Shown here one piece after another: positions 1 through 40,886 of a stretch of DNA of 40,886 bases. The notes beneath the pieces are model-generated. The model was not told where the DNA came from, made no database searches, and saw only the letters and a program-made list of their open reading frames with translations. Every line of letters begins with the position of its first letter. Position 1 is the first letter of the stretch. Position numbers and translations under genes: made by a program. Origin of the DNA: Methanosphaera sp. (GTDB lineage: Archaea; Methanobacteriota; Methanobacteria; Methanobacteriales; Methanobacteriaceae); the NCBI GenBank assembly GCA_017431845.1, contig JAFRKG010000185.1, forward strand, positions 1 to 40,886, in the 5' to 3' direction.

Positions 1-141
1 AAGAAGAAACAAATGAGGATAGCGAACCAAGTGAAACTCAGGAAGATAATTCAGAAGATGAAAACGAAGTGGATTTTAAACCTTTGTTGGAAGAATTATC
101 AAAGAAGGTAAAGTACAACAAAGAAAACGTAACTATTGAAA
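1..141. repeat. Terminal direct repeat, left copy (circular assembly overlap)
   Basis: Bases 1-141 are identical to 40746-40886. The overlap lies inside the scaffold gene and continues its frame exactly, so it marks a circular contig. The length of 141 equals a common maximum assembler k-mer, which fits an assembly overlap better than biological terminal redundancy (inference). Confidence 0.9.
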
Positions 142-752
142 ACTTAGAGGATTTAATCAATGGGTACCAAAAAGGATTGAATTACGATAAAAAAGTTCAA
201 GAGTTAGAAAATCTACAAAATAGCAAGGCAGAGGTATATCTTAAAAAGAAAGCCGATGAATTAGGTATCTCAGTAGACGAGTATATGGACCAAGTTGAAG
301 CTTATGAGAAACAACAAAAAGCCGAAAGGGACCAAGAAAGACTCGAAGAAATGATTGAAAGCGGAGTGCCTGAAGAACTTGCTAAAGAAGTAATTGCTAC
401 AGCAGAGTTACGTAGGCAATTACAATTAAAAGAAAACGAACTAAAGGAAAAGGAAAAACAAACAGAGGCGAAAGAAAAAGAAGAAAAAGAATACCAAGAC
501 TTTCTTAAAAACTTTCCCGATGTCAATCCTGAAGATATTCCTAAAGAAGTTTTCGAGGAAGCAGTAAATTCTGATTTAAGTTCTGCTTATATGAAATATA
601 AAATGAAAGATTTAGAAAACCAATTAAAAATAGCAAAACAAAATGAAGAAAATTCTGCATCCACAGTCGGAGGAGTTACTAATACAGGAACTACCAAAGA
701 AAACCATATAAGCGATCCGTTCTTAGAAGGATTTAGCGAAGAAGAATATTAA
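3..752 (+). CDS. Scaffolding protein, 3' part (gene starts at 40631 across the junction)
   Basis: This is the distal part of a 288-aa head scaffolding protein. The frame is open from base 3 and joins in phase with the ATG at 40631. The GTG at 69, which would give a 227-aa product, has no Shine-Dalgarno and is not the true start. The protein is acidic and almost wholly helical, with a long E/K/Q-rich coiled coil in the middle and a Gly/Thr-rich patch before an acidic tail. That composition and its place directly before the major capsid gene and after the portal are typical of phage scaffolds, which fill the procapsid and leave before DNA packaging. No protease domain is seen. The function rests on composition and gene order, not on a sequence motif. 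Confidence 0.85.
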   Translation, partial: EETNEDSEPSETQEDNSEDENEVDFKPLLEELSKKVKYNKENVTIENLEDLINGYQKGLNYDKKVQELENLQNSKAEVYLKKKADELGISVDEYMDQVEAYEKQQKAERDQERLEEMIESGVPEELAKEVIATAELRRQLQLKENELKEKEKQTEAKEKEEKEYQDFLKNFPDVNPEDIPKEVFEEAVNSDLSSAYMKYKMKDLENQLKIAKQNEENSASTVGGVTNTGTTKENHISDPFLEGFSEEEY

Positions 753-772
753 AAAAGAGAGGATGATAAATA

Positions 773-1669
773 ATGGCAGAACAAATTCATTTAGCCGAGA
801 AATATTCAAGCAAAGTTGCTGAAAGATTTAAAATGAAATCATTAGCAACAGGATTTACTAATAGAGATTATGATTGGGATGGAGTTAAAACAATTAAGAT
901 TTATTCAATTCCTACAGTACCTCTATATGATTACAATAGAAATGGAAAGGTATATCAAGTTGGTTCAAACGATACATATCCACCTTCAGGAAATGATGGA
1001 GTATCACGTTATGGACAATTAAATGATTTACAAGATAGCATTCAAACAGCAACTATCACTCAAGATAAATCATTTACTTTCATAATCGATAAAGGTGATA
1101 AGATGGATTCAATGAACGTAAGAGATGCAGGAAAAGCGTTAAGACGTGAAATTGATGAAGTTATTGTACCTACTCAAGATAAATATACATTTAGTGTTAT
1201 TGAAAGTGCTGCAGTAGCAAATTCAATGACTGGTTCAGGTTCATTAAGCAAAGAAAATGTATATGCAGCTTTCTTAGCAGGACAAACTGCTTTAGATAAT
1301 AAGTTAGTACCTGCTGGTGGAAGAGTTGCAGCAGTTAACGCTTCAACATTAGCATTACTAAAACAAGATGACTCTTTTGTTAAAGCTAGTGAAATCGGAC
1401 AAAAGATGTTAATAAATGGACAAGTAGGAGAATTAGATGGAATTAAAATTGTTAAAGTTCCTGATAGTTATCTACCTGCTGGTTGTGCATTTATAATTAC
1501 TCACCCATCTGTAACAGTTAAAGCTGAAAAATTAGCAGATTATAAGATTCATACTAATCCACCTTTCATAAGTGGAAACTTAGTTGAAGGTAGAATTTAC
1601 TATGATGCTTTCGTATTAGATGCTAAGAAAGATGGAGTATATGCACATTTAGGAACAGCAAGTCTATAG
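773..1669 (+). CDS. Major capsid protein
   Basis: A 298-aa protein that would form the icosahedral shell. The N-terminal stretch (HLAEKYSSKVAERF, residues about 6-19), followed by a segment with DWDGVKTIKIYS and later TQDKSFTFIIDKGD, matches a capsid family I recognise from many Bacillota podo- and siphophages. The C-terminal half, with a V-x-P-D-S-Y-L-P region and a final YYDAFVLD strand, fits the HK97-fold P-domain end (inference). It starts at the ATG after AGAGAGGATGATAA and follows the scaffold gene by 20 nt. No N-terminal prodomain is apparent. Two stable hairpins follow the stop codon. Confidence 0.92.
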   Translation: MAEQIHLAEKYSSKVAERFKMKSLATGFTNRDYDWDGVKTIKIYSIPTVPLYDYNRNGKVYQVGSNDTYPPSGNDGVSRYGQLNDLQDSIQTATITQDKSFTFIIDKGDKMDSMNVRDAGKALRREIDEVIVPTQDKYTFSVIESAAVANSMTGSGSLSKENVYAAFLAGQTALDNKLVPAGGRVAAVNASTLALLKQDDSFVKASEIGQKMLINGQVGELDGIKIVKVPDSYLPAGCAFIITHPSVTVKAEKLADYKIHTNPPFISGNLVEGRIYYDAFVLDAKKDGVYAHLGTASL

Positions 1670-1674
1670 TATAA

Positions 1675-1731
1675 ATCAAGAGTTTATCTCTTGATATAAG
1701 CAAGGCGACCCCTCCTTGCTTATATGAGGGG
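1675..1731 (+). promoter_or_regulatory. Tandem hairpins with possible pseudoknot after the capsid gene
   Basis: Hairpin 1 pairs 1675-1682 with 1688-1695 (8 bp). Hairpin 2 pairs 1695-1705 with 1714-1724 (11 bp). The loop of hairpin 2 holds CCCCT (1709-1713), which can pair with AGGGG (1727-1731) to form an H-type pseudoknot. No T-tract follows, so this is not a normal intrinsic terminator. It may protect or process the capsid mRNA (inference). Confidence 0.6.
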
Positions 1732-1746
1732 ATAAAGGAGGTAAAT

Positions 1747-2154
1747 ATGTTAGCAGAAGAAGTATTTAGAATAACAATGGCTATGATAGATGAAATGACA
1801 ACAGCGGGAGAATTAAACGAAACTACAACTGCAGAATATCGTGCAAAAGCACCTTCGATTTTATCTATGTTACAAGCTGAGTTAATAGGCATAGAAAACA
1901 GATATAGAGATTCAAAAGAACAAATCTCACCAGTACCAATAGAGAGTTTAGACCAACCTTTACAAATAGATGTAATAAAAGCAACGACATTACTAACAAA
2001 TGGTTTGGCTGCAAACTTAATGGTAGTTGAAGACAAAACATTAGCAAGTTTCTTTGAACAAAGATATGAAGAGATGAAAGGTTTATTCTTAAAACCAAAG
2101 CCAAGAAAACCAGAAACAAGACGAGATGTTTATGACTCTACACTAAATTATTAG
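1747..2154 (+). CDS. Head-tail adaptor-like protein
   Basis: A 135-aa mainly helical protein starting at the ATG after AAAGGAGGTAAAT. It lies between the major capsid gene and the tail-hub gene, where short-tailed phages usually encode the portal-bound adaptor (P22 gp4-like). The sequence shows amphipathic helices, including MLAEEVFRITMAMIDEM at the start, and a basic C-terminal tail (KPKPRKPETRRD). I do not recognise a specific motif. The role is inferred from position, size and helix content. Confidence 0.55.
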   Translation: MLAEEVFRITMAMIDEMTTAGELNETTTAEYRAKAPSILSMLQAELIGIENRYRDSKEQISPVPIESLDQPLQIDVIKATTLLTNGLAANLMVVEDKTLASFFEQRYEEMKGLFLKPKPRKPETRRDVYDSTLNY

Positions 2155-2164
2155 GAGGTAGATT

Positions 2165-4228
2165 ATGGCAGTAATAAAAGCAGACAAAGCAACAAAACCA
2201 ACTACAATAGATAAATTCTTAGGTTTGAATTTATCAGATACAGGAGATACACAAATATCTTTAGGTGAATCAGGAAATATGACTAATTTTTATATAACTG
2301 ATGATTTGAAACTAAGAAAAATATGTGGTTATCAAATATTTAAACAATTCGAAGAACCAATAAAAGGTATTTTTTCAGCTAAGATAGGAGATAATAAATA
2401 TCTACTTGTTGCAAGTGGTAGCAAATTATATTATTTTGATGGAGATTTATTGAATAGCAACTTTGAAGTTGTACCTGAAAAATACCAAACATTTACTGGA
2501 GATGGAGATGAAACAACATTTCAATTATCAAAAACAAATGTAGACTCTATAGATAAAGTTTATATAAATGGTGAAGAACAAACTACGGGATGGAGTGGGG
2601 ATACAGTAACAGGAGAAATAACTTTTGTAGAAGCCCCAGCAGATAAAGCATTTATAAGAGTCTTATATACTAAACCAATTACTTTTGTAGAAGCAGGAAC
2701 CATTTCTGGTGGAGATGCTTCTTTTTTTGAGTTTGATAATTGTGTTTATATACTATGCGGAGAATATTATAAATTTTATAAAAATCAAAGTAACGAAATG
2801 GTTGTTTCACCAGTATATGGTTATACACCAACAGTATTTATAAATACCCCTGCTGGAGCAAACGGTGGTGGAACTATCTATGAAGAAATAAATATGTTAT
2901 CACCATACAAAAGACAAACTTTCAACGGTGATGGTTCGACAAAACAATTTAAAATTGCACAAATACCTGATTCTATAACTTCGGTTAAAGTATGGGATGG
3001 TAGTGCTTGGAATAGTGCTGCATATACAGCGGCATCAGATGTTATAACAATTACAACTGCTCCTTCTCAAGGGCAGGATAATGTAGAAATAATATGGTCT
3101 AAAGATGATAATGATAGAAACATAATAGCAGGTATGAAATTCGGAACAGTCTTTGGTGGAGATGTAGATACAAGAGTATTCTTATACGGAAATCCAAGTT
3201 GTCAAAACAGAGTCTACTTTAGTGCTATTTCTTATGCAAATGATATAGCCGTACCTAGTGCAGAATATTTTCCTGCAACTGCACAAGTAGATATAGGACC
3301 TTTAAACTTTGCAGTAACAGATTTAACAAGACAATATGATCGCTTGTTAGCAACTACAAATAAACCAGAAGCATATTACTTAACAATATCGCTAGAACAG
3401 CTTCCTGTAACATTAGCAGATGATAGTACAGCTACTCGTTATGTACCAGCTGTAAGTACATTTCCTTTAAACGGAGCACACGGTAATATTGCTCCAGGTC
3501 AAGGACAGTTGTTAATGAATTATCCAGTAACATTTGAAGATGGTGCGATAATACAATGGAAAGCAACTAACGTAAGAGATGAAAAAAATGCCGAAGATAT
3601 AGGGCAAAAAATAAAATTAGATTTAGACAAAATACAAATTCACAATATAAAAACATTAGATTTGCAAGAACATAATCAGTTATGGATAATATACGAAAAT
3701 GAAGCTTGGATATATAACTACTACAATCAAACATATTCAAGACTTAAATTTCCTCAAAACGTAAATATGACGAATATATGTTCGTTAGATGGAAAAGTAT
3801 ATATGAGTACAAATGATAATGAAATTGTAAAATTTGATGAAATATTTACAACTTACGGTGGTGAAACAATAGAAGCATATTGGGAAATGAATTTTTCGGA
3901 CTTTGGAGTACCATACTTGAGAAAAACAATGGGAAAATTATGGGTGTTAATGCAACCACAAAACTGGTCAAGTGCAGACATTAATTTCATATCAAATGTT
4001 GCTGAAAGCACAATTTCAAAACATATCGAATATAAGAAACAATGGTTTGATGATGTTCACTTTGGAGATTTCAGTTTTAAATCTTCAACAAATCCACAAC
4101 CATTTAAACTAAAATTAAAAGCAAAAAAATTCACTAATTTAAAAATAACAATAAAAAATGAAGAAAACTCTACTTGCACAATACTATCATTAGTGTTACA
4201 AGTAGAAAGTTTCGGATATAGTAAATAG
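2165..4228 (+). CDS. Tail hub / nozzle-like protein (P22 gp10-type beta-propeller)
   Basis: A 687-aa beta-rich protein. The N-terminus has the pattern FLGLNLSDTGDTQISLGESG, a hallmark of hub proteins in Bacillota podophages, and later segments repeat W-x-Y/V-x-x-D blade-like units (for example LWIIYENEAWIYN and NICSLDGKVYMSTN around residues 500-550). Residues about 115-175 and 255-320 carry two related insertions, both beginning TFxGDGxxxxF and ending in a VEIxxSK/VLYTK-like strand, so they look like a duplicated small beta domain. It starts at the ATG behind TAGGAGGTAGATT. Its place after the adaptor and before the ejection proteins fits the tail tube/nozzle under the portal. The propeller fold is inferred. 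Confidence 0.65.
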   Translation: MAVIKADKATKPTTIDKFLGLNLSDTGDTQISLGESGNMTNFYITDDLKLRKICGYQIFKQFEEPIKGIFSAKIGDNKYLLVASGSKLYYFDGDLLNSNFEVVPEKYQTFTGDGDETTFQLSKTNVDSIDKVYINGEEQTTGWSGDTVTGEITFVEAPADKAFIRVLYTKPITFVEAGTISGGDASFFEFDNCVYILCGEYYKFYKNQSNEMVVSPVYGYTPTVFINTPAGANGGGTIYEEINMLSPYKRQTFNGDGSTKQFKIAQIPDSITSVKVWDGSAWNSAAYTAASDVITITTAPSQGQDNVEIIWSKDDNDRNIIAGMKFGTVFGGDVDTRVFLYGNPSCQNRVYFSAISYANDIAVPSAEYFPATAQVDIGPLNFAVTDLTRQYDRLLATTNKPEAYYLTISLEQLPVTLADDSTATRYVPAVSTFPLNGAHGNIAPGQGQLLMNYPVTFEDGAIIQWKATNVRDEKNAEDIGQKIKLDLDKIQIHNIKTLDLQEHNQLWIIYENEAWIYNYYNQTYSRLKFPQNVNMTNICSLDGKVYMSTNDNEIVKFDEIFTTYGGETIEAYWEMNFSDFGVPYLRKTMGKLWVLMQPQNWSSADINFISNVAESTISKHIEYKKQWFDDVHFGDFSFKSSTNPQPFKLKLKAKKFTNLKITIKNEENSTCTILSLVLQVESFGYSK

Positions 4229-4239
4229 GAGGTAAAGAA

Positions 4240-4782
4240 ATGAATACAAGTATTCCATCAGCAGATGACATTGTAACAAATGTAATACACAGTTTATCTG
4301 ACAATCCAAATGAATCAGGTTTATCTGCTGAAGAGTTAAAAACAGCTTTTGATACTGGTTCAAGTAATATAAAAGCATATTTAAAAACTTTAAAAACAGC
4401 TTTGGAAACAAAGTTTGCTGGAATATATCCAGTAGGATCTATTTATATGAGCGTTAACGATGTAAATCCATCAACACTTTTTGGTGGTACTTGGGAAAGA
4501 ATACAAGATAAATTCTTATTAAGTGCAGGTAACACATATACAGCAGGAGATACAGGTGGGTCAGCCACAGTAACACTAACAGAAAATCAAATGCCTTCAC
4601 ATAGACACAACATACATTATAGAACTAATGTTGCAGCATCAGGTAATAGTGGATTGTGGGTGCTAGGTGGTTCTACTTATAGTGGAAAAAGCACTTCAAC
4701 TAATGATTCAGCAGGTGGTGGAGAAGCACATAACAATATGCCACCTTATTTAGTTGTATATATGTGGAAGAGAACAGGTTAG
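4240..4782 (+). CDS. Tail collar / fibre-tip protein
   Basis: A 180-aa protein. The C-terminal 110 residues show the pattern YPVGSIYMSVNDVNP, then GGTWERIQDKFLLS, a Gly/Thr loop, the motif MPSHRHNIHY and the ending NNMPPYLVVYMWKR. This is the phage tail-collar / fibre-tip domain familiar from many short fibres and baseplates; its SHRH segment recalls metal-binding histidines in related tips (known family feature). The N-terminal 60 residues are helical and may attach it to the tail. The ATG follows TAGGAGGTAAAGAA. It probably sits at the tail tip or on side fibres. Confidence 0.75.
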   Translation: MNTSIPSADDIVTNVIHSLSDNPNESGLSAEELKTAFDTGSSNIKAYLKTLKTALETKFAGIYPVGSIYMSVNDVNPSTLFGGTWERIQDKFLLSAGNTYTAGDTGGSATVTLTENQMPSHRHNIHYRTNVAASGNSGLWVLGGSTYSGKSTSTNDSAGGGEAHNNMPPYLVVYMWKRTG

Positions 4783-4792
4783 GAGGTAGAAT

Positions 4793-5620
4793 ATGGCGAG
4801 TTTAGATTATAGTTCACAATTAAAAAACTTAGTAAATGCTCAAAAGAAAGCACAAACTGCTGAACTTCAAAACACTAGAAACCAAGCACTAAGTAATTTA
4901 CAAGCAGAACAACAACAAAATGCAGCAAATTATGCTACACAAAGAAGCACAGCAAATGCTCAAAATAGATTAAGTGCAAGAAACTTCCAAGAATACCTAG
5001 CAAGTACAGGTAGAGCAAATAGTGGTTTGGCAGCACAAGCAAGTATGCAAAATTCAAATAACTTAAATACAAGTTTAAATAACATATATAGTGCAGAGAA
5101 CGCTGCAAATGCTGACATATTAAGACGTAGAACTGATGCTCAAAATGCTTATAACACAGGTTTAGCAGCAGCAAACGCTAATATTCAAGCAAATTATATT
5201 CAAGCATTACTAGATCAAAAAGCTAAGGCTTGGGAAAGAGCAATGCAAGAAAAAGAATATAAAGAAAATGTAAGACAATTCAATGAAAATTTAAAACTAC
5301 AAAAACAACAATTACAACAACGTTTTAGTAGTGGTAGTGGAGGAGGCAGAACCTACAGAAGTGGAGGTTCAAAAAAACAAACTAAAGAGATTGATTTTAA
5401 AGATTCACCAGTACAAGGATATACTGCTGGTATAGGTTCATACTCAGGTTTAACAACAACAAAAAATAACAATAAAGGAAATAAAACAAAAAAAGGTTTT
5501 TCATTTAGTATCAATGATTCTAAATTCAAAAACAATAAGAAAAACAACCCAACAGGATTAAAAGCAAATAAACAACAATTAGCATTAGTGGACGCAAAGA
5601 AAAAGAAAAAGAAAAAGTAA
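4793..5620 (+). CDS. Coiled-coil ejection-like virion protein
   Basis: A 275-aa protein. Residues 1-170 form long Ala/Gln/Asn-rich helices with coiled-coil character. A Gly/Ser hinge near residue 180 follows, then a basic, low-complexity C-terminus that ends in nine lysines. The composition resembles the internal ejection proteins of podophages (P22 gp7/gp20 or T7 gp14 class), and the gene lies directly before the giant internal virion protein. No enzymatic motif is seen. It starts at ATG behind TAGGAGGTAGAAT. Function is inferred from composition and context. Confidence 0.5.
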   Translation: MASLDYSSQLKNLVNAQKKAQTAELQNTRNQALSNLQAEQQQNAANYATQRSTANAQNRLSARNFQEYLASTGRANSGLAAQASMQNSNNLNTSLNNIYSAENAANADILRRRTDAQNAYNTGLAAANANIQANYIQALLDQKAKAWERAMQEKEYKENVRQFNENLKLQKQQLQQRFSSGSGGGRTYRSGGSKKQTKEIDFKDSPVQGYTAGIGSYSGLTTTKNNNKGNKTKKGFSFSINDSKFKNNKKNNPTGLKANKQQLALVDAKKKKKKK

Positions 5621-5634
5621 AGGTGGTGTGTTAA

Positions 5635-8600
5635 ATGGCAATAAAAGAACTTGCGTTGATTACTGAAAAGAATAGACGCAAGAAGAAAAAAGAAGAAACA
5701 CCAACAATATCAAAACCAACAAAAGAAGTTGTTAAAAATAAAAAAGGTACAACTCATATAAATAGAAGTACAATAAGTACAAAACCAACAGTTGAAAAAA
5801 GTACTCAAAACCGTGTTTTAACAAATAAAGAACGTTTAACCAGTAAACCTACTATAAACAATGCAAACAGTAGTATAAAGACAGTAAAAAGTACTGTAAA
5901 AGCAAAATCAAAACCAAGGTATGAAACTAAAACGTTTGATATTTATGAACGTGGTGGCAGATACTACTATCAAGATGGTAAAAAAGAAAAAGAGATTGAC
6001 CAAAATTTTGTACAAGATGCTATAAAAAATAAAAGAAAAGGAGTTATAGGTAGTTATGACTCAAAGGGCAATTTAAGAACTGCTAATGAAAAAGGAAATG
6101 TAAAAGCAAAAGAGAAAAACATATTAAAAAAAGCAGAACGTGTAGCAAAAGGTGCATGGGTAGGAACTCAAAAAGGATTTGCAAGTATAGCAGATGCAGC
6201 TATGCAAGAAACACGCAATGACTTGCAAAAAGGTGAAAAAATAGATAACTACAAAGATTTAACTAAAAATGAAATAAAAGCATTAGCACACTCATTAAAT
6301 CCTTTTGCAAGTAGACAAGCAGCAAGTAAAGAAGCACAAAAAAACATCAAAAAAATATGGAAAGATGAAAACAAAAACATACTTCAAAAAATAACTGGAA
6401 CAGGGCTTGAAGCTGTACAAGCAGGAACTATGGGTGATATTTATGGTTTAAAAGAATCTGTAAGAGGTTTAGGTGCAGTAGACCATAAAGCAGATGAAAA
6501 AGTCGAAAAAATACAAAAAAAGATAGATGAACCAATTAACAAAAGAATAGAGAAGCTAGAAAAAGAAGGCGAAAGATACGATAAATTAACAAACACTTTA
6601 ACTAAATGGAATCAAATTGTAGGTAACATGGCTCCCGGTATAGCTGCAAGTGCAGTAACAAAAAATCCAAACCTTGCTATAGCAACAATGGCATTAGGTG
6701 CTAAAGGACAAGCAACAGAAAGAGCATTAGCACAAGGTGCTGATTTAGATACAGCAACAAAGATGGGAACTGCTGGAGCTTGGATAGAAGCAGGAACTGA
6801 AAAAATTACTGGAGGTGCAAAAATCTTTGGTGGTGGAGCTATAGATGATATTTTCGGAAACCTAATCAATTCTAAAGTTAAAAATAAAGGATTAAACTTC
6901 ATTGCTAAACAAGGATATGGACTACTTGGAGAAACTTTTGAAGAAGTGCTTTCTGATTTAGCAGGAGTTATGATAGACAAAGGTACAATAAATCCTAAAG
7001 CAAAATATACTTTAGATGATTTCTTAGAAACTGCAAAAGACACTTTTGGTTCTACGTTCATACTTAATTTATTAACAGGTGGTTATGGTGGTAAAGCATA
7101 TAACAACAATATTCAAGAAATGCAAAACTATGAAAACCAAATAAATGAAATAGAACAACAAAGACAGGCAGGTCAAATAGAACCTAAAGAAGCAAATGAA
7201 CTTTTAGAAGAAGTAAAAGACGGTACATACCAACAAAACCGTAATTTAGAACAAATTGCTTCAGAACAATCTCAAGCAATAGAACAAGCTCTACAAAACG
7301 GACAAATAAGTCAAGCGGATGCAAATCAAGAGTATGAAGCATTAAATAACACATTAGTAAGTGAAAGAGAAAGAATAAACCAAAATCAAGTCGAAACACA
7401 GGCACAAAGCAACGAAACAGCACAAGGTAATGCAATTACACAAGAAACTCAAAATGAAGCTCAAAACGAGCAAAATAAAGGTACTCAAGAGAGTACTTTT
7501 AATAATGAGCAAAAACAAAAACAATTCGATATTATTCAAAATAACAATCCTATGCAAAATGATGTTAATACAGGCATAAGAAATGTAGAGGATATAAAAA
7601 CACTTGAAGAAACATTACAAGATAGTGATTGGGCTGAATATGATGAATTTAATCCTGATTTAACTAAAAAAGATATACAAGATGCTATAGAAAAAGGAAC
7701 TATAACAGTATATAGTTCTTATCCAATAGAACAAGGTATCTTTGTATCACCTTCTAAGATGGAAGCAGAAAGTTATTCGGGAGATGGAAAAATATATTCT
7801 AAAGAAGTTCCAATTCAAGATATAGCTTGGATAGATCCTACACAAGGGCAATATGCTAAAGTTGACAACATACCAGCAAAAACATCTGAAAATGTAATAT
7901 CAGAACAAACTAAACCAACTGAGAACGTACAACAAACTGAAACACAAGAAGTTCAAAATGAACCTACTCAAGAAGAAACACAACAAGAATCAAAAGGCCC
8001 TGAAATTCTTGATAAGATGCCAAAAGAAAAAAATCCTACAATTAAATCAGTAAAGAAAGCAATAGATAGTTTCAGAAAAGAAATAACAGACATGTTTGCT
8101 CCTATATATGATTTAGCATACAAAAAGACAGGAAACAAAAATTTATATTATACAGCAGATAGAATATTAAGTTCAGATGGAAGAGCTCAAGTGGATTTGG
8201 GAACTAATCAGGTAGATTTAAACGGAAAACCATATACAAACTTTACTGATGAACAAGGTAATAAAGTTGCTATGGGATTTGAAACTGCTTATGATTTATA
8301 TGGCAAAATACCTGATAAAGCGAAAAATGAGTTTTTAGTAAATCAACTTAACATGGATAGATTAAATCAAGGCGTAGAACAATTTGAAGGAATCACTTAT
8401 CAAGATTCACAAAACACAATAAATGAATTAAAACAACAATATCCTGATATTGAAAAGTGGTCTGAAAATATTTATCAATACTATAGAAACTTACAACAAA
8501 AAATGGTTGATAATGGAAGAATACCTCAAGAACTTGCAGATGAGTGGCAAAAGACAACACCACATTATGTACATATTCAAAGACAAGTTAATAACCAAGG

Positions 8601-11010
8601 TAATACAGGAGTAAGTGTTAAAAACGGAAAAGTTGATTCTGATAATTTAATAAGAAAAGTTAAAGGTGGAGATTATGCAATTCTACCAATTAAAGATACA
8701 ACAGCAAAATTCACTCAAAACGCATCAAGAGCATTTGCCTTTAATGATTTCGGTAAAGAATATGCAAGAACTATAGGAACAGATGCTAGAGGAGAAAATG
8801 TTGATAACAATACAAATATAGATGAAATTTTTGGATTTGAACCTGAATTTGTAAATACAGATGGCAAAGGCACTTATACATTGAAAATATATGAAAATGG
8901 TATGCCTGTAGAAATACCTATAAGTGAAGATGTTTACAATGCTTTAAGTCCAAAAACTATTCCAAGAGTAGGAGTTTTAGCAGAAGCAACAAATCTATAT
9001 AAGGACTTACTAACTAACAAAAACCCATTCTTTGGATTTTTAAGAAACCCTATAAAAGATGCTGGGGATATGTTCTTATATTCTAAACACCCATTACGTA
9101 AATCTTTAGCAACTTATGGTAAATTGTTTACAGGAAGAACAGCATTAAAAGATAGAGTTATGACAAAAGATGGAGTAACAGCACAAGATATAGTTGATTT
9201 ATATCATAATACAGGAAACGCAGTTCACTCTATCTATAAAAACGGACAATTTGAAAGTAATAAAGGTAATATTAGAAAAGGCATGGATAAAGCGTTATCA
9301 CCCATTGAAAAAGGTAATGACTTTATGGAATCAATGCCTAGAATTACTGAATTTTGGAATACTATTCAAGCAGAAGGATACACAATAAAAGACGGTGAAT
9401 TAGTAGCACAAAAAGGTAAAACACCTAAGAAAACACCATCACAAGTAATAGCAGAAGCAAGTTATAATGCAGCCGATGTAACTGTAAACTTCAAACGTGG
9501 TGGTAGAACTTCAAAAGCAATAAGTCAAAATGGTGGAATATTCTTCAATCCATCAGTACAAGGTGCTTCTAAATTTGTAAGAAACGTAACTGAAGCATAT
9601 AGTGATGCAAAGTCAGGAGATTTAACAGCAGCTAAGAGATTAGTATTAAGAGCAGCAGGATTAGGAGTTGCTCCAGCATTATTAAGTGCAGCTATGTATG
9701 GAGATGACGATGACTACAAAGATATACAAGATTATCAAAAAGACCAATACTACTTAATAAAAGCAGGAGATGGCAAATGGATAAGAATACCGAAAGGACG
9801 TGCTATCAGTTTGTTTGAATCTGCAACAAGACGTGGTATAGATAAGGCACAAGGTGGAAAATTTGGTGCTAAAGATTACGGACAATTAGTATTAAATCAA
9901 ATTGCTCCAAATAACCCATTAGATAATAACATTTTATCTCCAATAACATCAGCAATAACTAATAAATCATGGAGTGGAAATAAAATTGTTAGTGATTCTA
10001 TGGCAAAAAGACCAGTAGAAGAGCAATTTAATGAGAAAACTGATGAACTTAGTAAAAAACTAGGAAAACAATTAGGTATTTCACCTATGAAAATCAACTA
10101 TGTAATAGACCAATATTCAGGAGTATTAGGAGATTTGATATTACCACAAATAACACCAAGGTCATCTAACGGTTCTAGTAATCCAGTAATAAACATATTA
10201 AAAGACAACTATTCGTTTGATGCTGCTAATAGTAATAAGAGTGTAGGAAACTTTTATGAAACTAAAAACAAATTACAAACAAAGGCAAGAGGAACTAATG
10301 CAACTGATAAAGATAAGTTACAAAGCAAATATTTAGGAACAAAGGCACAAGACATGTATGCTTTATATACTAAAAAACAAGAAATTCAAATGGATAAAAA
10401 CTTATCTAAAAAAGAAAAATATGAACAAGCGTTAGAAGTTCAAAAAGAAATTAATAAAATGGCAAAGAAAGCTACTGAAAATGCAAAAGACATAAAAATA
10501 GGTAAAAACACAGCAACAGTAGGAAATGCTCTTTATTATAAAGGTACTGACGGAGATTGGCATAAAGAAAGTGAAAAGACAACCGAAAAAAGAAAGGAAT
10601 TAGGTTTATCTCCTGAAAAGTATTATTACTACAAAAATGAAGAATCATTTACAACACCTGATGGATATACAAAATCAATAGTAGGTGGTAAAAATGCTAA
10701 AAGAAATGTGGCTATAGTAGATGCTTTTAACTTTGATACTAGCGACTATTTAGAATATACATATAAACTAAGTCAAATAAAAGGTAAAAAGAACTCTAAA
10801 GGTTATACAATTAGGGGAACTAGACAACCAAAAGTTTTAAAATACATAAATAGTTTACCTATTTCAGCAGCACAAAAAGCATATTTATATAAAACACAAT
10901 ATAGTTCATATAAAGGTTATGATGGTCAATTTGTAAATACAATCGAAAAATCAAATTTAAGTAGTAAAGAAAAACAAGAAATATATTCTTACTTAAAGTT
11001 AGGAAGGTGA
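5635..11010 (+). CDS. Giant internal virion (ejection) protein with LPD38-like region
   Basis: At 1791 aa this is the largest gene. The first ~100 residues are basic and low-complexity; an Ala/Gly-rich, possibly membrane-active segment lies near residues 320-420 (many small residues around KNPNLAIATMALGAKG). Residues 490-810 are Gln/Glu/Asn-rich linker. Residues about 810-1200 form a globular part, and the stretch NKNPFFGFLRNPIKDAG near residue 1130 is typical of the large polyvalent-protein-associated domain LPD38. Another helical part and a Lys/Tyr-rich end follow. Such proteins travel in the head and enter the host with the DNA. No lysozyme or polymerase motif was recognised. The GTG-rich spacer AAAGGTGGTGTGTTAA precedes the ATG. 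Confidence 0.65.
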   Translation: MAIKELALITEKNRRKKKKEETPTISKPTKEVVKNKKGTTHINRSTISTKPTVEKSTQNRVLTNKERLTSKPTINNANSSIKTVKSTVKAKSKPRYETKTFDIYERGGRYYYQDGKKEKEIDQNFVQDAIKNKRKGVIGSYDSKGNLRTANEKGNVKAKEKNILKKAERVAKGAWVGTQKGFASIADAAMQETRNDLQKGEKIDNYKDLTKNEIKALAHSLNPFASRQAASKEAQKNIKKIWKDENKNILQKITGTGLEAVQAGTMGDIYGLKESVRGLGAVDHKADEKVEKIQKKIDEPINKRIEKLEKEGERYDKLTNTLTKWNQIVGNMAPGIAASAVTKNPNLAIATMALGAKGQATERALAQGADLDTATKMGTAGAWIEAGTEKITGGAKIFGGGAIDDIFGNLINSKVKNKGLNFIAKQGYGLLGETFEEVLSDLAGVMIDKGTINPKAKYTLDDFLETAKDTFGSTFILNLLTGGYGGKAYNNNIQEMQNYENQINEIEQQRQAGQIEPKEANELLEEVKDGTYQQNRNLEQIASEQSQAIEQALQNGQISQADANQEYEALNNTLVSERERINQNQVETQAQSNETAQGNAITQETQNEAQNEQNKGTQESTFNNEQKQKQFDIIQNNNPMQNDVNTGIRNVEDIKTLEETLQDSDWAEYDEFNPDLTKKDIQDAIEKGTITVYSSYPIEQGIFVSPSKMEAESYSGDGKIYSKEVPIQDIAWIDPTQGQYAKVDNIPAKTSENVISEQTKPTENVQQTETQEVQNEPTQEETQQESKGPEILDKMPKEKNPTIKSVKKAIDSFRKEITDMFAPIYDLAYKKTGNKNLYYTADRILSSDGRAQVDLGTNQVDLNGKPYTNFTDEQGNKVAMGFETAYDLYGKIPDKAKNEFLVNQLNMDRLNQGVEQFEGITYQDSQNTINELKQQYPDIEKWSENIYQYYRNLQQKMVDNGRIPQELADEWQKTTPHYVHIQRQVNNQGNTGVSVKNGKVDSDNLIRKVKGGDYAILPIKDTTAKFTQNASRAFAFNDFGKEYARTIGTDARGENVDNNTNIDEIFGFEPEFVNTDGKGTYTLKIYENGMPVEIPISEDVYNALSPKTIPRVGVLAEATNLYKDLLTNKNPFFGFLRNPIKDAGDMFLYSKHPLRKSLATYGKLFTGRTALKDRVMTKDGVTAQDIVDLYHNTGNAVHSIYKNGQFESNKGNIRKGMDKALSPIEKGNDFMESMPRITEFWNTIQAEGYTIKDGELVAQKGKTPKKTPSQVIAEASYNAADVTVNFKRGGRTSKAISQNGGIFFNPSVQGASKFVRNVTEAYSDAKSGDLTAAKRLVLRAAGLGVAPALLSAAMYGDDDDYKDIQDYQKDQYYLIKAGDGKWIRIPKGRAISLFESATRRGIDKAQGGKFGAKDYGQLVLNQIAPNNPLDNNILSPITSAITNKSWSGNKIVSDSMAKRPVEEQFNEKTDELSKKLGKQLGISPMKINYVIDQYSGVLGDLILPQITPRSSNGSSNPVINILKDNYSFDAANSNKSVGNFYETKNKLQTKARGTNATDKDKLQSKYLGTKAQDMYALYTKKQEIQMDKNLSKKEKYEQALEVQKEINKMAKKATENAKDIKIGKNTATVGNALYYKGTDGDWHKESEKTTEKRKELGLSPEKYYYYKNEESFTTPDGYTKSIVGGKNAKRNVAIVDAFNFDTSDYLEYTYKLSQIKGKKNSKGYTIRGTRQPKVLKYINSLPISAAQKAYLYKTQYSSYKGYDGQFVNTIEKSNLSSKEKQEIYSYLKLGR

Positions 11011-11014
11011 TTAA

Positions 11015-11395
11015 ATGATAAAATTTAATAATCAAACATTAGATGCAGAAATGGTACTAGGTGATACTGGTACCTTTTCTCTTACACCTAAGTTAGATGG
11101 TAATACTTATCTTACTACTGGAGATACAGTATATTTCACAGTTAAGCCAAGAAAAAAGGTAGTAGATCCAGCAACGGGAAACTTAGTTCCTGCTGAACCT
11201 ATAACGCCTTTGTCAAAGTCAATAACCGAATTTGAAAATGGAACTGTAACTATACCTATAAATTCTAGCGATACATCTAATTTAGATGCAGGAACATATA
11301 TCTATGATATACAAGTAGTAAGAGGAGATGGCACAGTAGATACACTTACTCCAAATGGACAAGCATATTTTACTTTGAAAAAAGGGGTGAAGTAG
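11015..11395 (+). CDS. Small beta-sandwich baseplate/fibre-base protein
   Basis: A 126-aa beta-rich protein with alternating strands and turns such as GDTVYFTVKPRKK, and an ending in YIYDIQVVRGDGTVDTL. This looks like the N-terminal domain of upper baseplate/fibre-anchoring proteins (BppU-like) seen before collagen-like fibres in Bacillota phages. It ends where the next gene begins (TAG then ATG, no gap), so the two are translationally coupled. It probably attaches the fibres encoded downstream. The assignment is by pattern and context. Confidence 0.5.
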   Translation: MIKFNNQTLDAEMVLGDTGTFSLTPKLDGNTYLTTGDTVYFTVKPRKKVVDPATGNLVPAEPITPLSKSITEFENGTVTIPINSSDTSNLDAGTYIYDIQVVRGDGTVDTLTPNGQAYFTLKKGVK

Positions 11396-13258
<1,863 letters not shown>

Positions 13259-13268
13259 GAGGTGCTTT

Positions 13269-16226
13269 ATGAGTAAATTTTTAGATGAAGAAGGTTTAAA
13301 ATATTATGAAACAACAGTAAAAGCGAGACTTCAAAATAAACAAGATAAATTACAAAGTGGAGAAAACATAAAAACTATCAACAACGAATCACTACTAGGT
13401 AGTGGAAATATAAATATATCAAGTGGTGGCACAGCAACAGATGTAAGAATCAATGGTACATCAATAACTTCAAACGATGTAGCAGATATTCAAACTCAGG
13501 GAACATACAACTCAAGCACAAACAAAATTGCTACAATGAGTGATATACCAACAGTACCTACAGTAGGAAATGCCAAAACATATTATGGTACATCAACTAC
13601 TGGAGCAACAACAGCAGCAAAAACAGTAACTTGTAGTGGATTTACACTTGAAACTGGAGCAACAATATTTGTTAAATTTACTAATGCTAATACTTACAAT
13701 GGAACTGCAACTTTAAATGTAAATAGTACAGGAGCAAAAACAATATGTAGTGTAGGAACTACTGAAACAACTAGATATTACTGGAAAGCAGGAGAAGTAG
13801 TAGGTTTTGTATATGATGGTACAAACTATGTAATGATAGAAAAAGCCCCAGCAACAACAACATATTATGGAATTACTAAATTAAGTTCATCAACAACAAG
13901 TACATCTGAAGCACTAGCAGCCACACCAAAAGCAGTAAAAACTGCTTATGACCTAGCAGATAGTAAACAAGATGAAATAACATCTACAAATAAGTTAGAT
14001 TATTCATTGATAGATAATACGCCTACAATTCCTACCAAAGTATCAGACCTTACTAATGATACAGGATTTATAACAAACACAGTAAATAACTTAACAAATT
14101 ACTATACTACTTCAAACACTTATACAAAGAGCGAAGTAGATACATTAATAGGTGCTATAAGTACATTAAATATACAAGTAGTTCAATCGTTGCCTTCAAC
14201 AGGTTCAACAACAACTATTTACTTAGTACCAAAAACAGCATCTACAAACGATGCTTATGATGAGTATATTTATGTCAATAATAGTTGGGAACATATAGGT
14301 TCAACTGAAGTAGACTTATCTAACTATTACAATAAATCTCAAGTAGATACACTATTAAATGATAAAGCAGACACAAGCGATATACCTACTAAAGTATCAG
14401 ACTTACAAAATGACTCAGGATATATCAGTTCTTATACTGAAACTGACCCTACAGTACCTAGTTATGTTAAGTCTATCACTCAAGCAAATATAACAAGTTG
14501 GAATAATAAATCAGACTTCTCAGGAAGTTATAACGACCTAACAAACAAACCAACTATTCCTGACTCTACTTCAGACTTAACAAACGATTCAGGATTTATA
14601 GATAATACCGTAAGTAACTTAACAAACTATACAACAACAACAGCATTACAAACGTTATTAGATGGAAAAATGGATTGGACTGAGTTATCTAGTTCAACAG
14701 TTAGAATTTGGGATTTAGAACCTGGTGCATATAAGACTACAACTGCTGCTACATTATATTACAACGGTGCTTCAGGAAGTGGTTCTGAAAGAATCGGAAA
14801 TGGTGCTTTGATATTTGTGTCCGAATCAGGAACAACAACAAAAGCATTCTATGTTTTAGCATCATATAGAGATGCAACAACACAAGTTTTATATTTCAAT
14901 AATTATGTGGGATATACAAGTTCAACAGAAGGTTATTGTTATGAAAATCTACATACAGGAGATGTGGTTGATAACTTAACTTCAACATTAGCATCTTCAC
15001 CATTAAGTGCAAAACAAGGTAAAGCATTAAAAGATTTAATAGATGGACTTGCAACAGTTGCTTCTACAGGAGATTATGATGACTTAACTAATAAACCTAC
15101 TATACCAACAGTACCAACAACAGTAAGTTCTTTCACAAATGATGCAGGTTATATAACAAGTTCTGCATTAAGTGGTTATGCAACAACAAGTGCTTTAGAT
15201 GATGTTCAAGACCAAGTAGATGCAAATAGTGCGAATATAATATCAAACTCCAATAAAATTGGAACACTTGCTAACTTAACAACAACAGATAAAACAGACT
15301 TGGTAAGTGCTATAAACGAGGTAAATGGACCAATTATTGATATAGATGATGTTTTAGCAATAACAAGTCCATCAGACACATTATTTGTTCAATTAACAGA
15401 CTTATTAATATTGCAGCAACCATTTTATATAGATGATGGTAATGGGGTTAATCATTGTTGTAAAGTAATTTATGAGCAAGAAGAAGTTGGTACTTATGGT
15501 GAGGAATTAAGTTTTGTCTATGGTGATAATTATGATTTTTATATAGTTACTTTAATAACAGGAAGTGGTAATACAGTAGCTGTAACAAAATCACCTTATT
15601 CAGTTACAAATGCAAAAATAAATGGTACAAGAGTATCAGATATATTAACAAACACAGCATACAATAGTTCATCTAATAAATTAGCAACTATGAGTGATGT
15701 CTATGAAAAAATAGTTGATTATACATTTGAATCAGATTTAACAACTGTTTCGTTTGATAATTTGAATATTTTGCCAGGCGAAAAATACAAATTTAAAATA
15801 GTTGGGGCTGCCGTATCAAGTGCAAGTGATGTATATATGAGATTTAATGATGATGAAAGCACACAATATTTTCAATGTGGAACTTATATAAATGGAACTT
15901 TGACGGCAAATGGCAATCTAACGGAATCAAATGTATATAGGCAAGGTGAAACTGCATTTAGAATTGGAAACTCATTAAGAACTCAATTAACAACGATAGA
16001 AGGTACTATTGAATTAAGATATAACATAACTAATAGTAGAAATTGTCCTTTCTTTACATGGCATGGTGAGTGTTTATGGAACGGACAACAATATGTTTCA
16101 GATATGGTAGGTATATACGGACAATCAAGTGTTGATTCGATTACAAAATTAACATTTTCTGGTCCAACATTTAAAACAGGAACTAAAATTCAATTAATTA
16201 AAGTAAAAAATGAATTTACAATATAG
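13269..16226 (+). CDS. Long modular tail fibre protein
   Basis: A 985-aa fibre. I start it at the ATG at 13269 (MSKFLDEEGLKYYE), which has AGGAGG six bases upstream, rather than the in-frame GTG at 13245, which lacks one. The N-terminus, with FLDEEGLKYYETTVKARL, is a familiar attachment start of Bacillota fibre proteins. The body repeats KTYYG, TNANTYNGTATLNVN and TKVSDLTNDTG modules, several shared with the upstream fibre, and two xYxDLTNKPTIP linkers. The last ~150 residues form a beta-rich tip with aromatic residues (FFTWHGECLWNGQQY). It is probably trimeric and used for receptor binding (inference). Confidence 0.75.
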   Translation: MSKFLDEEGLKYYETTVKARLQNKQDKLQSGENIKTINNESLLGSGNINISSGGTATDVRINGTSITSNDVADIQTQGTYNSSTNKIATMSDIPTVPTVGNAKTYYGTSTTGATTAAKTVTCSGFTLETGATIFVKFTNANTYNGTATLNVNSTGAKTICSVGTTETTRYYWKAGEVVGFVYDGTNYVMIEKAPATTTYYGITKLSSSTTSTSEALAATPKAVKTAYDLADSKQDEITSTNKLDYSLIDNTPTIPTKVSDLTNDTGFITNTVNNLTNYYTTSNTYTKSEVDTLIGAISTLNIQVVQSLPSTGSTTTIYLVPKTASTNDAYDEYIYVNNSWEHIGSTEVDLSNYYNKSQVDTLLNDKADTSDIPTKVSDLQNDSGYISSYTETDPTVPSYVKSITQANITSWNNKSDFSGSYNDLTNKPTIPDSTSDLTNDSGFIDNTVSNLTNYTTTTALQTLLDGKMDWTELSSSTVRIWDLEPGAYKTTTAATLYYNGASGSGSERIGNGALIFVSESGTTTKAFYVLASYRDATTQVLYFNNYVGYTSSTEGYCYENLHTGDVVDNLTSTLASSPLSAKQGKALKDLIDGLATVASTGDYDDLTNKPTIPTVPTTVSSFTNDAGYITSSALSGYATTSALDDVQDQVDANSANIISNSNKIGTLANLTTTDKTDLVSAINEVNGPIIDIDDVLAITSPSDTLFVQLTDLLILQQPFYIDDGNGVNHCCKVIYEQEEVGTYGEELSFVYGDNYDFYIVTLITGSGNTVAVTKSPYSVTNAKINGTRVSDILTNTAYNSSSNKLATMSDVYEKIVDYTFESDLTTVSFDNLNILPGEKYKFKIVGAAVSSASDVYMRFNDDESTQYFQCGTYINGTLTANGNLTESNVYRQGETAFRIGNSLRTQLTTIEGTIELRYNITNSRNCPFFTWHGECLWNGQQYVSDMVGIYGQSSVDSITKLTFSGPTFKTGTKIQLIKVKNEFTI
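14030..14567 (+). repeat. Fibre module copy 2
   Basis: Second copy of the module at 11833-12375, diverged at synonymous positions but nearly colinear in protein sequence. This shows an intragenomic duplication of fibre segments, and the copies could recombine. Confidence 0.8.
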
Positions 16227-16240
16227 AAGGAGGCGATAAC

Positions 16241-16486
16241 ATGAATGAAATAATAGTAGCAGTAATATCAGGGCTATGTGTTGCAATACCTTCTATCTAT
16301 ACAACTTTAAAATCAAGCAAGGCAAATAACGAATTGTTTGAATATAAAATTGGAGAATTAAAAGAAGATGTGAAAATACTAAGCGATAAAGTACAAGCAC
16401 ATAATAACTTTGGTATAAGACTAACAAAAGTAGAAGAACATTTAAGTACATTAAAAGAAGAAATAAATGATTTGAAAAGGAAGTGA
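16241..16486 (+). CDS. XhlA-like holin-associated membrane protein
   Basis: An 81-aa protein with an N-terminal membrane segment (residues about 4-22, IIVAVISGLCVAIPSIYTTL) followed by a coiled coil ending in LKEEINDLKRK. This architecture matches haemolysin XhlA / DUF7365-type small proteins found before holins and lysins in Bacillus and Clostridium phages. The ATG follows AGAAGGAGGCGATAAC, and the holin candidate begins 4 nt after its stop. It probably acts in the cytoplasmic membrane during lysis. Confidence 0.65.
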   Translation: MNEIIVAVISGLCVAIPSIYTTLKSSKANNELFEYKIGELKEDVKILSDKVQAHNNFGIRLTKVEEHLSTLKEEINDLKRK

Positions 16487-16490
16487 TTCA

Positions 16491-16667
16491 ATGAAAGAAA
16501 AACTTGCTAAATTGATTGATTTGAAGTCAATCGTAACATTATGTTTAACTGGACTGTTAATCTACGGATTGGTAGCAAATAAATTTGATGCAAATGACGT
16601 AATGACTATTATAGTAATGGTCTTTACGTTTTATTTTGCAAAGAAAGATAAGGAGGTAGATCAATGA
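16491..16667 (+). CDS. Holin candidate
   Basis: A 58-aa protein with two predicted membrane segments (residues about 13-29, IVTLCLTGLLIYGLVA, and 37-50, VMTIIVMVFTFYFA) and a charged tail KKDKEVDQ. It starts with ATG after GGAAGTGATTCA. Size, topology and the place directly before the lysin support a small holin that forms the membrane hole for endolysin release. The stop overlaps the next ATG (ATGA-type junction at 16664). Confidence 0.7.
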   Translation: MKEKLAKLIDLKSIVTLCLTGLLIYGLVANKFDANDVMTIIVMVFTFYFAKKDKEVDQ

Positions 16668-16762
16668 CAACCTTAACTGAAAAACAACTTAAAAAAGAGC
16701 AAAAAAAAGAAGAAACAGAAATAATGGAAGGCATCAACGAAGATGGAAAGGGTGAAGAATAA
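16664..16762 (+). CDS. Small charged protein in the lysis cassette
   Basis: A 32-aa ORF overlapping the holin stop by 4 nt and the lysin ATG by 1 nt, with SD AAGGAGG (16650s) well placed. It is rich in Lys and Glu (KQLKKEQKKEETE) with no membrane segment. The tight overlaps at both ends suggest it is translated. Its role is unknown; it may simply couple holin and lysin translation. Confidence 0.55.
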   Translation: MTTLTEKQLKKEQKKEETEIMEGINEDGKGEE

Positions 16763-17640
16763 TGGGATATTCTAAATTATGTTGTAAAAGAATACCTGCT
16801 TACACAGGTAATTACACAAAAGGAAGAAATACCAAAATTAAAAAAATAACTATCCATCACGTATCAGGAGTAGTTAGTGTAGAATCACTAGGTGCTATAT
16901 GGAAAAGAGTAGGAAGAAAAGGTTCTTCTCACTATGGAATAGGAAATGACGGAAGAATAGCAAACTATGTAGATGAAAACGATACTGCTTGGACAGATTC
17001 AAATTGGAACTCTAATTGCCAATCAGTAACTATTGAAACATCAAACTCTAAAATGGGTGGTAAATGGCCTGTATCTGATGCAGCATTAAAGAGTTTAATA
17101 AGACTATGTGCAGATATTGCTAAAAGAAATAAACTAGGTAAGCTAGTAAAAGGTAAAAACCTAACTTGGCATAAGATGTATGCAAACACAGACTGTCCTG
17201 GGCCTTATCTATTAAGTAAAATGGATTATATAGTTAAAGAAGCAAACAAAATACTTGATGGAGAAAGTAAGGAAAAAGTAGACCAAATCTTACATAAAGG
17301 TTCAAAAGTTAAATTCAATGGAGTGTTCAGAGTAAATGAATTAAAAGGAATAAGCAAAAAATATAAAAATGGAGCAATAGGTTGCTATGCAACTTGCTAT
17401 GGAAAACCAGTAGGAGAAAACGATTGGATTCCTTGTGGTCCGACTGCTAAATGTGATAAAAAAGGTAAAAATATCAATAACAACGCAATATTGAAAAAAG
17501 GAGATTATTGGTGTTGCACGAAAACCTTTACAGTTAAAAGTATTGAAGCACCATCTAAGTACACTAAAAATGGAGTTGCAGTATTGGAGGCAGATGGAGT
17601 AAAATTTAGAGTAGATTGTAGTGTTTTAAAAGAAGTTTAG
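16762..17640 (+). CDS. Endolysin: N-acetylmuramoyl-L-alanine amidase (Amidase_2/PGRP fold)
   Basis: A 292-aa lysin that should cleave the bond between MurNAc and the first alanine of the peptide stem. Residues 25-170 form the amidase domain: zinc ligands are His32 or His33 (ITIHHVSG), His137 (LTWHKMY) and Cys145 (NTDCPGPYL), as in T7 lysozyme-type enzymes. Residues 178-292 are a separate Cys-containing C-terminal domain with SH3-like beta strands, presumably for cell-wall binding (inference). There is no signal peptide, so release depends on the holin. The ATG overlaps the preceding stop. Confidence 0.92.
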   Translation: MGYSKLCCKRIPAYTGNYTKGRNTKIKKITIHHVSGVVSVESLGAIWKRVGRKGSSHYGIGNDGRIANYVDENDTAWTDSNWNSNCQSVTIETSNSKMGGKWPVSDAALKSLIRLCADIAKRNKLGKLVKGKNLTWHKMYANTDCPGPYLLSKMDYIVKEANKILDGESKEKVDQILHKGSKVKFNGVFRVNELKGISKKYKNGAIGCYATCYGKPVGENDWIPCGPTAKCDKKGKNINNNAILKKGDYWCCTKTFTVKSIEAPSKYTKNGVAVLEADGVKFRVDCSVLKEV

Positions 17641-17650
17641 GAGTGATTAT

Positions 17651-18667
17651 ATGAAAATAGGAATTGATAAAGATAGTATCGATTGCCCTAAAAAAAATGA
17701 AAATGAATATATCTATATATTTGATGACGAACCTCTAAAAGATTTATTAGAAACAAATTTGCATTGTATTCATTATAAACATTGTGAATATGTAGATATA
17801 AACTTAACTAAATATAAAATAAATTGTATGAAACAAACTACATTAGAAAACAAAGATTATGACAAATTGCCAGAAAAGAAAGATTTCAAAATAGGAATAA
17901 TAATACCAAACTATAATTATGAAAACACATTAGAAAAATGTTTCAATAGTGTTTTTAGTCAAACATATAAAAATTTTGAAATTGTGTTTGTAGATGATGT
18001 TTCAACAGATGATTCTGTGAAAGTTGCAAAAAAATATTTAAAACCACCTCACAAAATAGTAGAGCTAAAACAAAAGCGATATAATGGTGGTGCAAGAAAT
18101 GAAGCATACTTACATTTATCTGATGATGTTGACTATATTTTTTGTTTAGATAGTGATGATTGGTTTATAGATGAATATTGTTTAGAAGATATAAATAATA
18201 GACTGCAAACAGAACCAGATGTTCTTTTTACAGGTTTAGCTAAATATGAAAAAGGTAAAACAACAACTGAGTTTGTACCAGAGTATAATAATAAATATGA
18301 TGCTTTAAAGGGGTGGAGTGGTTGTGGCAAAGTTATAAAAAAAGAACTAGCGACACAACAAAAATGCCTATATAAAGAAGGTACACTTAAAGAGGATAGA
18401 AACCAACATTGTAGAATTTGTATTTATATGAATAGTTTTGAAGTGTTAAAGAAACCTATATATGTATGGAATAGAGAAAATAATAAATCTGTAACAACAA
18501 AAAGAAACGATATAATGTGGCAAACATCTACAATAAGGCATCTAGCAGATGTTAAGCAATTATATTTAGAAGAAAGAGGAAAAGACCCTATGGTTGATTC
18601 TTATTTAGAAGAAAGATTAAGGATGTGTAATATAGAAGTTCAAACAGGAGGAAACGCACAATGGTAA
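17651..18667 (+). CDS. Family 2 glycosyltransferase
   Basis: A 338-aa enzyme. Residues 80-190 show the GT-A core: IGIIIPNYNYENTLEKC, then VDDVSTDDS (115-122), NGGARN (145-150) and the metal-binding DSDD (167-170). The N-terminal 78 residues have no known match and may bind a partner. It would transfer a sugar from a nucleotide donor. The ATG follows AGGAGTGATTAT and the next gene overlaps by 7 nt, so it is made together with a nucleotidyltransferase-like protein. The acceptor may be a virion protein, host wall polymer or DNA base; the sequence does not say. Late position after lysis favours virion or surface modification (inference). Confidence 0.85.
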   Translation: MKIGIDKDSIDCPKKNENEYIYIFDDEPLKDLLETNLHCIHYKHCEYVDINLTKYKINCMKQTTLENKDYDKLPEKKDFKIGIIIPNYNYENTLEKCFNSVFSQTYKNFEIVFVDDVSTDDSVKVAKKYLKPPHKIVELKQKRYNGGARNEAYLHLSDDVDYIFCLDSDDWFIDEYCLEDINNRLQTEPDVLFTGLAKYEKGKTTTEFVPEYNNKYDALKGWSGCGKVIKKELATQQKCLYKEGTLKEDRNQHCRICIYMNSFEVLKKPIYVWNRENNKSVTTKRNDIMWQTSTIRHLADVKQLYLEERGKDPMVDSYLEERLRMCNIEVQTGGNAQW

Positions 18668-19617
18668 AAAAGTATATTATAATATGTGGAGGAAACTATA
18701 GCACATATTTTGAAAAACCTAGACAATTAAGTATTGTTATGGGTGAAGTTCTAGTTGAAAGAACTATAAGATTATTAAAAGAAAACGGCATCAAAGATAT
18801 ATCAATAAGCACAAACTATAGAGATTTCGACTATTTAGGTGTTCCTATATTAGAACACGAAAATAACTATAGAACCGAAGGTTATGAAGTGAAAGGTTAT
18901 TGGTGTGATGCTTTTTATCCTACAGAAGAACCTGTATGTTATATCTTTGGTGATGTTTATTTTAGTGAAGAAGCAATCAAAAAGATAGTAGAAACAGATA
19001 CAGAAGATATAGAGTTTTTTGGTTCAAGACCACCATTTGCAGAAAAATATCCAAAAGACCACGAAGAACCATTTGCATTGAAAGTAGTAAACACAAAACA
19101 TTTAAAAGAAGCAATAGAGAAAACAAAAAAATGGGAAGATGAAGGTAAGTTTTGGAGAAAACCTTTAATGTGGGAATTATGGGCAGTTATAAAAGACGTT
19201 CCATTACAAAAAGGACCTGGAGAATTTCCAGCAGATTACGTAGTTATAAACGACTATTCAAGTGATATAGATAGAAAATGGGATATACGAAATTTAGAAA
19301 TAATGTTAGGAGGAGTAAAAATGGTTAAATTAGAAGCAGTTGAAGATTTTACTTTAGGTAAATTCAATGAACTAAAAGAATTAACAAGAAAGAATCCAGC
19401 AAAAAACGAAAAAGGTTTTGTGTATGAAGGAGATACTTTTGAGTGTGATGAGCAAATGAGAGATTATTTGTTAGGAGATAACAAATATAAAAGAGCATTT
19501 GCAAAAGTGATAGAAGTTATTCCTGAAAAGAAAGAAGAAATTAAAATTGAAGCAAAAGTAAAAACTGATGAACCAAAGCCAAAAAAGCAAGCAATAATCA
19601 AAAAATCTAAAAAATAG
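18661..19617 (+). CDS. Sugar nucleotidyltransferase-like protein with extra C-terminal domain
   Basis: A 318-aa protein. Residues 1-215 resemble MobA/NTP-transferase-like enzymes: a Rossmann-like start (YIIICGG), Lys19-Pro20 and a GD pair (97-98, YIFGDVYF) where such enzymes bind metal. The usual GGxGTR loop is not intact, so activity is uncertain. Residues 221-318 form a distinct unit beginning MVKLEAVEDFTLGKF, with its own strong SD and ATG at 19321 in the same frame. The gene overlaps the glycosyltransferase by 7 nt, so the pair probably supplies and uses an activated sugar (inference). Confidence 0.65.
   Translation: MVKKYIIICGGNYSTYFEKPRQLSIVMGEVLVERTIRLLKENGIKDISISTNYRDFDYLGVPILEHENNYRTEGYEVKGYWCDAFYPTEEPVCYIFGDVYFSEEAIKKIVETDTEDIEFFGSRPPFAEKYPKDHEEPFALKVVNTKHLKEAIEKTKKWEDEGKFWRKPLMWELWAVIKDVPLQKGPGEFPADYVVINDYSSDIDRKWDIRNLEIMLGGVKMVKLEAVEDFTLGKFNELKELTRKNPAKNEKGFVYEGDTFECDEQMRDYLLGDNKYKRAFAKVIEVIPEKKEEIKIEAKVKTDEPKPKKQAIIKKSKK
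19309..19617 (+). other. Internal in-frame start within 18661-19617 (98-aa C-terminal product)
   Basis: AGGAGG lies about 6 nt before an in-frame ATG at 19321. Translation from it would give MVKLEAVEDFTLGKF to the end, 98 aa, with an EDF-x-x-G-K/R-F and DTFECD pattern that I know as a free-standing small late protein in other Bacillota phages. The longer gene may be a fusion that retained the original start. Confidence 0.5.
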
Positions 19618-19627
19618 GAGTGATAAT

Positions 19628-19879
19628 ATGGAAGAAAAGGGTTTAGCTTTAGAATTACTATCAGATTATAAAAGGGCAAACAAAAGACAATTTATAATTA
19701 TAATAGTAATTTTAGTAATGTGGTTTTTGACTATAGGGTATTTAGTTTATACCTTAAATGATATAGGTACAATAGAAACTACTGCACAAGAGATACAAGA
19801 TGTTGATTCTATTGATAATTCAAATATAGCAAATGGAGATATAAATGGGTACGATAAAACAAACAAGGACAGTAACTAA
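19628..19879 (+). CDS. Small single-span membrane protein
   Basis: An 83-aa protein with one hydrophobic segment at residues about 21-43 (FIIIIVILVMWFLTIGYLVY), basic residues just before it and an acidic Asn/Asp/Ile-rich tail. The tail should face outward by the positive-inside rule. The ATG follows TAGGAGTGATAAT. No function recognised; its place near lysis and wall-modifying genes allows a role in the membrane late in infection. Confidence 0.65.
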   Translation: MEEKGLALELLSDYKRANKRQFIIIIVILVMWFLTIGYLVYTLNDIGTIETTAQEIQDVDSIDNSNIANGDINGYDKTNKDSN

Positions 19880-19979
19880 ATATAGAAAATCAAGATCAAA
19901 ACCAAAACATTGTCCGACCTGTGGAGCATTTGTAGCAGGTAGAGGTAATAGAAGTGCTAAAGCTAGAGTTCACAAATGA
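19845..19979 (+). CDS. Small basic zinc-knuckle-like protein
   Basis: A 44-aa ORF overlapping the end of the previous gene in another frame. It is basic (RTVTKYRKSRSKPK) with a CPTCG knuckle and a Gly/Arg tail. GGAG lies about 8 nt before the ATG. Only one CxxC pair is present, so a complete zinc site would need a dimer or other ligands. Similar short basic CPxCG proteins occur in late regions of related phages. Confidence 0.6.
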   Translation: MGTIKQTRTVTKYRKSRSKPKHCPTCGAFVAGRGNRSAKARVHK

Positions 19980-20154
19980 TGAACTAGATTATATAAAGTC
20001 AAAGATACATTTTACGCCTTTTCAAGAAAGAATAATAAAATATAGACAAAATGAATACTCTATAACAAAGATGTCTATGCTAGAAAATTGTAGTGAAAGT
20101 ACAATAAGTAGAGAGATAAAGAAAGTTAAAAAGAAGATTATGAAAGTAATCTGA
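19954..20154 (+). CDS. Sigma-like helix-turn-helix protein
   Basis: A 66-aa protein with a GTG start, overlapping the knuckle protein by 26 nt. Residues about 20-55 (FQERIIKYRQNEYSITKMS and SESTISREIKKVKKKI) match a sigma region 4 / HTH unit that recognises DNA through the STISRE helix. It is probably a transcription factor. A strong terminator follows 14 nt after its stop, so it closes this transcript. Confidence 0.65.
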   Translation: MLKLEFTNDELDYIKSKIHFTPFQERIIKYRQNEYSITKMSMLENCSESTISREIKKVKKKIMKVI

Positions 20155-20167
20155 CAAAAACAAGACA

Positions 20168-20197
20168 AGAAGTAGGTAATTCCTACTTCTTTTTTTG
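20168..20197 (+). terminator. Rho-independent terminator
   Basis: A 9-bp stem (20168-20176 with 20182-20190), 5-nt loop and seven T residues. It follows the sigma-like gene. Confidence 0.9.
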
Positions 20198-20218
20198 TGC
20201 AATAATTTAGTTAGAAAG

Positions 20219-20279
20219 GAGGAATACACCTAGATAATTGTTTAAAACGCAGTCTATAGGTTTTAAGTATTCCTCTTTT
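20219..20279 (+). promoter_or_regulatory. Structured leader with long hairpin
   Basis: GAGGAATAC (20219-20227) pairs with GTATTCCTC (20267-20275), and ACCTA (20228-20232) with TAGGT (20257-20261), leaving a TTTAA bulge; TTTT follows. It lies between a terminator and the SD of the gene at 20301. It may be a second weak terminator, an attenuator or an mRNA stabiliser. Confidence 0.55.
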
Positions 20280-20300
20280 CTCATTTTAGGAGGAATTAAT

Positions 20301-20627
20301 ATGTTTGGAAATTATAATCCGCAAGGAAGTATAGACAGAATAAATAGTCATATTGCAGAACTTGAGAGAATGAAATCTCAATTAACGCAACAGCAACAAC
20401 AAATGCCTAATCTAACACAAAACTTTCAAATCGCACCAAATCAAGGTGGTATGAAGTATGCAGAGAACTTAGAACAAGTAGAAAAAGAGTTAGTTTTATT
20501 AGATACTCCATACTTCAGTCGAGATATGTCAGTTTTATGGGTTAAAAAGGCATCAGGAGAAACGAAATCATACGAGTTAAGGGAAATAGTCAAGAAAGAT
20601 GAAAAAGACCTTAAAATAGAGTTTTGA
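20301..20627 (+). CDS. Small late protein, unknown
   Basis: A 108-aa protein. I start it at the ATG at 20301 (MFGNYNPQGSIDRIN) after AGGAGGAATTAAT; an upstream in-frame extension to 20238 runs through the hairpin leader and is not real. The N-terminal half is a helix with Gln-rich heptads (IAELERMKSQLTQQQQQ). The C-terminal half is beta-like and ends in DEKDLKIEF. It recurs in Bacillota phages beside the next genes as a likely minor virion or head-associated protein. The stop shares bases with the next ATG (TGATG). Confidence 0.7.
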   Translation: MFGNYNPQGSIDRINSHIAELERMKSQLTQQQQQMPNLTQNFQIAPNQGGMKYAENLEQVEKELVLLDTPYFSRDMSVLWVKKASGETKSYELREIVKKDEKDLKIEF

Positions 20628-20758
20628 TGGCAAAAATCGAAGAGTTAGAAAAGGAGGTAAATAATGAATCAGGTAACATTAATGTTGATGAACCAGTTGA
20701 AAGCGAAAAATCCACAAAAGTTTCAAAGAGTGGAACAACTAATGCAAAATCAAAGTAA
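20627..20758 (+). CDS. Nested small protein, overlapping the next gene
   Basis: A 43-aa ORF beginning in the TGATG junction and running 95 nt into the next gene in a different frame. Its sequence starts MAKIEELEKEVNNESGN and ends in a Ser/Lys-rich tail. The start is coupled to the preceding stop, and the composition is protein-like rather than random. The downstream SD (AAAGGAGGT) lies inside it and encodes its KEV residues. Confidence 0.55.
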   Translation: MAKIEELEKEVNNESGNINVDEPVESEKSTKVSKSGTTNAKSK

Positions 20759-20894
20759 TCCTGTAGAAGTATTTAAACAGGTAACAAGTGGTTATAGTCA
20801 AGGACAAATGGACAACTTCTTTAATCAAGTAAAAAATATGGGGTTTGGAGATGATTTAATAAATCAATTAAAAAATGGTGTCGACACAAAGTGA
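20664..20894 (+). CDS. Small helical late protein
   Basis: A 76-aa helical protein (MNQVTLMLMNQLKAKNPQKF and later GYSQGQMDNFFNQVKNMGF), ATG behind AAAGGAGGTAAATA. The pattern FFNQVKNMGFGDDLI is familiar from small genes that precede the Gly-rich protein in Bacillota phages. The role is unknown; a structural or head-associated role is possible. Confidence 0.7.
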   Translation: MNQVTLMLMNQLKAKNPQKFQRVEQLMQNQSNPVEVFKQVTSGYSQGQMDNFFNQVKNMGFGDDLINQLKNGVDTK

Positions 20895-20920
20895 TTATAT
20901 AAAAAGAAAGGAGAATAGAG

Positions 20921-21604
20921 ATGAACGGTAGTAATGGAATCGTACCAACTGTTGACCTAGCAACTAACGGTGTATACAACAGTGGCTTCGGTGGCTTCGG
21001 AGGAGATGGAATCTGGGCATTAGTGCTTTTAGCATTATTGTTTGGAGGAAACGGATTCGGAGGATATGGAAATGGTTGGAATAATGTAGCAACTACTGAT
21101 TTTGTATCTAGTGAATTTACTCAAAGAGATGTAACTAATGGTACTCAATCAATCCTAACTTCATTATCAAATGGATTTAGTGATGCTGCTACTAACTTAT
21201 GTAATGTAAGAAGTGATGTTTTAACTGGTAATATGGGATTACAAAATTCTATATTAGGAAGTTCAAACGATATTCAAAGAGATATTTTAACTCAAACTAA
21301 CGAGTTAAATACTAACTTACTAACAACTGCATTACAAAACCAAGCAAAGATGGATGAGTGTTGCTGCACATTAAGAGCACAAGGAATTGAAAACACTCAA
21401 AAAATACTTGATGCTATGAGTCAAAATACTATTGATGATTTACGCTCACAAGTAAATGACTTAAAGAACACTATCACAGCAAATGGTATTGGTACTTCAA
21501 TAGTAAATCAAGTAAGACCATATCCAATTCCAGCATATCCAGTTTCAAGTCCATATACAGGATTATTATATGGAAATGGATTCTATGGAAACACAATCGT
21601 ATAG
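20921..21604 (+). CDS. Gly-rich virion-associated protein
   Basis: A 227-aa protein. Residues 20-60 are a Gly/Phe/Trp-rich stretch (SGFGGFGGDGIWALVLLALL) that includes a hydrophobic segment. Residues 70-190 are a long coiled region with heptads and a MDECCC cysteine cluster (about 145-150). The tail is Pro/Tyr/Gly-rich. It is known as a recurring protein of Bacillota phages near capsid or head-fibre genes, function undetermined. The ATG follows AAAGGAGAATAGAG. The hydrophobic Gly segment could be a membrane- or assembly-active region. Confidence 0.6.
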   Translation: MNGSNGIVPTVDLATNGVYNSGFGGFGGDGIWALVLLALLFGGNGFGGYGNGWNNVATTDFVSSEFTQRDVTNGTQSILTSLSNGFSDAATNLCNVRSDVLTGNMGLQNSILGSSNDIQRDILTQTNELNTNLLTTALQNQAKMDECCCTLRAQGIENTQKILDAMSQNTIDDLRSQVNDLKNTITANGIGTSIVNQVRPYPIPAYPVSSPYTGLLYGNGFYGNTIV

Positions 21605-21635
21605 CATAATGTCTTAAAGACAATCTCTAATGAGA

Positions 21636-21677
21636 ACTTGCTAATTATATGAGAATAGGCAAGTCCTATTCTTTTTT
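21636..21677 (+). terminator. Terminator with a competing upstream pairing
   Basis: AGAATAGG (21652-21659) pairs with CCTATTCT (21665-21672), loop CAAGT-like, then TTTTTT. ACTTGC at 21636-21641 can pair with GCAAGT at 21659-21664, which overlaps the loop and the stem base. That pairing could form a pseudoknot or weaken the terminator before the next gene. Confidence 0.75.
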
Positions 21678-21693
21678 GAAGGGAGGAAAACAA

Positions 21694-22140
21694 ATGATAG
21701 AAAGTGTACAAGAACAAGAATTAGTCTTAACATCTAATACTGCTCCTATTACTTTTTCTGATACAGACCTAAGAACAAATAGTGCAAATTGTCAATGGGG
21801 TTGGTTAAATCATAATGAAGGAAGTGCTACTTTCAATATAGTAAGTGGAGGTATATATGAAATCAATTTCAATGCAAATGTTACAAGCGGTACTGCAGGA
21901 AATGTTGGTTTTGCTATTTTTGCTGATGGTACTCAGTTAGCAGGAAGCGAAATGGATACTCCAGTTACTGTTGGTGTTTATACAAATATATCTAGCACAA
22001 AATATATAAGAGTTTGTGGTAGAGGTAGTGTATCAATAACTGTTAGAAGTATACCAACAATAACTTATGACGGAACAACAACTGATACTCAAATACCTAT
22101 TGTAAAAAATGCTAACATTTCAATAAAGAGATATGCGTAG
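21694..22140 (+). CDS. Jelly-roll-like head-fibre/decoration candidate
   Basis: A 148-aa protein; the start is the ATG at 21694, after GGGAGGAAAACAA, and the upstream extension from 21649 passes through the terminator. Beta strands alternate throughout (GIYEINFNANVTSGTAGNVG and later YIRVCGRGSVSITVRS), ending in a conserved-looking ANISIKRYA strand. This is the shape of C1q/TNF-like jelly-rolls used as head fibres or decoration proteins in several phages. The function is an inference from fold pattern and its location with other late genes. Confidence 0.55.
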   Translation: MIESVQEQELVLTSNTAPITFSDTDLRTNSANCQWGWLNHNEGSATFNIVSGGIYEINFNANVTSGTAGNVGFAIFADGTQLAGSEMDTPVTVGVYTNISSTKYIRVCGRGSVSITVRSIPTITYDGTTTDTQIPIVKNANISIKRYA

Positions 22141-22336
22141 TGTAGATAATCTTTCTTTGATTTTACAGGCATTAAGTTTAGAAATATTATTCAGAGACTA
22201 TAACAACTATGATCTGATGCAAGAATTACAAAATCAAGATACTAATTATTTACAAAAAATAATATCTCAAAATGAAGAGATATTAAATCTTTTGAAAGAA
22301 AGGAGTAATTCCGATGGAAGAAAAAATAATAAATAG
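22133..22336 (+). CDS. Small helical protein, unknown
   Basis: A 67-aa helical protein (MRSVDNLSLILQALSLEILF and then a charged second helix) overlapping the previous stop by 8 nt and the next start by 23 nt. Its SD is weak (AGAG), so it probably relies on coupling. It recurs with its neighbours in related phages. No function recognised. Confidence 0.6.
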   Translation: MRSVDNLSLILQALSLEILFRDYNNYDLMQELQNQDTNYLQKIISQNEEILNLLKERSNSDGRKNNK

Positions 22337-22754
22337 TGTAAAAGAATACCTAGAGCAAGTAGGAAATGACGGAATTAATTCTACAGATATAGATTACTTG
22401 TTTAAAGCGGTAGATATATACAAAGATATGAAGGAGGTAGAGTGTATGAATTACGGAAATTATGGAAACTATGGAAGATATGACGGTTATGGAGAATATG
22501 GTCGTAGAGGATATGACACAAAATACCGTGGTGAAGAATATATGGATGGTATGAGAGGTAGTTATAGAAATTACGAATCAGCAAGAAATGAATATAATAA
22601 TGGAAATTATGGGGCAAAAGAAGATGGATTAAAAGAATTAGACTATATGATGCACGCTGCTATGAAATTTATCAAAATGGTAAAACAAGAAGCAACTTCA
22701 CCTGAAGAGCAAGAAATAGTAAGACGACACATTATGAAAATAAGTGAAATGTAA
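22314..22754 (+). CDS. Tyr/Gly-rich late protein
   Basis: A 146-aa protein: N-terminal helix (IINSVKEYLEQVGNDG), then a Tyr/Gly/Arg-rich stretch at residues 45-95 (NYGNYGNYGRYDGYGEYG), then a C-terminal helical part with LKELDYMMHAAMKFI. The same three-part design is common in Bacillota phages. An AAGGAGGTAGAGTGT before the internal Met at 22446 could also allow a shorter product (MNYGNYGNYG). Role unknown. ATG overlaps the next gene as GTAATG. Confidence 0.65.
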   Translation: MEEKIINSVKEYLEQVGNDGINSTDIDYLFKAVDIYKDMKEVECMNYGNYGNYGRYDGYGEYGRRGYDTKYRGEEYMDGMRGSYRNYESARNEYNNGNYGAKEDGLKELDYMMHAAMKFIKMVKQEATSPEEQEIVRRHIMKISEM

Positions 22755-23110
22755 TGTATAGGTTTTATAATGCGAACTCATTAGGGAACTTTGTAAACGA
22801 TTGTACTATCCGTGCAATTTCTACAGCAGAAAATAAAACTTGGGATGAAACATATAATGAAATAAGCGATATAGCACAAAGAAACGGTACTATGATGGAT
22901 GATAGAAACTTCATAAGGGGTTTACTAGATTACAGGTATAAACGTGTACCATACCTGCCTTATACAGTAGGAGAGGTAGCAGGAGAATATCCTGATAAAA
23001 CTCTACTTATAACAATGGATGGACATATAACCTGTTCAATATATGGAGTAATCTATGATAGTTTTGATTGTAGAAAAAGAGTTGCAGAAGATGCTTGGAT
23101 AGTAAAATAA
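22754..23110 (+). CDS. Papain-like cysteine-peptidase-fold protein
   Basis: A 118-aa protein. Its N-terminus carries NDCTIRAIS (Cys17), and the C-terminal part carries MDGHITC (His91) and YDSFD (Asp102). This Cys...His...Asp order and spacing match a short papain/C39-like family common in phages of Bacillota. It may process a virion protein or act on the host; the family's substrate is not known to me. It begins on the last base of the previous stop and is followed at once by a terminator. Confidence 0.65.
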   Translation: MYRFYNANSLGNFVNDCTIRAISTAENKTWDETYNEISDIAQRNGTMMDDRNFIRGLLDYRYKRVPYLPYTVGEVAGEYPDKTLLITMDGHITCSIYGVIYDSFDCRKRVAEDAWIVK

Positions 23111-23132
23111 GAGGCCTTATAGCCTCTTTTTG
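23109..23132. terminator. Terminator between convergent genes
   Basis: AAGAGGC...GCCTCTT stem (23109-23115 with 23122-23128) with TTTTTG after it on the plus strand. It closes the late transcript facing the minus-strand HNH gene. Confidence 0.8.
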
Positions 23133-23431
23133 TATATTAATGAATCAATAGACCAATTAGGGTATAGTTGGCTTAAATAGGCTTCTATATTACGTTTAAT
23201 ATGCTCTTTTCGTTCTTTGCTTTTTCCGTTATCAAAACTATTATGACAATCTTGGCATAATGTTACAATATTTTCTTCGATTCCTAAACCACCGTGTGAA
23301 CGTGCAATATAATGAGCATTAGGCATAGCAAAAGGACTGCCACAATTTATACAATGATGATGGTCTCGTTCCCAGACTTTTTCTTTTACAGCTTGGGAAA
23401 TATCACAAGCTTTACTCCTTTTTGATTTCAT
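23117..23431 (-). CDS. HNH endonuclease
   Basis: A 104-aa HNH nuclease. Two Cys pairs bind a structural zinc (Cys27/Cys30 and Cys59/Cys62), with NAHYIARSHGG (residues 38-48) and a CHNSFD ending (62-67) forming the beta-beta-alpha-metal site. Such free-standing HNH proteins are either homing endonucleases or terminase-associated nickases. This one is on the strand opposite to its neighbours and far from the terminase, between two promoters/terminators, so it looks like an independent mobile gene. Its own SD is AAAAGGAGGTTTT. Confidence 0.85.
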   Translation of the reverse strand: MKSKRSKACDISQAVKEKVWERDHHHCINCGSPFAMPNAHYIARSHGGLGIEENIVTLCQDCHNSFDNGKSKERKEHIKRNIEAYLSQLYPNWSIDSLIYKKRL

Positions 23432-23446
23432 AAAACCTCCTTTTTA

Positions 23447-23497
23447 TTGACTAAATAAAGAAAATAGGGTAGAATACCACCTCACCGAAGGAGGTGG
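23447..23497 (+). promoter_or_regulatory. Promoter with palindrome overlapping the SD
   Basis: TTGACT (23447-23452), 17-bp spacer, TAGAAT (23470-23475). Right after it, CCACCTC (23477-23483) and GAGGTGG (23491-23497) form a 7-bp inverted repeat whose right arm includes the SD of the next gene. If transcription starts about 7 nt after the -10, the left arm is only partly transcribed, so the palindrome may be an operator rather than an RNA hairpin. Confidence 0.6.
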
Positions 23498-23507
23498 AGA
23501 AGAAGTG

Positions 23508-23807
23508 ATGCAAATAACATACCAAAAACGTGATGGCAGCATAATGCAAAAATATAGAAATACGATGCTACCCTATGACATCGGTGATACAACGTCTATG
23601 GGTTGGAAAGTACTAAACATAGAATATGAATATAAGGATAAATGGTATTCAAAGGAAGAATACGACAAGTTGATACAAAAAAATAAAGAAAGATATATCA
23701 GGAAGAATCAAATCAAAGAATTATGTATTAAAGAAACCAAAACCTTATTATATTATTTTATAGTGATAACAATCCTTTATTATATAAGAATAAGGATAGG
23801 TATATAA
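23508..23807 (+). CDS. Small protein with C-terminal membrane segment
   Basis: A 99-aa protein starting at ATG 23508 (or the adjacent GTG at 23505). Residues 1-50 are polar with WYSKEEYDKLIQ; residues about 75-97 (LYYFIVITILYYIRIRIGI) make one membrane segment, leaving a cytoplasmic head. No family recognised. It has its own promoter and lies between the HNH gene and the early promoter, so it may be expressed alone, for instance as an accessory or membrane-acting gene. Confidence 0.55.
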   Translation: MQITYQKRDGSIMQKYRNTMLPYDIGDTTSMGWKVLNIEYEYKDKWYSKEEYDKLIQKNKERYIRKNQIKELCIKETKTLLYYFIVITILYYIRIRIGI

Positions 23808-23816
23808 TTGCATCAG

Positions 23817-23967
23817 CTTCTCGATTTAATAAAAAATTAAATGAAAAATATTTTCAAAAAAAGTGTTGACTTCTTAAATATTAAGAGTATAATGTTAAGT
23901 GTAAGGGAAACATAAACAACTTAACAATTATGTCTTGGGAAGTTAACATAATATCAAAATCGAGAAG
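23817..23967. repeat. Inverted repeat flanking the early promoter
   Basis: CTTCTCGATTT (23817-23827) and AAATCGAGAAG (23957-23967) are perfect 11-bp inverted copies about 129 bp apart, with the promoter 23866-23893 between them. They could be distant operators. No invertase gene was seen. Confidence 0.5.
23866..23893 (+). promoter_or_regulatory. Early plus-strand promoter (sigma-70 type)
   Basis: TTGACT (23866-23871), 16-bp spacer, TATAAT (23888-23893). It faces the early operon that begins at 24022. No gene lies in 23808-24021; the stretch holds this promoter and the leader described next. Confidence 0.85.
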
Positions 23968-24001
23968 TTTAACTCAAGACAATTAGTCTTGGGTTTTTTT
24001 T
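23926..24001 (+). promoter_or_regulatory. Leader attenuator: terminator with alternative antiterminator pairing
   Basis: Terminator: 23972-23980 pairs with 23986-23994 (9 bp), loop AATTA, then eight T residues. Antiterminator: TGTCTTG (23931-23937) can pair with CAAGACA (23975-23981), extended by GTTAA (23942-23946) with TTAAC (23969-23973). Both use the same CAAGAC strand, so only one can form. The upstream block repeats the terminator's right arm almost exactly. Confidence 0.7.
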
Positions 24002-24021
24002 GTTTCCAGAAAGGAGAAGAT

Positions 24022-24228
24022 ATGAAGAAAGTATTATTTCCAGGTCTTTTAGGAGAAATGGCAAAACGTGGAGAAACACAAAGAACTATAGCTAAATTAC
24101 TAGAAAAATCGCCTCAATCAATAAGCAAAAAGTTCAATGGAAGAAGCCAATGGTCAATAAGTGAAGTAGATAAAATATGCGAACACTATAACAAAGACTA
24201 TTACGAACTTTTTAAGAAAAAAGATTAA
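24022..24228 (+). CDS. Cro/CI-like HTH regulator
   Basis: A 68-aa XRE-type DNA-binding protein; the ATG at 24022 after GAAAGGAGAAGAT is preferred over an upstream extension that reads through the terminator. The helix-turn-helix spans about residues 13-45 (MAKRGETQRTIAKLLEKSPQ then SISKKFNGRSQWS). It is the first gene after the early promoter, a typical place for a Cro-type or operon autoregulator. Its partner may be the XRE protein at 32644 on the other strand (inference). Confidence 0.8.
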   Translation: MKKVLFPGLLGEMAKRGETQRTIAKLLEKSPQSISKKFNGRSQWSISEVDKICEHYNKDYYELFKKKD

Positions 24229-24279
24229 TTAAATTATATCAAAAATTAATCCCTAAAGCAAAAAGTAAAGGAGGTAAAT

Positions 24280-24375
24280 ATGCAAACAAAAAAAGAGAAA
24301 CCCATTGGAAAAGATTTCTCAACTACATTATATCACTTTAACACAAAAAACACAAATGTAGGTGATAAAAATTGA
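24280..24375 (+). CDS. Very small polar protein
   Basis: A 31-aa ORF (MQTKKEKPIGKDFSTTLYHF at the start) with an ideal SD, AAGGAGGTAAAT, and a 4-nt overlap with the TTG start of the next gene. Without such a gene that SD would have no use. No function recognised. Confidence 0.5.
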   Translation: MQTKKEKPIGKDFSTTLYHFNTKNTNVGDKN

Positions 24376-24950
24376 AGAGCTTTACTATCTATGAAGAATA
24401 CTTTGATTTGATAACAATATTGCCTAAAGAAGAAGAGCAAAAAGATCTTTTATATAAGATAGCGGAATATATGTTTTACGATAAAGAACCAACATTAAAT
24501 AAGAATCAAACTAAGATTTTTAACAATTTAAAACGACCTCTAAACAAAAGCAAAACTAAATCAAAAGCAACATCAAATCAAAATCAAAATGAAATCAAAA
24601 TGGAATCAAAAACAAATCAAAACGAAAACACATCTAATGATGTTAATGTAAATGTTAATGGTAATGTATTTAAGAAACCTACATTAGAAGAAGTAGAAGA
24701 ATATTGTAGAGAGAGAAATAACAATGTAGATGCAGAAACATTTATAAACTTTTATGAAAGCAAAGGTTGGTTCGTAGGTAAAAACAAAATGAAAGATTGG
24801 AAAGCTTGTGTAAGAACTTGGGAAAAGAAAAGTAAACATATAATTGCTAAAGAAGAAAAAACTGTTCCTGATTGGTTTGAACAACAATTAGAAAATCAAG
24901 AACCCACAAAAGAAGAACAACGAGAAATGGAAGAAGCATTAAATATATGA
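24372..24950 (+). CDS. DUF6291 / DnaD-like replisome organiser
   Basis: A 192-aa protein with a TTG start 6 nt after AGGTGAT. Residues 1-55 (SFTIYEEYFDLITILPKEEE and AEYMFYDKEP) match the DUF6291 N-terminal pattern. A Lys/Asn/Gln-rich linker follows (55-95), then the C-terminal motif PTLEEVEEYCRER with FINFYESKGW and MKDWKACVRTWEKK, which is typical of phage DnaD-like replication initiators. It probably helps load the host helicase at the phage origin. No helicase or primase is seen nearby, so the host replisome is likely used. Confidence 0.75.
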   Translation: MKSFTIYEEYFDLITILPKEEEQKDLLYKIAEYMFYDKEPTLNKNQTKIFNNLKRPLNKSKTKSKATSNQNQNEIKMESKTNQNENTSNDVNVNVNGNVFKKPTLEEVEEYCRERNNNVDAETFINFYESKGWFVGKNKMKDWKACVRTWEKKSKHIIAKEEKTVPDWFEQQLENQEPTKEEQREMEEALNI

Positions 24951-25345
24951 ATCAAGATGGACCTGTAATTACAAAAGAATTTAAAGACAACAGAAATATT
25001 ATTACATATTTAGATGAAAACGAATTTAAAAAACGAGAACGAGCAATTAAAAAATATCTTATGGGAGCTTACAAATATTGGATTTTTGAAGTAATACCAA
25101 AATTACAAAAAGAAAACAAGATAGATGGCAAATATGAATTAGAACTACCTGTAGATAAGTTATTTAAAAAAGTTTATGGGGAAGTTAAAGTTTTATTTAC
25201 TGTGAAAAATGATGTAGTGATTCTCGAAAATATAGAACCTACCGAAATGTTATTAGATATGCACAAAAGAGATTTGCCATCATACAAAGGTGTTCCATAT
25301 AGGAACGAAAAAGATAAATTTAAAATTGAGTTAATGAAGGAGTGA
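24947..25345 (+). CDS. Conserved early protein, unknown
   Basis: A 132-aa protein overlapping the previous gene by 4 nt (ATGA). It has helical middle parts and a C-terminal block IEPTEMLLDMHKRDLPSYKG then VPYRNEKDKFKIEL. I know this ending from hypothetical proteins beside replication genes in Bacillota phages, but not its function. No catalytic motif is visible. Confidence 0.7.
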   Translation: MNQDGPVITKEFKDNRNIITYLDENEFKKRERAIKKYLMGAYKYWIFEVIPKLQKENKIDGKYELELPVDKLFKKVYGEVKVLFTVKNDVVILENIEPTEMLLDMHKRDLPSYKGVPYRNEKDKFKIELMKE

Positions 25346-25348
25346 ATT

Positions 25349-25525
25349 ATGGAAAAAGAAGAATTATTAAGACAATTAGAATACATAAAAAGTGTATTAG
25401 AAGATTTAAAACAAAATGATGGCGAAAGGTCATTTTATTGCTATCAAAAAAATCAAATTGAGGAAGAATTAAAAGAATTAGAAAAGGGTGGTGATTTAAT
25501 TGAAAGACAAGATCAAAGAGATTAG
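25349..25525 (+). CDS. Small coiled-coil protein
   Basis: A 58-aa helical protein (MEKEELLRQLEYIKSVLEDL) with an SD GGAGTGAATT before ATG 25349. It overlaps the next gene by 26 nt in another frame. The first half shows heptads, which suggests a dimer. Function unknown. Confidence 0.6.
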   Translation: MEKEELLRQLEYIKSVLEDLKQNDGERSFYCYQKNQIEEELKELEKGGDLIERQDQRD

Positions 25526-25721
25526 ATACCAACAACAGATAAACAAACTAGAAAACGAAAACGAAACATTAAAAGCAATTATTAAAGAAGAATTGTATCA
25601 AGAGTTTATGGATTATGTAGATGTAAGGACTAGATGTGAAAAACTTGAAGAAACAAATAAAAGATTAAGAAGCAAGATTAAAGACTATCAATCAAAGACA
25701 TATAAAGGGGGCAAAAAGTAA
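25500..25721 (+). CDS. Coiled-coil protein
   Basis: A 73-aa protein with a TTG start after GGGTGGTGATTTAA. It is almost entirely a coiled coil (INKLENENETLKAIIKEELY and LEETNKRLRSKIKDYQ) with a basic end. Probably a small DNA- or protein-binding dimer; no family recognised. Confidence 0.6.
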   Translation: MKDKIKEIRYQQQINKLENENETLKAIIKEELYQEFMDYVDVRTRCEKLEETNKRLRSKIKDYQSKTYKGGKK

Positions 25722-26023
25722 TGGAAGAATTAAGATTCGGACAAAATCCTATGTTAGAGGCTCAAAAACTAGCTAATGAATCAGTAGATAAGCAAAAGAG
25801 ATATATGCAAATAAAAGAAATTCTTAAAGGTAGAAAAATGACTGCAAAAGAGATAGCGGTAGAAATGTCAGATAGAGGATATATACCTTTTAGTGAAAGA
25901 AATTTTACATCACCAAGATTAACTGAATTATGTCAAAAAGGGGAAGTTGAGCCAATAGGTAAAAAGAAATGTGCCTATACAGGAAAATTAGTAACCGTAT
26001 TTAGATTAAGGGAGGAAAATTGA
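25721..26023 (+). CDS. Winged-helix-like protein
   Basis: A 100-aa protein beginning at the last base of the preceding stop. Residues 30-70 (QIKEILKGRKMTAKEIAVEM, DRGYIPFSERNFTSPRLTEL) form a likely winged-helix DNA-binding unit: two helices, a turn and a recognition helix, followed by a wing with VEPIGKKKCAYTGK. Its place directly before ERF suggests a recombination accessory or regulator (inference). Confidence 0.6.
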   Translation: MEELRFGQNPMLEAQKLANESVDKQKRYMQIKEILKGRKMTAKEIAVEMSDRGYIPFSERNFTSPRLTELCQKGEVEPIGKKKCAYTGKLVTVFRLREEN

Positions 26024-26024
26024 T

Positions 26025-26609
26025 ATGAATATATACGAAAAACTAATGAACGTACAGCAAGAATTAAAAGCTCCTAAAGGAAAATGGAACTCATTTGGTA
26101 AATACAACTATAGAAGTTGCGAAGACATATTGGATGCAGTTAAACCAATATTAAAAAAGAATAAATTAGTATTACAACTTACTGATTTAGTAATACCAGC
26201 AAGTGAAACAAGATTTTATATTAAAGCAACCGCAAGACTTATTGATATTGAGGCAACTGAAAACAATGTAATTGAAAATACAGCATTTGCTAGAGAAGAA
26301 GAAGAAAAGAAAGGTATGGATGGTAGCCAAATTACTGGTACAGCATCCAGTTATGCAAGAAAATATGCTTTAAATGGACTTTTCTTAATAGACGATACAA
26401 AAGATGCTGATACTGATGAATATCATAACCAAAACGAACAAAAGAAACTTGTAACAAAAGCACAAATAAAAAAACTAGGAGAATTAGTTGACGATATACC
26501 TGCTATGCTAAATTACTACAAAGTTGATAAGATTGAGAATTTGAGTTATGAAGATGCTAAAAAGACAATAGAAAGAAAAGAAAATGCTGCTAAGCGAGAA
26601 GATGCGTAA
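26025..26609 (+). CDS. erf: ERF-family single-strand annealing protein
   Basis: A 194-aa ERF-type recombinase that anneals complementary single strands during recombination-dependent replication or circularisation. The hallmark ERF segment is present: [20 protein letters not shown] (residues about 25-45), and later [20 protein letters not shown] with [14 protein letters not shown]. The C-terminal part is a helical linker that may contact SSB. The ATG follows GGGAGGAAAATTGAT. The operon also supplies an SSB and a PD-(D/E)XK nuclease, the usual partners of ERF. Confidence 0.9.
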
Positions 26610-27130
26610 TGAAAGAAGTTTGGAAAGACATAAAAGGGTATGAAGGTAGATACCAAGTAAGTAATTTAGGTAGAGTTAGGAGTTTGGATTATACATACAA
26701 ACAAAGCCATGGTTATAGAACAAGAGAAGGTAAAATTCTAAAACCTTCTCTAAAACCTAATGGTTATGTAAGAGTATCATTAACAAGAAATAAACAAGTT
26801 ATGATTCATAGATTAGTAGCTGAAACATTTATACCAAATCCTGAAAATAAGCGAACAGTAAATCACAAAGACGGTAATAAAGCAAATAATAGAGTAGAGA
26901 ACCTAGAGTGGAATACACACAAAGAAAATAACAATCATGCAACTAAAAACAACTTAAATAATTGTGCAAAAAAAGTTATTTGTTTAGAAACGAAAGAGAT
27001 ATTTAATTCCACTCATGAAGCTGATAGAAAATTCAAAGGAAACGTTTGGAATTGTTGCAAATATAGAAATAGAACAAGTGGTGGTTATCATTTCATGTTT
27101 TTAGAGGAATATAATGAAAATCTTATCTGA
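26609..27130 (+). CDS. NUMOD4/HNH homing endonuclease
   Basis: A 173-aa homing endonuclease. Residues 3-27 carry the NUMOD4 motif ([20 protein letters not shown]). Residues 65-105 carry HNH_3: [13 protein letters not shown] then [18 protein letters not shown] (His86, Asn98), followed by a NUMOD1-like DNA-reading end. It starts inside the ERF stop (TAATG) and overlaps the next gene by 17 nt. It is a mobile gene placed between ERF and its nuclease, which it seems to have disturbed (see the next gene). It cuts a homing site and spreads by repair. Confidence 0.9.
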
Positions 27131-27632
27131 AAAACAGGTTCATACAGAAAATTTTGCTGGAACTGTGGATTTGATAACAGGTATAGATGATTTTGAAACA
27201 CCTGAATTAGCTTATAACGAAACTTGGCACACTTATCGACTTAAAGGAAAGATAATTCCTAGTGTAACGAGATTATTAGATGACGGAACATACTTAAATG
27301 TAGACCCTAAAGTATTGGAATCAGCTCAAATGAGAGGAACTTTAATACACAAAGAGATAGAAGACTATCTAAAACATCAAATAAAAGGCTATACAGATGA
27401 GTTTTATGAGTTTTTAGATATTTATACTAACAACAAAGAAAAGTTTGAAGAAAAGGCTATTTTTGATATAAAAACGTATAGTCAAGCATCTCCAAAGAAC
27501 AGAGAAAAATGTTTGAAGCAAGAAAAGATGTATGCTGAAGCAATTAAATACCTAACAGGTGAAGATATAGAACACTTTTATATGATACATCTACCTAGAG
27601 GTAAAAAAGGAAAATTAATAGAATTGGAGTGA
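27114..27632 (+). CDS. PD-(D/E)XK nuclease with relocated active-site hairpin
   Basis: A 172-aa protein. The segments belong to the Cas4/RecB-like phage nuclease family but stand in an unusual order: the beta-hairpin [16 protein letters not shown] (6-21, with Asp19) lies at the N-terminus; next comes the normal N-terminal part ([38 protein letters not shown] at 75-83); last come AIFDIKT (Asp118, Lys120) and the Q-x-x-x-Y helix. In relatives I know, the GTxDLI hairpin directly precedes the DxK strand. All expected catalytic residues are present, so the enzyme may still fold and cut DNA. SD AGAGGAATATA lies in the end of the HNH gene. Confidence 0.75.
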
Positions 27633-27636
27633 TTAT

Positions 27637-27831
27637 ATGTTAGATTTTATCTTTGATTACTTTGAAGTAATTTTAGTTATAGTAATGATTATACTTCTTA
27701 TTATAGCAACAAACTATCAATTTAAAGAACAAATAAAATGTGAACAAGATGGTGGAGTAGCAATAGAAAGATTTATGAGTTATCAATGTTTAACTAAAGA
27801 AGATTTGGAAAAGTTGAGAGGAGGAAAATGA
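27637..27831 (+). CDS. Small membrane protein
   Basis: A 64-aa protein with an N-terminal hydrophobic segment (residues 8-26, FEVILVIVMIILLIIATNY) and a cytoplasmic tail including CEQDGGVAIERFMSYQ. ATG follows TTGGAGTGATTAT, and its stop overlaps the SSB start. Function unknown. Confidence 0.65.
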   Translation: MLDFIFDYFEVILVIVMIILLIIATNYQFKEQIKCEQDGGVAIERFMSYQCLTKEDLEKLRGGK

Positions 27832-28247
27832 TGAATCAAGTAGTATTAACAGGAAGATTGACTAAAGATGTTGAATTAAAACACACTCAAAGTGATAAAG
27901 CAGTAGCTAGTTTTACACTAGCAGTTGATAAATACGGAGAAGGAGCTGACTTTATAAATTGTATTGTATGGGGAAAACAAGCAGAAAACCTATGCAAATA
28001 CCAAGAAAAAGGAAGCCAAATAGGATTATCAGGAAGAATATCAACAAGAAGTTATGAGGATGATAAAGGGAATAAAAGAAACATAACTGAAGTTGTAGCT
28101 GATACTATCGAATATTTAGGTACAAAGAAAAAAGATGCACCTGAATATGATGCAGTAAACAACACAAGAAAAGAAGAAACAACACCTTACGATATTAAAG
28201 GTGAAGGCAACGGAATAGAGATTAGTGATTCAGACTTGCCATTCTGA
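27831..28247 (+). CDS. ssb: Single-stranded DNA-binding protein (SSB)
   Basis: A 138-aa SSB, starting MNQVVLTGRLTKD (a second ATG lies 3 nt upstream). The OB fold spans residues 1-105: VASFTLAVDKYGEGADFINC, GKQAENLCKYQEKG, GLSGRISTRSYEDD and the closing TEVVADTIEYLG. The acidic tip DSDLPF at the end is the standard hook for host partner proteins. It coats ssDNA for ERF and replication. A second, tail-less SSB is encoded on the other strand at 34619. Confidence 0.95.
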   Translation: MNQVVLTGRLTKDVELKHTQSDKAVASFTLAVDKYGEGADFINCIVWGKQAENLCKYQEKGSQIGLSGRISTRSYEDDKGNKRNITEVVADTIEYLGTKKKDAPEYDAVNNTRKEETTPYDIKGEGNGIEISDSDLPF

Positions 28248-28259
28248 TAGGTGATAGTT

Positions 28260-28781
28260 ATGGAAGTAACAGGAAAGATAGTAGACCTAGAACTAGATTA
28301 TGCTTTACATAGATCAAAAGTAACTTTACAATTCGACAATCAAAGAGTTATTGCTACTGACGAGTGGACTAAACTATCAAATGCAGAAAAGATAACCATT
28401 ACATTAGAAGAACAAATAGAAAAAAGAGGTACAAATGCAAATTCAGCTTTATGGGTATTGTGTAATAAGATAGCAAATAAGCTAGGAACAACAAAAGAAG
28501 AAATGTATATCATGGAACTAAAAAAATACGGGCAATCATTTTTAGTTCCTCTTGTACCCGGTATAAATCCTAAAGGATATTTTAAATACTATGATTTTAG
28601 AGAAAAAGGCGAAATAAATGGAAAACATTGTAATTGGTATGTAGTTTACAAAGGTTCTAGTGAATATAACAAAGAAGAAATGAGAATATTACTCGAAGGA
28701 GTAAATAGTGATTGTAAAGAACTAGGTTTAGAAACAATAGAAGACTTTAAAATGAAAAAGTTAATAGAGGAGTGGGAGTGA
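28260..28781 (+). CDS. NinB-like recombination protein
   Basis: A 173-aa protein; I prefer the ATG at 28260 because AGGTGAT lies about 5 nt before it (the GTG at 28251 has none). Residues 55-75 carry the hallmark KRGTNANSALWVLCNKIANK, followed by EEMYIMELKKYG, and later VVYKGSSEYNKEEMRILLEG with CKELGLETI. The same pattern marks a family in Bacillota phages usually annotated as NinB-like, which binds ssDNA and recombination intermediates. It lies next to SSB and ERF. Confidence 0.65.
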   Translation: MEVTGKIVDLELDYALHRSKVTLQFDNQRVIATDEWTKLSNAEKITITLEEQIEKRGTNANSALWVLCNKIANKLGTTKEEMYIMELKKYGQSFLVPLVPGINPKGYFKYYDFREKGEINGKHCNWYVVYKGSSEYNKEEMRILLEGVNSDCKELGLETIEDFKMKKLIEEWE

Positions 28782-28984
28782 TGACTGAATCCGATAAAAT
28801 AAAAGAATTAAGTAGGAAAATAAGAGAATTAGAAAAGAAAATAGAAAAACAAAACATAGATTTAATACAAATGCGAAGTGTATATCAAGGAAATGTAGAA
28901 TTACAAGACATAAATATAGACCTAGAAAGAAAGATAGAAAGATTACAAAAAAAAATCAAAAGATTAAAAGGAGAGAGCGAATGA
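28781..28984 (+). CDS. Coiled-coil protein
   Basis: A 67-aa protein starting at ATG 28781 with GGGAGTG just before it, overlapping the previous stop by 1 nt. It is one long Lys/Glu/Ile/Leu coiled coil (ELSRKIRELEKKIEKQNIDL). Probably a dimerising small protein; function unknown. Confidence 0.6.
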   Translation: MTESDKIKELSRKIRELEKKIEKQNIDLIQMRSVYQGNVELQDINIDLERKIERLQKKIKRLKGESE

Positions 28985-29055
28985 TAATAGGAATGATATT
29001 AGGATTAATAGTATATTCTCTTACAATGTTAGTAATAATAGGTTATGAGGAGTGA
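28981..29055 (+). CDS. Tiny membrane peptide A
   Basis: A 24-aa ORF, almost all a hydrophobic helix (GMILGLIVYSLTMLVIIGYE), with SD GGAGAGCG before ATG and a 4-nt overlap with the previous stop. Tiny single-span peptides of this kind are common in phage early operons. Function unknown. Confidence 0.5.
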   Translation: MIIGMILGLIVYSLTMLVIIGYEE

Positions 29056-29059
29056 TTAA

Positions 29060-29131
29060 ATGATAGGTTGGTTATTAATAGTAATATTATTAGCAATAAT
29101 AATGCTCTTTTTAGGGAGTGATAAAGAGTGA
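29060..29131 (+). CDS. Tiny membrane peptide B
   Basis: A 23-aa ORF (MIGWLLIVILLAIIMLFLGS plus DKE) after GAGGAGTGATTAA. Its last codons fall in the first copy of the repeated junction GGAGTGATAAAGAGTGA, which also starts the next gene. Confidence 0.5.
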   Translation: MIGWLLIVILLAIIMLFLGSDKE

Positions 29132-29460
29132 ATATACAAGCAATAGATAAATGGTTAGATAATGAATATGGGGTATCTTATACAAAATTAGAAGAATTAC
29201 ACGACTTTGTAGTAGAACAAGATTTAAAACATAGAGAAGAAAAAGATAAAGAAATAGAAAGACTAAATTATATTATTAATGGAATTGATGAAATACTAAA
29301 AGAACATATTAACGAATGTAGAGTAGAACTTAATATGATTATGAAGAGTGATGATTTAGATTATGTAAATGAGTGTTCAAGAGAGTTTGATGTTATCAGA
29401 AAAAATATAGAGATGATAATAGAAAAAATTGAAGAACTAAAAGGAAGTGATAAAGAGTGA
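29128..29460 (+). CDS. Coiled-coil array protein 1
   Basis: A 110-aa GTG-start protein. The second half carries the family pattern EIERLNYIINGIDEILKEHI and ends IEELKGSDKE. Similar halves recur in the next genes (29673, 29972, 30300, 30612), so this is an array of duplicated small proteins. No enzymatic motif. Function unknown. Confidence 0.6.
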   Translation: MNIQAIDKWLDNEYGVSYTKLEELHDFVVEQDLKHREEKDKEIERLNYIINGIDEILKEHINECRVELNMIMKSDDLDYVNECSREFDVIRKNIEMIIEKIEELKGSDKE

Positions 29461-29666
29461 GAACTTATAGTCTTACATTAAAAGATAAAATATATTTATT
29501 TTTTCAAGAAAATAGCATAAAAAGAATTGCTTATTTATCTCCCAAAGTATATGAACATCAACTTAATTGGTTTAACGAACAGGGAATAAGAATACCAAAA
29601 GACTTTAATAGATATATTTCTAATTATGTAGATAGTTTAATATTTGAATATGATTTAAGGAAGTGA
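29457..29666 (+). CDS. Small array protein 2
   Basis: A 69-aa GTG-start protein overlapping the previous gene by 4 nt. It lacks the coiled-coil half and is Tyr-rich (YLSPKVYEHQLNWFNEQGIR). It is a distinct insert in the array. Function unknown. Confidence 0.55.
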   Translation: MRTYSLTLKDKIYLFFQENSIKRIAYLSPKVYEHQLNWFNEQGIRIPKDFNRYISNYVDSLIFEYDLRK

Positions 29667-29672
29667 TAAAGA

Positions 29673-29975
29673 GTGAATGATTTATTATTTGAATATAAAG
29701 TCAGAACAAAACATAGATTAGGTTTTAAAGAGTTTAGTTTTTATGCAACTACTGATATTGAAGAATTTTTAAATAGAAACAATATTGAATATGTAAGAAA
29801 TGCTACCGATACAGTAGAAAGTAGATTATTCAAAGAAATAGAAAGACTAAATAATATAATAAATGAAATAGAAGCAATAATTTATAATAATCAAATAACA
29901 GGAATAGAAGCACGACTAGAAATACAAGAAAGATTAGATAAATTACAAGAACTCAAAGGAGTTGATAAAGAGTGA
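29673..29975 (+). CDS. Coiled-coil array protein 3
   Basis: A 100-aa GTG-start protein. Residues 1-45 are a small beta-like head (RLGFKEFSFYATTDIEEFL); residues 55-100 are the array coiled coil (EIERLNNIINEIEAIIYNN, ending LQELKGVDKE), which closely matches array protein 1. Evidence of duplication is clear at the C-terminus. Function unknown. Confidence 0.6.
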   Translation: MNDLLFEYKVRTKHRLGFKEFSFYATTDIEEFLNRNNIEYVRNATDTVESRLFKEIERLNNIINEIEAIIYNNQITGIEARLEIQERLDKLQELKGVDKE

Positions 29976-30307
29976 ATATAGGCAAATGGGAAAGGAAACC
30001 ATTAAAAAAAGAACTTAACGATATAATCAAACTTCAAGAAGAAAGAATAAGTGAATTAAATAAAGAAATGATGAAACTAAATGTAGTTATCAGAAACCAA
30101 AAACCTATACGAATAGACACACGAGGTTTAGATTATATGGTTGATTTAGAACAAAAATATTTTGTATTACAAGACATAATAAAAGAAGTAAGAGAAATCA
30201 ACAAATATATTTATAGTAATTTAGAAAATATAGACTATGGAGAAGTAAAATGTAAAATTAATAGAACTTTAGAAATGTTAGATAAAGGAGGTAATAGTAA
30301 TGAGTGA
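29972..30307 (+). CDS. Coiled-coil array protein 4
   Basis: A 111-aa GTG-start protein overlapping the previous one by 4 nt. It is mainly helical (IIKLQEERISELNKEMMKLN), with a middle YMVDLEQKYFVLQDIIKEVR and the end EMLDKGGNSNE. It overlaps the next ATG by 8 nt. Function unknown. Confidence 0.6.
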   Translation: MNIGKWERKPLKKELNDIIKLQEERISELNKEMMKLNVVIRNQKPIRIDTRGLDYMVDLEQKYFVLQDIIKEVREINKYIYSNLENIDYGEVKCKINRTLEMLDKGGNSNE

Positions 30308-30608
30308 TATTTACAAAGAAAAAGAATGGGAAGTTAGAAAAAAAATAGAAGAAACTCCAAATATTCCTAGTGTCTTTGAAAATTATGTCAAAGAGGTGGA
30401 CAAGTTTATAGATTATCAAATAAAAGATGTTATAAAAGAAAGAGATGAAAATTATTTATTAAAACAAAAACTAGAAGCAGTAAAAAACGAAATAAAAAAA
30501 ATAATCAACGAAATAGAAGATAATCCGAGAACAAATGCAGAATTAAGAGATAAATATAACATACAAAAATTAAAAGGTATTTTAGAAATATTAGATAAAG
30601 GAGAATAA
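30300..30608 (+). CDS. Coiled-coil array protein 5
   Basis: A 102-aa protein, ATG after GGAGGTAATAGTA. The C-terminal helix (EIKKIINEIEDNPRTNAELR then KLKGILEILDKGE) belongs to the array family. The N-terminal half is charged and helical. Function unknown. Confidence 0.6.
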   Translation: MSDIYKEKEWEVRKKIEETPNIPSVFENYVKEVDKFIDYQIKDVIKERDENYLLKQKLEAVKNEIKKIINEIEDNPRTNAELRDKYNIQKLKGILEILDKGE

Positions 30609-30611
30609 ATA

Positions 30612-30803
30612 ATGAAAAGGCCTGACTTTATAGATTTTATTTTAAAAGATGTCAATAGTGTCAAATTAAAAGAGTATATAAATACTCTTGAAGATACAAT
30701 CGAAAGAATAGATGAGTTAGTAAATAACGAAAAAATTACAGGTATAGAATCAAAACTAATAATTAAAGATTTATTAAAGGAGATTAACAATGATATTGAT
30801 TGA
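30612..30803 (+). CDS. Coiled-coil array protein 6 (short)
   Basis: A 63-aa protein, ATG after AAAGGAGAATAAATA. It consists of little more than the family motif (DTIERIDELVNNEKITGIES then KDLLKEINND), close to the NNQITGIEARL segment of array protein 3. It may be a shortened copy. Function unknown. Confidence 0.55.
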   Translation: MKRPDFIDFILKDVNSVKLKEYINTLEDTIERIDELVNNEKITGIESKLIIKDLLKEINNDID

Positions 30804-30906
30804 GATTGGAGTAGTTTTAATATTTATAGCTTTGTTGTTAGAAATTATAACTTATTTAATTGATAATGAAGTTAAAAAGAAAAATATAAAAAGGAGAAAA
30901 AAATGA
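30790..30906 (+). CDS. Small membrane protein
   Basis: A 38-aa ORF with SD AAAGGAGATTAAC, a hydrophobic stretch (IEIGVVLIFIALLLEIITYL) and a basic tail KKKNIKRRKK. It overlaps both neighbours by a few bases (ATGA at the 3' end). One membrane span with a cytoplasmic basic tail is likely. Confidence 0.55.
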   Translation: MILIEIGVVLIFIALLLEIITYLIDNEVKKKNIKRRKK

Positions 30907-31115
30907 ACGAATTAACAGAAACTCAAAAAAGAGTTTATTACATAATAAAAGATTTTATAGAGCAAAAAGGTTATAGTCCTTCATTTAGAGAATTAGCAAA
31001 GCTTAATGGTAATAATAGTGTAGCCACAATGCAATTTCATTTAAGAAATCTACGAGATAAAGGATACATAGATTACACAGATAAATTAAGCAGAACGATA
31101 ATTATTTTAAAATAG
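30903..31115 (+). CDS. LexA N-terminal-domain-like HTH protein
   Basis: A 70-aa protein that matches only the DNA-binding domain of LexA: TETQKRVYYIIKDFIEQKGY, SPSFRELAKLNG, VATMQFHLRNLRDKGYI. The peptidase half is absent, so it cannot self-cleave. It may compete at SOS boxes or act as a phage regulator (inference). The ATG overlaps the previous stop. Confidence 0.8.
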   Translation: MNELTETQKRVYYIIKDFIEQKGYSPSFRELAKLNGNNSVATMQFHLRNLRDKGYIDYTDKLSRTIIILK

Positions 31116-31125
31116 GAGAGTGTAT

Positions 31126-31341
31126 ATGTTTGTTGTTGAATATAAGGGGAACGGAGATTATTTAACAAAAAGTTATTGGAAAGGAGTAAAAAATCATACA
31201 ACTATGTTTTTATCAGAAGCACATTTATTTACTCTTTTTGAATTAAAATTAGCATTTAGAACTATTTTACATAATAGAGAAAACTATAAAGTTTATAAAA
31301 TTGATGTAGGAGGTATAAATGACATTAGAAGCGATATATAA
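31126..31341 (+). CDS. Small protein, unknown
   Basis: A 71-aa protein from ATG 31126, SD AGGAGAGTGTAT (the GTG at 31120 lies within the SD spacing). Beta-like start (MFVVEYKGNGDYLTKSYWKG) and a helical middle. It overlaps the next gene by 23 nt. Function unknown. Confidence 0.6.
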   Translation: MFVVEYKGNGDYLTKSYWKGVKNHTTMFLSEAHLFTLFELKLAFRTILHNRENYKVYKIDVGGINDIRSDI

Positions 31342-31768
31342 AGAATTAGAAAAATTAGAAAATGATTTAGAATATTATGAAAATCGTTTAGAATCTTTAA
31401 AATCATTAGTCCTTCCAAAAACTACACAATTTGATAAAGTTATGGTTGATGGTGGTAAACATATAGATAATTTATTCAAATATGTAGAATTAGAGAATAA
31501 GCAGCAGCTAGAAGTAACTATTTTATACATTAAATCCAAGATAAAGGATTTAAACACTCTAAAAGACAAGGAAATAGACCGACTAGCTAAGTTTGGAGAA
31601 ACAACTAAAGCAGTAGTCTTCCTGAGAGAAAAGGACTTTATAATTGATAAAAACGGTAAAAAAAGACATCTCTATTGGCAAGAGATCGCCGACAAAGTCT
31701 ATTGCAGCGAAAAATCAGCTAGAAACTGGTATAATTTAGCAATAGAAGAAAGAAAAAAGGGAATATAA
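31319..31768 (+). CDS. ArpU/RinA-like late transcription regulator
   Basis: A 149-aa protein. An N-terminal coiled coil (LEKLENDLEYYENRLESLKS) is followed by a C-terminal HTH with the pattern LYWQEIADKVYCSEKSARNW and YNLAIEER, as in ArpU-type phage regulators. It is the last gene of the plus-strand early operon, the usual place of the late-gene activator, and is followed by a terminator. The late promoter it acts on is probably in 35252-35881 (inference). Confidence 0.75.
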   Translation: MTLEAIYKELEKLENDLEYYENRLESLKSLVLPKTTQFDKVMVDGGKHIDNLFKYVELENKQQLEVTILYIKSKIKDLNTLKDKEIDRLAKFGETTKAVVFLREKDFIIDKNGKKRHLYWQEIADKVYCSEKSARNWYNLAIEERKKGI

Positions 31769-31778
31769 TCCCTTTTTT
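31753..31778 (+). terminator. Terminator of the plus early operon
   Basis: AAAAGGGA (31755-31762) pairs with TCCCTTTT (31769-31776), with T residues continuing. It overlaps the last codons of the ArpU-like gene and faces the minus-strand operon. Confidence 0.85.
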
Positions 31779-31801
31779 AGTTTAAATCCTTTATTTCAGA
31801 T

Positions 31802-32002
31802 TCAATGTTTTTGTTTTTTTAGTTCTTCGTGAGCCCAACGTAAAAATTCGGCTTTATTCATACCATGTTCTTCTAATGTTTGCATTAATTCTTCATAATC
31901 TTTAGTTAAAATTCTTAAATTAAATTGTTTATATAGTTCTCTATTACGTTTTACATTATATGCTACTTTATTTTTACGAGCATATTCTGATAATCTAGGC
32001 AT
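31802..32002 (-). CDS. Ribbon-helix-helix (Arc/MetJ-like) regulator
   Basis: A 66-aa protein: basic N-terminus (MPRLSEYARKNKVAYNVKRN), a beta strand (YKQFNLRILTKDYEEL) and two helices (MNKAEFLRWAHEELKK). This is the ribbon-helix-helix design, a dimer that reads DNA with the strand. Its promoter (32030-32058) carries an 8+8 palindrome over the -35 region, so autorepression is likely. SD is AAGGAGTGATATAAAA. Confidence 0.8.
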   Translation of the reverse strand: MPRLSEYARKNKVAYNVKRNRELYKQFNLRILTKDYEELMQTLEEHGMNKAEFLRWAHEELKKQKH

Positions 32003-32029
32003 TTTTATATCACTCCTTCTATGGTATAT

Positions 32030-32058
32030 ATTATATAATATGACAACTTAGTTGTCAA
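32030..32058 (-). promoter_or_regulatory. Consensus promoter with overlapping palindromic operator
   Basis: On the minus strand: TTGACA (32058-32053), 17-bp spacer, TATAAT (32035-32030). TGACAACT-T-AGTTGTCA (32041-32057) is a perfect inverted repeat over the -35 and spacer. It probably drives and controls the ribbon-helix-helix gene. Confidence 0.9.
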
Positions 32059-32301
32059 TTATTTATCTAATTTTACTATTTTACTAGTTAATCCTGTTAA
32101 TTCTTGAAGGTATTTTATAAAATGTATAAAGTCTTTAGTTGTCCAATCTTCATATTCGTTTTCGTTATAAGATAAAATATCATGATGTACCCACTCTTTT
32201 TCAGTTACGGGATCTTCCATATATCTTCCTTCTTTTTCTAATTGCCTAATGATAATCTCATCAAATTCATTAATCTCATTTATAAATAATTCTCTTTTCA
32301 T
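32059..32301 (-). CDS. Acidic small protein, unknown
   Basis: An 80-aa acidic protein (ELFINEINEFDEIIIRQLEK and later YEDWTTKDFIHFIKYLQELT). Its ATG overlaps the stop of the next upstream minus gene by 4 nt, and its stop abuts the operator. No family recognised. Confidence 0.65.
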   Translation of the reverse strand: MKRELFINEINEFDEIIIRQLEKEGRYMEDPVTEKEWVHHDILSYNENEYEDWTTKDFIHFIKYLQELTGLTSKIVKLDK

Positions 32302-32465
32302 AATAATAACTCCTTTTCTATAATCTTATATTCAGATACAAGTTTTTTATTAGCTCGTTCTGATAATCTTTGTTCTTGTTTTTTACATAATTTTATATAT
32401 CGTTCAGCCCCACGATAAGTAGGGGAGATTGATAATAATCGTCCGTTGCATCTTACTTCAAACAA
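32298..32465 (-). CDS. Small basic protein
   Basis: A 55-aa protein with a TTG start after AAAGGAGATGATATAG. Start MFEVRCNGRLLSISPTYRGA, then a Lys/Arg-rich helix (RYIKLCKKQEQRLSERANKK). It overlaps its neighbours at both ends (ATGA at 32298-32301). The spacing argues it is real. Function unknown. Confidence 0.6.
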   Translation of the reverse strand: MFEVRCNGRLLSISPTYRGAERYIKLCKKQEQRLSERANKKLVSEYKIIEKELLL

Positions 32466-32651
32466 CTATATCATCTCCTTTACTTCTTTTATGTTTTCTT
32501 CAATTAATTCTATTAGTTTTTGTATACTTTTTGTATCTTCTTCAGTATAATCTCTACTTATTCCATTTACATACTCATTAAATAGTATTCTTGCGTTCTC
32601 AAATAAGTCAAATAATTCACGTTTAGTTAACATTGTGTCCCAATTATTCAT
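32466..32651 (-). CDS. Small helical protein, unknown
   Basis: A 61-aa acidic helical protein, started at ATG 32651 after GGAGTGATTTTA. Sequence MNNWDTMLTKRELFDLFENA then KLIELIEENIKEVKEMI. Its stop adjoins the TTG of the next gene. Function unknown. Confidence 0.6.
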   Translation of the reverse strand: MNNWDTMLTKRELFDLFENARILFNEYVNGISRDYTEEDTKSIQKLIELIEENIKEVKEMI

Positions 32652-32853
32652 TAAAATCACTCCTTACTAATTTATCTATTGTTATTCCGAATATATCGGC
32701 TAGTTTTATTAGGTCATCTAGGATAGGGGAGCGAATCCCTTTTTCCCACTTTCCTATAGTTGTATAGTTTTTATCTAGTCTTTTAGCTAGTTCTTCTTGT
32801 GTTAATCCTTTTTTTAATCTTAATTGTTTAAGATTATTTGAAAAATTATTCAT
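32644..32853 (-). CDS. XRE-family repressor
   Basis: A 69-aa HTH_3 protein (LKQLRLKKGLTQEELAKRLD, NYTTIGKWEKGIRSPILDDL, IKLADIFGITIDKLV). This is the standard XRE fold with no C-terminal dimerisation or protease domain. It lies on the strand opposite to the Cro-like gene at 24022 and may oppose it. It overlaps its neighbours by 8 nt on each side. Confidence 0.85.
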   Translation of the reverse strand: MNNFSNNLKQLRLKKGLTQEELAKRLDKNYTTIGKWEKGIRSPILDDLIKLADIFGITIDKLVRSDFNE

Positions 32854-33202
32854 GTTTATTCACTTCACTATTAATCTTATTTAATATTTCATTAAAAGCA
32901 CCTATAAAGTAGTCTTTTTCAAAGTACTGTTTTAAATCTTCTAAATCTCTTTGAAAGTCTAGTAAATCGATTGTTTTATAACTATAACTTTCCAATAAAT
33001 CAGTAATCCATTTTACATTAGTAAAATCTTCCTTCGCCATTTTTATTAATTCATCAGAACAATCTTTTACTATTTCATACTCTCCACTATTCATTAATAA
33101 GTCTTCTTGGATTGTCTCTATTAATAAGTTTTTCATTTCCTTATAATCCATTAGATTTTTATAATCACTATTCAAATCTACTATAAAATATTGTTTAATC
33201 AT
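32846..33202 (-). CDS. Acidic helical protein, unknown
   Basis: A 118-aa protein from ATG 33202 (MIKQYFIVDLNSDYKNLM) after GGAGAGTGATTAAG; the longer start lacks an SD. It is acidic and helical (MAKEDFTNVKWITDLLESY and FQRDLEDLKQYFEKDYFIGA). No motif recognised. Confidence 0.6.
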   Translation of the reverse strand: MIKQYFIVDLNSDYKNLMDYKEMKNLLIETIQEDLLMNSGEYEIVKDCSDELIKMAKEDFTNVKWITDLLESYSYKTIDLLDFQRDLEDLKQYFEKDYFIGAFNEILNKINSEVNKHE

Positions 33203-33203
33203 C

Positions 33204-33413
33204 TTAATCACTCTCCTCATATAGTCTATAAACATAATATTTTATTAATTCTAATAATTCTTCTTTAACTTCTTTATTTCCATCAAAAAAAGACAATATA
33301 CTTTTTATTAAATCGGTTCTATAATCATAATCTTCGTAAGAATCGTCCCATACTGTATTAATATCATAATCAATGTTTTGATATATTTGTAATAATTTAT
33401 CTTTATTCTTCAT
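33204..33413 (-). CDS. Small acidic protein, unknown
   Basis: A 69-aa acidic protein from ATG 33413 (MKNKDKLLQIYQNIDYDINT), SD AAGGAGATTG. It has helical ends, and its middle is Asp/Tyr-rich (WDDSYEDYDYRTD). Acidic Asp/Glu-rich phage proteins can mimic DNA, but nothing here proves that. Confidence 0.6.
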   Translation of the reverse strand: MKNKDKLLQIYQNIDYDINTVWDDSYEDYDYRTDLIKSILSFFDGNKEVKEELLELIKYYVYRLYEESD

Positions 33414-33427
33414 TTTATACAATCTCC

Positions 33428-34264
33428 TTAATATTTTTTGATTGGTAATACCAATCCTTTTTCATTATCTTTATTGATTATTACAATAGGTTTATATTCA
33501 TTTTTAGGTACGTATACATTAATATCAGTTCCTAGCACGTCTATTACATTTTTTAAGAAGATTATATTCACGTTCATATTGTTTATTTTATATGTCTCTA
33601 CTTTTGCGTTCTTTTTATGTAGTTTATAAAATTGTTCCATGTCATTCAGATCAATTTTTACTTCTTCATAATCTTCTTCTATATTAGGGAAGATATTCTC
33701 AAAGTTCGGATAAGTTCCACATATACAATTCTCTTTTCCATGTTTTTTAGCAAGTTCATTATCAGAAGTTACTAATTTTAACGGCATATTATCTTCATGA
33801 ATCATAATTGCATGATAACTATCAGTTACACATTTATAATCTCCTAAAATTCCGTATCCAGTTAATACTGGTCTTACTTCATCTTTTGCAGCAACTCTTT
33901 TTATTGCATTTATTCTTGTCTTTGAAGTTGTTTTATAGCAAGTTTCTTCTCTTATTTTTTGTTCTAATTTATCTTTTAATTTTAAGAACTTCATTACATT
34001 CATATCATCATTCATAGCATCTACCAAATCATTGTAGATTGTCTCTAATTTTATTGTTTTAATATCAGTTTTTACTTCCTTTTTAACTTCTTTTACTTCT
34101 TCTTTAGGTTGTCTTTTATACCAACACTTTTTAGTTGCGTGGTATTTATATTTATTCTCTTTTAGTTCTTCGCGTTCTTTTTTTGTAGGGATTGTAGCAA
34201 AGTATAATTCAATTCCCATGTGTTCATTATTATATTTTTCAGTATAACTTGTTATTAAGTTCAT
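33428..34264 (-). CDS. Sliding-clamp-like protein with N-terminal extra domain
   Basis: A 278-aa protein from ATG 34264 (GAGAGTGAATAG before it). Residues 1-50 form a small unit (GIELYFATIPTKKEREELKE, then KYKYHATKKCWYKR) known from other phage and polyvalent proteins. A basic linker and coiled coil follow (50-115). Residues 125-278 resemble a DnaN-type clamp domain: VRPVLTGYGILGDYKCVTDS followed by YHAIMI, and an ending like the clamp's last strands (FLKNVIDVLGTDINVYVPKN, KGLVLPIKKY). A full bacterial clamp has three domains, so this is reduced. It may bind the host polymerase or clamp loader (inference). Confidence 0.6.
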   Translation of the reverse strand: MNLITSYTEKYNNEHMGIELYFATIPTKKEREELKENKYKYHATKKCWYKRQPKEEVKEVKKEVKTDIKTIKLETIYNDLVDAMNDDMNVMKFLKLKDKLEQKIREETCYKTTSKTRINAIKRVAAKDEVRPVLTGYGILGDYKCVTDSYHAIMIHEDNMPLKLVTSDNELAKKHGKENCICGTYPNFENIFPNIEEDYEEVKIDLNDMEQFYKLHKKNAKVETYKINNMNVNIIFLKNVIDVLGTDINVYVPKNEYKPIVIINKDNEKGLVLPIKKY

Positions 34265-34269
34265 TCTAT

Positions 34270-34506
34270 TCACTCTCCAATCTCTTCTATATAATCTAAT
34301 ATTTCTTGATTAATTATGCTTGATATATAATCACTTTCGATAAACTTATTGTATATCTCTTCAGTTGTTTCAATATCTCCTTCAGTAATATCTTCAATAT
34401 CCATTTGATAATCTATAACTTCATTAAGAATTAAAGCTCCAATAAAGTTTTTATAATCTTCGTTTCTAAATTGATATAATAATCTTTTAATAGTTTCCTT
34501 ATCCAT
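34270..34506 (-). CDS. Small acidic protein, unknown
   Basis: A 78-aa acidic protein (MDKETIKRLLYQFRNEDYKN; later IEDITEGDIETTEEIYNKF). ATG after AAGGAGAAAAATAAA. Its stop lies just before the clamp-like gene's SD. No family recognised. Confidence 0.65.
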   Translation of the reverse strand: MDKETIKRLLYQFRNEDYKNFIGALILNEVIDYQMDIEDITEGDIETTEEIYNKFIESDYISSIINQEILDYIEEIGE

Positions 34507-34560
34507 TTTATTTTTCTCCTTTTTTGTGTTATAATGTTTTTGGGATACTCCTTATCCCGT

Positions 34561-34572
34561 GTTAAATCCTTT
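34561..34572. repeat. 12-bp repeat, copy 1 (copy 2 at 34944-34955)
   Basis: GTTAAATCCTTT occurs identically on either side of the second SSB gene, each copy in the leader of a minus-strand gene. A related 11-mer lies at 31782-31792. It may be a shared regulatory site. A GGGATA/TATCCC hairpin lies just beside copy 1 at 34542-34558. Confidence 0.5.
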
Positions 34573-34588
34573 ACTCTAAAGAGTAGAG

Positions 34589-34620
34589 AAAAGAGACTAT
34601 TTTTTATAGTCTCTTTTTTT
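34589..34620. terminator. Terminator after the second SSB gene
   Basis: A 10-12-bp stem (34589-34600 with 34606-34617), 5-nt loop, T-rich on both sides. It overlaps the end of the second SSB gene. Confidence 0.8.
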
Positions 34621-34918
34621 ATTCACTTTTACTACTTAAAAATGTTACTTTTTCGGCGATTACATTAGTATCTTCAGAATCAAAGTTTTGTAGTCTTCCT
34701 TTAATTCCTACAATATCGCCTTTTTTGCAATATTCAGAAGTATTAGTTGCGATATTATCATATAATGTACATTTTATGAAGTCAGTATCATAAGTTCCAT
34801 CGATATTTTTAAAACTTCTTGGTATTGCGATTGTTACGTTTGTAACTTTTTTATCTCCTTTTTCTTCTACTTTTGGGTCGCTTGTTAATCTTCCCACTAA
34901 AACTACTTGATTTAACAT
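34619..34918 (-). CDS. Second single-stranded DNA-binding protein, no acidic tip
   Basis: A 99-aa OB-fold SSB: LNQVVLVGRLTSDPKVEEKG, NVTIAIPRSFKNIDGTYDTD, FIKCTLYDN, GIKGRLQNF. It ends at KVTFLSSKSE with no linker or acidic tip, so it should bind ssDNA without recruiting the host partners that use that tip. It is followed by a terminator and preceded by AAAGGAGAGTGATAAA. Confidence 0.9.
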   Translation of the reverse strand: MLNQVVLVGRLTSDPKVEEKGDKKVTNVTIAIPRSFKNIDGTYDTDFIKCTLYDNIATNTSEYCKKGDIVGIKGRLQNFDSEDTNVIAEKVTFLSSKSE

Positions 34919-35003
34919 TTTATCACTCTCCTTTACTTTTTTTGTTAAATCCTTTTCTACTCTCTATTTTTCAAAACGGCTTGTAACGTTCTTTGGCTAG
35001 ATT

Positions 35004-35021
35004 AAAAAGGGATTTAATCCC
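35004..35021 (-). terminator. Terminator overlapping the end of the broken gene
   Basis: On the minus strand GGGAT-TAA-ATCCC is followed by TTTTT. The stop codon of 35014-35251 lies in the stem. It would stop transcripts from the tandem minus-strand promoters unless readthrough occurs. Confidence 0.65.
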
Positions 35022-35251
35022 ATAACTTACAATCTAAACACTCTTCTATATAATCAGTATCGAACCATAAAAAATCATTTAGTTGTGTATCAGTCCATTT
35101 AATATTGTCCATATTACAACTTAAAATCTCATTTATTAAGTCTAATAATTCTTGTTCTTTTCCTTTTTCTTCGATTGCTTCTAATGTTTGGATTGCTCCG
35201 CTCCAACTTTCACTTTTTAAATCATAATAGTTTTCTACATGATACGTTCAA
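35014..35251 (-). pseudogene. Small phage gene with one-base frameshift near its start
   Basis: The frame is open from 35247 to 35014 without a usable start and encodes HVENYYDLKSESWSGAIQTL and later NDFLWFDTDYIEE, a pattern I know from small phage proteins of about 75-80 aa. A TTG start with SD AAAGGAATAA exists at 35251-35249 but in another frame. Removing the T at 35239 joins them into a product starting MNVSVENYYDL, about 78 aa. It is a frameshifted gene, a sequencing or assembly error, or a programmed shift. Confidence 0.6.
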
Positions 35252-35429
35252 TTATTCCTTTATACTTGGCTTGACGCTCGGACTTCCAACCGAGATTATT
35301 CATTCTTGCACGTTATAGGCTAGTTATAAGTATTTATATACACAACGTAGTATAGATTAAGTTTTCAAAGAACACTAGATTGTCAATTCTTTGTTGTATA
35401 AAATCAGTCCTTTTCTAACTGACAACTTC

Positions 35430-35458
35430 ATTATATCACAAGTACACTAGATTGTCAA
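35430..35458 (-). promoter_or_regulatory. Minus-strand promoter, control region
   Basis: Minus strand: TTGACA (35458-35453), 17-bp spacer, TATAAT (35435-35430). The segment from -35 into the spacer reads TTGACAATCTAGTGT and recurs at 35386 and 35688. It points at the minus-strand operon. Confidence 0.85.
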
Positions 35459-35658
35459 CTATTTTTTTTGGTTACTTCTATTAACTAATACCGAAGGGAC
35501 TATATTATAGTATGTTGCGATATTAGAAGACATCAACCTTAACTGATACAATTAACCACCGGAGCAATTAACTATATAGTAGTTGTCTTTACGTGATAAT
35601 CAATAGTTATAAATTGTACTTGTCAATTTGAAGTGATCTTCTCTCAACTGACACGTTC

Positions 35659-35688
35659 ATTGTATCATATAGAACACTAGGTTGTCAA
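35659..35688 (-). promoter_or_regulatory. Second minus-strand promoter, control region
   Basis: Minus strand: TTGACA (35688-35683), 18-bp spacer, TACAAT (35664-35659). It shares about 46 bp of similar sequence with the promoter at 35430-35458, including a TGACA block near the start side. Confidence 0.75.
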
Positions 35689-35722
35689 TACTTTTTTAGA
35701 AAAAAATTAAAATCGATCGAAT

Positions 35723-35743
35723 TATATATACTACGTATATATA
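35723..35743. repeat. AT-rich inverted repeat
   Basis: TATATATAC (35723-35731) and GTATATATA (35735-35743) are perfect inverted copies with a TAC centre. TCGATCGA lies 2 nt to the left. Possibly an origin or regulator site. Confidence 0.7.
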
Positions 35744-35756
35744 AAAATTTTACTTT

Positions 35757-35785
35757 TTGCCGTCAATTACCGGCTTAAATATGAT
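35757..35785 (+). promoter_or_regulatory. Plus-strand promoter before the small terminase
   Basis: TTGCCG (35757-35762), 17-bp spacer, TATGAT (35780-35785). A GCCG/CGGC inverted repeat (35759-35774) spans the -35 and spacer, where an activator or repressor could sit. It drives the small terminase and perhaps the whole late region. Confidence 0.6.
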
Positions 35786-35881
35786 AAAATGATATTGTAA
35801 GAGATATTACCAAATAGGGAATATTTAAAGAACGGGAATACCTAACAAATAGACAACCATATCTATTAAAGGGGTGATATT

Positions 35882-36325
35882 ATGGAAAAGACTAGTAAGC
35901 AAGTAAAAGAAGTACAAACAACACAAACACTAGCAAGAACACACAAACAAACACACAAGTTAACGGAAGAAGATAAAAAAGACATATTACTTTATTACTA
36001 CTTAGATAATACAAGAAGTACACTAAAAGAACTATTACAAAGATACAACATATCAGAGCAATATTATTATAGACTAGTTAAGAATAAAAACAATCTAAAA
36101 TTGATTGAAGAAGACATAACTGAACGTAGGAAGTTGTTTAGTAAAAAATCCGAATTAATGATAGATAAAATCCTTAACAAAGTAAATAGTAAGATAGATA
36201 ACGAAGATGCAAGTATTAAAGACTTGATTACATCTTTGGGTATTCTATACGATAAAACAAGACTTGAGAATAACTTGTCAACATCTAATAACTCAATATC
36301 AATAAATATAAAGGTAGAAAAGTAA
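35882..36325 (+). CDS. terS: Small terminase subunit (probable)
   Basis: A 147-aa protein starting after AAAGGGGTGATATT. Residues 28-75 hold an HTH-like unit (LTEEDKKDILLYYYLDNTRS, LKELLQRYNISEQYYYRL). A central helical region for oligomer formation follows (KKSELMIDKILNKVNSKI) and a beta-like tail. DNA-binding plus helical layout and its place just before the large terminase fit TerS, which picks the packaging site and activates the large subunit. Sequence motifs alone are not decisive. Confidence 0.7.
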   Translation: MEKTSKQVKEVQTTQTLARTHKQTHKLTEEDKKDILLYYYLDNTRSTLKELLQRYNISEQYYYRLVKNKNNLKLIEEDITERRKLFSKKSELMIDKILNKVNSKIDNEDASIKDLITSLGILYDKTRLENNLSTSNNSISINIKVEK

Positions 36326-36621
36326 TAATACAAACAAACGTATTATGTCTTATTAACATAATGTATATTATAGGCACGAGACTGAACGGCTCACATACAC
36401 GGAGTGAGGGACTAGGGATAGCATAGGTACATACTAGGTATAGGATACCATCCCCCCGGTGTAGTGGTATAGGCAAAAATTAACTTCAATTTTTTTCTAC
36501 TATATATATATAAACACACACACAAAATTATCCTACAAAAGGGAACAAATTTTCTTACAAAAGGGCACTCCCCCGAGTCAAAAAGGGGTATGGGTGTTTT
36601 TATTTTGCAAAACCAAAGGGA
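36326..36621. promoter_or_regulatory. Noncoding gap between terminase genes, possible packaging site
   Basis: No gene in 296 bp. It is more C/G-rich in patches than the surrounding DNA (a run of six C at 36452-36457; CCCCC near 36571). It contains a CTCAC/GTGAG hairpin (36390-36408), an ATACCA/TGGTAT pairing around the C run, two TACAAAAGGG repeats 22 bp apart and a GGGG/CCCC hairpin with T-rich tail (36566-36605). Such repeats between TerS and TerL suggest a pac/cos region (inference). Confidence 0.5.
36534..36568 (+). repeat. Two direct repeats 22 bp apart
   Basis: TACAAAAGGGAAC (36534-36546) and TACAAAAGGGCAC (36556-36568). The spacing is about two helical turns, as expected for sites bound on one face by an oligomer such as TerS. 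Confidence 0.6.
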
Positions 36622-38037
36622 GTGGTTAAACTGAATTTAGATTTAAGTATAACGGAGAAGCAAGAACTATTCATGGATTCAGAAGCATTTGAAACGCTAT
36701 TCGGAGGAGCAGCAGGAGGAGGAAAATCATACGGACAATTAGTAGATGCTTTAGTATATGCTTTGAGATATGAGAAGAGTAAGCAGATAATCTTCCGTAG
36801 GACATTTCCTGATTTAGAGAGATCAATCATAAGGACTTCGCTAGAGTTTTATCCTCGTAAGATAGCAAGTTATAATAACTCAAAACACGTATGGACATTT
36901 GATAATGGGTCTATCATTGATTTCGGATACATAGATAATGAAAATGATGTGTATCAGTACCAAAGTGCAGAATATGATGTTATCCGTTTTGATGAGTTGA
37001 CTCATTTTACTGAGTATATGTATACGTATATGATTTCACGTTGTCGTGGAGCAAACGATTATCCTAAAAGAATTAAGAGTTCTACCAATCCAGGTGGAGT
37101 AGGACACGTATGGGTAAAAGAGAGATTCGTAGACATTGGACCTGCTGGAAAGATGCACGAGTGCCGTCTGGAAACAGGAGAAACTACAACAAGACTTTTT
37201 ATACCGTCTTTTGTAACAGATAATAAATTCTTAATGAAACGAGATCCTGATTATGTAAAACGACTTGATGCACTACCTGAAAAAGAACGTAAAGCCTTAA
37301 AAGAAGGTAATTGGGATATATTTGATGGACAATACTTCAAAGATTTCGACCGTTCAGTACACGTAATAGAACCTTTCGATATTCCTGATAATTGGGACCG
37401 TTATCGTACAATAGACTATGGACTAGATATGTTAGCGTGTTACTGGATAGCAATCGCCCCTGATGGAAGGGAATATTGCTATAGGGAACTCTACGAAAAT
37501 GATTTAATCATCTCAGAAGCAGCTAAAAAGATAGTAGAAATGACTGGTGATGAGAAAATTCGTTATACATACGGACCACCAGACCTATGGAATAGGCGAA
37601 ATGACACAGGAAAGAACGCATACGATATATTCCGTGAAAATGGTGTAATTATCACTAAGAGTTCAAACAATCGTATTTTAGGGTGGTATTCAGTACAAGA
37701 ACATATAAAAATATACAAAATGAAAGATGAACAAACAGGCGAAGAGATGCGTATGAGCAAACTTCGCTTTTTTGATACTTGTAGGAACCTTATTCGTACA
37801 CTACCAGTAATACAAAGAGATGAAAAAAATCCAAATGACTGTGCAAAACAACCTCACGAACTAACACACGCTCCTGATGCTATAAGAGGGTTCTGCATAG
37901 AACGTACAAAAGCAACTCGAATAATGAGCGAAGAAGAGCTTTTATATGAGCAATCTAAGCGTGATAGAAGAAGATTAGGCATCTTAGGTATAGCAGGAGC
38001 AACAGCGACAAGAGAATATATGAAATATGGAGGTTAG
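36622..38037 (+). CDS. terL: Large terminase subunit
   Basis: A 471-aa packaging motor. Walker A is GGAAGGGKS (residues 28-36, Lys35); Walker B is YDVIRFDE (118-125, Asp124/Glu125); the C-terminal RNase H-like nuclease begins TIDYGLD (Asp265) and ends with the HAPDAIRGF helix. It pumps DNA into the procapsid through the portal and cuts it. The start is uncertain: GTG at 36622 lies inside the SD-like AAAGGGAGTGGT, while CTG at 36631 is at the spacing this phage uses for ATG starts after GGAGTGAT. Confidence 0.95.
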   Translation: MVKLNLDLSITEKQELFMDSEAFETLFGGAAGGGKSYGQLVDALVYALRYEKSKQIIFRRTFPDLERSIIRTSLEFYPRKIASYNNSKHVWTFDNGSIIDFGYIDNENDVYQYQSAEYDVIRFDELTHFTEYMYTYMISRCRGANDYPKRIKSSTNPGGVGHVWVKERFVDIGPAGKMHECRLETGETTTRLFIPSFVTDNKFLMKRDPDYVKRLDALPEKERKALKEGNWDIFDGQYFKDFDRSVHVIEPFDIPDNWDRYRTIDYGLDMLACYWIAIAPDGREYCYRELYENDLIISEAAKKIVEMTGDEKIRYTYGPPDLWNRRNDTGKNAYDIFRENGVIITKSSNNRILGWYSVQEHIKIYKMKDEQTGEEMRMSKLRFFDTCRNLIRTLPVIQRDEKNPNDCAKQPHELTHAPDAIRGFCIERTKATRIMSEEELLYEQSKRDRRRLGILGIAGATATREYMKYGG

Positions 38038-38039
38038 AT

Positions 38040-38246
38040 ATGGAAATATTTATAGCGATTCTACTAATAGCATTTATAGCAGTAGAAATTTTAAATAATA
38101 AACGTCTATGGGACTTAGAAAAGAAGATAAACGAAAAAGAAAAAATCAAACTTACACAAAAGCAAAAGAAGAAAATGGAAGAGTTAAAGAAAAATTTCGA
38201 TAACTTAATGGAATATGATGAGAATATTGCGATGAAAAGGAAGTGA
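38040..38246 (+). CDS. Small membrane protein between terminase and portal
   Basis: A 68-aa protein with an N-terminal membrane helix (residues 2-17, EIFIAILLIAFIAVEI) and a long basic coiled coil (LEKKINEKEKIKLTQKQKKK). It starts 2 nt after the terminase stop and ends 5 nt before the portal gene. Its role is unknown; it may tether packaging or act on the host membrane. Confidence 0.65.
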   Translation: MEIFIAILLIAFIAVEILNNKRLWDLEKKINEKEKIKLTQKQKKKMEELKKNFDNLMEYDENIAMKRK

Positions 38247-38251
38247 AATAG

Positions 38252-40135
38252 ATGGAAATAACAAAAGATTGGGAACTATACGAAGCAGGAATAGAGTATA
38301 ACCAACAAGTTTATGGTGCTGACCGTAACTATTATGAAGTTTTAGACACAAATATTGCTTTCGCAAGTGGCGACCAATGGAGAGGAGTTCAAGCAGATGG
38401 ACTACCAAAACCTGTTTTTAACATCATAAAGCGTGTAAAACAGTTTAAAATCGCATCTTTAAAGGCAGATAACATCTCAATTCAACTAACTCCAATGGAA
38501 TATAGACCACAATCTGAAGATATAACAATGCAACATAAGGTAAAACAAGCAGATTTAGCAAATGCTGAAATCAAAAACATCTTAGAGAACATAAATTTTG
38601 ATGCTAAAAGTCGTACACTTTTATCTGATGGATTCGATACAGGAGATTGGTGTATGCACTTTTACTTTGATATGGATGAACAACCTTATAAGAGCTATAT
38701 GCCAAGCGTAAAAGGTGTAATAAAAGCAGAAATAATCGACTCTACTAATGTAATGTTTGGAAATCCAAACACTCGTCAAGTAGATAAACAACCATACATC
38801 ATAATTGTAGGTAGAAATTTAGTTAAAAATCTACAAGAAGAAGCAAAAAAGAATAAATCAAGCCAAATTGACCGTATTAAAGGTGATTCTGAAACAGATT
38901 ATCAGATGGGAGATAACGGAAAAGTAGAAAATTCTGCTGATGGATATGAAAAAGCACTATATATAATCAAGTATTATAAGAAAAACGGTAAAATTTATGC
39001 TAATAAATCTACTAAAAACGCTTATATTTACAAAGAAAAAGACACAAAACTAAGTTATTATCCTATTGCGTTTAATAACTGGGAAGAAGTTAAAGGAACA
39101 TATCACGGTAGAGCAGAAACTACTGGTATAATTCCTAACCAAATAGCGATAAATAAGATGTTTGCGATGGTTATTTATCATTTGATGCTAACAGCTTTTC
39201 CTACAGCAGTATATGATGCAGATCGTATAGAGGGTTGGACTAATGAAATAGGTGCACAAATACCTGTAACTAACCTACAAGGCGACTCAATTCACAATAT
39301 TGCAGGTTATTTAGAACCAGCAACAATGAGTGGACAAATAATGAACGCTATTGAGTTAGCTATGCAATACACAAAAGAGACTTTAGGAGTAGGAGATGCT
39401 TCTTTAGGTAATGTAACAATGAATAATGCAACTGCAATCATAGCAATACAAAAGAGTGCAGCAGTACCATTAGAGAACGTAAAAGCTGCATTATATGAAT
39501 TTGTAGAAGATTCAGGAAAAATCATTGTTGATATGATGGCATCTTACTACGGACCAAGACCAGTTGTAGTACAAGGACCAAATAATGAACGTACAGTAGA
39601 GATGTTTGACTTTGGACAACTAAAAGATATGTGGATGCACATAAAAACAGACATCGGAAACGCTTCATACTTCTCTGAAGTAGCAAGTATTCAAACATTA
39701 GATAATTTGTTAAACAACGGTATGATAGAATTTGTTGAATATCTAAGAAGAATACCTGATGAAATCATACCTCAAAAGCAAGAACTTATAAATTCTATCG
39801 AACAAAACGACATTTATAAACAAGCAATCTATAACTTGATGGGACAATTTATGGATACACTACCACCTGAAGTAAGAGCACAATTACTACAATTAAATCC
39901 AGAACAAATGGAACAACGTGTCCTAGAAATGATGGGAGCATTAGATAATGGAACTCAAGGTATGGCACAAATCTCTGATATGGAGAATCCACTACCAACT
40001 CCTGAAGATCTAGCAGGAACATTACAACAAGGAGAACCTGGATTTATGGAAATGATGCAACCACAAACTGAAGTTGGAAGAGATTCAGTAAAGAAAATGC
40101 AAGATTTAGAAGAAATAGGAGGATTACAGAGCTAA
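38252..40135 (+). CDS. Portal protein
   Basis: A 627-aa dodecameric portal. The N-terminus resembles podophage portals (NIAFASGDQWRG at about 32-43, then PKPVFNIIKRVKQFKIASLK and NISIQLTPMEY). The middle includes the wing/stem elements with YYKKNGKIYANKS and NQIAINKMFAMVIYHLMLTA; the C-terminus is a helical, Gln/Glu/Pro-rich barrel/tail ending LEEIGGLQS. It forms the vertex for DNA entry and tail attachment. ATG follows AAAAGGAAGTGAAATAG. Length is within the usual 550-750 aa of podophage portals. Confidence 0.93.
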   Translation: MEITKDWELYEAGIEYNQQVYGADRNYYEVLDTNIAFASGDQWRGVQADGLPKPVFNIIKRVKQFKIASLKADNISIQLTPMEYRPQSEDITMQHKVKQADLANAEIKNILENINFDAKSRTLLSDGFDTGDWCMHFYFDMDEQPYKSYMPSVKGVIKAEIIDSTNVMFGNPNTRQVDKQPYIIIVGRNLVKNLQEEAKKNKSSQIDRIKGDSETDYQMGDNGKVENSADGYEKALYIIKYYKKNGKIYANKSTKNAYIYKEKDTKLSYYPIAFNNWEEVKGTYHGRAETTGIIPNQIAINKMFAMVIYHLMLTAFPTAVYDADRIEGWTNEIGAQIPVTNLQGDSIHNIAGYLEPATMSGQIMNAIELAMQYTKETLGVGDASLGNVTMNNATAIIAIQKSAAVPLENVKAALYEFVEDSGKIIVDMMASYYGPRPVVVQGPNNERTVEMFDFGQLKDMWMHIKTDIGNASYFSEVASIQTLDNLLNNGMIEFVEYLRRIPDEIIPQKQELINSIEQNDIYKQAIYNLMGQFMDTLPPEVRAQLLQLNPEQMEQRVLEMMGALDNGTQGMAQISDMENPLPTPEDLAGTLQQGEPGFMEMMQPQTEVGRDSVKKMQDLEEIGGLQS

Positions 40136-40162
40136 TTAATTGGGATGTATATGGGAACAGGA

Positions 40163-40598
40163 AAGTATCATTTTAACTGTTGGAAGGGTTGGTAAGATAC
40201 TTGATAAATCACTCCTGAAATGCTGCTTATAGGCAGCATAGGGTAGAAAGAAATAAAAAAATTTAAAAGAAAGAGCCAAAAAAAGTATCGGCGAACTGCT
40301 TTAATATAAGTTTGTATAAAAAATAACCAACCTATCTGACTTTCTATCCTATGGTGTCTATAAAGGCACTATTCTAGATTTTGTCAATTTTTTGGCATAA
40401 AACAGTGCTACCTTATTGGTAGCATAGAGTAGATATACCTAGTATTGCATTGTGAAGTTTAGAGACCTATTACGAGGGACATATAAGACAATACATATAG
40501 GGAGTGAAAGTTCATATTTGATAGGTCAAGAACGACTAACTCTATATCTATTCTATGGTGCTAATAAATAGCACTAAGACACATTATGTGTCTTTTTT
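40163..40598 (+). ncRNA. Structured noncoding RNA candidate with two homologous modules
   Basis: No gene fits 40136-40630. Module 1: hairpin 40221-40226/40233-40238, long helix 40239-40250/40340-40351 (12 bp, one G-U), hairpin 40354-40358/40365-40369. Module 2: hairpin 40406-40412/40418-40424, long helix 40425-40437/40543-40555 (13 bp, one G-U at the same place), hairpin 40558-40563/40569-40574. Compensating base changes between modules keep the pairing. An entry hairpin pairs 40163-40169 with 40196-40202; inside module 2, 40464-40470 pairs with 40521-40527. A strong terminator ends the element. I do not recognise the class. It lies between portal and scaffold. Confidence 0.75.
40576..40598 (+). 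terminator. Terminator ending the RNA candidate
   Basis: AAGACACA (40576-40583) pairs with TGTGTCTT (40587-40594), TTA loop, then more T. It lies 32 nt before the scaffold start, inside the late operon, so scaffold and capsid expression would need readthrough or another promoter. Confidence 0.9.
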
Positions 40599-40630
40599 AA
40601 TGCCCAACCATAGGCAAAGGAGGAAATTAA

Positions 40631-40886
40631 ATGGAAGATGAGAAAATTGTTGATGGTACACCAACAGAAACAATGGAATCAGACGATGACTTTTTTAATG
40701 ATGTAGACGATGAAGTCTTAGGAGAAGAAAGTCAAGAATCATCAGAAGAAGAAACAAATGAGGATAGCGAACCAAGTGAAACTCAGGAAGATAATTCAGA
40801 AGATGAAAACGAAGTGGATTTTAAACCTTTGTTGGAAGAATTATCAAAGAAGGTAAAGTACAACAAAGAAAACGTAACTATTGAAA
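40631..40886 (+). CDS. Scaffolding protein, 5' part (continues at base 3)
   Basis: This is the true start of the scaffold gene: ATG at 40631 behind AAAGGAGGAAATTAA. The first 61 residues are strongly acidic (MESDDDFFNDVDDEVLGEES and onward) and absent from the left-end fragment. The frame continues without break into 3-752 for 288 aa in total. The acidic N-terminus may keep it soluble or bind the portal or basic capsid faces (inference). Confidence 0.88.
   Translation, partial: MEDEKIVDGTPTETMESDDDFFNDVDDEVLGEESQESSEEETNEDSEPSETQEDNSEDENEVDFKPLLEELSKKVKYNKENVTIE
40746..40886. repeat. Terminal direct repeat, right copy
   Basis: Identical to 1-141; see the left copy. Removing one copy gives a circle of 40,745 bp. 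Confidence 0.9.

Follow-up and report, generated by a model that had tools for sequence, protein, structure and literature searches.

A phage RNA module with a covarying loop pair and exchangeable cargo at the portal–scaffold junction and other sites

The window, i.e. the whole stretch of 40,886 nt analysed here, is a complete phage genome of ~40.7 kb whose first and last 141 bases are identical (a terminal overlap), with the scaffold gene spanning the genome ends. The locus runs in the order large terminase (phrog_979), portal (phrog_156), gap, scaffold-like protein (phrog_14606) and major head protein, and the 495 nt between portal and scaffold (40136–40630) carry no gene on the coding strand, as the initial annotation had stated. 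The RNA fold z-score for 40100–40640 is −5.0, no promoter of its own is evident for an RNA within the window gap, and ARAGORN and an Rfam cloverleaf search revealed no tRNA in the window. In GenBank, the only relatives of the portal belong to Bacillus Pageviruses (~30% identity) and to one unannotated fecal phage contig; IMG/VR supplied 72 loci with portal relatives, and a BLAST search with the gap sequence in 50,697 phages returned only short, chance-like matches inside other genes. Two 40,887-bp contigs from goat-ileum metagenome-assembled genomes (L114 and L115) are identical to the window over this region. One of these genomes had been binned as Methanobrevibacter and the other as Clostridia, so the bin is uninformative about the phage host, and host assignment from it was dropped.

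The gap holds two copies of one design (Table 1), as had been read from the sequence alone. Each copy comprises a hairpin (A) whose loop starts TTAT, a long-range helix (B) of 13 or 14 bp, whose strands pair as AGGGTAGA/TCTATCCT and AGAGTAGA/TCTATTCT with a G–U at the same place in both modules, and a hairpin (C) starting GGTG and ending GCAC with a TATAAA or AATAAA loop; the tip of helix B carries a segment that we call the cargo. In a descriptor search of the whole window only these two modules rise above background. What the initial annotation overlooked is that the loops of hairpins A and C are complementary. The two kissing pairs differ within the window, UUAUA/UAUAA in one module versus UUAUU/AAUAA in the other.

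Table 1. Structured elements in and around the portal–scaffold gap, in coordinates of the window.
Feature	Position	Strand	Details
Pseudoknot-like element (H-type), separate, AACAG/CTGTT crossing AGTATC/GATACT	40153–40201	+	few relatives
Module 1 (whole; A, B, cargo and C in this order)	40220–40372	+	
Module 1 hairpin A, ATGCTGC-TTATAG-GCAGCAT	40220–40239	+	loop TTATA at 40227–40231
Module 1 helix B 5' strand, ATAGGGTAGAAAG	40238–40250	+	13 bp with 40340–40352
Module 1 cargo	40251–40339	+	89 nt; A-rich with weak structure
Module 1 helix B 3' strand, CTTTCTATCCTAT	40340–40352	+	
Module 1 hairpin C, GGTGTC-TATAAA-GGCAC	40353–40369	+	TATAA at 40359–40363 complements loop A TTATA
Module 2 (whole)	40405–40576	+	
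Module 2 hairpin A, GTGCTACC-TTATT-GGTAGCAT	40405–40425	+	
Module 2 helix B 5' strand, ATAGAGTAGATATA	40424–40437	+	14 bp with 40543–40556
Module 2 cargo	40438–40542	+	105 nt; 97% identical to pre-terL cargo of L031 and its relatives L052, L107 and L109
Module 2 helix B 3' strand, TATATCTATTCTAT	40543–40556	+	
Module 2 hairpin C, GGTGCT-AATAAAT-AGCACT	40557–40575	+	AATAA complements loop A TTATT
Intrinsic terminator, accessory	40576–40598	+	in 2/29 module-bearing gaps
Conserved hairpin, separate, TGCC-CAACCATA-GGCA	40601–40616	+	just before scaffold Shine-Dalgarno

Among the relatives, the portal–scaffold gap is 70–830 nt long and most close relatives carry a module in it, typically with hairpin A as CUACC-UUAUA-GGUAG, a helix B of free sequence and a hairpin C such as AGUACU-UAUAA-AGUACU. 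The unit is the single module, of which a gap has one to three, alone or in tandem, and which also occurs at other sites; the idea of one RNA built from two modules and special to this gap, as first envisaged, is not supported. In many close relatives the module begins 0–10 nt past the preceding stop codon, and in many it ends 33 nt ahead of the scaffold start. A descriptor that joins A, B and C with complementary loops matched 46 times in the portal–scaffold gaps of the relatives, where dinucleotide-shuffled sequence yields 3.4 matches, and viral contigs were scanned with the conserved helix-B ends to locate further modules. A covariance model built without cargo (R1) misses cargo-bearing modules, those of the window included, and pattern and descriptor searches were therefore used instead. 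In many relatives (e.g. L012, L017, L048 and L051) a small charged ORF runs across the portal stop codon, and it is this ORF, not the portal gene, that the module follows; in L024 the gap after 5191 shows, by eye, a homing-endonuclease-like (HNH-type) ORF between module and scaffold gene.

Conserved pairing was looked for in these related phages and found, and the paired differences between the two window copies, first taken as covariation inside one genome, extend across phages. In 38 distinct modules, two-sided changes occur at 23/23 pairs, all five loop–loop pairs included; 97.6% of cells are paired and the covariation score is 0.965 versus 0.227 when shuffled (0/500 shuffles), in a set where stems were partly selected for pairing and the best loop register was taken, which inflates the percentage paired and leaves the variety of pair types untouched. 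The complements of loop A and loop C change together, as UUAUA/UAUAA, UUAUU/AAUAA, UUAAUA/UAUUAA, CUUAUG/CAUAAG, UAGUA/UACUA, UUUACA/UGUAAA, UUGCA/UGCAA and UUCAAAA/UUUUGAA. At least five Watson–Crick pairs join the two loops in 30/33 units that were found by their stems and not by loop pairing, against a permuted mean of 13.3 and a permuted maximum of 23 (0/20,000 trials reach 30), and in 50 modules chosen by helix-B sequence alone, with both hairpins present, the loop pairing score is 279.5 versus 220.4 permuted, the maximum of 50,000 permutations being 248. Since the permutations exchange modules freely and take no account of the relatedness of the phages, their P values are indicative; the variety of compensated loop classes is the stronger argument. 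As the loops are both complementary and covarying, those of hairpins A and C very probably kiss.

Helix B contains 94 G–U pairs versus 6 A–C mismatches, which identifies RNA of the coding strand as the folded form, and module orientation follows that of the neighbouring genes. In tandem modules each loop fits its own partner better than the neighbour's (5.6 versus 4.3), although identical module copies might still pair between molecules, and several copies missing one hairpin arm retain, by eye, the loop complement. There is also an alternative fold, in which helix B and the loop–loop pairs are kept and the 3' arm of hairpin A pairs with the 5' arm of hairpin C to form a rod; cross-complementarity between these arms is seen in 318/388 cells (82%), compared with 45% for A5'/C3'. 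Minimum free energy folding without kissing energy retains hairpin A in 50/64 modules, and ViennaRNA, which ignores kissing, favours a different fold for module 1 of the window. In these models, the clamp fold and the A3'/C5' rod are both possible.

Beyond the portal–scaffold junction, modules occur upstream of terS and terL, after terL, after a minor head gene and beside tRNA genes. A tRNA gene lies within 500 nt of 18/60 modules, where 5.5 would be expected, and for all 25 modules with a tRNA in the same locus it is on the same strand. At the junction itself, the module is also found with another portal family, phrog_64 (L096, L139 and L140), where the downstream 210-aa protein is scaffold-like by position only and has no PHROG match, and in L085 it lies ahead of a phrog_2303 scaffold gene. 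The suggestion of a role in the head operon is therefore upheld in so far as the junction recurs with a different portal family, but the tRNA-adjacent and other sites show the module to lack specificity for packaging. Many uncultured phages reuse this folded RNA at several sites. In L082 (reverse strand, rc 2029–2156) and L127 (1240–1328), hairpin C is replaced by a Shine-Dalgarno sequence and start codon (TTATAAGGAG..ATG), so that the loop partner overlaps the ribosome site.

The module is missing from the portal–scaffold gap in a sub-clade of relatives (L032–L042, 73–75% portal identity) and in all relatives below ~58% identity, and is thus dispensable at this site. The gaps of L032–L042 have two other adjacent hairpins in its place, GGAAGUA..UACUUCC followed by GUGC..GCAC or GGUG..CACC, so the junction remains structured. 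A scan of 84,980 species genomes found the frame, i.e. hairpin A, helix B and hairpin C, only in the two goat-ileum phage contigs and one chance match, and it was absent from 61 genomes around the lineage of the bin; the match in Fischerella (L116) has no proper hairpins and was rejected as chance. An intrinsic terminator had been proposed to end the RNA. It is present in the window, where it would also reduce readthrough, but 27 of the 29 module-bearing gaps do without it, which places it outside the module design and makes it nearly private to the window phage. Such a terminator follows 9/69 modules, compared with 1.4% of random windows.

The cargo ranges from 6 to 170 nt, and 92 cargos fall into 71 sequence clusters, a clustering in which no relative of the module 1 cargo was found. 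In some relatives only, e.g. L096 and L099, ARAGORN or Rfam recognises the cargo as a tRNA cloverleaf: a tRNA-Trp (anticodon CCA) sits on the helix-B tip within the frame in L096 (1717–1792) and L110 (671–746), and another tRNA-Trp (CCA) is embedded there in L099 (5856–5931). L001, L008, L013, L020 and L026 share a cargo that resembles a tRNA with a long variable region and scores 42 bits against the Rfam tRNA model in L001 and L026. In L001 (3738–3866) and L020 (521–651) this cargo comprises hairpins resembling the D, anticodon and T arms together with two additional ones, and stem changes between the two appear compensatory; helix B occupies the position of the acceptor stem, leaving no free 3' end.

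At the other extreme, the portal–scaffold junction in the close clade often carries frame-only copies, whose cargo measures just 6–16 nt, and since many junction copies are nearly cargo-free, the frame itself is the conserved part. Cargo can be 97–100% identical across sites and phages while the flanking hairpins are only 50–88% identical. Such near-identical cargo in dissimilar frames fits replacement of the cargo with the hairpin pair kept at its site, and we infer from these comparisons that the swap occurs by recombination in the helix-B strands. The fold, the loop–loop covariation, the strand, the recurrence at several sites and the sharing of cargo between different frames are established computationally, and we are highly confident of the anatomy, a fixed frame of hairpin A, helix B and hairpin C with exchangeable cargo.

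The portal is needed in 12 copies, whereas scaffold and capsid proteins are needed in hundreds, and a stable message boundary between their genes would be a sensible role for the module. Our preferred reading, held tentatively and with a little less than balanced confidence, is that of a modular phage RNA cassette which would serve at the portal–scaffold junction as an mRNA boundary resistant to decay. The cassette would be transcribed within the late head-gene message and its frame would fold during transcription; pairing of loops A and C would close helix B at its base and lock the three helices into a clamp that resists degradation. The frame would then form a stable mRNA boundary, such that the scaffold/capsid message outlasts, or is uncoupled from, the low-copy portal message. 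Cargo would be carried along as protected accessory RNA and exchanged between phages and sites, probably by helix-B-strand recombination, while the co-adapted hairpin pair stays at each site. The boundary role at the junction, judged by itself, may well be wrong and is offered as plausible rather than probable; it is inapplicable to the modules near tRNA genes, terS and terL. That these phages have a wider RNA cassette system, with site-bound kissing-loop clamps, exchangeable payloads (tRNAs, tRNA-like and small RNAs), tandem arrays and trade by recombination, is quite conceivable without yet being the better bet; the logic of such a system would parallel, at the level of RNA, that of integron gene cassettes.

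The main rival to the boundary reading is a trans-acting RNA, whereby the cassette would be processed out of the message to serve in tRNA supply, as an anti-defence decoy or as an assembly or packaging factor. The tRNA-Trp and tRNA-like folds among the cargo point this way, as do the excess of same-strand tRNA genes near modules and the terminators that follow 9/69 of them, but many modules without real cargo (6–16 nt) retain the frame, 71 unrelated cargo clusters speak against a single common trans function, and the window gap has no evident promoter of its own. Such a role is on balance unlikely, if to be taken seriously, and trans-acting cargo could coexist with a boundary. A switch on scaffold translation, in which a ribosome at the portal stop would open hairpin A and the A3'/C5' rod would alter access to the start, appears improbable. 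It would account for the stop codon 0–10 nt ahead of hairpin A in many phages, the excess of A3'/C5' over A5'/C3' cross-pairing, the loss of hairpin A from 14 of the 64 modules when kissing energy is ignored, and the way in which the C strand of L082 and L127 leads straight into a Shine-Dalgarno sequence and start codon. However, module 1 of the window lies 85 nt beyond the portal stop, many modules at other sites are distant from any start codon, and complementarity of the gap to the scaffold Shine-Dalgarno is not above shuffles in most phages. Apical loops or flanks as an anti-Shine-Dalgarno for the scaffold gene were rejected as a candidate, most gaps being no better than shuffles.

A mobile element at the DNA level (a foldback or an IS200/IS605-like end pair), whose inverted repeats merely look like RNA, would explain the many sites, the tandem arrays, the near-identical cargo at different sites and the inverted-repeat architecture. 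It is very improbable given the G–U bias of helix B and the match of orientation to the genes; moreover, cargo is shared between sites without its flanking hairpins, whereas such an element would move as a whole unit and show no strand preference, and covarying loop–loop pairs would be purposeless in double-stranded DNA. Ordinary terminator-like hairpins without a specific role, suggested by the terminator that ends the gap hairpins in the window phage, are scarcely credible and already disfavoured by the covariation, as 27/29 module-bearing gaps have no terminator, helix B and loop–loop covariation are unnecessary for termination, and the GC-rich hairpin with U-run of an intrinsic terminator was found only in the appended hairpin and not in the modules.

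Considering known RNAs, Rfam 15 at gathering scores gave 0 matches in the window, the ROOL, GOLLD and phi29-type pRNA models included, and the best match at relaxed thresholds was RnaG, with 22.7 bits versus the 153 needed; in the relatives, tRNA alone was matched. No earlier description was found in the literature searched, most subscription papers being outside its scope. The structured RNA thus appears undescribed, as first supposed, and on these two negative results we rate it a categorically new RNA class, a rating that stops short of motif-by-motif comparison with candidate lists outside Rfam (e.g. PMC8040213). ROOL and GOLLD are phage cage RNAs, single RNAs of ~500–850 nt assembling between molecules, of unknown function, often near tRNA genes, with kissing loops and a variable linker, occupied by tRNAs in some GOLLD RNAs (PMC12286853). 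The present modules share with them phage origin, a tRNA neighbourhood, kissing loops and a variable segment, but have a frame of ~60 nt, tandem repeats and loop pairing that is best within the module. ROOL and GOLLD are therefore nearest in biology, not in size, fold or model match, and nothing was found in support of the pRNA-, ROOL- or GOLLD-like roles raised as analogies in the initial annotation.

The loops of phi29 pRNA pair between molecules. Paired loops and a neighbourhood of packaging genes are common to pRNA and the modules, which differ in element order and also lie away from packaging genes. The exonuclease-resistant RNAs of flaviviruses have a compact fold locked by tertiary pairing, and the likeness here goes no further than a tertiary-locked compact fold and a proposed decay resistance. 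Three-way junctions of the purine-riboswitch type likewise place two hairpins with kissing loops beside a closing helix, but the modules have another strand order, no conserved ligand-binding core and no Rfam match.

If the reading of the module holds, it would be a new phage RNA class with a testable rule, that of covarying paired loops around a constant frame, and its frame-and-cargo logic is one for which no description was found among phage RNAs. It would offer a handle on how neighbouring head genes reach very different output, and on which small structured RNAs phages carry and trade, and the frame may serve as a natural scaffold for RNA display.

Two further elements flank the modules. 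The hairpin just before the scaffold Shine-Dalgarno has a loop of C(A/U)ACCA(U/C)A on a freely covarying stem and is kept in phages with 45% portal identity; it resembles a deeply conserved operator for scaffold translation. By eye, it is also seen in a Bacillus Pagevirus (L074) that lacks the kissing module. Upstream of module 1, the start at 40163 given in the initial annotation cuts through the separate pseudoknot-like element. Its pattern, GGGAACAGG.AAGUAUC...CUGUUG..GGGUUGG..GAUAC, is confined to four IMG/VR contigs and the window phage (e.g. L001 at 3521, L003 at 5056 and L015 at 4887), and within it GUAUC/GAUAC changes to GCAUC/GAUGC.
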